A DNA stretch of 64,000 nucleotides. It comes from Phycisphaerales bacterium. GTDB taxonomy: Bacteria; Planctomycetota; Phycisphaerae; Phycisphaerales; SM1A02. Each line of letters begins with the position of its first letter. Within the stretch, counting starts at the first letter, position 1. The stretch spans positions 62,001 to 126,000 of the forward strand of contig JAQWNP010000001.1 of the NCBI GenBank assembly GCA_029268515.1. Direction: 5' to 3'. Of the stretch, positions 1 to 64,000 are shown piece by piece. The notes under the pieces were generated by a model, which was given only the letters and a program-made list of their open reading frames with translations, made no database searches and had not been told where the DNA came from. The position numbers were made by a program, and so were the translations under genes.

Positions 1-1820
1 CCCCGGCGCAACTGAGCCTGTCGAAGCGAAAAATGCCCTGGATCGACGCCAAGCACAGTCGAAACATTCTCAAAGAAAACCTGGTCAACCAAAATCATGC
101 CGTCAAAAGCAATTCGCCCCTCCCGAAACAGACGGCGCAATTCGTCTTCCGAAGGAATGTTGCCGCCTCGCAATGCCATGCCGATGCCGATCAAACGCCC
201 CGCAAAAGGCATCACTTCTTTATTGCGATAGTCATCAAACTCATCGCGATAATCCGAATAGAGCCCCTGAACCAGGTCTCTTTCAATTTCCGACAATGCC
301 ATTGCCTTAATGAGTCGACCCACGTCTTGCCGAGAGATTGGCTGAGGAAGGATGGCACCGATATCACTCAGTGATGGTCCGCCTCCAGACCCTCGATTAC
401 GCGGGCTTACGTCCGCGTCTTCATAAGCACCACGCTCCGGCGCTTCCATCTCAATAGAACCTTCTATCACAATAGGCCCAGCGGAATCGTGTATATGTTC
501 ACCTTCTACCGAAATGCTTTCTGTCGCGATCATCACCTCGCCAGAACCGTCTGTTGAACCCATGACCACTACACCTGGCTCCCCAAACTGCAACGCCTCC
601 ATTTGCTGTTTGCCGAGAGTTCTAACTTTCCCTCTTTTGAAATCATCCCAGCGATCACCCAGAACCGTCTTGAGATCTACCAGCACTTGGTCGTTGTATT
701 CATTTTGAGCTGCTCGCATCTTCCTTAGTTGATCTTGTTCCTCCGACGGCTCTGTACTACCAAACCAATCAAACTGAGATTCCGAGCCGGTCTTTTTTTC
801 CACTCGCACCATGCGATCAATCGCAGTATTACTGGAAGCGACAAAATCACTTGCCAAGGCCTCGACCTGTGCTCTCATATCAGGCTCAAGGTCCTTCACT
901 GCCATCGCTCTAAGAAGCTCGTCATAAACCCTATTTTCTGTTCCAATGACACCCGAGTGAGCACGGCCTACATAAATGAACCGAATACGATTCGCTGTGG
1001 GGCCAGGAATCACTTCTTGAATTCGACGAACTGCACCTTCATTAATCTCATTAATACGAGAAAAATCACTTGTGTATTCATCATGAATAGCTTGTGAAGT
1101 TTTCTGAAGCGTCGTCATAAACTGCTCAATGCTTTCTCTTGAGACGTCACCTTCAAAATCTGGCATATCGACGGTTGAAAGCACTTCTACGATCGCCTTA
1201 CTAGACTCTTGACTTACCACCCACAACCTTCGAAACTGCTTTGTCAGAGAGGCTTCGTAATCAGCTAATACAGGTTCGAGAGCAAGGCGATCTGCATCTT
1301 TGATCGACACAATCCTGACTATTGAGATAAGGTCAACAGTCGATGCCATTGGCATCATCATATTGCCACTCTTTAAAATGGAACCTAATCGAACACGTTC
1401 ACGTCGATGACGAACGCGCTCAATCGAACCTAACTGCTCATCAGTTAAAATGGCAACTATTGAATCAAAGAACTCGCTTTCTTGACGCGCAATTTTTTCA
1501 TTGACCTTACGCTGCTTTAACTGAAATTTTTCGAACTGCTCTACATCGGGCACGGTCCCGGCAAAAGTCATCATGTCGCCCATTGCATCACTTATGTCAT
1601 TCGCACGAATGTCTCTCATTGAAGCCAGATACAAGTCGTGTGGCCCCTCTAGCGAGGCACGCTGATCCGAAGACAACTCAAGAAGATCCGCATATTCCAT
1701 GAGCTCTGAATGACTAATTGGATCCGGGAACATACCGAACGTGCCCTGAGCTATTGCTGGTCGAACTGAGACAAAACAGGCCAGTAACAAAGCGCTTATA
1801 ACAATGTTCTTAAGCTGCAT
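1..1820 (-). CDS. secreted helical protein with Spy/CpxP-like repeats (partial, 3' end missing)
   Basis: The reading frame stays open from ATG at 1820 to the left edge, so the visible 606 residues are an N-terminal part. AGGAG lies 7 bases before the start. Residues 1-24 form a Sec signal peptide ending PAIA. The rest is charged and mostly helical, with no enzyme motif that I recognise. A segment with 'LELSSDQRASL' near residue 50 followed by 'LTDEQ' at 125-129 resembles the LTxxQ signature of Spy/CpxP periplasmic proteins. A second copy of this layout appears near residues 495-597, separated by an acidic, Gly-rich linker, which suggests an internal duplication. Exported, probably periplasmic; function unknown. 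It is transcribed after the GldA-like gene on the same strand, about 60 bases downstream, and may share its message. Confidence 0.85.
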   Translation of the reverse strand, partial: MQLKNIVISALLLACFVSVRPAIAQGTFGMFPDPISHSELMEYADLLELSSDQRASLEGPHDLYLASMRDIRANDISDAMGDMMTFAGTVPDVEQFEKFQLKQRKVNEKIARQESEFFDSIVAILTDEQLGSIERVRHRRERVRLGSILKSGNMMMPMASTVDLISIVRIVSIKDADRLALEPVLADYEASLTKQFRRLWVVSQESSKAIVEVLSTVDMPDFEGDVSRESIEQFMTTLQKTSQAIHDEYTSDFSRINEINEGAVRRIQEVIPGPTANRIRFIYVGRAHSGVIGTENRVYDELLRAMAVKDLEPDMRAQVEALASDFVASSNTAIDRMVRVEKKTGSESQFDWFGSTEPSEEQDQLRKMRAAQNEYNDQVLVDLKTVLGDRWDDFKRGKVRTLGKQQMEALQFGEPGVVVMGSTDGSGEVMIATESISVEGEHIHDSAGPIVIEGSIEMEAPERGAYEDADVSPRNRGSGGGPSLSDIGAILPQPISRQDVGRLIKAMALSEIERDLVQGLYSDYRDEFDDYRNKEVMPFAGRLIGIGMALRGGNIPSEDELRRLFREGRIAFDGMILVDQVFFENVSTVLGVDPGHFSLRQAQLRR

Positions 1821-1881
1821 CAGAAATCTCCTAGAAGTCAACTCTCTTCGCAAGCGAATTGTCATAATAACATAGCCAACA

Positions 1882-2979
1882 CTAACTTGTGTACGACAAG
1901 GCGCTTGCAGCTTTCATACTGTCAATAACCATTTTTTCTGATACTGAGAACGGCATATTGTGAATAGTCTCGTCAGGGGCTACAGCCCCCCGAGCAATTG
2001 CTTTCAGATCTTCGTTCGATATTTCACGAAGCCCGAGCTCTGCAAACGTAGTGGGCAATCCGACGTCTTTACAAAACCTCGTAACCTCTTGTAACAATGA
2101 ATCATCAGCCTGCTGCATGACAAGTTGCGAAATAGTTCCAAAAGCAACTTTTTCACCGTGCATAAAAGAATGTGTCTGGGGCACCTTGGTTAGACCGTTA
2201 TGAATTGCATGCGCTGCTGCTAAACCGCCCGACTCAAAACCAAGCCCTGAGAGAAGAGTATTTGCCTCTACAACATGTTCCAGCGCCTTCGACACTTCAT
2301 TTTTTTCTATCGAAACACAAGCTGATCGACCATGCTTCATAAGCGTATCAAAGCAAAGTCGAGCCATACTGATCGCTGTTTTTAATGCAGTTCCTCCACG
2401 GGCATTCAATGCGCCAGCTTTTTCGCATGCTTCAGCTTCAAACCAAGTGGCTAATGCATCACCCATTCCTGCTACCAGATGCCGCCTTGGCGACTGTGCT
2501 ATCAATTTTGTATCGACTAACACAAGATCTGGGTTACGCCCGTAAATACGATAACGATCATAGGATCCATCTGCTTTGTATAGAACAGACAACGCACTAC
2601 ATGGAGCATCAGAAGATGCAATAGAAGGACAACTCACAACATGCGCCGCAAGATCTGCTGCCGCAGCCCGAGCTGTATCAATGACTTTTCCTCCACCACT
2701 GCCCACAACAGTTCGAGCACCGAATTCTTGCCCTTTCGCAATCACACTCGATATCTCGCTATCAGTACATTCACCGCCAAAATGATGAATAAGGTATGGA
2801 TAGTCAGCTTGGGCCAGGGAGGCCTTCCAGATATCCATGAGATGAGATGCGGCACTACGCCCAGCAACAATCAAGACTGGCCCTTCAAGGCCAAGCAACT
2901 GCATCTCCATGCCGAGGATTTCCGTCACGCCAGCCCCCTGTGTGTACCGACTAGGGCTACAGAAAATAGACTTTTGCAA
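1882..2979 (-). CDS. gldA: glycerol dehydrogenase-like iron/zinc alcohol dehydrogenase
   Basis: A 365-residue member of the group III metal-dependent alcohol dehydrogenases, close in length to GldA (about 367). The N-terminal NAD-binding half has 'GSGGGKVIDTA', the usual nucleotide loop. The C-terminal helical half has the expected metal ligands: Asp in 'GMGDALATWFE', His in 'AAAHAIHNGL' and His in 'SFMHGEKVAFG'. GldA oxidises glycerol to dihydroxyacetone with NAD; relatives act on other polyols or on glycerol-1-phosphate, so the substrate is not settled. I chose TTG at 2979 because AGGAGA lies 6 bases upstream and the product then begins 'QKSIFCSPSRYTQGAGV', aligning with GldA N-termini; an in-frame TTG at 3006 lacks this support. 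Cytoplasmic. No dihydroxyacetone kinase or glycerol transporter is adjacent. Confidence 0.88.
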   Translation of the reverse strand: MQKSIFCSPSRYTQGAGVTEILGMEMQLLGLEGPVLIVAGRSAASHLMDIWKASLAQADYPYLIHHFGGECTDSEISSVIAKGQEFGARTVVGSGGGKVIDTARAAAADLAAHVVSCPSIASSDAPCSALSVLYKADGSYDRYRIYGRNPDLVLVDTKLIAQSPRRHLVAGMGDALATWFEAEACEKAGALNARGGTALKTAISMARLCFDTLMKHGRSACVSIEKNEVSKALEHVVEANTLLSGLGFESGGLAAAHAIHNGLTKVPQTHSFMHGEKVAFGTISQLVMQQADDSLLQEVTRFCKDVGLPTTFAELGLREISNEDLKAIARGAVAPDETIHNMPFSVSEKMVIDSMKAASALSYTS

Positions 2980-3081
2980 GCTAGATCTCCTGAAATACTG
3001 TTCCAAATAAGAAGCCCGATCTCCCCGGACTCCATGTTAGCGAGCCTGGCGTGATATCATCTATCCACTATCAAAATCAGG

Positions 3082-3100
3082 CCTCCTCATTTAGAGGAGG
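3082..3100. other. perfect 7-bp stem-loop in leader of small lipoprotein gene
   Basis: CCTCCTC at 3082-3088 and GAGGAGG at 3094-3100 pair perfectly around a 5-base loop, in the leader between the divergent GldA-like gene and the small lipoprotein gene at 3134. There is no T-tract, so a classical terminator is unlikely. The 3' arm looks like a strong ribosome-binding sequence but has no start codon at a useful distance. It could be an mRNA stability or leader hairpin; role unknown. Confidence 0.4.
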
Positions 3101-3133
3101 GCATCTAAGAGGTCGTTTTTAGCGAGGACCACC

Positions 3134-3316
3134 ATGCGATCAAAAACTATTGTTGGAATAGCTGCCGTTTCTACTGCTCTCTTCTTCTTGGGTTGCGATG
3201 ACAAACAAAAAGCGCAGCTCGATAAGGCTGGTGACGATATCGGTGACAGCGCCAAACAAGTTGGCGATTCTACTACCGAAGAAGTTGACAAGGTTATAGA
3301 GCCTTCAGACAACTAG
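3134..3316 (+). CDS. small entericidin-like lipoprotein
   Basis: A 60-residue protein with a short signal segment (residues 1-20) ending in 'FFLGC', an approximate lipobox with Cys21 as the probable lipidated residue. The mature part is about 40 residues, strongly charged and predicted helical ('QKAQLDKAGDDIGDSAKQV'). The size and layout recall entericidin-type or CsbD/YtxH-like small envelope proteins, but no specific family can be assigned. GAGG lies 6 bases before the ATG. It is a single gene, divergent from the GldA-like gene, and its leader carries a perfect hairpin. Likely an abundant envelope or stress lipoprotein; that role is inference. Confidence 0.6.
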   Translation: MRSKTIVGIAAVSTALFFLGCDDKQKAQLDKAGDDIGDSAKQVGDSTTEEVDKVIEPSDN

Positions 3317-3384
3317 TTCAGTAATACAGTTTAACTTTAGAGGCTTGCATTCACTTGCAATCTTCTTATCCAGAGAGGTCTAGC

Positions 3385-3483
3385 ATGCTTGCGCATGACC
3401 TTCTGTTGTTGTTCGTCGCCATTATTTCTCTGGCGTGTTTTTCGCGTGAACTCATTGGCCCCGCCAGCGTCCATGCAGGATGA
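3385..3483 (+). CDS. 32-residue signal-peptide-like leader ORF
   Basis: ATG at 3385, preceded by a purine-rich AGAGAGG, opens a 32-codon frame. The product has a hydrophobic core ('LLLLFVAIISLACF') and ends '...ASVHAG', like an isolated signal peptide or single membrane segment. Its stop codon overlaps the start of the next frame (ATGA at 3480-3483), an arrangement typical of translational coupling. It may be a small membrane protein, a leader peptide for the following frame, or the 5' part of one gene split by a frameshift. Too short to decide. Confidence 0.3.
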   Translation: MLAHDLLLLFVAIISLACFSRELIGPASVHAG

Positions 3484-3758
3484 GCTCGTTACTGAACAGC
3501 AAGCACTCTGAAACCCCACCAGAAAATCGGTTGGCCTTCGTGGAGTATCGGGGCTCGTATTTGTACACCGCCGACAATGACATTCGCCCTAAGGAGACCT
3601 TTCTTTTACTTCAAATGTTCATTGAGTTTGAAGCTGGTGGACAGAAAAGTCTCACGCCTATATTGACGATTCTCGTAGGAAAACAACTCACTCCACCGAA
3701 ACCCTGCGACGTATCTTGGGGGCCTTATCAAGCTAAAATGCCCTCTAATTCAATCTAA
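3480..3758 (+). CDS. hypothetical small protein, coupled to upstream leader ORF
   Basis: A 92-residue frame starting at ATG 3480, inside the stop codon of the 32-codon ORF upstream. It has no signal peptide of its own and no motif that I recognise; the centre contains a hydrophobic stretch ('TPILTILVGKQL'). If the upstream ORF were joined to it by a one-base shift, the result would be an exported protein of about 120 residues. That makes a real frameshift, a sequencing error or programmed coupling all possible. The alternative is a chance frame in a gene-poor stretch. Confidence 0.35.
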   Translation: MSSLLNSKHSETPPENRLAFVEYRGSYLYTADNDIRPKETFLLLQMFIEFEAGGQKSLTPILTILVGKQLTPPKPCDVSWGPYQAKMPSNSI

Positions 3759-3953
3759 ACCAACACAAGAACGTTGCCAAAAAAGTCACGTACTACTTAT
3801 GAGACAGCCCTTGGAACCACGCAACTAGATCATGCGTATCCAGGCTAGCGAATAGTAGTGATCGGCCCGATCGCTTTAAATGACTCCAACTGTTAACTGA
3901 CCGCTCAGATAACGCTGAGCCGTTGGCCCCAATTGTGCATGGAGATTCCATTG

Positions 3954-6152
3954 ATGCCTCTACGAATAAGTCTCTATAGCTGTGTCGCATTCGCGGCCAG
4001 CATGACTTTCTTAAACGTCTCTGCTATTTCACAAGAGCCCACCGACAATCTCATATCGAATGGAAGCTTTGAAAACGAGCTCAATGAATGGACCGTGACC
4101 GGAGCAGCAACCGTTTCTACGGAGGGATATGAAGGCGATGCGATTAGGCTGAGTCCTACAGCTTCCTCGAGCGCTCAGGCCATCCAAATCGTGAGTGGGC
4201 TCCTACCCACGACTCGTTACACGATTATTGCAAAGGTCAAAGGCACCAATAGTCTGATGCCCCCAATTATTGGTGTTCGTAACGGCCCTCAAATTGATAA
4301 GGCGATTGGCTACATGGCCATCGGAGAAGAAGGCCTTTGGACTGAGAAGCGATTTGAATTTTTTACCGATGAGAACGTGACGAGCGCAGAGATCTACTTA
4401 CAGGCATACCAGAGCACACTTACAGGTGAGGTTTGGATTGATGAAGTCAAACTACTTCAAGGCCGCCAAACACCGCCGGTGCCCGATCCGGACCAAGCAC
4501 CCTTCTCACAGCCACCAGTGATTACCGATGCACCGACTCTTGGCGACGAACTGATCAGCAATAGCACTTTTACAGATCCTGATGTGCTTCCTTGGGTTCT
4601 AGGTCTCAATGCACAAGTCGTCACCACGGATGGCGCACCCGCACTTCGTTTAATCTCAACCCAAGATACTTCAAGAACAAGTCAATCGTTAGGCGTGGCT
4701 TTGGCCCCCCAGACCACTTATACGATTACTGCAGAGGCTCGAGTTGATTCAGGCGTTATCGCAAGCATGTATTTTACTTCGAGCGGCAGCACCAGTGCAT
4801 CAGTGCCAATTAGTAGCCCAAATTGGTCAACGATTGAGTTAACGTTTTCGACAAGTGACTCTTATGTAGAAGGTGGAAAACTCACCCTTGAAAACTGGAA
4901 GAACCAGCCTGGCGCCGCGTACTTTCGAAACGTACAAATGCCTGCCACCGGAGAAGAATGGACACCAACAACACATGCAACGCCTGAGCCAATAACAAAG
5001 CCACTTATTGAAGATTTTTCTTCTGGTGAACTGTCTATTGAAGATTGGCTTGTTTCAGAAAAAGGCTGGGGTGGCGATAACGGTGGTGTCACTCCCAAGA
5101 ATGTGTCACTTGTCGATGATGTTGATTTAGGGATACCAATAAAAGCATTGCGACTTGCTGCAAACGGCGATCATTACACGGGCCCGATTACGCATAATGG
5201 ACGAAGTACCCGAGTCGGATCAGCCATTGCAACGCGCCAATATTTCGCTTCTGGACGCTACGAAGTACGTGCGCGGGTTGCCCCAGAAATCGGTGTATGC
5301 ACCGCCTTCTGGCCATTTCATTACATTGATTACTACCCGAGTCAGGCCGGATATTGGCATGAGCCAAACCCGCGGCGTAACACTGAAATTGACTGGGAAT
5401 TCCCAACCGATCTACAGGGTGGAGACAGCGATGCTGATGCGTTTGGACTCAATCCTGTTGAAATTGCTTATACCAATGCAAGAACAAATAGCTGGGGCGG
5501 GCAATTTGGCGGCGAAGGCGGTGAACACAAGGGCCGCCGAGTTCTACGGAATGCACAGGGAGATATTGTCGATGTTGCGCAGGACAGTACTGATGGCCTT
5601 TACCACACATACACCATTGAGTGGCATAGTGGCACAGATTTAGGAGACGGCGGCGATACCCGAGATCCTAAAGACATTGGATACGTTCGCTGGTACTTCG
5701 ACGATGTCCTGATCGATGAACTCACCGACGTATCGTTCGGCCAAGGAAACGTACCCTTTCGCGCTGCAAGATTTTGGCTAGGCGTCTGGTTTCCTGCTTC
5801 TGGCTACGCCGATCATGTTGGCTGGGCCGGCTCACCGAACTTCGATAGCACTGCTCTTTATATTGCCTCCATCAAAATTACTCCTTTCTTAGATTCACGA
5901 GATGCATGGGAGCCCGAAACAGTACCTAATCTTGCATGGGCTTCCCCAGATGCCTATCCCGATCCAATTGATCCAATCGACTCACCATGCCGCTGTGACT
6001 TCGACCTAAGCGGTGACGTTGGTTTTGCAGACTTCAGTTACCTTCTCGTGGTCTGGGGCACGGAAGACCCCAAGGCCGATCTTGATAACAGTGGCTCTGT
6101 AGATTTAGCCGACTTCTCGATCTTCCTCCTGGCATTTGGCCAGTCCTGCTGA
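3954..6152 (+). CDS. secreted GH16-family glycoside hydrolase with two CBM-like domains and dockerin-like tail
   Basis: A 732-residue exported enzyme. Residues 1-27 are a signal peptide. Two beta-sandwich modules of the CBM4/9 type follow (about 30-170 and 200-330; both open with 'ELISNSTF'/'NLISNGSF'-type starts). A GH16 catalytic domain lies at about 345-665, with the signature EIDWE at 478-482: Glu478 nucleophile, Asp480, Glu482 acid/base. The tail (679-732) has two EF-hand-like calcium repeats ('DLSGDVGFADF', 'DLDNSGSVDLADF') bracketed by cysteines, a layout frequent in planctomycete secreted proteins. GH16 enzymes cut beta-1,3/1,4-glucans or marine galactans such as agar, carrageenan and porphyran; the substrate cannot be fixed here. 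ATG 3954 is preferred because GGAG lies 9 bases upstream; earlier in-frame TTG 3933 and ATG 3939 lack a site. Confidence 0.88.
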   Translation: MPLRISLYSCVAFAASMTFLNVSAISQEPTDNLISNGSFENELNEWTVTGAATVSTEGYEGDAIRLSPTASSSAQAIQIVSGLLPTTRYTIIAKVKGTNSLMPPIIGVRNGPQIDKAIGYMAIGEEGLWTEKRFEFFTDENVTSAEIYLQAYQSTLTGEVWIDEVKLLQGRQTPPVPDPDQAPFSQPPVITDAPTLGDELISNSTFTDPDVLPWVLGLNAQVVTTDGAPALRLISTQDTSRTSQSLGVALAPQTTYTITAEARVDSGVIASMYFTSSGSTSASVPISSPNWSTIELTFSTSDSYVEGGKLTLENWKNQPGAAYFRNVQMPATGEEWTPTTHATPEPITKPLIEDFSSGELSIEDWLVSEKGWGGDNGGVTPKNVSLVDDVDLGIPIKALRLAANGDHYTGPITHNGRSTRVGSAIATRQYFASGRYEVRARVAPEIGVCTAFWPFHYIDYYPSQAGYWHEPNPRRNTEIDWEFPTDLQGGDSDADAFGLNPVEIAYTNARTNSWGGQFGGEGGEHKGRRVLRNAQGDIVDVAQDSTDGLYHTYTIEWHSGTDLGDGGDTRDPKDIGYVRWYFDDVLIDELTDVSFGQGNVPFRAARFWLGVWFPASGYADHVGWAGSPNFDSTALYIASIKITPFLDSRDAWEPETVPNLAWASPDAYPDPIDPIDSPCRCDFDLSGDVGFADFSYLLVVWGTEDPKADLDNSGSVDLADFSIFLLAFGQSC

Positions 6153-6177
6153 AGATGGCCACAATTCAATAGATCCC

Positions 6178-6209
6178 CCGCCCTCAAGGGCGGCCTACTT
6201 GACGTAGGC
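6178..6209 (+). terminator. two consecutive stem-loops after GH16 gene
   Basis: CCGCCC-TCAA-GGGCGG at 6178-6193 forms a perfect 6-bp stem with a tetraloop, and GCCTAC-TTGAC-GTAGGC at 6193-6209 forms a second perfect 6-bp stem directly after it. They lie 26 bases past the GH16 stop. There is no T-run, so this is a weak candidate for termination or mRNA 3'-end protection before the next lipoprotein gene. Confidence 0.4.
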
Positions 6210-6295
6210 ACCCGTAGGCAGTGAAATCGACGTGAAAGACGATGATTTAACGAGCTTGCGAACCATCAATAGCAAATCGCCAGGAGAACCTCACC

Positions 6296-6883
6296 GTGCT
6301 GAAGCAACTACTTTTAATCTGCACCCTACTCGGCTGCCTGCTCGCGATTGGAGGATGTGATGATACAGACATTGGGTCTATTGAAATTACATTGAAAAAT
6401 GACGGGTCTGGCGAGATTACAGTGGTTCGAGTGATGAGCTCTTCGCCATCGTCGACACAACCAGATGTCGAAGGTGTTGATTGGAATTCAAGTGCTGCCT
6501 TAGTTGTAACCAATGGGCACTTTGATCAAGTGTCTTCCTTACATCTTGGAGAGATCAAATTCCAAATGGCTCAGTCTGGATTTCTGCGAGTCGAGTTACC
6601 TCGTGGTTCAAATGTAAAATGGCCGAGTCTGCTAACGGCTTTTGATGCAAAAGACCAAGAAGCACTCAACCATAGCGCGAAAAAAACCAGTATTGGAACG
6701 CTCTCTATGAAGTCCGTTAAGGTTGTCTTGACGCTTCCAAGTACACCTATTAGCAGTGGTGTTGCGGAGTCAGAAGTTCTTGGCATCAGCCCGACCATTA
6801 AAAAGACCAGCGCTTCACTAACAATACCACTTGATCTCATTCGAAATGACGGCCATCCGATCGTGTGGGATATCACGTGGTAA
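6296..6883 (+). CDS. hypothetical lipoprotein
   Basis: A 195-residue protein starting at GTG 6296 with AGGAG 10 bases upstream. The signal peptide ends 'LLAIGGC', a clean lipobox, so the mature protein should be lipid-anchored at Cys21. After the anchor it begins with Asp-Asp and reads as beta-rich, with 'IEITLKNDGSGEITVVRVM' resembling proteins that carry a simple N-terminal beta-sandwich. No family recognised. It stands alone between the GH16 gene and the membrane-lipid pair, on the same strand. Localisation is well supported; function is unknown. Confidence 0.75.
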   Translation: MLKQLLLICTLLGCLLAIGGCDDTDIGSIEITLKNDGSGEITVVRVMSSSPSSTQPDVEGVDWNSSAALVVTNGHFDQVSSLHLGEIKFQMAQSGFLRVELPRGSNVKWPSLLTAFDAKDQEALNHSAKKTSIGTLSMKSVKVVLTLPSTPISSGVAESEVLGISPTIKKTSASLTIPLDLIRNDGHPIVWDITW

Positions 6884-6937
6884 ACCTCCAACACAGCCCC
6901 TTCAAAAATCGTGACTTAAAACAAGGTACGGGCCTGA

Positions 6938-7759
6938 ATGGTTAATTCGGAGACAAGACCCGAGTCTTCAGAGAAGGCGACCACTGCGCAGCAACCCACA
7001 TCGCTGACTGGAACGATTCTACAGATCGCAAAGGAAGCAGGACCAGCCAGCATTCTTGCCGTGCTCTGGGTCATCCTTCCTGCAACCGCTGGATTTTGGC
7101 TGCTCTTTGCCTTGTCACCAGTCTCCAGTTTTCTTGATTCACTGGGCCCAGCGGGGTTCATTCTCTTTATCTTGGTCTTTATGCTCACCTCGGGCATTGG
7201 ACTCTTACCAACATATGCTCAAGCGGTACTTGCTGGTTGGATTTGGGGTATCACCTGGGGCTCACTTGGATCGATAGCGGGCTTTACCGGCGGGGCCATT
7301 ATCGGCTACGGCATCAGCCGACTCGTCGCCAGACGGCGTATTGATACCCTTATCGAGAGATACCCAAAAGCGAGGGTAATACGAAAGGCCCTCATTGGTC
7401 GCGGAAACTGGCGTACCTTTGGGCTTGTCACACTCTTAAGAATTCCGCCAAATGCACCTTTTGCCGTGAGCAACCTCGTCATGTCATCATGTGGGGTTCG
7501 ACTCGTACCCTATGTGTGTGGCACAATTCTGGGTATGCTTCCCCGCTCAGTTGTCTTTGTGACCTTCGCGGCACTCGCCTCTCAGGCAACAACCTCTTCA
7601 ACTGGTGAAGAAGTCCGTGACATCCAAGATTTTATTAAGAGTGGCCCCGGCCTGGGCGTCTTTTTAGTCGGAGCAGCTGTCTTGATTATCTCACTACTCA
7701 TCATTGCCCGGATTTCACAACGAGCGCTTGAACATGTGGTGGAACAAGGAGAAACATAG
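6938..7759 (+). CDS. TVP38/TMEM64 (VTT/DedA-like) membrane protein
   Basis: A 273-residue polytopic inner-membrane protein. After a polar N-terminus of about 30 residues come hydrophobic segments, and the core has the VTT-domain pattern: a Gly-rich re-entrant stretch ('GSLGSIAGFTGGAIIGYG') followed by Arg-rich 'ISRLVARRRIDTLIERYPKA' and 'LLRIPPNAPF'. VTT/DedA proteins are linked to lipid flipping (undecaprenyl phosphate, phosphatidylethanolamine) and membrane homeostasis. It lies 2 bases upstream of a cardiolipin synthase gene, whose ribosome-binding site sits in this gene's last codons, so the two are co-transcribed. This fits a shared role in phospholipid distribution, which is inference. 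Confidence 0.87.
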   Translation: MVNSETRPESSEKATTAQQPTSLTGTILQIAKEAGPASILAVLWVILPATAGFWLLFALSPVSSFLDSLGPAGFILFILVFMLTSGIGLLPTYAQAVLAGWIWGITWGSLGSIAGFTGGAIIGYGISRLVARRRIDTLIERYPKARVIRKALIGRGNWRTFGLVTLLRIPPNAPFAVSNLVMSSCGVRLVPYVCGTILGMLPRSVVFVTFAALASQATTSSTGEEVRDIQDFIKSGPGLGVFLVGAAVLIISLLIIARISQRALEHVVEQGET

Positions 7760-7761
7760 AC

Positions 7762-9213
7762 ATGACTGCCAGCATCGTAATCAATGGCCTGATTCTTCTT
7801 GAGATTGTGATTGATCTGACAACTATTCTGTACATTCTTGGCCGGCGTAATGCTCGGCACAATACCACTCTGACATGGATTCTTGTGATTATTATCGTTC
7901 CCTTCGTGGGCGGCCCAATCATTTACTTCCTTTTTGGAGAGCCATGGCTCACACGCAGAAGAACTCAGAAACAAGCAGAAATACTCAAAGAGCTACACGA
8001 ATCACCTTTACAGTCAGTAAGCCTTATTAGAGCAAGCCATGCTGATCTTTCCCCTCGTTTTGAATCGCTCTCACATCTTGCAGAAGCCGTTTCTGGCTAT
8101 GAGCCACAAGCTGGCAATAAGATGCGACTTATTAATGATACAGAAGAGCTTGTCAATTCAATCGTACAAGACATAAGTCAGGCCCAACACCATGTACATA
8201 TTCTGACCTACATTTTTCTGAATGATGAGAGTGGCAATACTGTTGCAAATGCACTCATCACAGCTGCACAGCGAGGCATTACCTGCCGTCTTCTTGTTGA
8301 TTCATTAGGTAGTCGTCAATTTTTACAGTCAGACCTACCACAACGATTGCGAGATGCAGGCGTTCACGTTGCTGAAGCATTGCCGACCAATATTTTTCGA
8401 GCAGTCGCAGGCCGATTTGATCTGCGCAACCACCGAAAAATAACCGTCATCGACGGACAAATTGCTTATACCGGTAGTCATAATTTAGCCAGCGCTTCGT
8501 TTGCCATTAAGCCAAAGTTTGCTCCATGGGTTGATGCAACCGCAAGAATCATGGGACCAGTGGCTAGAGATCTCCAAAAAGTATTTATTGAAGACTGGTT
8601 TCTGGATACTGATGAGTCTCTACTGGAAATGCTTGAGATTCATCCAACAGTACACCCATCCTCAAATGTGATCGCACAGATATTAGGCACCGGCCCTAAT
8701 TCACTTAATGACGCTATCTCCCAGCTCATTATTACGCTGATGCACTTAGCCACAGATGAACTTGTACTCACAACGCCTTACTTTGTTCCAGATCAAGCTG
8801 TGATTGCAGCACTGTGCACAGCAGCCCGTCGTGGCGTCAATACCATCCTTGTTGTACCGAAGCGAAATGATTCTCGTCTGGTAAGCGCTGCCAGCCGCAG
8901 CTATTACTCAAGCCTTCTTGAGTCAGGCATCCAAATTCGTGAATACACCAAAGGACTACTGCATGCTAAAACAATTTCCGTCGACAAACAGCTGGCACTC
9001 GTGACTTCCGCTAATCTTGATCGAAGGAGCTTTGAATTGAATCTCGAGATAAGCATGCTTGTCTATGACACAGACTTTGCAAGCGAACTAAGATTCTTGC
9101 AGCAGTCTTATATCGATAGCAGCAACTTAATCAACGCCAGAGATTGGGAAAACCGAGCGTGGTGGAGGCGCCTAGCAGAAAATACTGCTGGCACCGTCAG
9201 CCCTCTTTTGTAG
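7762..9213 (+). CDS. cls: cardiolipin synthase (phospholipase D family)
   Basis: A 483-residue membrane enzyme that joins two phosphatidylglycerols into cardiolipin and glycerol. Two N-terminal hydrophobic segments are followed by 'GEPWLTRRR'-type linker sequence, as in bacterial ClsA. Both catalytic HKD motifs are present: 'HRKITVIDGQIAYTGSHN' near residues 224-241 and 'HAKTISVDKQLALVTSAN' near residues 396-413. The length equals the family's usual 480-500. AAGGAG precedes the ATG, inside the end of the VTT gene. Its stop overlaps by 17 bases, tail to tail, the end of the transglutaminase-like gene on the other strand. Confidence in function is high; which of several Cls subtypes it is cannot be told. 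Confidence 0.93.
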   Translation: MTASIVINGLILLEIVIDLTTILYILGRRNARHNTTLTWILVIIIVPFVGGPIIYFLFGEPWLTRRRTQKQAEILKELHESPLQSVSLIRASHADLSPRFESLSHLAEAVSGYEPQAGNKMRLINDTEELVNSIVQDISQAQHHVHILTYIFLNDESGNTVANALITAAQRGITCRLLVDSLGSRQFLQSDLPQRLRDAGVHVAEALPTNIFRAVAGRFDLRNHRKITVIDGQIAYTGSHNLASASFAIKPKFAPWVDATARIMGPVARDLQKVFIEDWFLDTDESLLEMLEIHPTVHPSSNVIAQILGTGPNSLNDAISQLIITLMHLATDELVLTTPYFVPDQAVIAALCTAARRGVNTILVVPKRNDSRLVSAASRSYYSSLLESGIQIREYTKGLLHAKTISVDKQLALVTSANLDRRSFELNLEISMLVYDTDFASELRFLQQSYIDSSNLINARDWENRAWWRRLAENTAGTVSPLL

Positions 9214-10618
9214 ACTCGGTGCCAATGGCGGCGGCTGCCTCTAAGTCAATACGCAATTCATTTGACATGAGATAGAGCACGCGCCCTGCCCGTTCATGAT
9301 ATTCATCAAATGCCATTACCGTGACGTAATACGATTTACCCCGCTGTAACTTAAGAGTGACTTCTGGATCGTCAACCGTAACCTTTGCAACCTCATGCGG
9401 CGGCAAACTGTACAGAGATTCATACATCTCAGGTCGCCAACCTAAATCACTACTCCAATAATTACTCGCTTCTATAGAACCTGCGAACGAATCGTAATTC
9501 CATTGCCGCGCGTTTTGACTGACAAAAACTCGGTATCCAAGAAGATCATTATCTTTATCTCTTACATCTTTCCATACGATTGTCACCTCAGAGAAATCAT
9601 CATCTATGTTGGCAATAACAACATCCTCAAATGTAGCGATGCCTGGCTGGAATCGAGGCTCATTCTGATTGCCCACCCAATCAGATGCCTCAAAAGTAGT
9701 ATTTTGCCAGCCGTAGTGCTTGTCGCTTGGACTGACATAGCCCTGCTTTTGCAAGTAACCTCGTTTTAAATCATTCCGTTCCCTGGCATATCGCCAAGAA
9801 CGCGCATAAGTACCACCTATTGGCAGTCTTCCTAACCCACGCAGCTCAAATTTATGCGGCAGCGCATCAATCCACTCTGGATGTTCCAACACCTCAACAA
9901 AAGATGGGATTCGCTGATCCGGTGTCATTGGCGAAAGCCCATTGCCTCCCAGCGAGTCACCATCGATAAGATGCCATCCATCTTCGTACCAAATCTCTGC
10001 GATAATATGACCACTAAGAGAGACGATCCGAGCCTGATAGCCTGCAGCCTCAAAGAGGTCTACTGCCAGCCCTGCAACCTGACCGCAGTGCATGACATTC
10101 CCTTCCAACAAGACCAGTGGATCTGAGACTTTTTTCCCAGTTGCATACTCAAGCTTAATACCCGGCTGATGAACACTCACTTTGTGCAGAAACTCCAGAA
10201 TCAATAAATGTCTCTGGGTGTCAGTTTCTGCACCTTCCGTCACTTGATCAAAAATTACTTTTAAGACTTGGGGACGATCGACCTGCCGCAATCTTTCTTC
10301 CAGATCTTCGATATAAGCATAATTGGAATAGTGCTTGTCATCAATTGGATCTGGAAACTGATCTGGATGATAACGTTCGGATGTATAGCTCGTACCGAGA
10401 TCTTCAAACCTCGATAGATCGAGGCTATCAATATATTTCTCTGTAGCTGCTCTACTTAAGCTATTTTCAGGGCCATATTGCCTCAACCATACGACCAACA
10501 CAATACAAGAACTCAGTACAACGATAACCGCAATTGAGGTAGACCATGATTGCCAGCAACTATTACATATCCTCATATAAAACAGATATCCTTGACTACG
10601 ATCCAAACTTTTCGACAT
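9197..10618 (-). CDS. membrane-anchored transglutaminase-like protein
   Basis: A 473-residue protein with a single membrane anchor near residues 22-45, after which the chain should lie outside the membrane. A transglutaminase-like (cysteine protease fold) domain follows, with the expected triad: Cys in 'VMHCGQVAG', His in 'LSGHIIAEIWYEDGWH' and Asp in 'HLIDGDSLG'. The C-terminal third looks like an Ig/fibronectin-type domain ending 'YYVTVMAFDEYHERAG'. Similar proteins act as peptidases or protein cross-linkers in envelope and polysaccharide loci. ATG 10618 is chosen to place the anchor near the N-terminus; a GTG at 10675 would overlap the divergent gene. It is divergent from the GT2-deacetylase genes by about 110 bases, probably sharing their regulation. 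Confidence 0.75.
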   Translation of the reverse strand: MSKSLDRSQGYLFYMRICNSCWQSWSTSIAVIVVLSSCIVLVVWLRQYGPENSLSRAATEKYIDSLDLSRFEDLGTSYTSERYHPDQFPDPIDDKHYSNYAYIEDLEERLRQVDRPQVLKVIFDQVTEGAETDTQRHLLILEFLHKVSVHQPGIKLEYATGKKVSDPLVLLEGNVMHCGQVAGLAVDLFEAAGYQARIVSLSGHIIAEIWYEDGWHLIDGDSLGGNGLSPMTPDQRIPSFVEVLEHPEWIDALPHKFELRGLGRLPIGGTYARSWRYARERNDLKRGYLQKQGYVSPSDKHYGWQNTTFEASDWVGNQNEPRFQPGIATFEDVVIANIDDDFSEVTIVWKDVRDKDNDLLGYRVFVSQNARQWNYDSFAGSIEASNYWSSDLGWRPEMYESLYSLPPHEVAKVTVDDPEVTLKLQRGKSYYVTVMAFDEYHERAGRVLYLMSNELRIDLEAAAAIGTESTKEG

Positions 10619-10728
10619 GGTGATCTTTGATCTAATATCGGCAAGACTGGTTGATTTACCAAGCTCTTGACCCACAGACCATCGCTAGTAACTATATAGC
10701 TAACTCAACCTTTGGCCACGGATCACTT

Positions 10729-11463
10729 ATGGATATCATCCTACCCCTTTACAACTCGGAAGTTCTAGCGAGCAAGGTTGTAAGCACTGTTTTTTCGTAT
10801 TTAGATGAGCACGAAAACGATCGTGCTTTTTTTGTTGATGATGGCTCAAGCGATAAAACAGCAGAAATTGTTGAAAACTTGATTCGAGATGACTGTCGAG
10901 TGAGCCTGATTGTTCAGCCCTATAATCAAGGTAAAGGTGCGGCGATCCACCGAGGTGCTATCGCTTGCACGAGTGAGCACATCTGTTTTGTAGATGGCGA
11001 TTTAGCTTACAGCCTTGATCACCTTGACGAGCTTCGTAAAAGCCTTCAAACATTCGATGTTGTTATTGGGTCCCGCTATCTCACGAAGAACGCTCAAAAA
11101 AATATTACGCCGATACGCCGCATTATGGGCGCTACGTTTAACCTCTATGTAAGGACAATGCTTAGATTGCCTTTCCGAGACACACAAGCGGGCCTCAAGG
11201 GATTTCAGCGAGCTGTAGCACAAGACTTGTTTACAAAACAACGGCTTCAACGATTCGCGTTCGATGCGGAGCTTTTGTATCTCGCCAGGTCTAAGGGATA
11301 TAGCATTACTGAGATTTTAGCGACTGTTTCAGACGAACACTCTTACAATAACTCATCCGTCCAATTACTCAAAGATCCAATAAAAATGTTTTGGTCTGTT
11401 CTACGTATACGCTTCAACAAACTAGTAGGTCGGTATGGATCCGCTCATATTACTAAGCTTTGA
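10729..11463 (+). CDS. family 2 glycosyltransferase (dolichyl-phosphate-sugar synthase-like)
   Basis: A 244-residue GT-A fold transferase. Visible motifs are the N-terminal 'DIILPLYNSE', the nucleotide-binding 'FFVDDGSSDKTAEI', 'NQGKGAAIHRGA', the metal-binding DGD in 'CFVDGDLAYS' (in place of DxD), 'IGSRYL' and 'DTQAGLKGF'. This set is typical of the DPM1/DPG-synthase branch, which loads a sugar onto a polyprenyl phosphate at the cytoplasmic face. There is no C-terminal membrane pair, so it resembles the soluble DPM1 form. ATG 10729 gives the family's normal start; earlier TTG 10651 adds an unrelated leader. The 3' end overlaps the deacetylase gene by 29 bases. A GT87-like membrane transferase downstream could use the lipid-linked sugar. 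Confidence 0.85.
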   Translation: MDIILPLYNSEVLASKVVSTVFSYLDEHENDRAFFVDDGSSDKTAEIVENLIRDDCRVSLIVQPYNQGKGAAIHRGAIACTSEHICFVDGDLAYSLDHLDELRKSLQTFDVVIGSRYLTKNAQKNITPIRRIMGATFNLYVRTMLRLPFRDTQAGLKGFQRAVAQDLFTKQRLQRFAFDAELLYLARSKGYSITEILATVSDEHSYNNSSVQLLKDPIKMFWSVLRIRFNKLVGRYGSAHITKL

Positions 11464-12220
11464 TATTGAAGAGTTTGATGCGCCGTTTGAATTCCAGCAC
11501 CCGATCTCAGAAGAAGATCAGATTGCTGTTTCGACTGAGGGCCACTGCCGAATACTTTCTTTACTTGAACGACACAACATTCCTGCCACCTTTTTTACCA
11601 CTGCTTTTTTTGCTCTCCAGGAATCAACACTGATTGCATCCACTGCTGAACAGCATGAGATTGCTTCCCACGCCTACAACCACAGCGAGTTTGAAGACAC
11701 CGATCTCGTACAGTCACGGCGCGTTCTACAGCGAATTTCTAACCAACCAATTAATGGCTACCGCAGCCCACGCATGGGCCCAGTTGACCAAGAGCTACTA
11801 ACACACGCAGGCTATCTATATAACTCATCAGATAACCCTATTTGGCTTCCTGGCCGGTACAACAATTTTACCTCGCCACGAACGGCGAACTTTAATGGTG
11901 ACCTACTAAATATTCCTGCCTCGGCATCACCTATCCTTCGCATTCCTTTATTCTGGCTTGCATTCCGACACCTTCCAATGTGGCTTATCCGGATGACCGC
12001 AAAACGAGTTTTACAGCATGATGGCTATGTGGTTCTTTACTTCCATCCTTGGGAATTTGTAGAACTAAAAAACTGGGGGCTCCCCTGGCTAATGCATCAT
12101 GGAAGCGGCGACAAGCTTCTCAACAAACTTGATCATTTTGTGAGCTGGATAGGAAAACATGGACGCTTTGGAACTTTTACTGAGTTAGACCGCCGAATGC
12201 GATCTCAGGACCGAACATGA
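11435..12220 (+). CDS. NodB-type polysaccharide deacetylase
   Basis: A 261-residue carbohydrate esterase family 4 protein. Motif 1 is 'LSFDIEEF' (catalytic Asp kept, second Asp replaced by Glu). Motif 2 is the metal-binding 'EIASHAYNHSEF', and motif 3 is 'GYRSPRMG'. The C-terminal 'VVLYFHPWEF' supplies the last His. This matches the branch often annotated as XrtA/PEP-CTERM-associated or DUF3473-type deacetylases in exopolysaccharide loci. It removes N- or O-acetyl groups from glycans. No signal peptide is seen, so it would act in the cytoplasm on a lipid-linked intermediate. The start lies inside the GT2 gene, implying translational coupling and joint action on the same glycan. Confidence 0.85.
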   Translation: MDPLILLSFDIEEFDAPFEFQHPISEEDQIAVSTEGHCRILSLLERHNIPATFFTTAFFALQESTLIASTAEQHEIASHAYNHSEFEDTDLVQSRRVLQRISNQPINGYRSPRMGPVDQELLTHAGYLYNSSDNPIWLPGRYNNFTSPRTANFNGDLLNIPASASPILRIPLFWLAFRHLPMWLIRMTAKRVLQHDGYVVLYFHPWEFVELKNWGLPWLMHHGSGDKLLNKLDHFVSWIGKHGRFGTFTELDRRMRSQDRT

Positions 12221-12264
12221 CATCCAGGATTTGTCAGAGATATTGTTGTATTCTGTCGTGAACA

Positions 12265-13479
12265 ATGACTTCTCCTAATATCGCACGCAATCCCGAAAAT
12301 AAACCACTGCCATTCACGCATCAGCGTGATGTCTATGCCGCCTGGCTCCTTTGGCTCGGTTTTTTTGTGGGCATATGTATAAAACAAATTGCGAGTGATC
12401 ATCAACGCACTGTGACCGCCGCTTTTCATTATGGGTCTGCTAAATGGATTGAAGGTGGTGACATTTATACAGAAGGCTTGCATGGCTTTCTCTATCTACC
12501 ACATGCAGCACTCGTGTATACACCATTTCACGTACTACCAAATACGCCAAGCGAACTACTTTGGCGGCTCTTTTGTATTGGACTGTTTGCCATAGGCCTC
12601 CGACAAATAGCAATCACTGCCGGCAAGACCGCCAAAGTGCAGATGTTTCCAATTATGACTTTTCTTACAATCCCAATTGCCCTAGCAGCAATGGGCAATG
12701 GCCAAATGACACTACCAATGACAGGCGCCATGATGATTGGCATCAGTGTCCTGGCAGAATCGAAGCACTGGTGGGCTGTTTTCTGGCTCTGCCTGGCAGT
12801 GGCCCTCAAACCACTCGCGATCGTGCTTCTGCTATTGGCATGGGCACTTCGGCCAGCACTTTGGTGGCGTATGCCAATCGGCATTTTGATTCTGTTGGCG
12901 ATCCCCTGGCTCTTCCAGAGCCCGACTTATGTTCTTGAGGCCTATCAAGGATTTGTCGACAAAGCCATGACCGCCGGAAGTCCCGAGGGGACGATGGCTT
13001 TTAGTGATCTCTTTGGCATGTTTCGAGCATGGGGATATGAAGCGACGACCAGTCTGGGGCTCGGCATACGATTCCTGTTTGCAATTTTAACCCTTGCCTT
13101 CGCTTACTACATTTTTCGTACCTATGGCTCGCTCTATGGAATTGTCATGCTCTTTGTGCTTTCCGTGACCTATCTCATGCTCTTTAACCCTCGCACCGAA
13201 AATAACACCTACGCAGCCTTTGCTCCGGCAATCGCAATGGTTGGAGCCTGGGCATTCTTAGTTGGCAGACGATCAGCTCTGGGCTTCCTTGTCATTATTA
13301 TGGTCTTTCTGATGGCGCTGAATTATGAGATAACCAAACATATAACACCAGGCCGTGAAGTTTGGATGATCCCATTACTCACAACGATTTTTGCCATTTA
13401 TCTCTTGTGGGCACTACTTGTAGGGCCAGCACCTTGGCAAGAGCGGCGCCCAGTCACTTCGATGAGCTCGGGTCAGTAG
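12265..13479 (+). CDS. GT87-like (DUF2029) polytopic membrane glycosyltransferase
   Basis: A 404-residue integral membrane protein with roughly ten hydrophobic segments. After the first segment it has 'AAFHYGSAKWIEGGDIYTEG' and 'FLYLPHAALVYTPF', matching the loop of DUF2029/GT87 transferases, where an acidic residue and a 'Y.P' motif sit just outside the membrane. GT87 enzymes are GT-C fold transferases that move a sugar from a polyprenyl-phosphate donor. It follows the deacetylase by 44 bases on the same strand. A likely scheme is that GT2 makes the lipid-linked sugar and this protein transfers it across the membrane; that is inference. A strong hairpin lies immediately downstream, but its T-tract serves the opposite strand. 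Confidence 0.8.
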   Translation: MTSPNIARNPENKPLPFTHQRDVYAAWLLWLGFFVGICIKQIASDHQRTVTAAFHYGSAKWIEGGDIYTEGLHGFLYLPHAALVYTPFHVLPNTPSELLWRLFCIGLFAIGLRQIAITAGKTAKVQMFPIMTFLTIPIALAAMGNGQMTLPMTGAMMIGISVLAESKHWWAVFWLCLAVALKPLAIVLLLLAWALRPALWWRMPIGILILLAIPWLFQSPTYVLEAYQGFVDKAMTAGSPEGTMAFSDLFGMFRAWGYEATTSLGLGIRFLFAILTLAFAYYIFRTYGSLYGIVMLFVLSVTYLMLFNPRTENNTYAAFAPAIAMVGAWAFLVGRRSALGFLVIIMVFLMALNYEITKHITPGREVWMIPLLTTIFAIYLLWALLVGPAPWQERRPVTSMSSGQ

Positions 13480-13495
13480 AGATCTTCCCATCATT

Positions 13496-13528
13496 AAAAA
13501 ACGGAAGGGTGCTTTTGGCACCCTTCCG
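13496..13528 (-). terminator. Rho-independent terminator for the Gly/Tyr-rich lipoprotein gene
   Basis: CGGAAGGGTGC at 13502-13512 and its exact complement at 13518-13528 form an 11-bp perfect stem with a 5-base loop. On the minus strand it is followed by six T residues (A-run at 13496-13501), a textbook intrinsic terminator for the gene ending at 13560. On the plus strand no T-tract follows, though the hairpin could still slow transcription from 13479. Confidence 0.9.
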
Positions 13529-13559
13529 CTGATGAACCCGCTCTCTCCAATAGCGATTC

Positions 13560-14342
13560 TTATTGACCCTGAGTCTCTGGTACCCAAGGTGGAATCTCAC
13601 CCTGCTTCTTGAGTTCTCTTGCTTTTTGAGTCCTTGCATCAATCCAGTCATTGACGCCTTTGTCCGTCTTGCCTTCTTGGGAAGACACGCCAGGGTCGGT
13701 GATCGTGTTGTAGTGCCAGCCACCCGGCCAGTAACCACGTTCTCCACCCCAACCGTAGCCACCACCGTAGCCACCGTAGCCACCACCACCAAGTGAGCTA
13801 CCAGGTGACTGGCCAATCCCACCAAGGGCGGGCGCCCCGTAATAGTCACCGTAGTTGTAAGGTGAATAATCGTCGATAAACAGTGAGGCGAAGCCAAATT
13901 CATGGCTCTTGTTGATGCTTTGCGTCATCATGTACGGATCCGAGACCAATGTTGCAGTGTATTGAACCGACTTATCGTCTTTGCCTGCAACCGGATCGGC
14001 AAGCTCGAAGACCATGGTCTTCAGTGGCTCAGATGCGACAGCGAGAGCTGCATTGGGTGGATCAGTCTCAAAGCTATCTTTCCCCTGATTCCAGATGCCT
14101 AAGAACTGACTTATGGACATCGTTCCAGCATGACGTTCTGGTCGATCTGTGAAAAAGGTGACATGAGGATTGGGCTTCGAAAGCTCAAGGGTGAAGGTAC
14201 CCTTCTTGCCTTCTACTGGTGTCAGGGACCCCGCTTCGGTTGATTGAACAAACAATACGGACGACTTATTACTATTGCAGCCAGCAAATGCAAGTGTCGT
14301 CACTCCAATACAAGTCAGCGTTAGTACGTTGCGGAAGTTCAT
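13560..14342 (-). CDS. Gly/Tyr-rich lipoprotein, function unknown
   Basis: A 260-residue protein with signal peptide and lipobox 'LAFAGC' (Cys21), so lipid-anchored. The first 150 residues appear beta-rich and contain no motif that I recognise. Residues of about 160-210 are a low-complexity Gly/Tyr/Trp segment ('GGGGYGGYGGGYGWGG') of the type that promotes self-association or surface stickiness. The last 40 residues are charged and helical. GGAG lies 7 bases before the ATG, and an 11-bp intrinsic terminator follows the stop, so it is a single-gene unit. Role unknown; surface or cell-wall association is inference from composition. Confidence 0.75.
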   Translation of the reverse strand: MNFRNVLTLTCIGVTTLAFAGCNSNKSSVLFVQSTEAGSLTPVEGKKGTFTLELSKPNPHVTFFTDRPERHAGTMSISQFLGIWNQGKDSFETDPPNAALAVASEPLKTMVFELADPVAGKDDKSVQYTATLVSDPYMMTQSINKSHEFGFASLFIDDYSPYNYGDYYGAPALGGIGQSPGSSLGGGGYGGYGGGYGWGGERGYWPGGWHYNTITDPGVSSQEGKTDKGVNDWIDARTQKARELKKQGEIPPWVPETQGQ

Positions 14343-14685
14343 CAGGTATCTCCAAAAGTATTTGGGCTACAGACCAAAACAATCTGCCCCATGACAAGCC
14401 TCCAGATACTCCTCGGAGGCGGGTTCAAAGTCGCCGGATCAGTAATAACCGACCGACTGACAAGAGTTCGATTGTAACAGGCACACGCCCTTGGGTTTGA
14501 GCCTGAAACGCTTAGTTAGAGAAAGCAGTGAGGGTTGAGCCAGGCCTTTCAGCCCGTTTTTATCCCCACTCAAGATATGACTGATGATGTTACGAAAAAG
14601 GAACTGCTGAAGTTCGCTAACTACAAAAATCACCGAATAGAGCCTCAAAAGACAGTCTTTTTGTGTCCATCCACTGCCATAAGGC
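14343..14685. other. intergenic stretch, no convincing gene
   Basis: This gap lies between two minus-strand genes and should hold the promoter of the Gly/Tyr-rich lipoprotein gene near its left end. Short frames exist on both strands, but none has a ribosome-binding site, signal peptide or recognisable product. A weak CCTCC/GGAGG inverted repeat sits near 14400-14420. I see no RNA gene or terminator with a T-tract. Confidence 0.4.
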
Positions 14686-16335
14686 TCACGAAGCGGGTCC
14701 ACAAACCTCACAGATCACACTGTTTTTTCGGGCCTCTACACAGCATGGGTGAGTACATTCACCCCCCTGAGCAATCGCCTCATTACAACAAGCAGGCAAC
14801 TCCTGAGAAGCACGCCCCCCCGCTTCCTGGTTCGTTTCGCTTGGTTCATCTTTAGATTCAACAAAGAGAGATGAGCCAGTGACAACTTCCAGATCTGGAC
14901 GCAAGCTGCCTAGCTCAATAGCACCTTGCTCTGATATCGATGATTCCCATACAAATAGACGTCGCAATGCAGACATCGCTGCCAATGTGGGAATACTTCG
15001 ATCAGAGACATTCGTGTCATAGATGTTTAACCAGTTTAGATCTTTGAGAACAGCAAGATAACTCATTGCACCATCCCCAATTTTCGTGCCATCAAGGCGC
15101 AATCGCTGAAGATTTATCAGCAGCGGAATTACATTTAGATCCTCATCAGTAATTGCTGTACGCCCGAAACTCAACCATACAACATGCTCACCGAGAACCC
15201 CAATATCTGAGATCACCTCTTGATCAACAACTACTGTTCCAACACTCGCGTTCACATCTAAACTTGTTGTTTTCTCTGAAATAGGGACCACACGAATTCC
15301 CTTACCTTGAAGGCGATTGAGCGCCGCTCTCTGCTCAGTAGATAATGGCGCCGTAATCACATCTGAATCAACAGCAGAGGATTTGATGACTTCTACACTC
15401 GGCGTTTCATCAGCGACAAGAACTGGCCCACCATCCCCAGCAATTGGAGCCCCATCATTAATCCACGAGCGTAAAATATCTATCTGCTCTCCTGATAGCG
15501 GTTCTCCTGACGCAGGCATAAAGTCAACGTCATCATGTGGCAAAGTCACACGCTGAATCAGTCCGCTTGCTGATGCATCACCCGGAACAATCGTTGTTGT
15601 TGGCGGCTGCTGAGAAAGCAAGCTACGCATTTGATCGAGCCGAAGGCTACCCCTCTGTTTTTTGGAGCCGTGACATAAGTAGCAATGAGTCTCCAAAATT
15701 GGGACGACCTCGTCCTGATAGACAACCACATTTGTCTTTTCTGAAGAGCCCTGTGCAACAACACGTGCGCCGCCAAGAAAATCAGATGGTGAAATAGGCT
15801 CTAAACCTTTATCACCTACCGCTATCCGATCAGCACTGGACTTTTGATTGAACGCAGATAATAAGTAGCCATTTCCATAGACCAACTCACCACCCAAGTA
15901 TCCTGCAACCATAACCAACAACGCCGCTAGCAGAAGTGTTGCGCGTGAACAGGCCAACAACCAATAACGTGGCCGCGCCATGTCTATCAGAGTCACAATG
16001 AGCGTGATCGTTATGACAGAAGCCATTGCTATTCCAATCCAACGATGAAACAGCAACACACGCTCCGCTGTGCCAGACCGTGCATCTCCAATTGCATTGA
16101 GCCATCCCGCCCATGCGGCAAAGACACTAAAAAATGTTGCAACAATGACGCAGACGATGGTCATTGAATAGCGGCGGTGTCCACAGCGGAAGACACCACA
16201 AATCTCTGCCCCAGCAGCAACGATGACAAGTGCAATCGGGAAGTGAACCACCACCGGATGTAGATTTCCAAAGAACTCAAGGATAGCCGGAACACCTGCT
16301 ATCTCTTCACCAGTAGTCGCAATGATGCTCGCCAT
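14686..16335 (-). CDS. DUF2231 membrane / planctomycete cytochrome c / leucine-rich-repeat protein
   Basis: A 549-residue multidomain protein. An N-terminal DUF2231 region with four hydrophobic segments opens 'FGNLHPVVVHFPIAL'. A c-type cytochrome domain follows, with one CxxCH site in 'ILETHCYLCHGSKKQRG', of the PSCyt1 type that covalently binds one heme outside the membrane, then a few leucine-rich repeats ('LQRLRLDGTKIGDGAMSYL'). The tail carries eight Cys in about 35 residues ('CCNEAIAQGGECTHPCC'). Such proteins probably pass electrons in the periplasm; partners are unknown. ATG 16335 gives a start close to the DUF2231 motif; a TTG at 16437 would add a polar leader. The Cys-rich tail is unusual and could bind metal or form disulfides. 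Membrane and heme assignments are firm, role is not. Confidence 0.82.
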   Translation of the reverse strand: MASIIATTGEEIAGVPAILEFFGNLHPVVVHFPIALVIVAAGAEICGVFRCGHRRYSMTIVCVIVATFFSVFAAWAGWLNAIGDARSGTAERVLLFHRWIGIAMASVITITLIVTLIDMARPRYWLLACSRATLLLAALLVMVAGYLGGELVYGNGYLLSAFNQKSSADRIAVGDKGLEPISPSDFLGGARVVAQGSSEKTNVVVYQDEVVPILETHCYLCHGSKKQRGSLRLDQMRSLLSQQPPTTTIVPGDASASGLIQRVTLPHDDVDFMPASGEPLSGEQIDILRSWINDGAPIAGDGGPVLVADETPSVEVIKSSAVDSDVITAPLSTEQRAALNRLQGKGIRVVPISEKTTSLDVNASVGTVVVDQEVISDIGVLGEHVVWLSFGRTAITDEDLNVIPLLINLQRLRLDGTKIGDGAMSYLAVLKDLNWLNIYDTNVSDRSIPTLAAMSALRRLFVWESSISEQGAIELGSLRPDLEVVTGSSLFVESKDEPSETNQEAGGRASQELPACCNEAIAQGGECTHPCCVEARKNSVICEVCGPAS

Positions 16336-16764
16336 AAGAATCCCAGCAATCTGGCCTGACTCGTACCCCGAAAAATACAACGCCACTGCTTTGAAAAATC
16401 TGCCACATGAATGGTCATTGCGACCATCAATGAACAATATACAACAGCATCTCGCCCGACAAAGAGATTATAGGACACACCGCACGATTCACTTATTGAT
16501 TTTAGCCGCTCTAATGGGATGGCAATCTAGGCTATCTGTAACAGTCAGCCTGCACAATGCTGCGAGCCACCATCCTTCACAACCTCTAAGGCATAGCAAC
16601 AGACCATTCTCCAAGCTTTTTTCAGACCATCAAATCTATCTCGTTTAAGGGCCTGCCCAAGAGTGACGATGATCCTAACTCGCAAATCATAAAGTTTGGC
16701 GGCGGCATCTTTCTACCAACATCTCTTCCTTCACAGAACACGAAGAGACTCCAAACTGATCTAA
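16336..16764. other. divergent promoter region, no gene seen
   Basis: This 429-base gap separates two divergently transcribed genes, so it must hold both promoters. A frame extending the minus-strand gene upstream to TTG 16437 is possible but lacks a ribosome-binding site. I found no RNA gene, long repeat or clear palindrome. Confidence 0.4.
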
Positions 16765-18867
16765 ATGGGGATGAGATCTTTGAACCGGCGACTTCACTTT
16801 AGACCTCGAAGCTTATGCTTGCTTTCCTTCTTAGTGATTAGCTTTTGTTGCATATCAGCAGCACAAACAGCACGTACAACTCTCACGCCACAGATCGTGG
16901 AATACCGCTTTAAAGATTTTAGTTGTCTCTTGGATAAGAATAGCGAGCTGTTGAAGCAACAGATCCAGTTGCTTGCTCAGCAGTTAAATCAGGCAGCTCA
17001 TAAGTATCAACATAGAGTCATTGCATTACGACTTCGAAATCTTCCATTAGATTTTAACGAACTGCAATCGGTCAATCGAACCATCGTACGCAGTGCTTGC
17101 AATCATGATCAAACGCCTACAGTCATTTATGAAATGGCCGTCAGTCATTTTATCGCTCAAGCCTTACAAGCAGCAGGCCCAAGTCTTCGCGATCGCTTTG
17201 GCGTCATTGGACTCCCTTTCGAGGCATATGGACGATCTTCGTCAGCCGCTCACTTCTCAAATCTGAATTACAAAGAAACGCTCTCTCAAATCGACACTTT
17301 ACTTCCTGCCCGCTCTTTTATTCTCTCAGACACGACTGCAACACTCGCCACTATCCAGACAGGTGTTCCAATATCTCTTGCAGATACGAAGTCCCGTAAA
17401 GTGCTAGTACGGGTCAATGATTTGTGGATTCTGGTCGAACCCTACTTGCCTCCACCACCCGTTTCAGTGTCATCAAGCCAAGAAACTGGCACTTCCTCAA
17501 ATGGCATTACATGGACGGTTTACAACGGCCCACCACCTGCTCCTAATCCCACACCAATACCAGAACGCGCGCCCCAGACGATCGATGCCTCGCCGGAACC
17601 ATCGGTAGCCGCTGCAACGGTTCCTGATTTTGAGTTTTCCCTTACAGATCCAAACAAAGTGCCGCCTGACACCGCACCAGTCAATGCTACCATTTATGAT
17701 GAAACAGGTTTATGGAATGACTCGGCAACTGAAAATGATCTTCCGTTAGATGACATTGGCCTGGAAGAAGCAGAACTTTCCGCCCACTCTCTAGAAGACT
17801 TTAAAAGCGCCTGGATCAGCAACGATCTTGCCTACGATCTAAATAGTGACGGTTTGATTAATAACACTGATCTGCAAATACTGACCGACACTATTAGTCA
17901 ACCAGTATCAACCACACATAAACGACTTCTACATTTTCAGACAGTTGGTTTTTCCAGTCTCTCCGAGTTTGGGTTTGTCTCGAGAAGCACCTGTACACCA
18001 GAAGCTGGTTGGAATGCACATATTGCTAGTAGACTTCAGCCACTTGTTGATTATTTAGGCAATGATGCATTTGACTGGTGGGGACACAATACTGGTGGCG
18101 TATGGGAACAACGCCCTTTTAAACTGACGGATAGAAGCTCGCCAACCATCATGCTCTATGAACAACTCTTTATAGCGCGATACAGATATCCCGAATTGGT
18201 TAACTATCAGCCTCTCCAAACATTTGCCGCTAATCATGGCATCAATCTCTATGGTTACATAGGCTATCCATTGTGCGACTCTGAGAACAATAATCTGGGG
18301 CAGGCACTAGGTTTTGAGGCTCAACCACAACATGGAGATACCAGCCAATTCCTGAACTGGTATCGCGAATTCGTGGAATTTGGTTTTTCAGGCGTGGGAC
18401 ATGATGCGACAGGATTATTAAGCCATGACTCCGCGTGGCTCAGTCAAATCAAACCAATCTTGCAAGATCTCAATATGGAAGTTTTTATAGAAGCCAATCC
18501 CAAACGACATGATGGCGCTCATCTTCTCGGATTAAGTGTTGTTGCAGAACATCGCGTCTGGAAGGCGCGAGAAGAACTTCTCAATGGAGATGGAGAGATC
18601 TCTTTTTATACGGAAGAAGAGATACGTGAAGCGGGCGGACGAGCCATTTACTTGGTTACTTGGCCTGAAGGCGGTGGGCAAGGTGAAATTGCCACCGCCC
18701 CAGGATTCAATATTTTTGAATGGCGATTCAAGACCGCCAAGAAACTACTTCGAAATGGTCACACTGTTGCGGTACATCTTCATAGTCTCATGACGAATGG
18801 ATACGACATCAAAAAACTCGTAGAACTTTCGCGCGACACAGCACATGTCGCTCATTCCAACAACTAA
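16765..18867 (+). CDS. secreted protein with EF-hand motif and unassigned C-terminal domain
   Basis: A 700-residue exported protein. A signal peptide lies near residues 15-34 ('LLSFLVISFCCISAAQT'). Residues of about 45-235 form an N-terminal domain, followed by a Pro/Ser-rich linker ('PPPPVSVSSS', 'PPPAPNPTPIPERAP') up to about 320. A single dockerin-like calcium motif, 'YDLNSDGLINNTDLQIL', lies near 350-366. The C-terminal 300 residues contain 'AFDWWGHNTGGVWEQRPF', 'GVGHDATG' and 'MEVFIEANPKRHDG', reminiscent of a TIM-barrel glycosidase scaffold, but I cannot name a family. No neighbour suggests a substrate. It is a single gene on the plus strand, convergent with the sodN gene 14 bases away. 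Confidence 0.75.
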   Translation: MGMRSLNRRLHFRPRSLCLLSFLVISFCCISAAQTARTTLTPQIVEYRFKDFSCLLDKNSELLKQQIQLLAQQLNQAAHKYQHRVIALRLRNLPLDFNELQSVNRTIVRSACNHDQTPTVIYEMAVSHFIAQALQAAGPSLRDRFGVIGLPFEAYGRSSSAAHFSNLNYKETLSQIDTLLPARSFILSDTTATLATIQTGVPISLADTKSRKVLVRVNDLWILVEPYLPPPPVSVSSSQETGTSSNGITWTVYNGPPPAPNPTPIPERAPQTIDASPEPSVAAATVPDFEFSLTDPNKVPPDTAPVNATIYDETGLWNDSATENDLPLDDIGLEEAELSAHSLEDFKSAWISNDLAYDLNSDGLINNTDLQILTDTISQPVSTTHKRLLHFQTVGFSSLSEFGFVSRSTCTPEAGWNAHIASRLQPLVDYLGNDAFDWWGHNTGGVWEQRPFKLTDRSSPTIMLYEQLFIARYRYPELVNYQPLQTFAANHGINLYGYIGYPLCDSENNNLGQALGFEAQPQHGDTSQFLNWYREFVEFGFSGVGHDATGLLSHDSAWLSQIKPILQDLNMEVFIEANPKRHDGAHLLGLSVVAEHRVWKAREELLNGDGEISFYTEEEIREAGGRAIYLVTWPEGGGQGEIATAPGFNIFEWRFKTAKKLLRNGHTVAVHLHSLMTNGYDIKKLVELSRDTAHVAHSNN

Positions 18868-18880
18868 TCAATACAGCTCA

Positions 18881-19468
18881 TTAATGACTATGACCTTCGT
18901 GGCCATGACCCTCGTGGCTATGATCCTCGTGACTGTCATTCTGATTATTCATTTCAGTATGCTGAAGTGCAGGATAGACGGTGGTGTAATACGGCGCCAT
19001 TGCTTCCACTGATCCAAGTAACTGCACAGCGTATTTCGTGTCTACGTTTTGCTTACACTTCATCGCTGCGACCAGGACGGCGTGATTTGTGGTCAATTTC
19101 TTGATGTACGCATCGTAACCTTCTTGTCCAGGATCTACAGCTTGCACACGTTGAGTTAAGAAGTAATTAGAAATTGTATCCTGAATATTCTGCGCAGCAT
19201 CTTCTTTGACATTGACCCATCTTGTGATCTGATTGAGTGCTTGTGGGCTTACTTTTTTATGGTCGTGTTCTGCCGTAAGCATGACAATTTGCTCCATTGC
19301 CTTATTAATTGTCACAGCATCTTCACGCAACATTTGAATGCGCGAGGGATCATCATAAATGCCACATGGCATCTCGCAGTGAGCAAACGCTGATCGAGTT
19401 AAACTTGCCGCAATAAGTACAAAAACTGTGACAACAAAAATTCCGACATAACATGAGGTCCGAGACAT
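18881..19468 (-). CDS. sodN: nickel superoxide dismutase, exported, with His-rich tail
   Basis: A 195-residue precursor. AAGGAG lies 7 bases before ATG 19468. Residues 1-29 are a Sec signal peptide ending 'RSAFA', and cleavage there exposes His30 as the mature N-terminus. The mature protein starts 'HCEMPCGIY', the nickel hook HCxxPCGxY: His1 (amine and side chain), Cys2 and Cys6 bind nickel. The NiSOD four-helix core follows, including 'REDAVTINKAMEQI' and 'NHAVLVAAMKCK'. It converts superoxide to oxygen and peroxide. Typical NiSODs are made with a short propeptide cut by SodX; here signal peptidase could do that job outside the cytoplasm. The tail ends in three (S/G)HE(D/G)H units, not part of the known core and probably metal-binding. 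It follows a histidine kinase gene by 113 bases. Confidence 0.93.
   Translation of the reverse strand: MSRTSCYVGIFVVTVFVLIAASLTRSAFAHCEMPCGIYDDPSRIQMLREDAVTINKAMEQIVMLTAEHDHKKVSPQALNQITRWVNVKEDAAQNIQDTISNYFLTQRVQAVDPGQEGYDAYIKKLTTNHAVLVAAMKCKQNVDTKYAVQLLGSVEAMAPYYTTVYPALQHTEMNNQNDSHEDHSHEGHGHEGHSH
18884..18934 (-). repeat. 15-bp tandem repeat encoding His-rich tail of NiSOD
   Basis: Three imperfect 15-base units encode SHEDH, SHEGH and GHEGH, followed by a terminal SH. The repeat lies inside sodN immediately before its stop codon. Its coding content (about half His) points to metal binding; the repeat structure suggests growth by slippage. Confidence 0.8.
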
Positions 19469-19581
19469 AATAATGCTCCTTCTTAGGGTATTGGAATTAG
19501 AGATGATAGCTACCAATCCAATGCTGTCGCATCCGGGCTCAAGATAGTCAACAAATAGCTGTAACAGAGCACGAGGTGTGC

Positions 19582-21756
19582 TCAATGTTTAAAGAGGCTA
19601 GCTACACTTTCTAGAAGGTCGCTTGTTCCAAATGGTTTACAAAGCGACCGCACCGGACCATCTGGCAAAGTGAGTGTTTGATCTGTGGAATTTACGTAAC
19701 CAGATATAGCCACAACCTTAAGGTGAGGCCGTAGCTTTCGAGCTTTAGTAATAAGCTCTTTACCACTCATCCCAGGCATGGTGAGATCAGAAATAAGCAC
19801 GGATATTTCAGGATTGTCTCCGAGACACGCCATCGCTTCATACCCATCAGCAGCTTCATAAATATCATGCCCCGCACCCTCAAGCACCGCGTGCATGAGC
19901 GCCCGAATAGCGCTCTCGTCATCGACCACCAATATGCTTCTCGTTTTCGCTGGCTGTAATTCTTCTGGATCAAGATCATCTACGGATTCAACTTCAACAC
20001 TTGTTTCTATTATCTGTGGAATCCATACATCAACTCGTGTCCCCTGCCCAAGAGAACTTTGGAACTCAATACCACCACCCGATCGTCGGACCATACCGAA
20101 AACAGATGACAACCCTAAACCAGTTCCTTTTGAAAAATGCTTGGTTGTGAAAAATGGCTCAAATACCTGGCTCACTGTCTCCTCATCCATACCACAGCCA
20201 GAGTCAACAACCGATATTTTCACGTAAGGTCCTGGCAATGCATCGAACCAATGAATTGACCAATGCGACTCCCTATCCTCCAGCTCAACAAGCGTAGCGC
20301 TGACAGAGATCACGCCGCCATCTGGCATTGCATCGCGAGCATTGTTTACCAGATTTAACACAACAGACTCAAGCGAACCAGCTCCAATTTTCATGCCACC
20401 CAGATTCGGATCCACATTGACCTCTAAGTCAATACCTGAACCAAAGATCCGATGGAGCATCGAAAGCACTTCTTCGAGAACATCGCTCGCATCTGATACA
20501 AATGACTCGCCGCGTTCTTGGTGACTGAGAACCCGAAGTTGCTCCGTTAGAGAAGCTGATCTACGAACAGACTCGCGAATAGCCGTCAGCCTTTCAGCAA
20601 GATCTTTATTTCCTGAATACTGATGTAGCAAGAGCTCACAATGTCCTAAGATCACTGTGAGCGAATTATTAAAATCATGAGCGATACCACCAGCTAATCG
20701 GCCTAAGGCGTTCATCCGTTCCGCTTGTCGCAACTGCAATTCGACATTGTGATGCTCAGTGACATCCATTACATAACCCTGGACCTGTGATAATTCCCCA
20801 TTCTCCGCACAGATACCAACCAGATTTTGCAGTCCAAATAACAATGTTCCATCAACTCGCTGAACTTGGATCTCCTGATGATAGAGTCGTCCGTGTTCTT
20901 TAAGCGATTCGATAACTTTCTCTCGCCCCCGCGATGAACCCCAAAGCTGTAGCCCACCTCGCTGCTTTGCATCTTCTAAAGATGCAAGTCCATACATGCG
21001 AATAAATGCTGGATTACAGTCGATAATCTCTCCCTCAGGCGTAGAGATAAAATTGCCAGTAATGTCATTACTAAATAATTGTCGATATTGCCTTTCCGCA
21101 CCCCGTAACGCGTCAATCATCTCGGCGAGATGGTCAACTGCATCATTCAAGACCACAAGCTCTATAGCCGGCTCCCCCTTAAACTTGGGTGGAACCTTAT
21201 CGTGTTCAATTGCCGAAACTCTTTTTGCAATCAATTGCATTGGTTGAACAACAATGCGACGCACCACTAAGAGGAGTATGAGTGATACAACCAATACACC
21301 TAACGCGCTAATCACACCAGCTCGCCAGGCATAACCAGCAATCTGATCCATCGCCTGATCCATATTCCAGGAAATCTGAATTGATCCAAAGGTCTCGCCC
21401 ATATAGACGACACTCTCTGAATAAACTAATGCTGACTGCTCCATCGGCACATCTAAAGCACGTGATTCTGCTAACAACCTGCCTGATTCATTCTCAATAA
21501 TAATTTGATGAATACTGGCCTGTGACTCAAGTACTTCCTTTGCAACTGTCTGCAGCACCGGCACATCTTCTGACACAATTGCACCTGCGGCTGCTGCCGC
21601 CACTGCCGCAACGGTTGATGCAGAGCTTCTCTGAAGCTGCTTTTGAAGCGTCGATAACTCCAACTCTTTTACAACGGTACCAAGCAACAAGCCAAGCACA
21701 ACTGCTGTGACAATAGTCACCAGTAACATCTGCAAGGCAATTGGCCGTCCACGCAT
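19582..21756 (-). CDS. hybrid sensor histidine kinase (TM-HAMP-PAS-HisKA-HATPase-REC)
   Basis: A 724-residue membrane sensor. The first membrane helix lies near residues 8-28. An extracytoplasmic domain of about 120 residues follows, then a second helix near 150-172 ('LGVLVVSLILLLVVRRIVV'), HAMP, PAS (about 225-340) and HisKA with phospho-acceptor His in 'LAGGIAHDFNNSLTVIL'. The ATPase domain has N-box 'NLVNNARDAMPDGG', 'DSGCGMDEE' and 'GTGLGLSSVFGMV'. The C-terminal receiver starts 'SILVVDDESAIRAL' with acceptor Asp in 'LISDLTMPG'. This layout matches kinases whose internal receiver modulates or relays the signal; no separate regulator is adjacent. The PhnD-like binding lipoprotein 50 bases upstream is the probable ligand presenter. 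ATG 21756 is chosen over TTG 21771; neither has a strong ribosome site. Confidence 0.9.
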   Translation of the reverse strand: MRGRPIALQMLLVTIVTAVVLGLLLGTVVKELELSTLQKQLQRSSASTVAAVAAAAAGAIVSEDVPVLQTVAKEVLESQASIHQIIIENESGRLLAESRALDVPMEQSALVYSESVVYMGETFGSIQISWNMDQAMDQIAGYAWRAGVISALGVLVVSLILLLVVRRIVVQPMQLIAKRVSAIEHDKVPPKFKGEPAIELVVLNDAVDHLAEMIDALRGAERQYRQLFSNDITGNFISTPEGEIIDCNPAFIRMYGLASLEDAKQRGGLQLWGSSRGREKVIESLKEHGRLYHQEIQVQRVDGTLLFGLQNLVGICAENGELSQVQGYVMDVTEHHNVELQLRQAERMNALGRLAGGIAHDFNNSLTVILGHCELLLHQYSGNKDLAERLTAIRESVRRSASLTEQLRVLSHQERGESFVSDASDVLEEVLSMLHRIFGSGIDLEVNVDPNLGGMKIGAGSLESVVLNLVNNARDAMPDGGVISVSATLVELEDRESHWSIHWFDALPGPYVKISVVDSGCGMDEETVSQVFEPFFTTKHFSKGTGLGLSSVFGMVRRSGGGIEFQSSLGQGTRVDVWIPQIIETSVEVESVDDLDPEELQPAKTRSILVVDDESAIRALMHAVLEGAGHDIYEAADGYEAMACLGDNPEISVLISDLTMPGMSGKELITKARKLRPHLKVVAISGYVNSTDQTLTLPDGPVRSLCKPFGTSDLLESVASLFKH

Positions 21757-21805
21757 ATCTAATAAACTCAACAGATTTTAGTAAGCACCAGAATTAGATA
21801 TTCTA

Positions 21806-22771
21806 CTATTTCTGAAAGAACTCGCCGCTACGATTAATAGCTTGTCGAATAGAGTCATAATCTTCATCACTACCAGCCTCAAAACCTGACTTTTTCAGCG
21901 CCTTAAGTGCCGCTTCATCATCCATTTCTAGAAGTGCCTGACGAAGCGACGCCTTAATCACAGGATCCAAGTCAGCTTTAGCAACCCAAGGTTTAGTTAC
22001 ATTCGGAAAACGTGCTAGCTCACGAAGCGGGGAACCAGAGTCCACCATCTTCTGAAAGGTACTCTCTTTGAGCGCCCCCGCGTCATATTCCTTCCTTGCA
22101 ACCGCATCTCCGACCCGGTCATGGCGATGAAGATATTCATAGGAAGATAGATCCGAGGCAGTAATACCACAGTCCAACAAAAATTCTTGAGAGAGATAAC
22201 GACCAATTGTTGACTTGTCATCGCCAAACGCAAACGAATGACCGACGATGTCCTGGCATGTCTCAAGGCTGCTGTCACTGTGGGTACAGATGACTCCATA
22301 AAAAATACGCCCACCGTTATTCTGCTCCACTCCCAGCAACGAAACCTCAGGCCTTTCATCTTTCACGATTATGTAAGAAGCCGGACCAAATCTTGAAAAA
22401 TCAACAATGCCATCAACAACAGCGCCCATTCCATCTTCATATGTAGAGAACACTTGGGTACTGATTGTCACTGGTCTCTGCAGCGATTCGGACATGGACT
22501 TTTGAATAGCGTCAAGAATAGGTCGGAATTGCTCTACCATTGCTTTGGGTTGATCAGACGTATAAATGCCGAACTGCAACGAGATGGGTTCAATGCCATT
22601 ATTTTCTGCAATCAATTCAGAAGCCCGCGGGCGTTCCTTAACCTCCTTACCATTCCCTTCACCAGCACTTGAAGACGCTCCACCACATGATACCAGCATC
22701 CCCATGATTACGAAAAGCATGGCTCCTATTGCAAATGTCCGAAAACCCCTTTGGCAAACCAATGAATACAT
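21806..22771 (-). CDS. PhnD-like periplasmic binding lipoprotein
   Basis: A 321-residue lipoprotein with signal peptide and lipobox 'GMLVSCG'. The mature part has the PhnD/phosphonate-binding family layout: 'LQFGIYTSDQPKAMVEQFRP', 'VDFSRFGPASYIIVKD', 'HSFAFGDDKSTIGRYL' and 'EYDAGALKEST'. Members bind phosphonates, phosphite, phosphate analogues or other small anions. There are no ABC permease or ATPase genes nearby, and the next gene is a sensor kinase in the same operon. I therefore infer that this protein presents a ligand to the kinase rather than feeding a transporter. GAGGG lies about 7 bases before ATG 22771. Family confident; ligand unknown. Confidence 0.85.
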   Translation of the reverse strand: MYSLVCQRGFRTFAIGAMLFVIMGMLVSCGGASSSAGEGNGKEVKERPRASELIAENNGIEPISLQFGIYTSDQPKAMVEQFRPILDAIQKSMSESLQRPVTISTQVFSTYEDGMGAVVDGIVDFSRFGPASYIIVKDERPEVSLLGVEQNNGGRIFYGVICTHSDSSLETCQDIVGHSFAFGDDKSTIGRYLSQEFLLDCGITASDLSSYEYLHRHDRVGDAVARKEYDAGALKESTFQKMVDSGSPLRELARFPNVTKPWVAKADLDPVIKASLRQALLEMDDEAALKALKKSGFEAGSDEDYDSIRQAINRSGEFFQK

Positions 22772-22836
22772 ACATATCCCTCAATTTCAATAGAACACGT
22801 TTAACGCAGCTATTGGCACGGCCACAATCACTTGAA

Positions 22837-24411
22837 CTAAATGATCTCACTTAGATTATCAAGCCGCACTTTTGACTCTTTTTCTTGCCGCCTTGATTTT
22901 AACCGAGGGCTTCTGAACCACGTTCTCCACCCCTCCGTCAGCTCTAATAGTCCCCACCTCAAAAGTGATATAAATACGAGACGTGCGCTCCATACAGAAA
23001 ACGTGAAACTATCAAACAAATAACGACGCCCTGCGTTACGCCTTCCCAGAACACCACGCTCGCGACGAGATCTTGCGATCGATGCGAATCTTTTATTGTA
23101 AAAGCTCATGAGATAATAAAAAGGCACTGCAGTTCGTCGCGTATAGAGCCCCTTACCCAAGGATTTCGTCCCATTGATGTAGGGAATCGAAGCAACCCCA
23201 AGATAATAAAGCCCTAAATCCATTAACACTACGCTGCGCAGCAAATCAAATTCGCCAAGATATTCATACTTATCACGGTAAATAGCTTTGAACCAGCGAC
23301 GCGAGCATTGATGCATACATTTGTTATGCGATTCAATCTGAGTCGATAACGACTCACCCCTACGCTGTGACAACACTAACTCAACAGCGCCTACAACAGT
23401 AAATGCCGTCCAATCAAGCCCCATACTATAGAAGGGGTCGATAAATCCGGCCGCATCACCAACAATTGCCAGACCATCTTCGGCATAACAATCACTGGTA
23501 TAAGCGATGTTCTTTCGCAAATGCACATCATCTTTAATTGGCTTTGCATTCAATAACAATCTTTTCGCGACCGGATGTGTATCCAACATGCCTCGCATTC
23601 GATCAACCAGCCGCCCCTCATCTGGCAAGCTTGCCAGACGCTGATCCATGACAATGCCCACGCTCGTATCACCACCCTTGAGCCGAATAAACCAACTCCA
23701 CCAACCATCTCCCATCACATGCGTCGTGGCTAAGCCGCGATGAGAAGCTGTTTCACTATTCCAATCTGGAAATTCATTTGAAAGTGAAAGACCATCAAGA
23801 TCTTCAACATCTTTAAAACGTCCCCAAACTGCCATTAACGGATGCTCTTCGTTCGTCTTAATCCAGCCACGCTTCCGGCCTATGAAAGCCGCAACACCTG
23901 AAGCATCAATGACCCAGCGGCATTGCACTTCACGTTGTTCTTCGCCAACTGAAACGATAACGCGATTGGGGCCACCCTCTTTCAAATCAACAGACTTCAC
24001 CGAAGCCGGCCGCCAAACCGTCACGCCAAGTTTTGAAGCCCGACACAATACCTCTTCATCAAGTTTTGCTCGGTCTACCAGATAAGAAGGCACGCGAGAG
24101 AGAAACTTGCCGCCAAGTTCTCCAGAATTACCGAGATTTGTTACGTCATCATTATTAAAGTAGAACCGCAAGCCTTGTTTGATGAGATGCTCATCATTGA
24201 GATAGTCAATCAATCCCAGGCCGCGACCAAGAAAATAGGCGCCTACCTCAACGGTCGCCTCCCCTACTTTGCGAGTAAACACTTCACTTTGCTCAACTAC
24301 AAGTACTCGGATTTCAGGATCACGCTGCCTTAATATGTGAGCAGCACCAGCGCCGGCGACTGAACCGCCAATCACAACTACATCGAATTCGAGGTGCTGT
24401 TGCTTCACCAT
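22837..24411 (-). CDS. FAD-dependent halogenase/reductase-like oxidoreductase
   Basis: A 524-residue flavoprotein. It has an N-terminal Rossmann loop 'VVVIGGSVAGAGAA', a 'KVGEATVEVG' segment equal to the conserved GEAT region of flavin halogenases, 'DASGVAAFIGRKRG', 'WWSWFIRL' (comparable to the W.W.I motif) and 'LAIVGDAAGFIDPFYSMGLD' for FAD binding. The family includes tryptophan halogenase-like enzymes and geranylgeranyl reductases; the Lys that defines true halogenases cannot be verified here. The C-terminus is Arg/Lys-rich with one hydrophobic patch, suggesting membrane contact. ATG 24411 is preferred over ATG 24423, where AGGA abuts the start. It lies 65 bases upstream of the PhnD-like gene on the same strand. 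Substrate unknown. Confidence 0.8.
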   Translation of the reverse strand: MVKQQHLEFDVVVIGGSVAGAGAAHILRQRDPEIRVLVVEQSEVFTRKVGEATVEVGAYFLGRGLGLIDYLNDEHLIKQGLRFYFNNDDVTNLGNSGELGGKFLSRVPSYLVDRAKLDEEVLCRASKLGVTVWRPASVKSVDLKEGGPNRVIVSVGEEQREVQCRWVIDASGVAAFIGRKRGWIKTNEEHPLMAVWGRFKDVEDLDGLSLSNEFPDWNSETASHRGLATTHVMGDGWWSWFIRLKGGDTSVGIVMDQRLASLPDEGRLVDRMRGMLDTHPVAKRLLLNAKPIKDDVHLRKNIAYTSDCYAEDGLAIVGDAAGFIDPFYSMGLDWTAFTVVGAVELVLSQRRGESLSTQIESHNKCMHQCSRRWFKAIYRDKYEYLGEFDLLRSVVLMDLGLYYLGVASIPYINGTKSLGKGLYTRRTAVPFYYLMSFYNKRFASIARSRRERGVLGRRNAGRRYLFDSFTFSVWSARLVFISLLRWGLLELTEGWRTWFRSPRLKSRRQEKESKVRLDNLSEII

Positions 24412-24495
24412 GACAAACGTCATTCCTGTAAGTACTTATTATTTATGCCACAACATTATAGCACGCCATTTTTCAGACGATCTGGCCACTAATTC

Positions 24496-27024
24496 CTATC
24501 TCGGGGCAATCTCATCTGTTGCCCAAGGTCTATTTCGATTTATATGGAGCGCCCGAACACCAGAAACTTGTGCGGCCGTTACAGGTGATGAATCATTACC
24601 CCAAGCACGACGAACATAGGTCATGATCGCAGCAATTTCAGCATCACTTCCTAATGGGCTTGCTGGCATTGTTTGGTCAAACACCATGCCATTCATTTCC
24701 AGCGACCCTTCTAGTCCATGCAATAATATCTGAGCAAGAACGGTGACCGAACCGGTCACCCAGGGCGACCCACGAAGTGGTGGATACATATGGGGCATGC
24801 CCTGACCATCTGCCTGATGACATCCAACACAAACGGTATAGAGTTGGCGCCCCCATTCAAAACGGCGCTGATCAGCGACAGTCCACTGCCATTGAGGCGG
24901 CTCTTCGCCAGTGCGCGACGGCCAAGTCAACCTCGCATCAATTTTCTTGACCTTGTCCAGATGAGGCTGATCTACTGACTGAGTAACAAAGTCCTTCCAA
25001 TCTACAGGCGCCACGTCGAGTCTGAGCATTCGTGATTGTTCTGTGCCGAGTCGCTGTGCTGCCGCAACTGCGTTCCAGAGAACCTGACTTAACCATGGCC
25101 GATGAAACGACGCTTTCATCGCTAACTCACAGCATTGACGGCGCTCCTGCGGCGAACCAGATAACATTGATTGAGCCAGGAGATCTGCGGCGCGGCGATG
25201 TGATGAACAATCCTCTTTCCACTCATCGGACATTGATATTTCACTGAGCACCAATGATTCGCGGCCTTGAAGCCCTGCGATAGAAGCACTCACGACACGG
25301 GGCTCATTTCCGTCTCTATGCAAACTTGAAACCAAAGCAAGCAGTTGAGATTCGTGTTTGCCGTAGCCTAATGTAAGCACCGCTTGAACACGGACAGATA
25401 TCTCTGAGTCAACGCTACAATCAATAACAGCCGAATCAATCTCCTCGTCACCAAGAAACTTTTCAGCCAAACGCAGTCCATGTACACGAGATTGTATATC
25501 GCTATCTGAGAGTGCTACCAAGACATCGTCACGATTGATTTTGCCCAACGCTTCCAGGGTCCAGAGCGCATGAAGACGAGACAGCGAGGCATCCGGCTCC
25601 CTTACGAGATCATGAAGCAAATCAGCAATCTCAATTGCGCGACGCTCGACAAGCTGCTGCTGAGCAAAGTCTCGCCTGCATCCATTGGGATCTCGAAGCA
25701 TTAAGACAAGCTGCTGATTTGTGAGCGATGTCAAATCCAGAGGCGATTCATAAATTGCATCGTCTTTAGAAATTCGATAGATGCGACCGAGGCCAACGTT
25801 GCGATCCAACTTTCTCGCCAGAATCTGCTTGCGAAGAAATGTGGTCATGAAAATACGGTGCTGAATAATGCCTCTATACATGTCCACCACATAGACGTTG
25901 CCATCAGTCCCTTCAAAAAGATGCACGGGCCTAAATCGCTCATCAGCCGAAGCTAGAAATTCCCTCTTCTCGTAAACATCATCTGCTCTGGGTTGACTGC
26001 CATCTTCGGCAATTGACTTTCGCTTTATAAGATTTCCTGCCGGCTCACAGATGAGCGCATTACCCCGCAAATCTTTAGGTAGCGCATGACCCCTATAAAT
26101 CAAAGGGGAACAAGCAGCAGTAAAATGAGACAACTTACCTTCTGTCGTAAGGACGCCTGGTTGGTATCCGCGGTTAACACCTGGCGTCTTATGAATTGGA
26201 TAAACACGTTTATCTGGACTAATTGGAACATAGATGCCTGCAAAATGGTCTTGCCTTGGGTTTCGTGCTGCATAATGTGGCGCAACAAGATCCATGAGCA
26301 GTGGATTGCTGTTCGGCGCGTAGTACAAACGCCCGAAATCATCTTGCGCAATCCCCCATTGTCCATAACCGCGCGTGGGCTCAATTTCTATTTGCTTACC
26401 ATCAAAACGTAGGCGAATAGGATGTTGTGATAGATAGATCCAATTGTCGAGACCTCGGAGCAGCCCATTTGCGGCGTGTTCGGGGCTATCGAGTCCGCCA
26501 AAGCCTGTCAGAAGGGTCATCGTTTCATCAGCAATACCATCTGAATCCACATCTCGGCAGAACAGTAGATCAGGAGGCGACAAAACAAGAGCGCCGTCAT
26601 ACATCGGCAAAATCGCTCTTGGCAACACCAACTCGTCTAAGAACGTCGTACGAGTATCCATACAACCATCACCGGTGGTATCTTCGAGAATCCCAATTTG
26701 CCCCGTTGGAAGAAACTCATCCCCGCCATCAATATCTGACATATAGCCATGCATTTCGACAACCCACAGTCGTCCATCTGCACCAAATCGCGCGATGACT
26801 GGATCGCCAATAAGTGGTTCACTCGCAACCAATTCAACTCGATATCCATCTGGTACCACAAGGCCGGCCCTGGCTTGCTCGGGAGTAAGCACCTGAGCGG
26901 GAGGTAACACCAGATTCGAAGGGAGTGCGCCTTGCATTTCGCCTGCCCTATCACCCTGTTGCGCCGTTGCAGTACTTGCTAATAGCAGCAAACTAAAAAA
27001 GATAGTCTTTCCAAGAGACTGCAT
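24496..27024 (-). CDS. PVC-type beta-propeller dehydrogenase with C-terminal cytochrome c
   Basis: An 842-residue exported protein. The signal peptide covers residues 1-21 ('FSLLLLASTATAQ'). The N-terminal propeller is of the glucose/sorbosone dehydrogenase type used in planctomycetes and Verrucomicrobia ('VPDGYRVELVASEPLIGDP', 'VVEMHGYMSDIDGGDEF', 'NVYVVDMYRGIIQHR'). HEAT-like helical repeats occupy about 420-690. A C-terminal class I cytochrome c has the heme site CVGCH near residue 761 and a distal Met in 'GQGMPHMYPPLRG'. It should oxidise a periplasmic substrate, probably a sugar derivative, and pass electrons to its own heme. GAGG precedes ATG 27024. It follows a double-DUF1080 gene by 20 bases, implying one operon. 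Substrate unproven. Confidence 0.88.
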   Translation of the reverse strand: MQSLGKTIFFSLLLLASTATAQQGDRAGEMQGALPSNLVLPPAQVLTPEQARAGLVVPDGYRVELVASEPLIGDPVIARFGADGRLWVVEMHGYMSDIDGGDEFLPTGQIGILEDTTGDGCMDTRTTFLDELVLPRAILPMYDGALVLSPPDLLFCRDVDSDGIADETMTLLTGFGGLDSPEHAANGLLRGLDNWIYLSQHPIRLRFDGKQIEIEPTRGYGQWGIAQDDFGRLYYAPNSNPLLMDLVAPHYAARNPRQDHFAGIYVPISPDKRVYPIHKTPGVNRGYQPGVLTTEGKLSHFTAACSPLIYRGHALPKDLRGNALICEPAGNLIKRKSIAEDGSQPRADDVYEKREFLASADERFRPVHLFEGTDGNVYVVDMYRGIIQHRIFMTTFLRKQILARKLDRNVGLGRIYRISKDDAIYESPLDLTSLTNQQLVLMLRDPNGCRRDFAQQQLVERRAIEIADLLHDLVREPDASLSRLHALWTLEALGKINRDDVLVALSDSDIQSRVHGLRLAEKFLGDEEIDSAVIDCSVDSEISVRVQAVLTLGYGKHESQLLALVSSLHRDGNEPRVVSASIAGLQGRESLVLSEISMSDEWKEDCSSHRRAADLLAQSMLSGSPQERRQCCELAMKASFHRPWLSQVLWNAVAAAQRLGTEQSRMLRLDVAPVDWKDFVTQSVDQPHLDKVKKIDARLTWPSRTGEEPPQWQWTVADQRRFEWGRQLYTVCVGCHQADGQGMPHMYPPLRGSPWVTGSVTVLAQILLHGLEGSLEMNGMVFDQTMPASPLGSDAEIAAIMTYVRRAWGNDSSPVTAAQVSGVRALHINRNRPWATDEIAPR

Positions 27025-27044
27025 TTATTAACCTCACACCTACT

Positions 27045-28328
27045 TCATGAACGAACTGGCTTCGGCACTTTAATATCAGGTACAAACCAGATATTTCTGA
27101 ACTGTACGGGGTGACCATGATCTTGTAATAACAAGGGAGCGGGGCCCGGCCCCTCTTGATGGCCAGCGCCGGTGTTTGTTTCAATTGAAACATCATCATG
27201 GATTCGAACACCATTGTGATACACCGTGAGCTCAGCCATTTCTTTTTTAGTACCAGTTTCGTCATACACCGGTGGTGTAAATTCAATGAGGTAGGTCTGC
27301 CATTGACCCGGCGGCAATGCCATATTCACAGCTGGTGCAGCGACTCCGTAGATGCCTCCACATCGATTTGAAGCGCACGCCAACCCTGCCGAGTCGAGCA
27401 CCTGCACTTCGTATCTCCCTTGCAAGTAAACACCGCTGTTGCCGCGATCCTGACCTTGACGGTTGGTGGTAGTATTGGGCACGCAGAACTCCAGAAAAAG
27501 AACGCCGCCACCCAATGCCTCTCTGGTGAGCAGAGATCCTGTACCCGGCATCACCTCCATGGCACCATCCTCGATTTTCCAACGAGCAGGCTTTTCATCT
27601 CCATGGCCCCACCTTGAGAGTGATGAACCATCAAAGAGTGATTGCGCATTGCCGGGCACCGGTGTCTCAAGCAAATCATGCTGGGCCTGTTTGAGGGTGG
27701 CAGATTGAGGCTCTGCCAGAATCCGGATCTGAGCATCTCGCCACCACACTTGGCAATCACCGCTATGAACCTGAAATGCAATATGCCCAATCCGATCACG
27801 CCTGTCGATATAGTCCGCGCACAACACATCATTGACCCAACAGCGAATGCGTGGCCCCAGTGCTTGAATACGATACTTATTCCATTGCCCTACCTTAAAG
27901 GCGCTGCGACCCTGGGAATTGTTCTCCAATGATTGCAACCAGCCGACACCACCCTCATGATAGAGGCCACCAGACCAAGATCGTTTGGAGCCATCAATCT
28001 CCAGCTGATAACCCACAAGGCGGTCATCAACCACGTGACTGCGAATCTGAATACCTGAATTACTCTCCTGCTCGATCCTGACATCAAGCTTGAGATCAAA
28101 GTCTCTGTACTGCTGAGCACTCACTAAGAAACTATTGCGATCAAAGCTACCCCATCCATGTAACACATGACCATTCATTTCAAAATGGGCTGGACCAACT
28201 CGTTTCCAGCCTTCCAGTGACCCGTCTGAAAATAGCTTTTCATAGCCTGCTGAGTCAGCGTAAACTGGCAAGGACATCAGTAGGAAGAGCCCAGCAATCA
28301 CTGTTTTAAATCTAGGTAATATGTGCAT
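27045..28328 (-). CDS. secreted protein with two 3-keto-disaccharide hydrolase (DUF1080) domains
   Basis: A 427-residue exported protein with signal peptide 1-25. Two DUF1080 (3-keto-disaccharide hydrolase) domains lie in tandem. The first is at about 30-205 ('KLFSDGSLEGWKRVG', 'NSGIQIRSHV', 'HIAFQVHSGDCQVWWRDAQI'). The second is at about 228-420 ('SLFDGSSLSRWGHGDEKPARW', 'RGNSGVYLQGRYEVQVLDS'). Some members of this family hydrolyse 3-keto-glycosides; others only bind glycans. GGAG lies 6 bases before the ATG. The gene precedes the cytochrome-bearing propeller dehydrogenase by 20 bases. An attractive reading is that the dehydrogenase makes a keto-sugar that this protein cleaves, but the active residues have not been checked. 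Confidence 0.88.
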   Translation of the reverse strand: MHILPRFKTVIAGLFLLMSLPVYADSAGYEKLFSDGSLEGWKRVGPAHFEMNGHVLHGWGSFDRNSFLVSAQQYRDFDLKLDVRIEQESNSGIQIRSHVVDDRLVGYQLEIDGSKRSWSGGLYHEGGVGWLQSLENNSQGRSAFKVGQWNKYRIQALGPRIRCWVNDVLCADYIDRRDRIGHIAFQVHSGDCQVWWRDAQIRILAEPQSATLKQAQHDLLETPVPGNAQSLFDGSSLSRWGHGDEKPARWKIEDGAMEVMPGTGSLLTREALGGGVLFLEFCVPNTTTNRQGQDRGNSGVYLQGRYEVQVLDSAGLACASNRCGGIYGVAAPAVNMALPPGQWQTYLIEFTPPVYDETGTKKEMAELTVYHNGVRIHDDVSIETNTGAGHQEGPGPAPLLLQDHGHPVQFRNIWFVPDIKVPKPVRS

Positions 28329-28367
28329 TGAACGCTCCTATACAGCTCTTAAAAGATAGGCCATTTC

Positions 28368-29180
28368 ATGCTTGCAGCAATACCCCGTCAGATTTTTCCA
28401 TTCACAATCACCATTATTATCCTGACAGGGTACTGCGCAGGGGCTGATCAAGATGCTCAAACGCCACCAGTACCGACCTCACCGATAGAAGGCGATGAAA
28501 CCCACTACACGACATGCCCAGCCTCCCCTGATGGAATCGGAAAGGTCTACATGGGCCGAGAGATTAGCCAAGTCATGGGCCACCTTGGTGCCCAATGGCT
28601 AGAACGCCCAGAGCGGCAACAGGAAGAGCGAACTGATCTACTTGTCCAAATGCTTGAACTCAAGCCAGATCATGTTGTTGCCGACATCGGCGCCGGATCT
28701 GGTTACTTCACCATGCCCCTGGCAAAAAATGTCTCCAATGGAAAAGTGCTCGCCGTTGACATTCAACCAGAGATGCTGAAAATGCTAAAGCAAAGAAGCC
28801 AGGATTTAGGAATCACGAATGTCACACCGGTTCTAGGAACCATCACCGACCCAAATTTACCTGACTCTTCTGTCGATTTAGTTCTGATGGTTGATGCTTA
28901 CCACGAGTTTTCGAATCCACGTGAGATGATGGATGCAATTGTCACCGGACTCAAACCTGGGGGGCGGGTGGTTTTGGTCGAATTCAGAGCCGAAGACCCT
29001 AAAGTCATGATTAAGCGATTACATAAGATGACCGAAGCTCAGGTACGACTTGAGATGGATGCAGTTGGCCTGGAATGGATAGCCACCAAACATGATCTCC
29101 CACAGCAACATGTTTTGATTTTCAAAAAACCTGAACCAACCAAGACAACAGCTGAACCAGAAGAGAAGACCAGCCCGTAG
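28368..29180 (+). CDS. exported class I SAM-dependent methyltransferase-like protein
   Basis: A 270-residue protein that begins with a clear signal sequence ('FPFTITIIILTGYCAG', cleaved near residue 25) and then carries a class I methyltransferase core: motif I 'VVADIGAGSGYFTMPLA', 'LAVDIQPEML', 'LVLMVDAYHEF' and 'LKPGGRVVLVEF'. Such enzymes normally need cytoplasmic S-adenosylmethionine, so an exported copy is odd; similar exported methyltransferase-like proteins occur widely in bacteria and their role is unsettled. It is divergent from the DUF1080 gene by only 39 bases, so promoters must overlap and the genes may be co-regulated. It could be a binding or vestigial fold rather than an active enzyme. 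The C-terminus is a Lys/Pro/Glu-rich tail. Confidence 0.82.
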   Translation: MLAAIPRQIFPFTITIIILTGYCAGADQDAQTPPVPTSPIEGDETHYTTCPASPDGIGKVYMGREISQVMGHLGAQWLERPERQQEERTDLLVQMLELKPDHVVADIGAGSGYFTMPLAKNVSNGKVLAVDIQPEMLKMLKQRSQDLGITNVTPVLGTITDPNLPDSSVDLVLMVDAYHEFSNPREMMDAIVTGLKPGGRVVLVEFRAEDPKVMIKRLHKMTEAQVRLEMDAVGLEWIATKHDLPQQHVLIFKKPEPTKTTAEPEEKTSP

Positions 29181-29208
29181 AACCGAAAGAGGCGGAAGTG
29201 GTTACAGA

Positions 29209-29748
29209 CTAAAACGTCTCTATTTCGACTGATCTAAAAAATTCAACCTTGCCTGCTGCATAGCTCTTTCGATCTGATGGATGACTTTGCGCGAGTGCTT
29301 GTTTGCACTGCTCATAAGAACTAACAACTTCACCTTCAGCTAATAAGAGCTCACGAAAAGCGATGTGCTGATTCCAAGCATCATTTCCAATAACAAATAG
29401 ATGGGCGTGCGCCACCACTTGCCCTTCAATTTTGCGGGAGAAGAATCGCCTTCCAGGTATCCCCTGCTCGCCATGGCAAGCATATCCAAGCGTCTTCATG
29501 AGAGGAATGACCTCACGCGCATGATCTAACTCTTCAATGCCTGGCATGATGTCGAGAATTGGCTCTGCTGATAAATCTGGTATTGCAGTGCTGCCGATAT
29601 GTTCTGTTTCGAGAACATAAGGCTGACATCCTTCCCGAATTCTTTGCGCCTCTTCCGCAAAGAGATCTGCCCAGCTCGTTTGATGAGCCACTAAACCCAC
29701 GCTCCCTAAAGGAGCTCCAAGTACATTCCAGCGTTGTTCATCTATCAT
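29209..29748 (-). CDS. GrpB/UPF0157 family nucleotidyltransferase-fold protein
   Basis: A 179-residue cytoplasmic protein of the GrpB (UPF0157) family, usual length about 170-180. The diagnostic segment is 'EHIGSTAIPDLSAEPILDIM', near residues 48-67, where the GST and acidic residues match the nucleotidyltransferase fold. 'GIPGRRFFSR', 'HAHLF' and 'HIAFRELL' follow the family pattern. The biochemical function of GrpB proteins is poorly defined; some family members are fused to CoaE or have proposed nucleotidyl-transfer activity. It stands alone between the exported methyltransferase gene (convergent) and the copper-bearing dehydrogenase operon, and nothing nearby suggests a partner. Confidence 0.85.
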   Translation of the reverse strand: MIDEQRWNVLGAPLGSVGLVAHQTSWADLFAEEAQRIREGCQPYVLETEHIGSTAIPDLSAEPILDIMPGIEELDHAREVIPLMKTLGYACHGEQGIPGRRFFSRKIEGQVVAHAHLFVIGNDAWNQHIAFRELLLAEGEVVSSYEQCKQALAQSHPSDRKSYAAGKVEFFRSVEIETF

Positions 29749-29896
29749 TTGAGACTATCCCTCTGACACGCGTCCGTTTGGCCAGGAGTTCCATCGATTG
29801 GAATTCATCGCTGCCCTAAGCGTCCAATGCTTCGGCGTCACTCAGCGACTACACCCATAGTATGACATTGATTTACCAAAAACGCACACGACTGGG

Positions 29897-32800
29897 CTAA
29901 CGAACCACCGTCATGACGCCATTCATGATCCGCCAGTGCCCCGGCACCGTACAGACATAGGGGTATTTTCCCGGTTTTTCAGGAGCAATAAACTCAAGCG
30001 TCCTTGACTCCCCTGGTGCCGCCAGCCCCATTACATGCAATATTTTCTCTGAATCAGGGACAAACTCCCGTTCTCGACCGTCAGCGAGTGTGCTCATCGC
30101 ATCGCCACCACTACCGATCTCACGCAGGGCGCCTGGCTCAATGACCAGAAGATTGTGCTCCATCAGATCATTATTGGCCAACACAATTCGAACAGGCTGG
30201 CCAGCCTTCACGGTAAATCGCCGCACGTCATAAATCATCTTCCCACGAACCGCCTCAATTGGGACCACCTTAATGTCAAGATGACCATGCTCAGCTTCCC
30301 AATGAGACCGAGGCATCTCATTGATAGCGCTGATAGCGGCAAAGCGGATCTGCTGATCGTTGCCCTCTTTCGTTAAAGGCACGAGTTGGCCAACCGCATT
30401 TTCAGGATCCGTCACCCTGGGGAGCGCCGCAATTGCAGAAAGAGATTCACCCTTTAACTGACCACCCGGAATCAAGATATTGGCATTGAGCGATGGAGCG
30501 GGCATGTTGCTCGCCGCCCAAACCTCACTTCGGCTCTCGTCAAGAATCCGAATTCGAAACTCACTGAGTCGCTGCCCATAAGGTGGCTCAGTACGATTCC
30601 AAACGCGTACAGAGTCGATGGGGACAGACTTTCCTAAATCAACTTCCCACCAAGGATCTTGCTGACCTTCAATCGTGTGCGATGAGGTTCCGGCTGAAAA
30701 GATACCATTCGTATCTCCATCAATAGCAAGATCTGCCGTTCCACCGTGCGCCTCTGTTGATTGCGAAGCCTTACCACCGATAGCTACATTTTTTGTTCCC
30801 GAGAAGACCTCGACTTCAGGCAAGGTCAGGGTGGCTGGACCAGGAATCTCCACACGCACGAAACGGCCCGCAATACACTGATCAGCCGTTCGAACGCCCG
30901 GCAGCGATGCTGTCACCGCCGGCGCCAATGAGGCTCGAATCCTCTCATCAGAAATGTGATCAAGGCTCGCCAAGACAACATCCCTCGATGGCCCATCACC
31001 TGCGCCAGAAGCGTGCCAAATTTCATGCGCTGAACCCGACGATAGAACTAGGGCCGCCGTTGCTATTGACGCAAGAGTTGGGTCATCACTTCGCTTTGCC
31101 ATCGACTCTAAGCGGGGCTGTTGAGCTTGCAGCTGCGAAGGCTCAAGCTGCACAAGCATTTTGCCCAATTCGTCTCGACCAAGCTGTTTATCATCAAGAA
31201 TTGCAAGGGTATCAAGCAGTTCTTCATCACGGCTATTGCCGTTGAGTTCAGCAAGATGGCTGAGCGCCGCTTCTCGCTTCGCTGAACTTACATCAGCACC
31301 ACGGGTCAATAGCTCATAAGCAACGTACTCATCAAGCTCTTCTTCCAAGAGATCTTTTGTGCCCAAACGTTTCAGCATGAAGTCAACCGGAATGGGTCCA
31401 GAAGGCTCGCCATATTTACCAAGCACCGCGATCGTTCTGTCTAGCACGTACTCAAAGGCCCTATCCATTGGCCGCTTCGTCGACATCAGAGCAACATTAG
31501 CTGCATCACTTGACGGCACAAAGCCACATGCCAGCACTGCTTCTAAACGCACCCGCTGATCATCATCATGTACTTGTTGACGCAACAGCTTCAACGGTTC
31601 GTCGATATCAGGCAACGTATGCCTCAGCACTCGCGTTGATGCGGCGCGAGCTCGAGGATCCTCCGCTTGCAGAAGTTTCTCCAGCAGCGGCTGATTGACT
31701 TGACCAAGCCCCTGATAAACCCATAGACCTTCTAAAAGGCGATGTTCGTATCCTGGATCTGCTGGATCGGCTGATGCAATCCAAGCTTCTAACGCTGGGA
31801 GTACGTCTGCTGGATCACGGCGCTGCAATTCTAATCGCGCATGATATCTCGTACGACTCTCGTACGATTCAAGCAAGGAAAGTAAAGACTCATTTGACTC
31901 ACCAACAATTTGAGGTGGCTCAAGTATCAATCCATCTCGATGCGTGACTCGCCAAATTCGACCATGAGCATGATCACGCCGTTCATCACGCATCGAGTAC
32001 TGCATATGACCAACAATAGGATTGTGATAGTCCAGCACATACAACGCACCATCTGGACCGAGCATCATGTCGACCGGGCGAAAGTTGACATCCGTTGAGC
32101 GAAGAAGCTCTTGCGGCATCGACTCACTTCCAAAACCAGAGCCATCATCAAAGATCCGGTACCAGCGCACACCATGGAACCCAATACATTGATTGATCAG
32201 AAACCGTCCCTGAATTTCTTCCGGAAAGTGACTTGAATGAATAATCTCTGTGCCGGAGGTTGGACGGCGCCCACCAGGCGTAAAGGACTGAACAGGCGTC
32301 CCGCCCGAATAGACTTCTTGCCCTGCTCGAGGGTAGTCGTAGTTACTGGAAACCTGGGCGCCTGTGTAGTTTGCACCATTGGAAGCATCCGAAACAATAT
32401 TCTGACCCCATGCATCAAAGACGTGACCCCAAGGATTCGCATAGGGATAGCTTGAGAAAACCTCGAATCGATGGGAACGAGGATCAAATCGAAAGACCGC
32501 CCCATACTTCACACGCTTGGGCCCATACGGTGTCTCCACTTGTGAGTGGTGAAACGTACCTTCATTAAAGTAAAAGGCCCCGCCCGGTCCCCACTCGAAC
32601 GCCGACATCGAATGGTGGCTATCTTCAGAACCAAAACCATGGAGCACGATTTCTCGCGTATCCGCTATCCCATCTCCATTAATATCTTCGGCATAGATCA
32701 GATTTGGCTGATCAACGATGTAAGCACCATCTCCCCTAATAGCAAAGCCCGTCGGGATATAGAGCCCGTCTAAAAAAGTGGTTGACGCGTCAGCGCGGCC

Positions 32801-33127
32801 GTCATTGTCTGTGTCAGACAAAATAATGACCGAATCATTTGGAGGCTCACCCGGCAATAGATGTGGGTAAGTCGGCGCATTTGAAACCCATAGACGTCCT
32901 TGGGCATCAAAGGCCATTGCCATTGGATTACGCAGAGGGAAATCAACTTCAGATGCATAGAGGTTAATTTCATAACCATCTGCAAGTATGAACTTGTCAA
33001 TACTTTGCTGCGGCGTTAGAAATTTAGGCTCTTCAACAACATTAGGATCACCAGCCCAAACACACTGCCCAAAAGCAGTGATCGATAAACCCAAAATAAA
33101 CCAACATCGAATAAGGCATTGACTCAT
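29897..33127 (-). CDS. PVC-type beta-propeller dehydrogenase with discoidin and C-terminal blue-copper domains
   Basis: A 1076-residue exported protein. The signal peptide is about 25 residues. The propeller ('FILADGYEINLYASEVDFPL', 'LWVSNAPTYPHLLPGEPP', 'ALYVLDYHNPIVGHMQY') is the same family as the protein encoded at 24496-27024. HEAT-like repeats span about 400-700. An F5/8 type C (discoidin) domain at about 740-880 ('DPWWEVDLGKSVPIDSVRVW') suggests carbohydrate binding. A plastocyanin/azurin-like domain at about 970-1076 has ligands His in 'LMEHNLLVIE' and C-x4-H-x3-M in 'YVCTVPGHWRIM', the azurin spacing. No CxxCH is present, so copper replaces heme as electron acceptor. The start overlaps the stop of the SGNH hydrolase gene by 4 bases. 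Substrate unknown. Confidence 0.9.
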   Translation of the reverse strand: MSQCLIRCWFILGLSITAFGQCVWAGDPNVVEEPKFLTPQQSIDKFILADGYEINLYASEVDFPLRNPMAMAFDAQGRLWVSNAPTYPHLLPGEPPNDSVIILSDTDNDGRADASTTFLDGLYIPTGFAIRGDGAYIVDQPNLIYAEDINGDGIADTREIVLHGFGSEDSHHSMSAFEWGPGGAFYFNEGTFHHSQVETPYGPKRVKYGAVFRFDPRSHRFEVFSSYPYANPWGHVFDAWGQNIVSDASNGANYTGAQVSSNYDYPRAGQEVYSGGTPVQSFTPGGRRPTSGTEIIHSSHFPEEIQGRFLINQCIGFHGVRWYRIFDDGSGFGSESMPQELLRSTDVNFRPVDMMLGPDGALYVLDYHNPIVGHMQYSMRDERRDHAHGRIWRVTHRDGLILEPPQIVGESNESLLSLLESYESRTRYHARLELQRRDPADVLPALEAWIASADPADPGYEHRLLEGLWVYQGLGQVNQPLLEKLLQAEDPRARAASTRVLRHTLPDIDEPLKLLRQQVHDDDQRVRLEAVLACGFVPSSDAANVALMSTKRPMDRAFEYVLDRTIAVLGKYGEPSGPIPVDFMLKRLGTKDLLEEELDEYVAYELLTRGADVSSAKREAALSHLAELNGNSRDEELLDTLAILDDKQLGRDELGKMLVQLEPSQLQAQQPRLESMAKRSDDPTLASIATAALVLSSGSAHEIWHASGAGDGPSRDVVLASLDHISDERIRASLAPAVTASLPGVRTADQCIAGRFVRVEIPGPATLTLPEVEVFSGTKNVAIGGKASQSTEAHGGTADLAIDGDTNGIFSAGTSSHTIEGQQDPWWEVDLGKSVPIDSVRVWNRTEPPYGQRLSEFRIRILDESRSEVWAASNMPAPSLNANILIPGGQLKGESLSAIAALPRVTDPENAVGQLVPLTKEGNDQQIRFAAISAINEMPRSHWEAEHGHLDIKVVPIEAVRGKMIYDVRRFTVKAGQPVRIVLANNDLMEHNLLVIEPGALREIGSGGDAMSTLADGREREFVPDSEKILHVMGLAAPGESRTLEFIAPEKPGKYPYVCTVPGHWRIMNGVMTVVR

Positions 33128-34095
33128 GGCGACCCCTGGCTACTGCCCTCAATGAGCATGTTCTTGGGATCAACCTTGGGCATGGCCCAGATGCGCTGGT
33201 CCGCTTCTAAAATGAGTTGATCTTGCTTTTGCATTTCAGGGGGAAAAGACTCAACACCAAAAGGGGCCTTCCGCCGACCATAAACATATTCCGTATTGAC
33301 AGGTCGCCAGCGATAGAAGAACTGTCTGTTCTTGTGAATGATTGCTTGCCGCAACAACTCTGCTTGTGGATTCAGATTCCAGGGACTCAAAGGCGGCACA
33401 TCAGCGGGCATTAGACCCAGGGCATTGGCCAAATGCTGGCTCACAAATCGATAGCCCTCATCATTGAGATGAATGCCATTGATCGTCAGCGGCTTGCTCC
33501 CCAATTCAGTCATATGTGCATACGTAGGCGCATAAAGATCAATAAAAACAACGCCCTTTTTCTTGGCAACTTTATTCATAGAAGCCGTGTACAACTCAAG
33601 ATCATGATTGTGCGCAGTCGGATCAGGCAATGAACCGCCCAAGTCTTCGTGAGCAATCGGTGAAACCAGAACCAGACGAGGCGACGCCTCTGTGTTGTAC
33701 TGTTGGCTTTGATGACCATCGATATACACAGCAAGATCACGCTCGAATTGATCCAGCTCTTCAGCGCCCTGAAATGACTCATTCATTCCAAAACACGCGA
33801 TGATCACGTCCGTTTTGTTTGCCGCAAGGTGTTCCTGCATGGTGCCAAAATTGAGTGGACGGGGTTGGAGCGTCAGTTCATCTCCACTCCATCCCATATT
33901 CCGTAGCGAGATATTGTCTTTTGGCCTCGTTGTTTGAAGCATCGTCTCAAGGTAACCGTAATGCCCCATGCGCTCCGCAAAGGTATTACCGAGAACGACA
34001 ACCCGATCTCCTGGCTCAACCACATCTGCAGCAGCAAACGGCAAACATGATGCCATCCCTAAAATCATCGTTGAGAAAATGCTGCGGTGGAACAT
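33124..34095 (-). CDS. exported SGNH/GDSL-type hydrolase
   Basis: A 323-residue protein with signal peptide 1-22 ('FSTMILGMASCLPFAAA'). It belongs to the SGNH hydrolase superfamily in the PVC-specific form: block II Gly in 'LRNMGWSGDEL', block III Asn in 'ACFGMNESF' and block V 'INGIHLNDEGY' with catalytic Asp/His spacing. Block I 'VVVLGNTFAERMG' has Asn where Ser is expected in a classical GDSL, so the nucleophile may differ or be missing. Family members remove acyl groups from sugars or lipids. The stop overlaps the dehydrogenase start (ATGA), a strong sign of coupling. ATG 34095 is chosen for the signal peptide; upstream in-frame starts run into the preceding small gene. Confidence 0.82.
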   Translation of the reverse strand: MFHRSIFSTMILGMASCLPFAAADVVEPGDRVVVLGNTFAERMGHYGYLETMLQTTRPKDNISLRNMGWSGDELTLQPRPLNFGTMQEHLAANKTDVIIACFGMNESFQGAEELDQFERDLAVYIDGHQSQQYNTEASPRLVLVSPIAHEDLGGSLPDPTAHNHDLELYTASMNKVAKKKGVVFIDLYAPTYAHMTELGSKPLTINGIHLNDEGYRFVSQHLANALGLMPADVPPLSPWNLNPQAELLRQAIIHKNRQFFYRWRPVNTEYVYGRRKAPFGVESFPPEMQKQDQLILEADQRIWAMPKVDPKNMLIEGSSQGSP

Positions 34096-34151
34096 CCTGT
34101 CATCATATCGCGTCAGCCTGTTTCTCTGCCGACTACTTTCGGCCATGGCCG

Positions 34152-34409
34152 CTAGATCTGTGACGATGTTTGATAAGAATCGGTCAGATACGGCAGATCC
34201 TCGACAGAGGGCCACATCCTTAGATCCAGATGGGTGCGACGTTTTTTATTTCGAGCTGGATTATTCTTGAGTCCAGAGTTGGACTGTAAAGAGTGGCCCG
34301 AGCTTCCCCCATCCACCTGCAGGAGATTCAAACTCATACACACAATCAAGCAACTAAGAAGACCAGCCATCGCAAGCAGGCAGATCACGGTTTTTTTGTG
34401 GCTCATCAT
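34152..34409 (-). CDS. small single-pass membrane protein at head of dehydrogenase operon
   Basis: An 85-residue protein. GAGG lies about 6 bases before ATG 34409. Residues 5-28 form one hydrophobic helix ('TVICLLAMAGLLSCLIVCM'), followed by a polar, Lys/Arg-rich chain. It may be an uncleaved anchor with a 55-residue extracytoplasmic tail, or an exported peptide. There is no family match by eye. It ends 57 bases before the SGNH hydrolase and is the first gene of the small protein-hydrolase-copper dehydrogenase series, so it may serve that complex. The good ribosome site and position support it being real. Confidence 0.55.
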   Translation of the reverse strand: MMSHKKTVICLLAMAGLLSCLIVCMSLNLLQVDGGSSGHSLQSNSGLKNNPARNKKRRTHLDLRMWPSVEDLPYLTDSYQTSSQI

Positions 34410-34698
34410 TGATTACCTCACGTAACGGGTGTCCAAGCTGTCACCAACAACAGCCTCTAATCGCCCCCTTCCATAGGGGCTATGAACCCCTGCGAAACCT
34501 CTTGGCAGAGAAGGCCAAAAAAAACCAATGGAGGCCCCAGATGGCCGATGAGCCACAAACTCCCATTATCAGGCCACCAACCCACTATTAGACGATCAGA
34601 CATGCTAAGAAACGGACTTTTGGGTTGCCATCCTGCTACAGTAAAGTATTGTCGAAGGTGCTTGGGACCGCATTAACTGGCCTATACTTGACCACTTC

Positions 34699-35094
34699 AT
34701 GATGCTCATCGGTAAGAACACAACTTCTGGACTCCTCGCCTTCATAATGATGGCAGTGATTGCGTTGGGGTGCCAAAACCAGAAAACCGATAACAATGTC
34801 GCGATCATGAAGGTCAGCACAGACACCACTGCCTGTTGTGCTACAGCTGATCCTATTGCTGCCCAAAACGCCACTGGCACCGTAAAGACCTCGACAAAAG
34901 TAGTCTGCACGAGCTGCGGCCAAATCAAGGGAACCGATGTTTGCTGCCATGCGGATATGCCTATCTGCGGCTGCGGACTCCAAAAGGGGGCACCGGGATG
35001 CTGCAAAATAACGAAGGACTCCGATGAGGTCATCGTGATTTGTATGTCATGTGAGCAGTTCAAGGGGACTGAGAACTGCTGTAAAATGAACTGA
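34699..35094 (+). CDS. Cys-rich lipoprotein with duplicated CxxC...CC motif
   Basis: A 131-residue lipoprotein. The signal peptide ends 'AVIALGC', lipid-anchored at Cys25. The mature part holds about 15 cysteines. A motif is duplicated: 'VCTSCGQIKGTDVCC' near residue 72 and 'ICMSCEQFKGTENCC' near residue 114, with 'CGCGLQKGAPGCC' between them. Paired CxxC and CC groups usually bind zinc, copper or iron-sulfur, or form disulfides; no specific family is recognised. The anchor-proximal segment 'CQNQKTD...KVST' recurs in the next gene, indicating common origin. Envelope location is likely; metal storage, redox buffering or cell-wall cross-linking are options that the sequence alone cannot separate. 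Confidence 0.72.
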   Translation: MMLIGKNTTSGLLAFIMMAVIALGCQNQKTDNNVAIMKVSTDTTACCATADPIAAQNATGTVKTSTKVVCTSCGQIKGTDVCCHADMPICGCGLQKGAPGCCKITKDSDEVIVICMSCEQFKGTENCCKMN

Positions 35095-35218
35095 ACACTA
35101 TGTAACCAAGGCTCAATGAGGCCGCTTAAACTAGAAACTAACTACTTAGATCCATAAACAGAATGATCTGAATAACCCAACACCCACAAGAGAGACTTGT
35201 GGACAGGAGATGAGACCC

Positions 35219-35740
35219 ATGACCATCCGTACCAAACTTGCTACCAACCTTCTTGCCGCCGCACTGGTAGCAGCCTTTACTGTTGGGTGCCAGAACACAA
35301 AGACTGATACCGCAGCAAGAGCGAAGGTTTCAACGAACTCACCAACAGCTTCAACCGGCACTTGCTCAGCAAGCCAAACCGCCTGTTGCCAAAGTGGCAA
35401 TAAAGCGAGCACTGAAGTTGCGACCTCAACTTGCAGCAGCACCAACAAAGCCAGCACTGAAGAAGCTGCCAATTCAGGTTGCTGCAGCAGCCAGAATAAA
35501 GCCAGCACCGAAGAAGCTGCCGCGTCAACTTGCAGCAGCAAGAATAAAATCAGCACTGAAGAAGCTGCCAACTCAGGCTGCAGCAGCAAGAATAAAGCCA
35601 GCACCGAAGAAGCTGCCACGTCAACTTGCAGCAGCAAGAAGAAAATCAGCACAGAAGAACCTGCTCCTGACTGCGCTTCAAGCTGCAGCGGCAAAGCAAA
35701 GACTTCAGGATCAGGATGCCCATTCAGCAGCAACAACTGA
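35219..35740 (+). CDS. tandem-repeat Cys/Ser/Thr/Glu-rich lipoprotein
   Basis: A 173-residue lipoprotein. AGGAG lies 9 bases before ATG 35219; another ATG at 35210 abuts that site and is unlikely. The lipobox is 'AFTVGC'. From about residue 61 on, the protein is six copies of a 15-17-residue unit 'NKASTEEAA.STCSSK', each with one or two cysteines. The units alternate between STC and SGC types, so the true period is a 32-residue pair. The end is 'SGCPFSSNN'. Composition suggests an extended, disulfide- or metal-linked spacer at the surface. It shares its anchor region with the preceding gene and is followed by a strong terminator. No named family recognised. Confidence 0.8.
   Translation: MTIRTKLATNLLAAALVAAFTVGCQNTKTDTAARAKVSTNSPTASTGTCSASQTACCQSGNKASTEVATSTCSSTNKASTEEAANSGCCSSQNKASTEEAAASTCSSKNKISTEEAANSGCSSKNKASTEEAATSTCSSKKKISTEEPAPDCASSCSGKAKTSGSGCPFSSNN
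35399..35683 (+). repeat. in-frame tandem repeat array, about six units of 45-51 bases
   Basis: Six units beginning at codons for (N/K)K(A/I)STE: 35399, 35444, 35495, 35543, 35591 and 35639. Neighbouring odd and even units differ in a regular way, giving a higher-order 96-base repeat. All units stay in the lipoprotein reading frame. The near-identity at DNA level (repeated 'AGCACYGAAGAAGCTGCC') points to recent expansion and likely length variation between strains. Confidence 0.88.
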
Positions 35741-35790
35741 TTGCGTGTTTGTGAGCATCTACGGATAGCTCAACTGAATAGCAAAAAAAA

Positions 35791-35820
35791 ACGCACTACC
35801 TTCTGGGTGGTGCGTTTTTT
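35791..35820. terminator. bidirectional Rho-independent terminator
   Basis: ACGCACTACC at 35791-35800 pairs with GGTGGTGCGT at 35806-35815 (one G-T pair) around a 5-base loop. A run of T follows at 35815-35820, and a run of nine A precedes it from 35783, so it can end transcription in both directions: the repeat lipoprotein from the left and the small membrane protein gene from the right. Confidence 0.9.
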
Positions 35821-35840
35821 ATTTTTGGAATCGTTAGACG

Positions 35841-36086
35841 CTAAAGTAGTCCCAAGATATAGGCTGCAGCAGCGACGCCACAAGCAGCAACCCACATCCA
35901 CGCCCAGTAGGTTTGCTCAGGCGCTTCCCCTTCAGTCTCTACGTGTTCAACTGGTTGCTCAGGTTGCTTTACCGGAGGCGAAACTTGCTTTGGCGGTAAT
36001 GGGTGGCGACGCCTGCGCCGCGTTGAACCGACGGTGGCACGAGGAAGCGTACGTACCGGCTTAAATTGAGATGGATGCTCAGGCAT
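35841..36086 (-). CDS. small tail-anchored membrane protein
   Basis: An 81-residue protein. The first half is basic and Pro-rich ('RTLPRATVGSTRRRRRHPL'), followed by an acidic stretch and one C-terminal membrane helix ('WAWMWVAACGVAAAAYILGLL') running to the last residue. That is a tail-anchored layout with the basic N-terminus in the cytoplasm. The ribosome site is weak. It lies 29 bases after the alpha/beta hydrolase gene on the same strand and ends just before a bidirectional terminator, which supports it as the last gene of that operon. No family or function recognised. Confidence 0.5.
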   Translation of the reverse strand: MPEHPSQFKPVRTLPRATVGSTRRRRRHPLPPKQVSPPVKQPEQPVEHVETEGEAPEQTYWAWMWVAACGVAAAAYILGLL

Positions 36087-36115
36087 GTCTTGTAGGTTAG
36101 GTCGACCAAACGGGG

Positions 36116-36919
36116 TCAGTCCACCTCTATGAGAGGATGATGTCCGAGAAACTCAAGCAATCTGCCATTAAATGCCTCTGCTTGCTCGAAATTCAACATA
36201 TGTCCCGTTTCTTGAATGGCCATCAGAGCGACATTCGGGATTCTCTCGACCAAACACTCAGCGATCGCGCGAAAATCTGGCTCGTCAAGGGCGCCTACAA
36301 CCACCAGTGTCGGGCACTCGACGTCCTCGAGATGCTTGATGGATTGCAGATTCAGTCGCTTAAAACCATGTCTCCAATGCCATCCACGATAGTCTTCCAC
36401 CATCTCAGTGAGCGCTGCTCGCCAGTGTGGATTATTCGAGACATACTTGAACAGCGGGCTGCCCAGCCAGTTCTTTTGTGCCGCCTTCAGCTCACCCGCA
36501 CGGGCTCGGTCTTCTGAAACTTTAAGTTGCGCAATGTACTCTTTGCTAAATTCATATCCACCAATTCCTGAACTGGCTAATGTCAATGTTGCAATAAGCG
36601 CAGGATGTTCTATCGCCATTTCAAGAGCAACGGCGCCTCCATACGAGAGACCGCATAAATGCACTTGATTGAAACCCAAGTGTCCAACAAGTGCGACCAT
36701 ATCTGAAGACGTATAGGTTTTTGTTTCAGGAGGATCTTCAGATGCACCAAAGCCCGGCATATCACAAAGTATGAGCGTATAACTGGCACCCAGAGCGGTG
36801 ACTTGAGGCTGCCACATCCGACGGTCTACACCAAATCCATGCAAGAGCAATAGCGGTGGACCTTGACCTCGTATTTCATAGGTCACCCTGACACCGTTAA
36901 CCTCAGCCTCATCCACCAC
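36116..36919 (-). CDS. alpha/beta-fold hydrolase
   Basis: A 267-residue cytoplasmic hydrolase. It has the oxyanion loop 'LLLLHGFGVDRRMW', nucleophile elbow 'CGLSYGGAVALEMA' with Ser near residue 97, acid Asp in 'VVVGALDEPDF' and His in 'IQETGHMLNFEQ'. The length is normal for the MhpC/BioH-like group, which hydrolyses esters, lactones or C-C bonds. The start is GTG 36919, with AGGA 8 bases upstream. It begins 11 bases after the stop of xylose isomerase on the same strand, so it is co-transcribed with it. A sugar-lactone or acyl-sugar substrate would fit the context but is inference. Confidence 0.87.
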   Translation of the reverse strand: MVDEAEVNGVRVTYEIRGQGPPLLLLHGFGVDRRMWQPQVTALGASYTLILCDMPGFGASEDPPETKTYTSSDMVALVGHLGFNQVHLCGLSYGGAVALEMAIEHPALIATLTLASSGIGGYEFSKEYIAQLKVSEDRARAGELKAAQKNWLGSPLFKYVSNNPHWRAALTEMVEDYRGWHWRHGFKRLNLQSIKHLEDVECPTLVVVGALDEPDFRAIAECLVERIPNVALMAIQETGHMLNFEQAEAFNGRLLEFLGHHPLIEVD

Positions 36920-36929
36920 AAAAAGAATC

Positions 36930-38243
36930 CTAGATCATGTCATTGATGATTGCTTCAAGAACCTCTTGACGACCAGACTCAATCACCGGCTCTCCACTGG
37001 CTAAGGCATGCTCACGCAAGTCATCAAAGGTGGTTTCCCCACCCTCAACGCGCTTCCCTAACTCAGAATTCCAACTCCGATAACGCTGATCGATGAATGC
37101 CTGGATGCGCCCATCCGCTCTGAGCGCGGCCGCAATTTTCAATCCACGGGCATACGTGTCCATTCCCGCAATATGCGCGTGAAAGAGATCAATAGGGTCA
37201 AACGATTCACGCCGGCGTTTGGAATCAAAATTGAGTCCGCCAGTGGTTAACCCACCGATGTCTAAAACCTCATGCATGACCCATGCTGCATCATAAAGAT
37301 CTACAGGGAAACAATCTGTGTCCCATCCCAAGTTCGGCGTACCAAGATTGGCATCGATTGAACCAAGTGCATCAGCATCAATAGCAACTTTTAGTTCATG
37401 TCGCATTGTATTTCCTGCAAGCGCCGCATGATTCGTTTCAAGATTCAGCTTGAAGTGATCAAGAAGATCAAACTCGCGAAGAAAATTCAGGCACGCGGCA
37501 GCATCAGAATCATATTGATGTGTGGTTGGCTCTTTTGGTTTAGGCTCAATAAAAAACGAGCCTTCAAATCCAATATTCTTCTTATGGTCAACTGCCATAT
37601 GAAAGAAACGAGCCAAGTGTTCTCGCTCACGCTTCATGTCAGTATTGATCAGTGTGGCGTAACCTTCTCGTCCTCCCCAGAACACATAGCCTTGACCACC
37701 AAGCTTGTGCGTCCAATTCATCGCATGCCTTACTTGAGCACCGCCCCACGCATATGCATCGAGAGAGCAGCTCGTTGCTGCTCCATGCATATAACGAGGA
37801 TGAATAAAGAGACATGCTGTACCCCAAAGCAGTTTTTTACCACTTTGCTTTTGAGCTTTTAATAATGCCTCGCCTACTCGATCTAGATTTTGTTCAGTTG
37901 TCTCAAGATCTGCGCCTTCCGGAGATACATCACGATCGTGAAAGCAGTAGTAGTCAATGTCACACTTCTCAAGAAATTCGAAAAAGACATCGACTCGAGC
38001 TATTGCATTCTCAACCGAATCACTCCCATCATCCCACGGCATTTTGGCTGTTCCAACGCCAAACGGATCCGCTAGTGGATTGCGCATCGTGTGCCAGTAT
38101 GCACAAGCAAATCGCAAATGCTCTCGCATTGACTTGCCTTCAACAAGTGCTTCTGCGTCATAGTGCTTAAAGGCGAGTGGGTTCTTTGAGTCAGGACCCT
38201 CAAAGACAATTTTCTGAATTTCAGGGAAGGCGTGTGCGGCCAT
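36930..38243 (-). CDS. xylA: xylose isomerase
   Basis: A 437-residue enzyme interconverting D-xylose and D-xylulose (also glucose and fructose), the usual length for the class II family. Visible signatures are '[18 protein letters not shown]', with the catalytic His/Asp pair, '[19 protein letters not shown]', '[14 protein letters not shown]' and '[16 protein letters not shown]', carrying the metal ligands. The start is ATG 38243 with GAGGA 7 bases upstream; an in-frame TTG at 38249 is less likely. The gene is divergent from a sugar-porter gene, with a 122-base shared control region. No xylulokinase is seen, so the product must be phosphorylated by an enzyme encoded elsewhere before entering the pentose phosphate genes at 42-52 kb. 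Confidence 0.95.
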
Positions 38244-38261
38244 GGTCAAATCCTCACTTAT

Positions 38262-38276
38262 ACAAATGTCGTTTGT
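38262..38276. promoter_or_regulatory. possible operator between xylA and sugar porter
   Basis: ACAAA and TTTGT form a 5-bp dyad with a 5-base spacer, 19 bases upstream of the xylA start, in the divergent control region. The location suits a repressor site, such as for a ROK/LacI-type xylose regulator, but no regulator gene is nearby and the dyad is short. Confidence 0.3.
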
Positions 38277-38365
38277 GGACCGGACAGGCTATCACATTCC
38301 TGTTCAAGCTCATTGAAATCCAGATTCCCTTATGATGTCAATACATCCCTAATAGGCTCAAAAAC

Positions 38366-39790
38366 ATGACCAAAGAGAATTCTCTAGAAACAACTCACCA
38401 CGAAGCCAAATCGCTGCTTATTACCGGCATTTCGCTGATTGCCGCAATGGGTGGACTGTTATTTGGTTATGACACCGGGGTGATGACCGGGGTGATCTTT
38501 ATCCTGCAAGATGATCCAAACTGGCTACTCCAGGGATCGCATCTCGGACTGATGGTGGCCATTGCTTTGTTGGGATGTGCTATCGGCGCACTCGTTGGTG
38601 GGCGACTTGCAGATCAGCGCGGACGCCGCTTTGCACTCTTCCTCTCTGGCGTGCTATTCATAGCTGGTTCGATTGCCTGCGCGTTCGCACGAGACTACTG
38701 GTTTCTCTTTGGATCTCGGCTATTGGTTGGCGCTGCGATCGGTGTCACATCTGTTGCGACACCTTTATATATCTCAGAACTTGCCCCTGCCCACATCCGC
38801 GGGCGGCTCGTTTCGCTTTACCAATTTGCCATTGTGATCGGTATTCTTGCCGCCTTCCTGGTGAGCTGGGGACTTGAAGTATTGCCGTGGGTCACAACGG
38901 ACGAATCTTGGAGATGGATGTTTGGCCTAGGTGCGATACCGGCATTGGTTCTCTTGCCGGGAGTTATGTGGCTTCCCGCAAGCCCACGATGGCTTGTTCA
39001 TAAGGGGCATATTGATCGAGCTCGAAAAGTACTCGAGCGAATTCTGCATAACCCACGACATGCACACGAGGCGATTGATCTTGTTCAATTATCAATCAAT
39101 AAAGAAGATGGCGGCGGCGGTCTCAAGACAGTCTTTGGCTCCAAATTCCGCATGGCACTTATTGTTGGTCTCGGCCTCGCCATTTTCCAGCAACTCATCG
39201 GCATCAACGCCGTGCTCTACTACGGCGATCTCATCTTCAAAGACGCTGGCTTTGTCGAAGCCGCCGGTGCATTCAAGGATGAGGTGATTGTTGGCACAGT
39301 CAATGCACTGTTTACACTCATCGCCATCTGGCTCCTTGACAAAGTAGGACGCGTGCCTCTGATGTTGATTGGCTTGATTGGCATGGGCCTCAGCATGGCA
39401 GCGCTCAGCCTTGCTTTCCTGAGTACAAACGATGGCGCGGACACAACGGCGCTTTCTGGATGGATCTCACTGATCGCCATGTGTTGCTATGTCGCATGCT
39501 TTGCGTTCTCTATGGGACCAATTGTATGGGTCATGATTGCTGAGATTTTCCCGCTCAAAGTGAGAGGCCTGGCGATCGCTGTCGTAACAGCTGCAAACTG
39601 GATTGCTAATCTCGCCGTGTCATATACCTTCCCTATTCTGAAGGACAATCTCTCTGGCGGCTGGACGTTCATGATCTATGTCGTCATGATCATTCTGACC
39701 TTCATATTCATTATTATCTGGGTACCAGAAACCAAGGGCAAGACGCTCGAAGAGCTTGAAGAGATCTGGCATCAGAATAAAAAAGATTAA
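38366..39790 (+). CDS. sugar porter (major facilitator superfamily, XylE/GalP-like)
   Basis: A 474-residue permease with about twelve membrane helices. It has the sugar-porter signatures: 'GGLLFGYDTGVMTGVI' in helix 1, 'GGRLADQRGRRFAL' after helix 2, 'YISELAPAHIRGRLVSLYQ', 'PASPRWLVHKG', 'QQLIGINAVLYYG' and the C-terminal 'PETKGKTLEELEE'. It imports a hexose or pentose, probably with protons. Divergent xylose isomerase makes xylose the natural guess. ATG 38366 has no strong ribosome site. Its stop codon overlaps the start of the next gene (TAATG at 39788-39792), so the dioxygenase-like protein is translated with it. Confidence 0.93.
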   Translation: MTKENSLETTHHEAKSLLITGISLIAAMGGLLFGYDTGVMTGVIFILQDDPNWLLQGSHLGLMVAIALLGCAIGALVGGRLADQRGRRFALFLSGVLFIAGSIACAFARDYWFLFGSRLLVGAAIGVTSVATPLYISELAPAHIRGRLVSLYQFAIVIGILAAFLVSWGLEVLPWVTTDESWRWMFGLGAIPALVLLPGVMWLPASPRWLVHKGHIDRARKVLERILHNPRHAHEAIDLVQLSINKEDGGGGLKTVFGSKFRMALIVGLGLAIFQQLIGINAVLYYGDLIFKDAGFVEAAGAFKDEVIVGTVNALFTLIAIWLLDKVGRVPLMLIGLIGMGLSMAALSLAFLSTNDGADTTALSGWISLIAMCCYVACFAFSMGPIVWVMIAEIFPLKVRGLAIAVVTAANWIANLAVSYTFPILKDNLSGGWTFMIYVVMIILTFIFIIIWVPETKGKTLEELEEIWHQNKKD

Positions 39791-40932
39791 TGTCTAGCGC
39801 CCACAAAATTGCCTCACTGGCTGATTGCCAAGTTGATGCCGTCCGCGGCTTCTTACCAAGTACAGATCCACTCAAGTCTCTCAGTGAAACTTATGAGCCA
39901 TGGGAAACACTGGCCATGAGACTCAATGGCCTCATGGCGGCAGGTGCTTGCCGAAAAGCCATTGAGAACCTCCCAACACTTGATACGACTTCACTCAAAA
40001 CCAACGCCGAACGAGAGCGGGCAATGCTCTTGCTGAGTGTCTTTGGCAACGCCTATGTTTGGGGTGATGTGACGCCAGCCACTCAAATTCCTTCGACGCT
40101 TGCGATTCCTTGGAATCAGGTTGCGATCGCGATTGATCGACCCATGATTACATCACACGCATCCATCGTGCTTAACAATTGGCAGCGCATCGATTCAACT
40201 GGTCCCATTGCACTCGGAAACATTGACACACTGCAAACATTTCTGGGTGGCATGGACGAGCGATGGTTCTATCTCGTCACGGTGGCCATTGAGGCTGCTG
40301 GCGGAGAAGCGTTACCAGCGATTGTTGACGCGCAACTCGCCGTCATAGACGGCAACCAAGATAAACTCACCACAGCACTGGAAACAGTACATACTGTTAT
40401 CCAAAGAATTACGGCGCTTCTGGCTCGCATGGAAGAGCGCTGTGATCCACACATTTTTTATCACCGTGTTCGACCTTTCTTGGCCGGTTGGCCAAAGCCG
40501 GGCATTACTTACAACGGCGTTGACAAAGAGTCGCGGGTACTGATTGGCGGTAGTGCTGCACAAAGCTCGCTCATCCAGACAATCGATGCCGCCCTTGGTG
40601 TTGAACATCACGATCCACGCAGTCGTCCATTTCTCATGGCGGTACGCGCCTACATGCCAGTTGGCCACCGACGGTTTGTCGAACAGATTGAATCTGGTCC
40701 TTCGATACGGCAGTTCCTATCGGGCTCCGGCAATACAACCAAGGCGGCCTCTTTCTACCGACAGTGTTTAGAGGCCTTAGAGAAATTTCGTCGCGATCAC
40801 ATTCGTATCACCACGCGTTATATCACTGCAGCTGCGGGCGATCTAGAAAAGGCCAGAGGGACTGGCGGCACAGAATTCGCAGGCTTTCTCAAGGCTGCTC
40901 GCCAAGAAACAACCGCTACCCATCTCACCTGA
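39790..40932 (+). CDS. indoleamine 2,3-dioxygenase-family heme protein
   Basis: A 380-residue protein with the IDO-family pattern: 'AVRGFLPSTDPLKSL' near the N-terminus, 'GGSAAQSSLIQTIDAALGV', 'RAYMPVGHRRFVEQI', proximal heme ligand His337 in 'DHIRITTRYI', and 'GTGGTEFAGFLKAARQET' close to the end. The family opens the indole ring of tryptophan to N-formylkynurenine using heme and oxygen, though not all members are active on tryptophan. No kynureninase, formamidase or other kynurenine gene is nearby. Translation is coupled by TAATG to a sugar porter, an unexpected partner. Bacteria more often use the unrelated-length TDO form. Family call is firm; substrate is uncertain. Confidence 0.87.
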   Translation: MSSAHKIASLADCQVDAVRGFLPSTDPLKSLSETYEPWETLAMRLNGLMAAGACRKAIENLPTLDTTSLKTNAERERAMLLLSVFGNAYVWGDVTPATQIPSTLAIPWNQVAIAIDRPMITSHASIVLNNWQRIDSTGPIALGNIDTLQTFLGGMDERWFYLVTVAIEAAGGEALPAIVDAQLAVIDGNQDKLTTALETVHTVIQRITALLARMEERCDPHIFYHRVRPFLAGWPKPGITYNGVDKESRVLIGGSAAQSSLIQTIDAALGVEHHDPRSRPFLMAVRAYMPVGHRRFVEQIESGPSIRQFLSGSGNTTKAASFYRQCLEALEKFRRDHIRITTRYITAAAGDLEKARGTGGTEFAGFLKAARQETTATHLT

Positions 40933-41051
40933 TGCCTAAGATGCCCTCAACGAAGCATTTTGACATCAAATTGATGTAGAAAGAACCAGCAGTATCCAGT
41001 TGACGTAGTATCGGCACGCTGATTTACAGCATCTAGGAAGGCATCGGATTC

Positions 41052-41546
41052 ATGAGTGAGAAACACAACAAACTTGAAACAGCTCTTTTTGGCGCAGGTT
41101 GTTTCTGGGGGGTAGAAGAGACGTTCCGTAAGCAGCCGGGCGTACGAGAGACCTCTGTGGGCTACAGCGGCGGCGCGATCTCGAACCCCTCATACGAGCT
41201 CGTATGCAGCGGCAAGACTGGCCATGCTGAAGTCGTGCAGATTACCTTTGACCCCTCAGATGTTTCATACGAGGAGCTCTTGAATGTCTTCTGGGATTGC
41301 CATGATCCAACCCAAATGAACCGCCAGGGTCCAGACCGGGGCTCGCAGTACCGCTCTGTCATTTTCTACAACTCAACAGAACAAGCAGAGTCAGCCCGTG
41401 ACACCAAGAGAGCGCAAAGTACCTCGAACCGATACAGGCAGCCAATTGTCACGGAGATTTCAATTGCCGGAACATTCTGGCCGGCTGAGGAATACCATCA
41501 ACAATATCTCGCCAAACGAGGTATGGGGGCGTGCCCCTCGCAGTAA
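41052..41546 (+). CDS. msrA: peptide-methionine (S)-S-oxide reductase
   Basis: A 164-residue enzyme that repairs oxidised methionine. The catalytic motif 'GAGCFWGVEETF' lies near residues 14-25 with the nucleophilic Cys. Substrate-pocket residues in 'VGYSGGAISNPSYE' and 'DPTQMNRQGPDRGSQYRS' match MsrA. A second Cys near the C-terminus ('GMGACPSQ') can act as the resolving Cys. The protein is slightly shorter than E. coli MsrA and has no signal peptide, so it is cytoplasmic. AGGAAGG lies about 11 bases upstream. It is a single gene, convergent with the cyanophycinase-like gene. Confidence 0.95.
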   Translation: MSEKHNKLETALFGAGCFWGVEETFRKQPGVRETSVGYSGGAISNPSYELVCSGKTGHAEVVQITFDPSDVSYEELLNVFWDCHDPTQMNRQGPDRGSQYRSVIFYNSTEQAESARDTKRAQSTSNRYRQPIVTEISIAGTFWPAEEYHQQYLAKRGMGACPSQ

Positions 41547-41560
41547 AGCGATTTCATAAC

Positions 41561-42556
41561 TCAGCCATCCCCACCCTGCAAGACTATTTGGCCACGCTCA
41601 ACAAACACAGCAGTACCTCTCTCATTTGCGATCGATCCTAATGAAAACGGCGCCTGGTTTGGAATCACCTTCCACGACTGCACTTTTGTAAATGTCAGAG
41701 GCTGTTCTGGCTGACAACACTCGGCAAGGTCTTGAGACCACAAAGCCGTCACTCCACCATTTCCTACCACGCTCAATTCGCCCGATGCTGTTATGAGAAT
41801 GGCCGTTGATTCGTCAATACCAAGTCCCAGAATGCTTTTGCCAAGATTTCCTTGCAAGGCACGTGCAATGAATACGAAGAGCCTGCCCATCCTGTCACGC
41901 TCAGTAAAATGTGTATCAATCAGGATTTCCCTTAGTATCGGAATCGAGAAAATTGCAGCGCTGAGCTGAACTGCTGATGCATAAGGGTTCTGCAAACTAG
42001 ATTGCGATGATATTGATCCTTGGGTTGCACTAAAGACAACCCCGCCAAGAACCATTGCACCTGCACTCGTACCACCGATGACTGCACCACGTTGATGAGC
42101 CCTTGTAATGGCGGCTGAGAGGCCCGTATTAGACCACCTTGTTACGTATGCAGACTGGTCGCCACCGGCAAGAAAGATGCCCTCGGCCTGATCGATTTGC
42201 TCAATGACCCAAGCGTCATCAGCAATCTCTCGAGAATCAACCAATATGGTGCGAACCGAGTCGACCGAACCAATGTCGTTATACAGATAAGAGTTGTACC
42301 CATCACTTCGGCTTGCTCGCAACACCACAACATCTCCACCGGCCGTCTGGTGATTGAACCAAATGAATGCTTTATCTGGATCTCGGCCACCACCAATAAG
42401 TGCCAGGCCACCAAGAGGCTTCGTTACCACATTACGAGGGTGCCCTATATGCCAGGCTTTGATATGAGAAGGATATTTTTCATTCGAACACGCCAAGAGC
42501 AAAAACAACATGACCGCAATGATCATGGTGATCATTGCGGTCGTGCATTTTGGCAT
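41561..42556 (-). CDS. cyanophycinase-like (peptidase S51) lipoprotein
   Basis: A 331-residue exported protein with lipobox 'MLFLLLACS'. The S51 signature is clear: 'LALIGGGRDPDKAF', 'GIFLAGGDQSAYV' and nucleophile Ser in 'VIGGTSAGAMVLG', followed by 'DTHFTERDRMGRL' and 'GLGIDESTAILI'. Cyanophycinases cut the beta-Asp-Arg polymer cyanophycin into dipeptides; related exported forms act on external polymer or other isopeptides. No cyanophycin synthetase is in the window. ATG 42556 is picked because it starts a normal lipoprotein signal; an in-frame GTG at 42610 would overlap pgi. It lies 22 bases after pgi on the same strand. Confidence 0.83.
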   Translation of the reverse strand: MPKCTTAMITMIIAVMLFLLLACSNEKYPSHIKAWHIGHPRNVVTKPLGGLALIGGGRDPDKAFIWFNHQTAGGDVVVLRASRSDGYNSYLYNDIGSVDSVRTILVDSREIADDAWVIEQIDQAEGIFLAGGDQSAYVTRWSNTGLSAAITRAHQRGAVIGGTSAGAMVLGGVVFSATQGSISSQSSLQNPYASAVQLSAAIFSIPILREILIDTHFTERDRMGRLFVFIARALQGNLGKSILGLGIDESTAILITASGELSVVGNGGVTALWSQDLAECCQPEQPLTFTKVQSWKVIPNQAPFSLGSIANERGTAVFVERGQIVLQGGDG

Positions 42557-42578
42557 TAGATTACCGATGACTAAATGC

Positions 42579-44270
<1,692 letters not shown>

Positions 44271-44306
44271 CTACCAAACGTGTAGTGTTCGTAATTCAAG
44301 CTCTCA

Positions 44307-44990
44307 TTAAGTAATATTTTTCGGCATGGTGGCATTCTTGTCCCACATGCGATACCCGCCCAAGAAGGCGTTTTTATTCGCACCACGACGACAACCTTTT
44401 GGCAACTCTTTCAGTTGTTTCGTATTACCGCCGCCTAAAACGATGTACTCCGGCTGAAGTCCATTTTGAAATTGCTTTACAGCACGGCGCACATGCTTAC
44501 TCCACTTACCATGCCCTTTCTCTTCAAGGTAATGCTCACCAAGGTAGTCCTCATAGACGCTACCTTTTTTCCGATAAGGCATATGACCCAGTTCCATAGG
44601 TAGCACTTGGTTCTCTGGCACAACCATGGCAGAACCAAGTCCAGTACCCAATCCGAGAAAGAGCATTTTCCCTCCCTCATAACTTCCCAGCGCCTGCATT
44701 GCGGCATCATTGAGAAGTTTCGTCGGGCAACCAAAAGCTGCTTCGTAATCAAACTCAACCCAGCCACCACCAAGGTTGTAGGGCTCCAAGATTGGCTTGC
44801 TATCGACGATTGGAGCAGGGAGACCAATGGAAACCTGATTCCAGGTCCAACCTTCGGAAAGATTGGCGATATTTTCCATCATTCCCTTCGGCGTAATGTC
44901 CTTACCTGAGGCAAACGCTCTTCGCTTCGTTTCACCCTCAAGCAGCAGTTTTATATGAGTACCCCCGATATCGACTGACAAAGTGCCCAT
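44307..44990 (-). CDS. ppgK: ROK-family polyphosphate glucokinase-like kinase
   Basis: A 227-residue ROK kinase. It has the phosphate-binding loop 'LSVDIGGTHIKLLLEG', catalytic Asp in 'LLNDAAMQALG', 'LFLGLGTGLGSAMVV' and the glucose-contacting 'LELGHMPYRKKG'. The zinc-binding CxCGxxGC motif of repressor-type ROK proteins is missing, as in polyphosphate/ATP glucokinases. The C-terminal 'NAFLGGYRMW' recalls PpgK-like proteins. It should phosphorylate glucose at C6; whether the donor is polyphosphate or ATP cannot be read from sequence. It is shorter than mycobacterial PpgK. Divergent from tkt across a 156-base region containing a palindrome, it heads the ppgK-pgi operon. Confidence 0.85.
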   Translation of the reverse strand: MGTLSVDIGGTHIKLLLEGETKRRAFASGKDITPKGMMENIANLSEGWTWNQVSIGLPAPIVDSKPILEPYNLGGGWVEFDYEAAFGCPTKLLNDAAMQALGSYEGGKMLFLGLGTGLGSAMVVPENQVLPMELGHMPYRKKGSVYEDYLGEHYLEEKGHGKWSKHVRRAVKQFQNGLQPEYIVLGGGNTKQLKELPKGCRRGANKNAFLGGYRMWDKNATMPKNIT

Positions 44991-45027
44991 TTTGCTCTGT
45001 CCTTTCCATTTCTTGCCCCTAGATATT

Positions 45028-45040
45028 GGCTCTTAGAGCC
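45028..45040. promoter_or_regulatory. palindrome in ppgK-tkt divergent region
   Basis: GGCTCT-T-AGAGCC is a perfect 6-bp dyad around one base, 38 bases from the ppgK start and 107 bases from tkt. Its position between two divergent sugar-phosphate operons fits a shared operator. No regulator gene is adjacent, and the match could be chance. Confidence 0.35.
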
Positions 45041-45146
45041 CTAAGCCGCTGGGCAATCTAGATGAGAAATACCCCGCAGTCGAGTAGAGTACCGGGTTCT
45101 GCCGGAAAAATGAGTTCAAGAACCACCGATTTACGGGGAGGCACCA

Positions 45147-47180
45147 ATGTCGCCAGCGACCAGTTCTCAAGATCAGCAACTTCGCCCAGACCTCATTGTC
45201 AGGTCAAAAGCCACGCCAACACCCCATCCTGAGGGAGAAGAAGGCCTAGGCATCAATGCGATTCGCTTCCTCACAATTGATTCCATTGAAAAAGCCAAAT
45301 CGGGCCACCCAGGGACACCCATGGGGCTGGCACCACTGGCCTACCTGCTCTGGACTGAAATTATGAATTTCGATCCCGCCGATCCGAGCTGGCCTAATCG
45401 TGATCGGTTTATTCTCTCTGGTGGGCATGCTTGCATGCTTCAATACGCCAGCTTGCACCTGGCTGGGTACGACCTAAAAATTGATGACCTCAAGCAATTC
45501 CGACAGTGGGACTCTCGCACCCCCGGACACCCAGAGATGGACCGCACGCCCGGCATCGAGATTAACACCGGCCCCTTGGGCCAAGGTGTTGCCAATGGTG
45601 TTGGCATGGCCATGACAGAACGAATGCTGGCTGCTCGGTTCAATACCGATGACCACACCATTGTTGACCATCACACGTATGTCACCTGCGGCGAAGGCGA
45701 CATTATGGAGGGCATCACCGCCGAAGCGGCTTCTCTCGCAGGCCGACTCGGGTTGAACAAGCTCATCCTCTTCTACGACGACAATGAAATAACGCTTGAA
45801 GGCGCCGCGCCAATTGAACTCAGAGAAGATGTTGCTGGCTGGTATGCCGCATTCAATTGGCACGTGATTGAGATTGCAAATGTCAACGATCTCGAATCGC
45901 TCCGCGCCGCAATTGCTGAAGCCAAATCACAAACTGAAAAACCCACCCTCATTATCGTTCGAAGCCATATTGGATTCGGATCACCAGTCCAGGACTCTGC
46001 AGAGGCACATGGCAAAGCACTTGGCGAAGACAATGCCGAAGCAACTCGCAAGAAGCTCGACTGGCCTTATGGACCATTTGAGATCCCCGAGGACATTTAC
46101 AACCACTGGCATACCAAAGTGGCTAAGCGTGTTGCATCACACGGTGAGTGGAAAAAAGCATTCAAAGCGTATCAAACTGCTCACCCTGAAAAAGCAAGTG
46201 ATTTTCTACGTGTCATGAATGGCGAACTCCCTGACGGCTGGCAAAACGCAAACTTGCCTGACTTCAAGGTGGGCGACAGCCTTGCCACTCGTAAGTCAGG
46301 CGGCGCCTCGCTCAATGCATACGCCGCCAATGTCCCAGAGCTTATCGGTGGTTCGGCAGACGTTGCCCCTTCAACAGATACCAACCTCAACGACAAAGGT
46401 GACATCAATGCTGGGGAGTGGGATGGCTGCAATATTCACTTTGGTGTTCGAGAGCATGCGATGGGCGCCATCTGCAACGGCATGGCAGCCCACGGGGGAC
46501 TGCGGCCGTTCTGCGCCACTTTCTTCCCCTTCAGTGACTACATGCGTGAACCGATTCGTTTAGCCGCACTGATGAAACTACCGGTTGTCTTTGTATTCAC
46601 CCATGATTCCATCGGACTTGGCGAAGATGGTCCAACCCATCAACCGATCGAACATCTGGCGAGCTTCAGAGCAATGCCGGATACCCGTGTTATTCGACCA
46701 GCTGATGCAAATGAATCTGCACAGGCGTGGGCCCAAGCAATTGCACACACCGGCCCCACATTACTGGTCTTATCCCGCCAAGGCCTTCGCATTCTTGATC
46801 CCAAGCTCGTCGATGTTTCAAAGGGCGCCACCGTCGTTGCACCTGGGGACGATGCTGCAATTCTTGCAACAGGATCAGAAGTTCAACTGGCTCTTGACGC
46901 TCGTGATTTACTTGCTGCAAGCGGAGTCAATGCTCGGGTGGTCTCTATGCCCTGCTGCGAGATCTTCCGTGAGCAAAGCAAGGCGTATCAAAATGAGGTG
47001 CTTCCAAAGGGCATGCCGACTTTGGCTGTCGAGGCCGCGGCGCCCACTGGATGGTATGAATTCGCAGATGATGTCATGGGACTAAGACGATTTGGCGCAT
47101 CAGCCCCCGGCGAAATTGTGATGCGTGAACTGGGCTATACACCAGAAAACGTTGCCGCCCGCGTCAATGCATTACTCTAA
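45147..47180 (+). CDS. tkt: transketolase
   Basis: A 677-residue thiamine-diphosphate enzyme moving two-carbon units between ketoses and aldoses. It has an N-terminal extension of about 30 polar residues, then 'IEKAKSGHPGTPMGLAPLAY', 'LSGGHACMLQYASLHL', the thiamine/metal motif 'CGEGDIMEGITAEAASLAG' and 'FYDDNEITLEG'. The pyrimidine domain has 'FGVREHAMGAICNGMAAHG' and 'THDSIGLGEDGPTHQPIEHL', and the C-terminal domain starts near 540. GGAGG lies 5 bases before ATG 45147. It is the first gene of the plus-strand pentose phosphate operon, followed 69 bases later by the rpiB-tal fusion. Confidence 0.96.
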   Translation: MSPATSSQDQQLRPDLIVRSKATPTPHPEGEEGLGINAIRFLTIDSIEKAKSGHPGTPMGLAPLAYLLWTEIMNFDPADPSWPNRDRFILSGGHACMLQYASLHLAGYDLKIDDLKQFRQWDSRTPGHPEMDRTPGIEINTGPLGQGVANGVGMAMTERMLAARFNTDDHTIVDHHTYVTCGEGDIMEGITAEAASLAGRLGLNKLILFYDDNEITLEGAAPIELREDVAGWYAAFNWHVIEIANVNDLESLRAAIAEAKSQTEKPTLIIVRSHIGFGSPVQDSAEAHGKALGEDNAEATRKKLDWPYGPFEIPEDIYNHWHTKVAKRVASHGEWKKAFKAYQTAHPEKASDFLRVMNGELPDGWQNANLPDFKVGDSLATRKSGGASLNAYAANVPELIGGSADVAPSTDTNLNDKGDINAGEWDGCNIHFGVREHAMGAICNGMAAHGGLRPFCATFFPFSDYMREPIRLAALMKLPVVFVFTHDSIGLGEDGPTHQPIEHLASFRAMPDTRVIRPADANESAQAWAQAIAHTGPTLLVLSRQGLRILDPKLVDVSKGATVVAPGDDAAILATGSEVQLALDARDLLAASGVNARVVSMPCCEIFREQSKAYQNEVLPKGMPTLAVEAAAPTGWYEFADDVMGLRRFGASAPGEIVMRELGYTPENVAARVNALL

Positions 47181-47249
47181 GATGACCATTCCTATCAGCC
47201 TTAAAAAATTGCACTACAAGAGATTCAGAATCGCATTAAGGAGCCGCTC

Positions 47250-48785
47250 ATGAAAGTCGTAATCGCTGCTGATCATGCAGGCCTGCCCCTACGGGCGACA
47301 CTTGCTGAAGCAGTTGAAGCCGCAGGCCACGAAGCCGTATTGATGGGTCCCGATGACGGAAAGCCTGTGGATTACCCTGATATCGCAGAGATCGTGTGTG
47401 CTGAAGTCGCCTCGGCTCGAGCAGATCGCGGCATTCTCTTGTGCGGCAGTGGCGCGGGCGTCAGTATTGCCGCCAATAAGTGTCCTGGCGTTCGCGCAGC
47501 GATTGCACATGACACCTACACGGCTCATCAAATGGTTGAACATGACATGGTCAATATCTTGACTATTGGTGCCCGTGTGATCGGGCCAGAACCAGCTAAA
47601 GAAATTGTAACGGCTTTTGTCTCCGCAAAATTCAGTGGAGCTGATCGCCATCGACGGAGGCTTAATAAAGTGCTTGCTATAGAACGCGACGAGATTAATA
47701 ACCCACTACATCAACTTCACAATGTTGGCCAAAGCGTCTGGATGGATAACATTCGTCGCGACATTCTCGACAAAGGCATTCTTGCTCATTACATCGATCG
47801 TTTAGCGATTACAGGGCTCACCTCTAATCCAGCAATCTTCGACAAGGCAATTGCCGATTCGAATCTATATGACTCAGCTATTCAATCACTGATGAAGTCG
47901 GGTACTACTGATCCAGAAGCAATCTTCTTTGACCTAGCGATCGAAGACCTCAGCCGAGCCGCTGAACTTTTTCGCCCCACCTATGAAGGCACCAATACTG
48001 TCGACGGCTACGTCTCTCTTGAAGTGTCACCACTTCTTGCCAATGACACAGCGAGTACTGTTGAACAGGGCAAGGCCCTCTTCGCGCGTGCGGGGCAGCC
48101 AAACCTTTTCATTAAGGTGCCAGGAACGCCAGAAGGCTGCAAGGCCATCGAGCAACTCATCCATGCAGGCGTGAACATCAACGTCACGCTACTGTTCTCA
48201 GTCGATCATTACAAGAAAGCGGCTGACGCTTACATGCGAGGACTTGAGCTACGGCTTAAAGATGGCCTTGATCTTAATGTCGCATCAGTCGGCTCGGTCT
48301 TCATCTCCCGTTGGGACAAGGCCGCAAACCCAAAACTTCCTGAAGACATGCACAACAAACTTGGTGTTGCGATCGGCGAAGCCTGCTATCGAGCCTACTG
48401 CGAAATGGTCGCAAGTGACCGATGGAAGAAACTCGCAGAGCATGGCGGTAACCCACAGCGACTGCTTATGGCAAGTACAAGTGCAAAGGATCCATCCTTA
48501 CCAAGCGGCTTCTATGTCACTGCACTGGCAGCACCCAATACCGTCAATACCATTCCTGAGGCAACACTGACCGAGTTTGGTGAAACCGGTAATGTTGAGG
48601 GCGTACTTAGTCCTGATGGTGGCGATTGCGATGCAACCATGGCCGCACTCGAGAAAGCCGGCATCGACATTCACGCTTTAGGTGAACAACTACAGATTGA
48701 AGGACGTGATTCGTTCAACGAAAGTTGGCACGATCTTATTAAGGCTATTAAGAGCAAGGGGGCGGCACTCGCCGCGACTGCCTAA
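47250..48785 (+). CDS. ribose-5-phosphate isomerase B / transaldolase fusion
   Basis: A 511-residue two-domain enzyme. Residues 1-145 are RpiB: 'MKVVIAADHAGLPLR', catalytic Cys65 in 'GILLCGSGAGVSIAANK', 'ARAAIAHD'-type segment, and 'DRHRRRLNKV' with the phosphate-binding arginines. From about 152 the chain is transaldolase: 'VGQSVWMDNIRRDIL', 'AITGLTSNPAIFDKAI', 'TVDGYVSLEVSP' and Schiff-base Lys289 in 'NLFIKVPGTPEG', then 'SVGSVFISRWD' and 'MASTSAKDP'. There is no stop or frameshift between the parts, and the linker is only about 6-8 residues. AAGGAG precedes the ATG. The enzyme should link ribulose-5-phosphate isomerisation with sedoheptulose/fructose exchange in the non-oxidative branch. 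Confidence 0.95.
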   Translation: MKVVIAADHAGLPLRATLAEAVEAAGHEAVLMGPDDGKPVDYPDIAEIVCAEVASARADRGILLCGSGAGVSIAANKCPGVRAAIAHDTYTAHQMVEHDMVNILTIGARVIGPEPAKEIVTAFVSAKFSGADRHRRRLNKVLAIERDEINNPLHQLHNVGQSVWMDNIRRDILDKGILAHYIDRLAITGLTSNPAIFDKAIADSNLYDSAIQSLMKSGTTDPEAIFFDLAIEDLSRAAELFRPTYEGTNTVDGYVSLEVSPLLANDTASTVEQGKALFARAGQPNLFIKVPGTPEGCKAIEQLIHAGVNINVTLLFSVDHYKKAADAYMRGLELRLKDGLDLNVASVGSVFISRWDKAANPKLPEDMHNKLGVAIGEACYRAYCEMVASDRWKKLAEHGGNPQRLLMASTSAKDPSLPSGFYVTALAAPNTVNTIPEATLTEFGETGNVEGVLSPDGGDCDATMAALEKAGIDIHALGEQLQIEGRDSFNESWHDLIKAIKSKGAALAATA

Positions 48786-48841
48786 TTTAACTGATACTTT
48801 TCACCACCTTTGGTGACAAAGAAACAAAGAAGGAGTTTCAC

Positions 48842-49858
48842 ATGCAACTGGGCATGATCGGTCTGGGAAGAATGGGCGCTAATATGGTGCGCCGCTTGAT
48901 GAAAGATGGCCATGACTGCGTCGTCTATGACGTAACGGCTGATAATGTCAAACAATTAGCCAGCGAAGGCGCCACAGGTGCAGACAGTCTTGAGGACTTT
49001 GTCAGCAAACTAGATAAGCCTGCTGCATGTTGGCTGATGATTCCTGCTGCATTTGTAGATTCAACTCTTGAGAAATTAGCACCACTGCTCAAAAAGGGTG
49101 ACATCATCGTTGATGGTGGAAACTCGTACTACCGCGACGATGTGGATCGGGCCGAAAAATTGCGCCCGCACGGCATTCACTACGTGGACTGTGGCACCAG
49201 CGGTGGGGTCTGGGGCGAAGATCGTGGCTACTGCATGATGATTGGTGGCGACGATTCTGCTGTAAAGCATCTCGACCCTGTCTTTTCGACGCTGGCACCT
49301 TCAATTGACGAAGCTCCTCGAACACCGGGACGAGAAAACGTCAAAGGCAGTACTGCAGAGCATGGCTACCTACATTGTGGCCCTAATGGTGCCGGGCACT
49401 TCGTAAAAATGGTTCATAACGGTATCGAGTACGGAATCATGGCTGCGTACGCTGAAGGACTCAACATTCTTAAGCATGCAAACATTGGCAAGGCCAAGCA
49501 AGAAGACGATGCCGAGACCACACCACTTCGTGAGCCTAAGTACTACCAGTACGATCTGAATCTCACTGATGTGACTGAGGTATGGCGACGAGGTAGCGTT
49601 ATTGCATCTTGGCTACTCGATCTATCTGCCCACTCCCTTCTCGTCGATCCAGATCTTGAGAAGTTCTCAGGCCGCGTCTCCGATTCTGGAGAAGGCCGGT
49701 GGACACTCATGGCGGCAATCGATGAAGCGGTTCCTGCCCATGTCCTCAGTGCCGCTCTTTACGAGCGATTCGAGTCACGCGGCCAGGCAGATTTCTGTGA
49801 CAAATTACTCTCAGCCATGCGATATGAGTTCGGTGGCCACCTTGAGAAGAAAGCATAA
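48842..49858 (+). CDS. gnd: 6-phosphogluconate dehydrogenase, decarboxylating (short type)
   Basis: A 338-residue enzyme oxidising 6-phosphogluconate to ribulose-5-phosphate and CO2. The dinucleotide loop is '[19 protein letters not shown]'. '[18 protein letters not shown]', '[20 protein letters not shown]' and '[22 protein letters not shown]' are the substrate-site motifs, with the catalytic Lys in 'VKMVHN'. It is the short form (about 300-340 residues, YqeC/GndA-like) rather than the 470-residue type, and this form is often NAD-linked; coenzyme choice here is not determined. AAGGAG lies 8 bases upstream. It lies 56 bases after rpiB-tal and 2 bases before zwf. Confidence 0.95.
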
Positions 49859-49860
49859 CC

Positions 49861-51240
49861 ATGACAAATGCTGCTGATGCCCTGGTGTTCTATGGCGCCA
49901 CTGGCGATCTTGCGCATAAGAAGACCTTCACTGCGCTCCAGGCAATGATCCGACACGGATCACTGAACGTGCCCATCATTTGTGTGGCCACTTCGGACTG
50001 GACGAAGGAGCAGCTTGTGGCGCGAGCTCGCGATGGCATTGAAAAATTCGGCGATGGCGTCGACAAAAAAGCCTTCGCGAAGATGACCGAACTGATGCAG
50101 TATGTTGGTGGCGGTGGCGGCGAAGATGAGATGTACAAAAACCTCGCCACTGTGATGAAACCCTTCAAGCAGCCCATGTATTACTTGGCGATTCCTCCGA
50201 GTGCCTTTGCTGCGGTAGCCGCTGACTTAAGTCAGTATGGACTCGCCAAGAATGCTCGGCTTGTCATTGAAAAGCCATTTGGCATCGATCTTCTTTCAGC
50301 AAGAAAACTGAATGTGGATCTTCATGAGCACTTCCCGGAGTCAGCGATCTACCGAATTGATCACTATCTCGGTAAGGAAGCAACACTGAACATGCTCTAC
50401 TTCAGGTTTGCGAATGCTTTTCTCGAGCCAATCTGGAATCGCAACTTCGTCAAGTCAATCAAGATCACAATGGCAGAAGATTTTGGTGTTGCGGGGCGTG
50501 GCCGATTCTATGAAGAAGCTGGCGCCATTCGTGACGTCGTCCAAAATCACATGATGCAAGTTCTTGGACTACTCACAATGTCTGCGCCTGTAAGCGGGCA
50601 CCATGAAGCACTTCGTGATGAGAAGGTCAAAATTTTCAACTCAATCAAACCACTTGAACCCGAGCATGTGGTACGTGGTCAATTTGAGGGCTACCACGAT
50701 GAAGAAGGGGTTGCTAAAGACTCCCAAATTGAGACGTTTGTTGCTCTAAAACTCGAAATTGACTCTTGGCGATGGGCTGGCGTACCGGTCTTTATTCGTG
50801 CCGGGAAATCACTTCCAGTGACTGCCACTGAGGTCTATGTAGAGTTTAATCGTTCACCTCAAAATGTCTTCCGATCAATGGCCTCAAATCCACGCAACGC
50901 CATCCGTTTTGGCATCAGCCCCAATATTGAAATTGGCATTAATGCCAACGCGAAGAAACCCGGCGAAGATATGGCTGGCGAGAATGTGGAGCTGCTTGTC
51001 TGCGATCATCATGATGACGAGATGACGCCATACGAACGTCTACTTGGTGATGCACTTGCAGGCGACGCCACACTCTTTGCTCGTGAAGATGAGGTTGAAT
51101 CAGCCTGGGCTGTGGTTAATCCAATTCTCGGGAACGCGGTTCCTGTGCACACGTATAAACCCGGTACCTGGGGACCTAAAGAAGCAGAGAAAATTGTCCA
51201 TGGCTATGGTCCATGGCACAATCCGAAGGAATCATCGTGA
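49861..51240 (+). CDS. zwf: glucose-6-phosphate 1-dehydrogenase
   Basis: A 459-residue enzyme taking glucose-6-phosphate to 6-phosphogluconolactone, the entry to the oxidative branch. N-terminal coenzyme loop '[20 protein letters not shown]' has the Rossmann GATGDL. The catalytic signature '[16 protein letters not shown]' near residues 163-178 carries the active His. 'RPTEVYVEF'-type and '[12 protein letters not shown]' segments are present. The length is near the short end for Zwf. It starts 2 bases after gnd, and its stop codon overlaps the next gene (GTGA at 51237-51240), so gnd, zwf and the phosphatase are translated as one series. Coenzyme specificity not determined. Confidence 0.95.
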
Positions 51241-51818
51241 CACTCCAGAGAATTTGGTTGATTCGCCATGGCGAGACTGAGTGGAGCCTCTCCGGGCAAC
51301 ACACTGGCTCTACAGATATTCCCCTCACAGACATTGGTGCCGAACGCGCCCGTCTGCTCAAGGGGCACATGGAAAACCACCAATTTAGTGCTGTATTAAC
51401 GAGCCCACTTCAACGCGCCCAAGAAACTTGCCGACTCGCAGGCTATGGCGATCATGCAGAAATCACTGACGATCTCTTGGAATGGGATTACGGACAGTAC
51501 GAGGGCAAGACCACCGCAGAGATTCAAGAAACTGTTCCTGGGTGGTCGCTATGGACACACCCATGCCCTGGCGGTGAAACGGGTGAACAAGTAGCCACCC
51601 GCGTGCAAAGGGTCATTGATCGAGCGATCGAAATTGGCGGTGACGTTGCTTGTTTCGCACACGGACATGTCTTACGCGTTTTGATTGCAACATGGCTCGA
51701 GATGAATCCTCAATCAGCCAAGTATTTCGCTCTAGGCACAGCATCACTGACTATTCTTGGCCATGAACATGACTATCGTGTTTTACGAGTACTCAACGAG
51801 CAGTGGCATCTCCCCTAA
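51237..51818 (+). CDS. histidine phosphatase family protein (phosphoglycerate mutase-like)
   Basis: A 193-residue member of the histidine phosphatase superfamily: phospho-acceptor His in '[18 protein letters not shown]', '[14 protein letters not shown]', acid in '[17 protein letters not shown]' and second His in '[16 protein letters not shown]'. The family includes cofactor-dependent phosphoglycerate mutases, fructose-2,6-bisphosphatases, TIGAR and SixA-like phosphatases. The short length and lack of the mutase-specific insert favour a phosphatase. GTG 51237 has AAGGA 6 bases upstream and overlaps the zwf stop; an ATG at 51213 would overlap zwf more. Lodged between zwf and pgl, it probably acts on a sugar phosphate, which is inference from position. 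Confidence 0.87.
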
Positions 51819-51849
51819 AATTGGTCACCACTGACAAGGACCACACCAC

Positions 51850-52539
51850 ATGCAAACCGATATTCTCGCCTCACCAGAAGCTGCTGCGGCAGCTGCTGCG
51901 TCTTTTATAGCCAACGCCGCACGACAAGCAATCAAGGAGCGGGACTGCTTTGCTTTTGCTGTGAGTGGTGGGCACTCGCCTTGGATCATGCTTCGTGAGC
52001 TCGGCGAAGAGAAACTTGAATGGTCTAAGATCCATGTTTTTCAAGTTGATGAACGCATTGCACCCAAAGGCGATGATGATCGAAATCTCACCCATCTCAA
52101 AGAGAGTTTGCTTGCAACAGCACCGATCGATCCTCAAAATATTTATGCCATGCCCGTCGATCATGAAGATGTCAACAAGGCTGCTGCTGAATACGGACAA
52201 ACATTGGCTTCAGTATGTGGCTCACCGGTCAAGCTTGATTTAGTACATCTTGGCTTAGGTCCAGACGGACACACCGCTTCATTGGTGCCAAATGACACCG
52301 TCCTTGAGGTCACTGACCGAGATGTGGCGCTGACTGGTGGAACCTACCAAGGGCGTCAGCGAATGACCCTCACCTATCCATGCATTAACCGAGCCAGACA
52401 GATCATGTGGCTTGTCACTGGTGCCGCAAAACAGCCCGTCTTTCCAAAGTTACAAGCCGGCGATCCATCTATTCCCGGTGGCAGAGTTGAGCAAGAGCAT
52501 GCGGTACTGATTGCGGACCGCGACGCAACTGGAACTTAA
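51850..52539 (+). CDS. pgl: 6-phosphogluconolactonase
   Basis: A 229-residue enzyme of the DevB/Pgl family hydrolysing 6-phosphogluconolactone to 6-phosphogluconate, the step between Zwf and Gnd. Motifs are 'CFAFAVSGGHSPWIMLREL', 'VFQVDERIAPKGDDDRN', 'LDLVHLGLGPDGHTASLVP' with the conserved GPDGHTASLFP-type loop, and 'RMTLTYPCINRA'. The length is typical. The ribosome site AAGGA lies about 9 bases before the ATG, 31 bases after the phosphatase gene. It is the last plus-strand gene of the pentose phosphate operon and its stop overlaps by 4 bases, tail to tail, the debranching enzyme gene on the other strand. Confidence 0.95.
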   Translation: MQTDILASPEAAAAAAASFIANAARQAIKERDCFAFAVSGGHSPWIMLRELGEEKLEWSKIHVFQVDERIAPKGDDDRNLTHLKESLLATAPIDPQNIYAMPVDHEDVNKAAAEYGQTLASVCGSPVKLDLVHLGLGPDGHTASLVPNDTVLEVTDRDVALTGGTYQGRQRMTLTYPCINRARQIMWLVTGAAKQPVFPKLQAGDPSIPGGRVEQEHAVLIADRDATGT

Positions 52540-54500
52540 GCACCACCATGGTTATTCGTCAGTTCATTGAGCAGACGCATGGCCCGCATTAGTTCTGCCA
52601 ACGACCATGCTTGAGCTCGGCAACCATGCGGCTCATGTGGCGCCTCTCCGTCATAGATCTCCGCAACATGTCCAAGACAGTCATCATCAAGTGAGGCAAC
52701 CAAGGGCTCAAGATGATTTCGCATCTGCGTTGCCATTTTTGCGGGGTCTTGTGCCGAAGCCAAACGTGCCAGAACATAGGGGCCCATCAGCCACGGCCAA
52801 ACAGTCCCGTTGTGATACGCCTGGTCACGCTCCATCATGGACCCTTGGTATCGAGGTTGATAGCCCGGACTGTCTGGGGCTAATGTTCTTAGGCCCATAG
52901 GCGTCAGCAGTGAAGCCTCAATCTGATCCAGAATCTGGCGCTGTTGCGTCAGGGTAAGCATCGAGTGAGGCAAACTACAGGCAAAGATCTGATTCGGCCG
53001 TACCGATTTGTCTGGTATGACATCCTCACCATCGACCGCCAACACATCGAAGAGACAGTCACGCTGCTTATCCCAGAATGCGGAAACAAATGAGGCCGCT
53101 GTCACCGCGGCCTCATTCTTCAGCGCAGCAGCTTCGATGGGATCTTGGGTGAGCTCGGCAACGATCAGCAACCCCGAATACCACAACGCACTCAGCTCGA
53201 CGGGCTTCCCACGACGCGGCGTGGCTGGTATGCCATCACAAATAGCATCCATCCACGTGAGTGCTTTCCCCTCAGCTCCAGCATTCACAAGACCACTGGC
53301 GTCCACATGGATTCCGAAGTGAGTGCCTCGACGGTACCAATGCAATAACTCACGTGCTCTCTCAAGGTGGCGAGCCATGACATGCGCTCGACGCGTTTCA
53401 TCCTCAGCATGAGCAACATGACCAATTGCTTGCAAGTACCAGAGGCTTGCATCAGCTGTGTTGTAGTGTGCCGATGCAGATCGGTCATCAAATCGATTGG
53501 GAATCAATCCTTCAAGAAGAGACTCACCAAAAGTATCGAGTACCTGATGTGCACTTTCAGTGGTCCCGGCACCCAGCAGAAGTCCAGGCAGGCTAATCAT
53601 TGTGTCTCGCCCCCAGTCTGCAAACCAAGGGTACCCCGCAATGATTGAGACGCCCTGCTTTTCCTGGCCTGGGACAAAACGACGCACCACGTAGGCCCTA
53701 CCTGATTCCTCTAAACGAGCGACCGTTGTATCCAAGCGACCCTGTTCAGACTCCATATTTACCGACAGTGGCTTGACTGACGGCGCGCTGTTCGTGCTTG
53801 CCGTTAGTGTGACTGTTGGGTGACCAGGACTCAGTTCAATGGTTGCACAAGCTGGCCCCTCTAATTGCTCCTGCCAATCTTGGCCGCGCTGGCGATCGAC
53901 TGCATAGGCAAAGTTCTTCCAAGTTTGACGATCTTGCTGCCAAACACCCCGTGATAGTTCCAGACAAAGGTTCAAGTCCATCGTTGAAGCGGTCATGTGA
54001 ACGCCATCGATAGAACAAGTAATTGGTTCATCATGCGGTTGGCGTAGACTGTGGAAGTCTCGAAAGGAAAGTAGTGGGCGTAACTCAAGACGCACCTCAC
54101 CCTGACCTATGAGTGTCCATTGAACACAAGCCACCGCCTCGAACGGCTTAAGACGCAACGTACGCTTGATCAATAGGTCGTGGCCTAAGTCATAGGTCCA
54201 GCTGACCGACGCAGGGGAAACATCGGTATGCACCAGCCTTTTCCAGCCATCAGGGCTTGATTCAAACTCCGGCCCAAAGAGGTGGGTGGCCAACTCTTGT
54301 CGCCCCCCCTGAGCATCGAGAACTGCATCAACAACACTGTGTAGTAAATGAACCCGATTGACAGGAGGATCAACCGCTGCCACCAGATAGCCGTGATAAC
54401 GCGATGTATGGGGGCCTGCAACAGTACCCATTGAAAAACCACCGGTGCCATTTGCTAATAACCAAGTCTGTGTTATTTGATCATTTTGAAACGGCTTCAT
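52536..54500 (-). CDS. glycogen debranching enzyme (amylo-alpha-1,6-glucosidase type)
   Basis: A 654-residue protein of the archaeal/bacterial GDE family (GH133). The N-terminal domain opens 'TWLLANGTGGFSMGTVAGPH', followed by 'SRYHGYLVAAVDPPVNR', a hallmark. The C-terminal (alpha/alpha)6 catalytic domain has 'GYPWFADWGRDTMISLPGLLL', 'HYNTADASLWYLQAIGH', 'GKPVELSALWYSG' and 'YHNGTVWPWLMGPYV'. The enzyme removes alpha-1,6 branch glucose, giving free glucose, which fits the glucokinase-like gene 8 kb away. ATG 54500 gives the family start; GTG 54518 is possible. It converges on pgl. No glycogen synthase or phosphorylase is seen in the window. Confidence 0.9.
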   Translation of the reverse strand: MKPFQNDQITQTWLLANGTGGFSMGTVAGPHTSRYHGYLVAAVDPPVNRVHLLHSVVDAVLDAQGGRQELATHLFGPEFESSPDGWKRLVHTDVSPASVSWTYDLGHDLLIKRTLRLKPFEAVACVQWTLIGQGEVRLELRPLLSFRDFHSLRQPHDEPITCSIDGVHMTASTMDLNLCLELSRGVWQQDRQTWKNFAYAVDRQRGQDWQEQLEGPACATIELSPGHPTVTLTASTNSAPSVKPLSVNMESEQGRLDTTVARLEESGRAYVVRRFVPGQEKQGVSIIAGYPWFADWGRDTMISLPGLLLGAGTTESAHQVLDTFGESLLEGLIPNRFDDRSASAHYNTADASLWYLQAIGHVAHAEDETRRAHVMARHLERARELLHWYRRGTHFGIHVDASGLVNAGAEGKALTWMDAICDGIPATPRRGKPVELSALWYSGLLIVAELTQDPIEAAALKNEAAVTAASFVSAFWDKQRDCLFDVLAVDGEDVIPDKSVRPNQIFACSLPHSMLTLTQQRQILDQIEASLLTPMGLRTLAPDSPGYQPRYQGSMMERDQAYHNGTVWPWLMGPYVLARLASAQDPAKMATQMRNHLEPLVASLDDDCLGHVAEIYDGEAPHEPHGCRAQAWSLAELMRAMRLLNELTNNHGGA

Positions 54501-54764
54501 CGTGACTTCTCTCAACACATCTCACAATCACATTTTGCCTTTACCATCACTCCAATGTCGATGGCAACGCCACGGAGAATACAACATGGTTTCACTCCCA
54601 GGCGACACAATCCACTTAAACCTACCTTTTTCTGATGGAGTCGATTGTTCCACTTACAACTCAATTGGGTTCTCCCAAGCCAAATCGTAAAATACCCTCC
54701 ATGGCACTCACGAGCGAAGTGGTTCGTACGTACATGATCCAACGGGAGGCACGGAGCCGATTCC

Positions 54765-55691
54765 ATGCAATGGCAACGTTCGCCCCACCACCATATCGTG
54801 CACCGATTAATCATAATGGTCGTTGCAACCTTAACCTTTTCTGTCTCACTATCTCGCGTTCTAGCTGAGGACCACCCACTCGGCGCTGCAGGCGCATTTG
54901 ATGTCTTTGTGTTTTCGAACCACAACGCAAATAACACGGATGTAACAGGTCGTGTCGCCGTTGGTGGGCATGCCCAATATGCCAATCTGGGAATTGGTTC
55001 TGCCCTTAGTAATTCTGATGGGCAGCGGAATGACCTGATTGTTCAAGGTAATTTGCTTTGGAATAATGGGCAAAACTTCAACGGCAATTCACAAGTTGGT
55101 GGCTCCAAGACATGCCTGGGTGTCAACCACCCAAATGGCAGTGTGGGCACTACACCGGACATTGACTTTAATTTGGCTCAACAACACTGCGAGCTCATGG
55201 CGGTGTACTGGGCCGGCCTCCCATCCACTGGCACTGTCACAAAACAGTGGGGACAAATCATGTTTCAAGGACAGGACGAACAGCTGAATGTTTTCACAAT
55301 GCCAGCTGCAGATTTTTCGGGATGCTACGGACTTACCATCTCGGTACCCGAGGGCTCTACGGTGCTCGTCAATCTCAGCGGCCCTTCCTCAGTGATGATG
55401 TTCTTCCAGATTTTCTTAGATGGAGCAGATCCATCCAAACTTTTGTTTAACTTCTCCTCAACAACCAGCATCATGCTCAATGGTATTGGTTGGAAAGGAA
55501 CTATTTTGGCACCGCATGCAAACATTCAGTTCAATAACGGGCATATTGATGGCGCCATGATTGCTTACACAGTGCAAGGCAATGGCGAAACGCATCACGT
55601 ACCGTTTGAGGACGATCTACCCACAGAGGAAGAAGAAGAGGAGGAGGAGGATACACCCCAAATACCATTTGCCGTTGGCGCCTTTGACTAG
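54765..55691 (+). CDS. choice-of-anchor A family secreted protein with poly-Glu tail
   Basis: A 308-residue exported protein. GGAG lies 8 bases before ATG 54765. The signal segment is near residues 14-35. The mature part begins 'HPLGAAGAFDVFVFSNHN', then 'TDVTGRVAVGGHAQY', the start of the choice-of-anchor A domain, a beta-helix-like module common in adhesin and surface proteins. The domain runs to about 285 ('GWKGTILAPHANIQFNNGHI'). A run of about ten acidic residues, mostly Glu, follows, then a short end 'IPFAVGAFD'. The family is named for varied C-terminal anchors (LPxTG, PEP-CTERM); none is visible here, so this copy looks anchor-less. Surface or matrix role is inferred. Confidence 0.83.
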   Translation: MQWQRSPHHHIVHRLIIMVVATLTFSVSLSRVLAEDHPLGAAGAFDVFVFSNHNANNTDVTGRVAVGGHAQYANLGIGSALSNSDGQRNDLIVQGNLLWNNGQNFNGNSQVGGSKTCLGVNHPNGSVGTTPDIDFNLAQQHCELMAVYWAGLPSTGTVTKQWGQIMFQGQDEQLNVFTMPAADFSGCYGLTISVPEGSTVLVNLSGPSSVMMFFQIFLDGADPSKLLFNFSSTTSIMLNGIGWKGTILAPHANIQFNNGHIDGAMIAYTVQGNGETHHVPFEDDLPTEEEEEEEEDTPQIPFAVGAFD

Positions 55692-55829
55692 TCGGTGAGG
55701 CCCACAATCCTCGATATACGCCAATAGCGTGTGTTTTCTCCTTTTTTTTACACACATCGCAATAAGGAGTGCTGTCATGACGTTCTTCTATTAGTGCCTT
55801 TCTTCTCGAGGCATTCATTGGAGTCTGTC

Positions 55830-55928
55830 ATGGACATGCTTGTATCACTGATTGGTTTTGTTGCTCCAGTATTTGGAATTGCAGCGTTTCTACTGAGCCG
55901 CCCAGCCGTCAATGAGCTGACTGACTAG
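55830..55928 (+). CDS. 32-residue single-helix membrane peptide
   Basis: ATG 55830 has GGAG 6 bases upstream (55820-55823). The product is one hydrophobic helix ('LVSLIGFVAPVFGIAAFLL') with a short polar end. It lies 138 bases after the choice-of-anchor A gene, in the same reading frame but separated by several stops. The good ribosome site is the main support; a chance frame is possible. It could be a small membrane peptide working with the preceding protein, without evidence beyond position. Confidence 0.35.
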   Translation: MDMLVSLIGFVAPVFGIAAFLLSRPAVNELTD

Positions 55929-56236
55929 CGACAGACGCATTACTCCTTCTCTCTGTGACAGCCTATCTCGCACGCGACCTCTACCGTGCGAGCTGGGCTG
56001 TTTACTGCGCAAACGATCGGGTCTGCAATCTATAAACCCAATGAAGATGCCTCATCTAAAAGGCAATTTCAACACTCAGCCATGACCTTCCCTCTCACTC
56101 AAATATTGCACTTTGGAGGCATCTCACGTATCGATACCGACGACTTCATGGGACCCCAGAATGGCGGCATGACAGCGGCCTAGATGCCCCGCTATACTGA
56201 GATTCTTATCCCAGTTCACCAATCTAGGAGAGTGCC
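55929..56236. other. intergenic stretch with one strong stem-loop
   Basis: No convincing gene lies here. Its main content is the 8-bp stem-loop at 55967-55992 and, at its right end, the ribosome-binding site and probable promoter of the small gene at 56237. A 65-codon frame at 55986-56183 overlaps the hairpin, lacks a ribosome site and looks spurious. Confidence 0.45.
55967..55992 (+). terminator. 8-bp perfect stem-loop, probable transcript end
   Basis: CTCGCACG at 55967-55974 pairs exactly with CGTGCGAG at 55985-55992 around a 10-base loop. It lies 38 bases after the 32-residue frame and is followed by CTGGGCTGTTT, with only a short T-run. It may end the choice-of-anchor A transcript, or be an RNA structure of another kind. 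Confidence 0.45.
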
Positions 56237-56458
56237 ATGGAACCTCGTTACGCCTTGCGAACCCGATTAGAAGGTTGCACGCCTGATGCGCCGGGACGCC
56301 GCATTCACGACAGAGCCATTAAGGATGAGATGCTTGAGACGCTGATGGACCCAACAGCGAGCAAGGCACTGCGATGGGTGCAAGAGATGCGACTGGATCC
56401 ACATTCACTCAGTTGGCTTTGTGATCAAATCGATGAGGCTCAGGTCATCGTCGATTAA
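56237..56458 (+). CDS. hypothetical 73-residue protein
   Basis: ATG 56237 has AGGAG about 6 bases upstream, an ideal site. The product is soluble, charged and mostly helical ('DRAIKDEMLETLMDPTASKAL', 'WLCDQIDEAQVIVD') with two cysteines and no export signal. No family recognised. The first 25 residues are basic with Pro, the remainder acidic. It is convergent with sthA, 81 bases away. Real by ribosome site and composition; function unknown. Confidence 0.65.
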   Translation: MEPRYALRTRLEGCTPDAPGRRIHDRAIKDEMLETLMDPTASKALRWVQEMRLDPHSLSWLCDQIDEAQVIVD

Positions 56459-56539
56459 TGTCACTGCGTCCACCAAAGCCCCAAGAACACAATTGAGACC
56501 CAGTCCAACAACCCATGCAACCGATATGAGTTCACGCAG

Positions 56540-57958
56540 CTAGAGGCCGAGCTTGTTCGCGGCATCGAATGCTGCCACTTTGTAACACTCAGCAAATGTT
56601 GGGTAGTTAAACACCGTATCCAGAAAATAGTTCATACCGCCGCCAAGGTGTAAGACGGCTTGCCCTATATGAACTAACTCTGTTGCTTCAGTGCCAATAC
56701 AGTGCACACCGAGTAATGCATGTGTCTCACTGTGAAAGAGCATTTTGAACAAACCTGTTGAGTCGTTAACAATCTGCCCTCGAGCGATCTCTTCATACCT
56801 TGCCACTCCCGTCACGTAGGGAATTGACTCTGCCGTGAGCTCCTGCTCGGTGCGCCCCACCATAGAGATCGCTGGAATGGAATAAATACCAATCGGAAAG
56901 TGTGATGGCATCGGCCGATCACGAAGATCAAAAGCGGCGTTGGCTGCATGCCGGCCTTGCTCTGAACTTGTGGCTGCGAGTGCCGGATAGCCAATCACAT
57001 CACCAACCGCATAAATATGATCCACCTCGGTTCGAAACTGCTCGTCGACAGTCAGTCTTCCCCGGGAATCGGCTTGTAGTCCAGCGGCGTCAAGATTAAG
57101 ACCATCAGTCTGTCCTTGCCTGCCAATCGAGAACAGGATCACATCGCCAACCACTTGTTTGCCTGACTTAAGTTTGACTCTACCTCGATGACATTCACCT
57201 TCATAAGGCTCAATAGTGTCAACATCTTCATTCAAAAGACACGTCACGCCTTCCGCGCGAAGTTGATGAAGAAGCTCATCGACTAATTCATGGTCAACAA
57301 ATTCGAGTGGACGTTCTCGACGATCTATAAGCGTGACATCGACCTCTAACTGTGCAAACATAGAGGCATACTCAATTCCAATGACACCCGCACCAACAAC
57401 AACCAATGACTTTGGTAGCTTGTTTAATCGCAAAAGTGCATCACTGGTTTTAATAAACTCTTCACAGCCTTCAAATGTCGGTGGCTTTGCTGGGCGCGTG
57501 CCGACACCGATCAAGATATTCCTCGCTGTCAGTGTGCGCGAACCTGTCTCTGATTTAATAAGCACTTTGTGTTGATCAACGAAAGATCCGAATCCTTCAA
57601 TCAGCTGCACTTTGTTGCGTCGCAACTGATGCTCAATAACTGCGGCATCCTCTCGAATCACAGAATCAACACGCTCAATAAGTTGAGCCATGCCGGGCAT
57701 TGATCGATCGCTTGCAATATAGCCGTCTTCAATGACCTGCCTCCAGCGAGCCATACCACCCACTGCATGCCGAAAGGTCTTACTGGGAATGGTGCCAGTA
57801 TGCGTACAAACACCCCCAACCATTGGCCAGCGTTCAACAATCGCTACTCGCTTGTGCGCTTTCGCGGCTGCAATCGCTGCCCGCTGAGAGCCCGGACCAG
57901 AGCCAATACAAAGCAAGTCGAAGTCGTAATTATCATTGTCTTTTAATGCTTCAACCAT
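56540..57958 (-). CDS. sthA: soluble pyridine nucleotide transhydrogenase
   Basis: A 472-residue flavoprotein of the disulfide-reductase fold that exchanges hydride between NADPH and NAD. The FAD loop is 'LLCIGSGPGSQRAAIAAAK'. The redox site reads 'GGVCTHTGTIPSKT', with only one Cys of the usual CxxxxC, which is the SthA hallmark separating it from lipoamide dehydrogenase. 'LVVVGAGVIGIEYASMFA' binds the nucleotide and 'YAVGDVIGYPALA' the FAD. The C-terminal dimer domain has 'GVHCIGTEATELVHIGQ'. The length matches E. coli SthA (466). Placed a few kb from zwf/gnd, it could convert surplus NADPH to NADH. No clear Shine-Dalgarno before ATG 57958. Confidence 0.92.
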   Translation of the reverse strand: MVEALKDNDNYDFDLLCIGSGPGSQRAAIAAAKAHKRVAIVERWPMVGGVCTHTGTIPSKTFRHAVGGMARWRQVIEDGYIASDRSMPGMAQLIERVDSVIREDAAVIEHQLRRNKVQLIEGFGSFVDQHKVLIKSETGSRTLTARNILIGVGTRPAKPPTFEGCEEFIKTSDALLRLNKLPKSLVVVGAGVIGIEYASMFAQLEVDVTLIDRRERPLEFVDHELVDELLHQLRAEGVTCLLNEDVDTIEPYEGECHRGRVKLKSGKQVVGDVILFSIGRQGQTDGLNLDAAGLQADSRGRLTVDEQFRTEVDHIYAVGDVIGYPALAATSSEQGRHAANAAFDLRDRPMPSHFPIGIYSIPAISMVGRTEQELTAESIPYVTGVARYEEIARGQIVNDSTGLFKMLFHSETHALLGVHCIGTEATELVHIGQAVLHLGGGMNYFLDTVFNYPTFAECYKVAAFDAANKLGL

Positions 57959-58076
57959 GAAGAGACAGATTGTGACAGGGGACCGCTTTTATCGCAAACG
58001 CCAATATTCCAAGCCGGGAACCCTGGCAAGAATGGGCCACTGACCAGGCCTCATGCAGAGCAATGGTGGCCGTTAC

Positions 58077-59513
58077 CTAGGGAGCCGCGTCTTCAGGCTC
58101 TTTGATCAAGACCGGTACATCTTCAAAAATAAGATCACCGCCATAAAACACGAGGTGGGGATCACGAAAGCGGAAACCTCTTGAGGAGAGTGGCTGGTAC
58201 TTTAACTGCACATCCACACACGCTGGAATTTCACCGGTGCAATCTAAAGTGAGTCTATTACCTCCATAACGGATGGTTGTCAAAGATGCCGGCGTTTTCA
58301 GTGGCAATGTTGTCAATAGATCATTGGACGGCAACCGGATCGACGATCGCCGAGATCCCGAATCACATAATGGTTCAAGCACTTCCATTGACATGCTGAC
58401 GTTAAAAGGCAGTAATATCGGTGTCCTCTGAATCTGTCGAATCGGACTAAAGGCAAGAGTCAGGGTATACCCTTGCTCATTTGCCTGCGCGGTCACCTGA
58501 ATATCCGGCCGAATGACGGCTTCTAGCAATAAAGCTGCCAGGGGATCTTCTGTTGTTTCTATCGGGCCAATGTCAGGCTTCAGAATCGATTCTCGATGGC
58601 TCAAGATGTCATCGATTTTGGCTTCAAGTTTGACAGTTGAAATCACCTTTGTCGTATGACCAGCAGCATCACTCTTCTCAATGGTCAGTCGCAAATGAGC
58701 TTCGGTCCGAGCACCTTTTCTCAACAATGAAGTCGCCCAGTCCGACTCTTGGATCCGAGCAGGCATTTTTATAAAACCACCCCTTTTGTTCAACGAATAT
58801 CTGAATCGAGAGCTTGTTGTGGTCGAACTAGAGTTGCCAGATGGGCGCGCATCTGAATACAAAACACCATCACTCTCCAAGCCAATGACTTCGATTTCAT
58901 TTCTGATACTCTCATCCGGCAATCCAAGTCCAAAGATGCCATGACTCGTTGAATCACTCTGGTTTTGTATATTCACTCGGATGCCCGATTGAAGTTTCGT
59001 CAAGACAGCGTAAAAGTCTTCCTCTGCAAGTCGAGTCAACACGGCATCAGTCTGCGTTTGTGATAACAGATCACTAATCGCCCAATGACGCACCTGCCAA
59101 AGCCAGCTAAGACCGGCGCCATTGGGATCATCAATCACCAACTGAATCGCTCGCTCAACGATGCTTTTTCTGTCACGAGCCTGGAATGCATGCGTTTCCA
59201 GACGCACCTGTACTTCGCGGCTGATGTTCGTCTGTGAAAAGGAGCCCGCTGACGAGCCGTCTTGCCAAAGCTCGAGTAGCTCTTGGTTGCTCATCTCTGC
59301 AAGACGATCAACTGGGGAATAAGCTGACTGCCTGATCCAGGGTTGCCAAACCGTAGTAGTACCAATCAAAAATACAATTGTGCAGATACCGGCACCAATG
59401 ATAGCGAAGCGGCTGCGCCCCTGACCATGTCGGCAACCAACACCAAAGCAGACCAGTAACAGGGTGCAAATTGAGATCACCAACGCGAGTGGAAAAAAAA
59501 CAACTTCAATCAT
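58077..59513 (-). CDS. membrane protein of unknown function, paralogous to its upstream neighbour
   Basis: A 478-residue protein with two N-terminal membrane helices (about 4-25 and 36-58), then a long soluble region. 'SPVDRLAEMSNQELLELWQDG' right after the helices is followed by helical repeats and then beta-rich sequence to the end ('HLVFYGGDLIFEDVPVLIKEP'). The same order occurs in the gene upstream, whose stop overlaps this start by 4 bases (ATGA at 59510-59513), indicating tandem duplication and coupling. Unlike that neighbour it has no zinc ribbon; a remnant 'GVGCRHGQGRSR' sits at the same place. No enzyme motif. Function unknown. Confidence 0.75.
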   Translation of the reverse strand: MIEVVFFPLALVISICTLLLVCFGVGCRHGQGRSRFAIIGAGICTIVFLIGTTTVWQPWIRQSAYSPVDRLAEMSNQELLELWQDGSSAGSFSQTNISREVQVRLETHAFQARDRKSIVERAIQLVIDDPNGAGLSWLWQVRHWAISDLLSQTQTDAVLTRLAEEDFYAVLTKLQSGIRVNIQNQSDSTSHGIFGLGLPDESIRNEIEVIGLESDGVLYSDARPSGNSSSTTTSSRFRYSLNKRGGFIKMPARIQESDWATSLLRKGARTEAHLRLTIEKSDAAGHTTKVISTVKLEAKIDDILSHRESILKPDIGPIETTEDPLAALLLEAVIRPDIQVTAQANEQGYTLTLAFSPIRQIQRTPILLPFNVSMSMEVLEPLCDSGSRRSSIRLPSNDLLTTLPLKTPASLTTIRYGGNRLTLDCTGEIPACVDVQLKYQPLSSRGFRFRDPHLVFYGGDLIFEDVPVLIKEPEDAAP

Positions 59514-60952
59514 GGGTCGCGCACCTTGCGCAAATCTGCTGGCTCTATGAAACCCAGGACAGCCAAATCGCCCAACATTCGCAGCGGCTCATCAGCCGTC
59601 TGCGCCTGCCGAAACATTGGGTGATTCGTCCAAGGAATCATTTCGACCGTCACAGGCACGTCGATCAGATGATCTTCAGGCTGGAAGCCCGTCGTCCATG
59701 GCTGAAAATGATAGCGTGATTGAGAACCATCACCATCGGCACGGCCGGGCAACACTTGAACGCGACCAAGATAAATCAGCCGATCATCGGGCAATCGCAA
59801 AACTGTTTCACCTGAAAGACCAAGTGGAAGTTGATCCTGATCAATCATCACTTCGAGCAAGAAGCCACCAGTACCACGCTTGACTGTGATTGTTGTGGCC
59901 TCTTGTAAAGTCTGCGCGAGGACTTCATCGATGGGCACCATCACTGGCTCAGGCAACGGCCCGACCAGTTCAATCTTTTGCTCAACATGAGTGATTCGCT
60001 CAGGCTTCGATTGATCCCATACCGCTGGCGAATTCCCCGTGCGACTCGGGAACGATGGCTGCACTCTCACATTGAAGTCGACCAGATGGCTACCTTTGGG
60101 AAGGGATCGAATATCAACCAAAATACCGCTGAACATACGATCTATGATCCGTGACGCCTTGGTTGGCGAGAGGTTTTTGAGTGTGGTGATTTGCTGGGGA
60201 CTGATCATCTGACCATCAATCTTTAGTTGTTTGATTTGGAGGCTACTATCCCAGGCTCCGAGCAACTTCACTAATAGAGCATGCCATGTGGGCTGACGGG
60301 GCTGAAGCCCCACCGTCAAGTGGAGGTATCCGGGCCACGCTTGGGCACTCAGTTCGTAATCAAGCTCCGACATGCGTTCAATCATGTCAAGCATCTGTCT
60401 TCGAGACAGCAGTCCTGCATCGAAGAGCGCCATGAGTAGATTAGACCACCCCTGATCAGCCGCCAATTCGTCAATAGACTTCTCACGTAGAACCGAAAAG
60501 ATCTGCTGAGCGTCTTCTCGATCAATATTGTTGACAGCAATAGCAGCCATCAGTCCGCTGGCGGCAAGTACTTGTTCCCTCGGGCGTCTGGAATCTTGCA
60601 ACATGTCCATCAGTTGCGATTTGCTCACACCCGTGAGCTTGGTAGCGGATGGCCGCACCAGATCGACAATGGTGGCGGTGAGTCCAAACCCGGTGACCAC
60701 CAAAGTCAACAATCCGATGGCAATAACCAATCGCAAAGGCGATCGCTCCCCACGAATCGTCGCCCGACGGGCCACAAGATCACGACCGCACTCTGGACAG
60801 ATCAGCGGTACTTGGTTGTGGCCACTGAGATCAAAGCGGCAGCGGCGACACAAAAGGTGTTGATTGACCTGTCCTCCGCGCCACCCACCAATCACAAGCA
60901 AGACAGCGCCAATGAGGCCCACCGACCATAGCACAAGCATAAAAATAAGCAT
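59510..60952 (-). CDS. membrane protein with CxxC zinc ribbon, function unknown
   Basis: A 480-residue protein. GAGGA lies 8 bases before ATG 60952, which I prefer to the in-frame TTG 61051. A first membrane helix (1-22) is followed by a zinc-ribbon 'LLCRRCRFDLSGH...LICPECGRDL' at about 34-62, a form very common in Phycisphaerales membrane proteins. A second helix lies near 78-98. The outer part starts 'SATKLTGVSKSQLMDMLQD', matching the segment after the helices in the next gene, then helical repeats and a beta-rich end. Zinc binding is by four Cys. Role unknown; the pair may form a complex at the membrane. Confidence 0.78.
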   Translation of the reverse strand: MLIFMLVLWSVGLIGAVLLVIGGWRGGQVNQHLLCRRCRFDLSGHNQVPLICPECGRDLVARRATIRGERSPLRLVIAIGLLTLVVTGFGLTATIVDLVRPSATKLTGVSKSQLMDMLQDSRRPREQVLAASGLMAAIAVNNIDREDAQQIFSVLREKSIDELAADQGWSNLLMALFDAGLLSRRQMLDMIERMSELDYELSAQAWPGYLHLTVGLQPRQPTWHALLVKLLGAWDSSLQIKQLKIDGQMISPQQITTLKNLSPTKASRIIDRMFSGILVDIRSLPKGSHLVDFNVRVQPSFPSRTGNSPAVWDQSKPERITHVEQKIELVGPLPEPVMVPIDEVLAQTLQEATTITVKRGTGGFLLEVMIDQDQLPLGLSGETVLRLPDDRLIYLGRVQVLPGRADGDGSQSRYHFQPWTTGFQPEDHLIDVPVTVEMIPWTNHPMFRQAQTADEPLRMLGDLAVLGFIEPADLRKVRDP

Positions 60953-61078
60953 TTGTGTGATCCTCGGCGCCAAACAAACCGCACGCCCCACCACGTCTAC
61001 GTTAACAATATGCCTTTTATTTCTGTTTTGGAATAGAAACCCATCAACCAATGCATATTTATCTACTGATTTGCATCT

Positions 61079-62926
61079 CTATTCGCGATTACGACTGAGC
61101 TGCTTGCGCTTGTTCTCATCGAGAATCCGCTTGCGGAGTCGAATGGCTTTGGGCGTAATTTCAACCAGCTCATCATCCTCGATGTATTCCAAAGCGCCTT
61201 CCAGGGTAAAGAGCTTTGGCGCCTTAAGCGTGACCGTGGCTTCTTTATTTGCTTCGCGAACATTGGAAAATGCTTTGCCTTTGACCACATTGACGCCAAG
61301 ATCGTTGTCGCGGCTATTTTCACCAACAAGTTGCCCGCCATAGATCACATCTTGATTTTGAGCAAACATCACACCGCGTTGGGATAAATTCAAAAGCGCA
61401 TAGGTTGTTGCCTGCCCTGCTTGTGTCGCCACCATCACCCCATTGGGACGCCGGAATATCTTTGATCGAACTGGTGCGTACCGCTGAAAACAATGGTACA
61501 TAACGGCCTCACCACCGGTGGCTGTAAGCAAGTGACTCCGCAGGCCAATAAGACCTCGCGAAGGAATCTCACACTCAACGTACATTCGATCGCCGCGCTG
61601 GTCGAGTTTTTGTACCTCTCCACCGCGACTTCCTAACAATTCCATCGCTGCACCAACGTTATCTTGATCAACATCAATGGTCAGTAATTCAATTGGCTCA
61701 CACTTGAGTCCATCAATCTCTTTCTCAATAACCTTCGGCCGCCCGACAGTCAGTTCGTAACCTTCACGGCGCATGTTCTCAAGCAGAATGCCAAGATGCA
61801 GCAAGCCACGACCGGAGACCTTGAATTCCTCTGATGTTTCACCGGGCTCAACTCGCAAAGCAAGATTGGATCGTAGCTCCCGCTGCAATCGCTCTGATAA
61901 CTGACGGGATGTTACATATTGACCGTCCTGGCCAGAGTTCGGCGAGTCATTAATCCGAAAGAGCATGTGCAACGTTGGCTCATCAACAGCAATCCGAGCA
62001 ATTGGATGTGGTACATCAGGACATGCAATCGTGTCACCAATCTCGAAGTCACCAATACCCTCAACGGCGCAAAGGTCGCCAACAGAAACCAACTCGGCTG
62101 GCGTTTTGCCCAGATCCTTGAATCGATAGATCTTCTGGGCTCGTGCGCGTCGTTGCTCATTCTCATGACAAATCGTGACCGCCTGGCCAGATGAAATAGC
62201 ACCTGCAAAAACTCGGCCAATCGCAATGCGACCTGCATAGGGGGAGTAATCCTGGCTTGCGATCAACATCTGTAAAGGCACATCAGCATAGCCAACCGGT
62301 GCTGGAAGGTGCTCAATAATGGCATTGAGTAGCGGCTTCATATCGCCTTCGGAAGCGCTCTCATCTCGAGATGTCCATCCATCACGACCAGAAGCATAAA
62401 TGACTGGGAAATCGAGTCTCTCATCATCTGCATCCAATGCAACCAACAGATCAAACACCTCATTGATCACACTATCTGGCCGAGCATTAGGTCTATCACA
62501 CTTATTGATCACGACGATCAAAGGATGATTCAGTTCGAGCGCCTTACCCAACACAAATCGTGTTTGTGGCATCGGACCTTCCAGAGCATCGACAAGCAAC
62601 AACACGCCATCGGCCATTTTAAGAACGCGCTCAACTTCACCACCAAAATCAGCATGGCCCGGGGTATCAATCAAGTTAACACGAATCGTCTGGCCTGCAT
62701 GCTCGCCATCTTGGGGGCGATAGGTAACAGCACAATTTTTCGAAGTAATCGTGATACCACGCTCTCGCTCTAGTGGATCAGAATCCAGAATACACTCAGC
62801 CTGATTGCGATCACCAGAAAGCGAGCCGCAGTAATCAAGCAAAGAATCGACAAGCGTGGTCTTACCATGGTCGACGTGAGCAATGATTGCCACATTGCGA
62901 AGATTAGGATCAGCGGTATGAAGCAT
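61079..62926 (-). CDS. typA: ribosome-associated GTPase BipA/TypA
   Basis: A 615-residue translational GTPase, near the family's 605-615. G1 '[17 protein letters not shown]', G2 '[11 protein letters not shown]', G3 '[16 protein letters not shown]', G4 '[12 protein letters not shown]' and G5 region '[10 protein letters not shown]' are all present. The EF-G-like domains follow ('[17 protein letters not shown]', '[19 protein letters not shown]'). The BipA-specific C-terminal part has '[19 protein letters not shown]' and '[13 protein letters not shown]'. It assists ribosome assembly and growth under stress. ATG 62926 gives a start like other BipA proteins; upstream TTG 62962 would add 12 residues. 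It is followed by the zinc-ribbon gene pair on the same strand. Confidence 0.96.
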
Positions 62927-63085
62927 TTTGTCTAAATATGCATTGGGTACATACCCAATCAAACATCCTCAATCACGTCGATGCATACTCATTTGTAACA
63001 TCAAAACGCTGGCTTGTTGAATTTACAGGAGCAGCCCGAAAGGGATGCCAAAACAAATCAATGATCCCAAACGGGAAAATGACAA

Positions 63086-63102
63086 GCCCGCCAGAGGCGG
63101 GC
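63086..63102 (-). terminator. stem-loop after tRNA-Ala
   Basis: GCCCGCC at 63086-63092 pairs with GGCGGGC at 63096-63102 with a 3-base loop, 6 bases past the 3' end of the tRNA on the minus strand. The following sequence (TTGTCATTTT) is only partly T-rich, so it is a likely but imperfect intrinsic terminator or 3' processing stem. Confidence 0.65.
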
Positions 63103-63107
63103 AAAAG

Positions 63108-63180
63108 TGGAGCCGATCGGGCTCGAACCGACGACCTCCTGCATGCCATGCAGGCGCTCTCCCAACTGAGCTACGGCCCC
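63108..63180 (-). tRNA. tRNA-Ala (GGC)
   Basis: The minus strand folds as a standard cloverleaf of 73 bases. The acceptor stem GGGGCCG/CGGCTCC contains the G3-U70 pair that marks alanine tRNAs, with discriminator A at 63108. The D-loop has AGCTCAGTTGGGAGAGC, the anticodon arm is CCTGC-ATGGCAT-GCAGG with anticodon GGC, and the T-arm contains GGTTCGAGCC. The 3' CCA is not encoded and must be added by nucleotidyltransferase. It reads GCC and GCU alanine codons. Confidence 0.97.
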
Positions 63181-63341
63181 AAGGGAATCGAAAAACTTGC
63201 TCTCAGATCCTGGCCATGGCCAGGTTGCAGCGAGAACAGCCTGGGAAGGATAGCGGATCAAGGCCGCACGGCCAATTGAGTAGCCCTATTGGACTCAAAA
63301 TACCCCTCTACTCTTGCTAATCACCTATTGCATATAGATAG

Positions 63342-63368
63342 AGGGGGCCTGTTTCACCAGGTCCCCCT
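63342..63368 (-). terminator. stem-loop after the right-edge Cys-rich gene
   Basis: AGGGGGCCTG at 63342-63351 pairs with CAGG-T-CCCCCT at 63358-63368 with one bulged base and a 6-base loop. It lies about 100 bases beyond the stop of the truncated gene at the right edge. T-tracts are weak on both strands, so the orientation is uncertain. Confidence 0.5.
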
Positions 63369-63469
63369 TTCACAACCCAACCCTAGATCCTTCTTCCTAC
63401 CGCCGCGAACCATGCCTCTCCTGACAGAGCTGCGGTTTAGGATTGGGGGGTGTTCTGATTGAGAGCTGC

Positions 63470-64000
63470 TTAGGGCGTTTCTGCTTCAAGTACCTCACAT
63501 GGCACCATCACCGTTTTCATGCGTGGGTCATTGAATGGGGATGGGTCCATGTAACCGCATTCACAAACATCCCAGGCAAATTCTCGGAAAAACCCATCCA
63601 CATTGAGCAAGTCCCAGCGTACAAACGCTCCGTCACCATCAAAGCTGGTACAGATGACCGTCCCACGCAGACCTCTATTAAGTCCTGCCTGTCCACCCAG
63701 CACATGCTCGGTCAATTGAACCCGATCACCAACTGACCATTGCTCACCACAACCACACAGCTCTTCACCTCCACAGACGATGGCATTACAGACTGATCCG
63801 TTGCCCATCCAGCTTCCACCAAGCTGCTGACAGAAGCCCTCTGTCGTCGTTCGGCAGTAGTCACCAAGACAACAGGCACCCGCCCCTCCTGCTGCCTCAA
63901 CATCAACTTCACCGGGCATCAGAAAACGACAGTCAACGGCAAATGTTGACCAGACTTCATGAATACTCACGTCACCGCCACAATCACACATTCTCGTTGC
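63470..64000 (-). CDS. Cys-rich secreted-type protein (partial, N-terminus beyond the window)
   Basis: The frame is open to the right edge, so the visible 176 residues are the C-terminal part of a longer protein; an internal ATG at 63991 should not be taken as the start. It holds about 18 cysteines. The segment 'GACCLGDYCRTTTEGFC' followed by 'GGSWMGNGSVC' is the Cys/Gly/Trp pattern that I associate with Phycisphaerales surface proteins, where it often repeats several times. The end ('GDRVQLTEHVLGGQAGLNRG', 'FVRWDLLNVDGFF') is SH3-like. Probably extracellular with disulfides. No enzymatic motif is visible in the part present. Confidence 0.78.
   Translation of the reverse strand, partial: ATRMCDCGGDVSIHEVWSTFAVDCRFLMPGEVDVEAAGGAGACCLGDYCRTTTEGFCQQLGGSWMGNGSVCNAIVCGGEELCGCGEQWSVGDRVQLTEHVLGGQAGLNRGLRGTVICTSFDGDGAFVRWDLLNVDGFFREFAWDVCECGYMDPSPFNDPRMKTVMVPCEVLEAETP

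What the first reader, a model, noticed from the sequence alone, without database searches (positions are those of the whole stretch)
47250..48785. Single-chain ribose-5-phosphate isomerase B and transaldolase
The frame runs without interruption from a complete RpiB (Cys65, C-terminal arginines) into a complete transaldolase (Lys289), joined by a linker of a few residues. Transaldolase-glucose-6-phosphate isomerase fusions are known, but I do not recall an RpiB-transaldolase enzyme being characterised. A physical link would couple isomerisation of ribulose-5-phosphate to the transketolase/transaldolase exchange, next to a tkt gene in the same operon.
Basis: partly seen in the sequence, partly recalled or inferred. 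Interest (0 to 1): 0.68.

Follow-up and report, generated by a model that had tools for sequence, protein, structure and literature searches.

The report
RpiB–transaldolase fusion with internal start
One bacterial gene encodes two pentose-phosphate-pathway enzymes, ribose-5-phosphate isomerase B and transaldolase, joined end to end in a single protein, and signals conserved at the joint suggest that cells also make the transaldolase half on its own from the same gene.

Summary
Window 47250-48785 (+) is one uninterrupted 511-aa ORF carrying a complete RpiB domain and a complete transaldolase (Tal), both with intact active-site residues. It is the only rpi and the only tal gene in the genome. 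It is not an assembly error: the fusion recurs in 16 genomes of four genera of the family, forms one clade in trees of both domains, and is under purifying selection across the joint.

A separate RpiB–Tal–PGI triple fusion exists in anammox planctomycetes, so RpiB and Tal were joined at least twice. There is essentially no linker.

Just upstream, an Arg codon (AGG) forms a Shine-Dalgarno-like site and is the most synonymously constrained codon of the ORF. The window's genus has lost that site, but a GGAGG plus in-frame GTG lies nine codons upstream and is the ORF's strongest internal start signal. I infer a two-product gene: fusion plus free Tal.

RpiB and Tal do not catalyse consecutive steps, so direct channelling is unlikely. 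No prior description was found in the open-access papers held. No activity was tested.

The parts
47250..48785 (+). rpiB-tal fused ORF, 511 aa
   Evidence: conserved in 16 genomes of four genera
47250..47690 (+). RpiB (LacAB_rpiB) domain, residues 1-147; Asp8, His9, Cys65, Ser67, His98, Arg109, Arg133, Arg137
   Evidence: Pfam; residues aligned to solved RpiB chains 6fxs, 3k7o, 3s5p, 3he8
47700..48785 (+). transaldolase domain, residues 151-511; Asp166, Asn193, Glu258, Lys289 (Schiff base), Thr313, Ser349, Arg354
   Evidence: Pfam and NCBIfam NF002881/TIGR00876 above cut-off; residues aligned to 7bbw and 3r5e
47238..47243 (+). AAGGAG Shine-Dalgarno of the rpiB-tal ORF
   Evidence: sequence; duplex with anti-SD -8.4 kcal/mol
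47656..47672 (+). candidate internal start for free transaldolase: GGAGG (47656-47660), 9 nt, in-frame GTG (47670-47672, codon 141)
   Evidence: -9.5 kcal/mol; the next best internal site of the ORF is -3.5; only 3 of 703 internal ATG/GTG in window genes reach -9.5; synonymous-recoding p 0.0125
47685..47699 (+). position of the ancestral tal start: codon 146 (AGG in 14 relatives, CGC here) to codon 150 (ATG/GTG in 14 relatives, AAT here)
45147..47180 (+). tkt, transketolase
   Evidence: TIGR00232 above cut-off
48842..49858 (+). gnd, 6-phosphogluconate dehydrogenase
49861..51240 (+). zwf, glucose-6-phosphate dehydrogenase
51213..51818 (+). histidine-phosphatase-superfamily protein, start overlaps zwf
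51850..52539 (+). pgl, 6-phosphogluconolactonase
42579..44261 (-). pgi, glucose-6-phosphate isomerase, separate and divergent
44307..44990 (-). ROK-family sugar kinase-like gene
   Evidence: below every NCBIfam cut-off

Best explanation
The gene makes a bifunctional enzyme. An N-terminal RpiB interconverts ribulose-5-P and ribose-5-P, and a C-terminal transaldolase exchanges dihydroxyacetone units between sedoheptulose-7-P/glyceraldehyde-3-P and erythrose-4-P/fructose-6-P. They are joined with no linker, inside a cluster that encodes the pentose phosphate pathway except rpe. The fusion most likely arose once in the ancestor of four Phycisphaerae genera, when adjacent rpiB and tal genes lost the rpiB stop codon in frame with tal. 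The two active sites probably act independently; the benefit is obligate co-production and co-localisation of the sole Rpi and sole Tal, not channelling between them, because transketolase lies between the two steps. In addition, an internal ribosome-binding site and in-frame start at the joint probably still yields free Tal, letting Tal exceed RpiB. In three genera it sits at the ancestral tal start; in the window's genus it has apparently shifted to a GTG nine codons upstream. Shown: fusion, conserved residues, single origin within the family, neighbourhood, codon constraint at the joint. Inferred: both activities, two products, the reason for fusion.
For: ORF and domains. Active-site residues conserved. 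Sole rpiB and sole tal family member, no RpiA, rpe elsewhere. Fusion in 16 genomes of 4 genera and no further case in 400 genomes of the order, 163 genera. One clade for RpiB (99/94) and for Tal (91/76). Purifying selection across the joint. Candidate pre-fusion state in G442: tkt, then rpiB, TGA, 15 nt, GTG tal with rpiB and tal in one frame. Internal start: ATG/GTG at codon 150 in 14/14; Arg146 AGG in 14/14 (60/60 identities between genera against 11.6 expected; the top five of 490 five-codon windows all start at codons 142-146). It is the only fully invariant column of 159 four- or six-fold columns; shuffles reach at most 0.87. The junction site is the strongest internal SD+start of the whole ORF in G000, G459, all six g298 genomes and G519, and ties for strongest in G520. 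Several cluster genes use clear SD sites (tkt, rpiB-tal, gnd). The independently evolved anammox fusion shows no consistent internal start.
Against: No expression, proteomic or enzymatic data. The SD duplex in g5 is weak (-3.2 kcal/mol) and not unusual for those ORFs; G526 is not significant by recoding (p 0.24) and its junction site is not among the best five. For the window's genus the relocated start rests on two related genomes (p 0.0125 and 0.05). The RpiB half falls below the RpiB equivalog cut-off TIGR01120 (118 vs 138.65), so its substrate is inferred from context. AlphaFold failed (pLDDT 37), so domain geometry is unknown.
Confidence: 0.58

Rival explanations
1. Pure obligate bifunctional enzyme: only the 511-aa fusion is made, and the physical link itself (proximity, co-assembly with transketolase) is the benefit. 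The junction codon pattern is a relic or serves something else.
For: In the window's genus the ancestral start and its AGG are gone (codons 146 and 150 are CGC and AAT). The anammox triple fusion, evolved separately, has no consistent internal start.
Against: A relic would have decayed: AGG is kept in 60/60 between-genus comparisons while other Arg columns show 8-35% codon identity. The window's ORF has an exceptional SD+GTG at the joint.
Confidence: 0.28
2. The conserved AGG is a rare-codon pause between domains that lets RpiB fold before Tal emerges, not a ribosome-binding site.
For: AGG is uncommon (36 of 513 Arg codons) and lies exactly at the domain boundary.
Against: AGA is about as rare (31 of 513) but is never used at this position; a start codon (ATG, or GTG twice) is always in frame four codons downstream.
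Confidence: 0.07
3. Assembly or frame error joining two separate genes.
For: Neighbouring lineages have separate rpiB and tal genes.
Against: Sixteen genomes of four genera carry the fusion in one frame with the same joint; the joint is under purifying selection.
Confidence: 0.01
4. The RpiB-like half is not a ribose-5-phosphate isomerase but another LacAB_rpiB-family isomerase or a non-catalytic oligomerisation domain for Tal.
For: Below the RpiB equivalog cut-offs TIGR01120 and TIGR02133, though above the subfamily cut-offs NF004051 and TIGR00689.
Against: Catalytic Cys, His and Arg residues kept; only Rpi candidate in the genome, with no RpiA; located in a pentose phosphate cluster; far below the LacA/LacB cut-offs.
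Confidence: 0.06

Closest known systems
Bifunctional transaldolase/glucose-6-phosphate isomerase (Tal-Pgi; NF007080; Gluconobacter oxydans enzyme of Sugiyama et al. 2003, cited in PMC2248599)
   Same: Tal covalently fused to another sugar-phosphate isomerase of the same pathway
   Different: Partner is PGI, C-terminal to Tal, and acts on the Tal product (consecutive steps). Here the partner is RpiB, N-terminal, not consecutive; PGI is a separate neighbouring gene; NF007080 cut-off not met (364 vs 712)
RpiB-Tal-PGI triple fusion of anammox planctomycetes (found here: L062-L065, L108)
   Same: RpiB directly N-terminal to Tal; tkt upstream in L063; Pfam confirms all three domains in L062
   Different: Independent origin (its Tal nests with tal-pgi genes); extra PGI domain; different joint without a consistent internal start
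G6PD::6PGL fusions of Plasmodium, Giardia, Trichomonas and metazoan H6PD (PMC3148214, PMC10819308)
   Same: Repeated independent fusions of pentose phosphate enzymes
   Different: Oxidative branch, consecutive steps, eukaryotes; PMC3148214 does not mention transaldolase or ribose-5-phosphate isomerase
Bacterial genes with in-frame internal starts giving two products (cheA, infB; own knowledge)
   Same: Full-length protein plus an N-terminally shorter product from an internal RBS
   Different: Here the short product would be a complete separate enzyme whose start codon is the pre-fusion gene start

Membership tests
LacAB_rpiB / ribose-5-phosphate isomerase B | Full-length match to PF02502 and to RpiB subfamily models NF004051 and TIGR00689 | tested here: met
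   158, 169 and 141 bits, all above cut-off
LacAB_rpiB / ribose-5-phosphate isomerase B | RpiB equivalog TIGR01120 (cut-off 138.65) | tested here: not met
   118.3 bits; the wider subfamily models are met, so filed at subfamily level only
LacAB_rpiB / ribose-5-phosphate isomerase B | Catalytic Cys (E. coli Cys66 type), ring-opening His and phosphate-binding Arg residues | tested here: met
   Cys65, His98, Arg133 and Arg137 align with solved chains
LacAB_rpiB / ribose-5-phosphate isomerase B | Ribose-5-phosphate isomerase activity | not testable with these tools
   needs an enzyme assay
Transaldolase, subfamily of TIGR00876/NF002881 | Score above curated cut-offs | tested here: met
   256.3 vs 233.75 and 413.7 vs 367
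Transaldolase, subfamily of TIGR00876/NF002881 | Schiff-base Lys with Asp, Asn, Glu, Thr, Ser and Arg of the active site | tested here: met
   Asp166, Asn193, Glu258, Lys289, Thr313, Ser349, Arg354 aligned to 7bbw and 3r5e
Transaldolase, subfamily of TIGR00876/NF002881 | Transaldolase activity | not testable with these tools
   needs an enzyme assay
Bifunctional transaldolase/phosphoglucose isomerase (NF007080) | Tal followed by a PGI domain in one chain, score above 712 | tested here: not met
   364 bits, covers only profile positions 2-376 of 949; pgi is a separate gene
Two-product gene with internal start | Conserved in-frame start codon preceded by a synonymously constrained SD-like site, in the sister genera | tested here: met
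   14 fused genes of three sister genera
Two-product gene with internal start | Same, in the window's own genus | tested here: inconclusive
   Ancestral site lost; GGAGG/GGAGA...GTG nine codons upstream in both genomes, only two sequences
Two-product gene with internal start | Free Tal protein present in cells | not testable with these tools
   needs western blot, N-terminomics or ribosome profiling

The most novel reading that the evidence does not exclude
A bacterial enzyme fusion that kept its second gene's own translation start: one ORF makes a bifunctional RpiB-Tal and, from an internal ribosome-binding site held by selection on synonymous codons, free transaldolase in extra amount. In the window's genus the start was lost and re-created nine codons upstream. 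The same two enzymes were fused a second time, with PGI added, in anammox bacteria.
Probability: 0.45. Interest if true: 0.6.

Novelty: new variant of a known kind. Interest (0 to 1): 0.5.

Why it matters
Fusions of pathway enzymes are usually read as evidence for channelling. Here two non-consecutive enzymes of the non-oxidative pentose phosphate pathway were fused at least twice in one phylum, which points to co-production or co-assembly rather than direct channelling. Adjacent genes in one frame, a fusion that keeps the old start, and a fusion that has lost it lie close together in one bacterial family, so the steps by which neighbouring genes become fused genes can be tested with ordinary genetics. 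Annotation pipelines would miss a free Tal product. The three-enzyme RpiB-Tal-PGI chain in anammox bacteria bears on how those organisms handle sugar phosphates.

Tried and rejected
Plasmid collection by tblastn: one record covered over 80% of the query (Rhodococcus pseudokoreensis, query 75-508), but its annotation shows an ordinary tal next to a hypothetical protein, not a fusion. Ten literature searches: none found an RpiB-Tal protein; the library lacks most subscription papers. Promoter and terminator scans around the gene: no more than in shuffled sequence. Single origin for window and anammox fusions: not supported by either domain tree. Assembly error: rejected. Very long open frames around Tal in L073 and L074: Pfam finds only the Tal domain. 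Fusions outside Planctomycetota were not surveyed apart from the plasmid collection.

Full report
Observation. Window 47250-48785 (+) is one ORF of 511 codons with an ATG start, preceded by AAGGAG. Residues 3-141 match the whole LacAB_rpiB profile and residues 163-500 the whole TAL_FSA profile, far above the curated cut-offs. NCBIfam places the halves in RpiB subfamily models and in the transaldolase models NF002881 and TIGR00876. The narrower RpiB equivalog is not reached. Alignments to solved chains show conserved catalytic residues in both halves: Cys65, His98, Arg133 and Arg137 of RpiB; Asp166, Asn193, Glu258, Lys289, Thr313, Ser349 and Arg354 of Tal. The cysteine that forms the redox-sensitive NOS bridge in the Neisseria enzyme (own knowledge) aligns with Thr188 here, so that switch is probably absent (alignment to 7oey).

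Genome context. The genome holds one LacAB_rpiB gene, one TAL_FSA gene and no RpiA; ribulose-phosphate epimerase lies on another contig. Around the fusion lie tkt, gnd, zwf, a histidine-phosphatase-family gene and pgl on the same strand, with a ROK-family gene and pgi divergent. The cluster therefore encodes the pathway except rpe. The same kind of cluster surrounds the fusion in the other genera examined; tkt adjoins it in g1 and g298 but was not found beside it in g297 and g5.

Distribution and origin. In a family survey of 181 genomes the full-length fusion occurs in four genera: g1 (2 of 2), g298 (6 of 6), g297 (6 of 9) and g5 (2 of 3). The genomes of g297 and g5 without it gave no match to either half, so they are probably incomplete there. 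The other genera show separate genes or weak or no matches. In 400 genomes of the order no further full-length case appeared. G459 is evidently the genome behind L002, named an uncultured Phycisphaerae bacterium (both contigs are 7198 bases). In the phylum survey of 392 genomes a second group appeared: a chain of about 1097 aa with RpiB (4-142), Tal (159-510) and PGI (599-811) domains. The four triple-fusion genomes tested carry the hydrazine synthase alpha domain, so they are anammox bacteria. Trees of each domain separate the two groups. The window-type fusions form one clade (RpiB 99/94, Tal 91/76); the triple fusions form another (100/99 in both), and their Tal nests among tal-pgi genes. 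RpiB and Tal were thus joined at least twice.

Steps towards fusion. Unfused members of the family that were examined keep tal beside pgi, or rpiB beside tkt, at separate places. In G442 (same family) the order is tkt, rpiB, TGA, 15 nt, then a GTG-initiated tal in the frame of rpiB, so loss of a single stop codon would fuse them; the contig ends soon after and its tal is incomplete. In G255 and in the anammox genome G248, rpiB and tal-pgi overlap by ATGA. Stand-alone RpiB proteins end 16-35 residues from the Arg133 position, so the fused proteins join a natural RpiB end to the natural Tal start with practically no linker.

The joint. In all 14 fused genes of g297, g298 and g5, codon 150 is still a start codon (ATG in 12, GTG in 2), and codon 146, an arginine, is AGG. 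AGG is 36 of 513 Arg codons in the 16 ORFs, and 14 of those 36 are at this one site. Between genera the codon at 146 is identical in 60 of 60 comparisons against 11.6 expected from codon usage. No other codon of the 247 columns tested has so large an excess, and the five most constrained five-codon windows of 490 all start at codons 142-146. It is the only fully invariant column of 159 four- or six-fold columns, while in 300 within-genome codon shuffles no column exceeded 0.87. The site pairs with the 16S anti-SD at -3.2 to -9.1 kcal/mol. AGA, nearly as rare, is never used there, which argues against a mere rare-codon pause. I read this as a retained ribosome-binding site and start for free transaldolase.

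In the window's genus the ancestral site is gone (codon 146 CGC, codon 150 AAT in the gapless alignment). Nine codons upstream lies GGAGG (GGAGA in G459), 9 nt before an in-frame GTG at codon 141. With -9.5 and -6.6 kcal/mol it is by far the strongest internal SD plus start in each ORF (next best -3.5 and -3.3). Only 3 of 703 internal ATG/GTG codons in window genes reach -9.5. Synonymous recoding gives p 0.0125 and 0.05. With two related genomes this is suggestive only. The anammox triple fusion has no consistent internal start at its joints, a useful contrast.

Mechanism. RpiB supplies ribose-5-P; transketolase converts it with xylulose-5-P to sedoheptulose-7-P and glyceraldehyde-3-P; Tal uses those products (established biochemistry). 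The fused steps are therefore not consecutive, and a private channel from RpiB to Tal would need transketolase as a third partner. The simpler reading is fixed co-production and co-localisation of two enzymes that the genome has in single copy, with free Tal from the internal start adjusting the ratio. RpiB is dimeric or tetrameric in characterised members (own knowledge), so the chain is probably at least a dimer; this was not modelled, because AlphaFold on two sequences failed.

Literature. Described relatives are Tal-Pgi (Sugiyama et al. 2003, cited in PMC2248599) and the G6PD::6PGL fusions (PMC3148214, PMC10819308). No held paper was found that describes RpiB-Tal or RpiB-Tal-PGI. The library is open access only, so prior mention elsewhere is possible.

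Verdict. Real, conserved, a new variant of a known kind (pentose phosphate enzyme fusion). The two-product hypothesis and the convergent anammox fusion raise the interest above that of an ordinary domain fusion; both need experiments.

Noticed in passing
L062:4212-7502 (-), L063:3805-7095 (-), L064:4994-8311 (+), L065:1467-4757 (-), L108: Anammox planctomycetes carry an RpiB-Tal-PGI triple fusion of about 1097 aa; other anammox genomes have separate rpiB and a tal-pgi gene, and G122 has a second stand-alone RpiB (L106).
   Followed up: partly
L070:33-935 (-): G442, same family: rpiB and tal separated by one in-frame TGA and 15 nt, a likely pre-fusion state; the tal part is cut short near the contig end.
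   Followed up: partly
L071 about 5132 and L072 about 6290: rpiB stop and tal-pgi start overlap as ATGA, suggesting translational coupling in unfused lineages.
   Followed up: no
window 48842-49858: gnd is 338 aa while its model (PRK09599) is 302 positions and is matched end to end, so it carries extra segments of about 37 aa; G248 gnd has a similar length.
   Followed up: no
window 51213-51818: Histidine-phosphatase-superfamily gene overlapping the zwf end inside the pentose phosphate cluster; also present in the g298 cluster and not seen in the g297 and g5 clusters examined. Its role is unknown.
   Followed up: no
window 44307-44990 (-): ROK-family protein next to pgi, weakly like polyphosphate glucokinase and below every cut-off; conserved beside pgi in all fusion-bearing clusters examined.
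   Followed up: no
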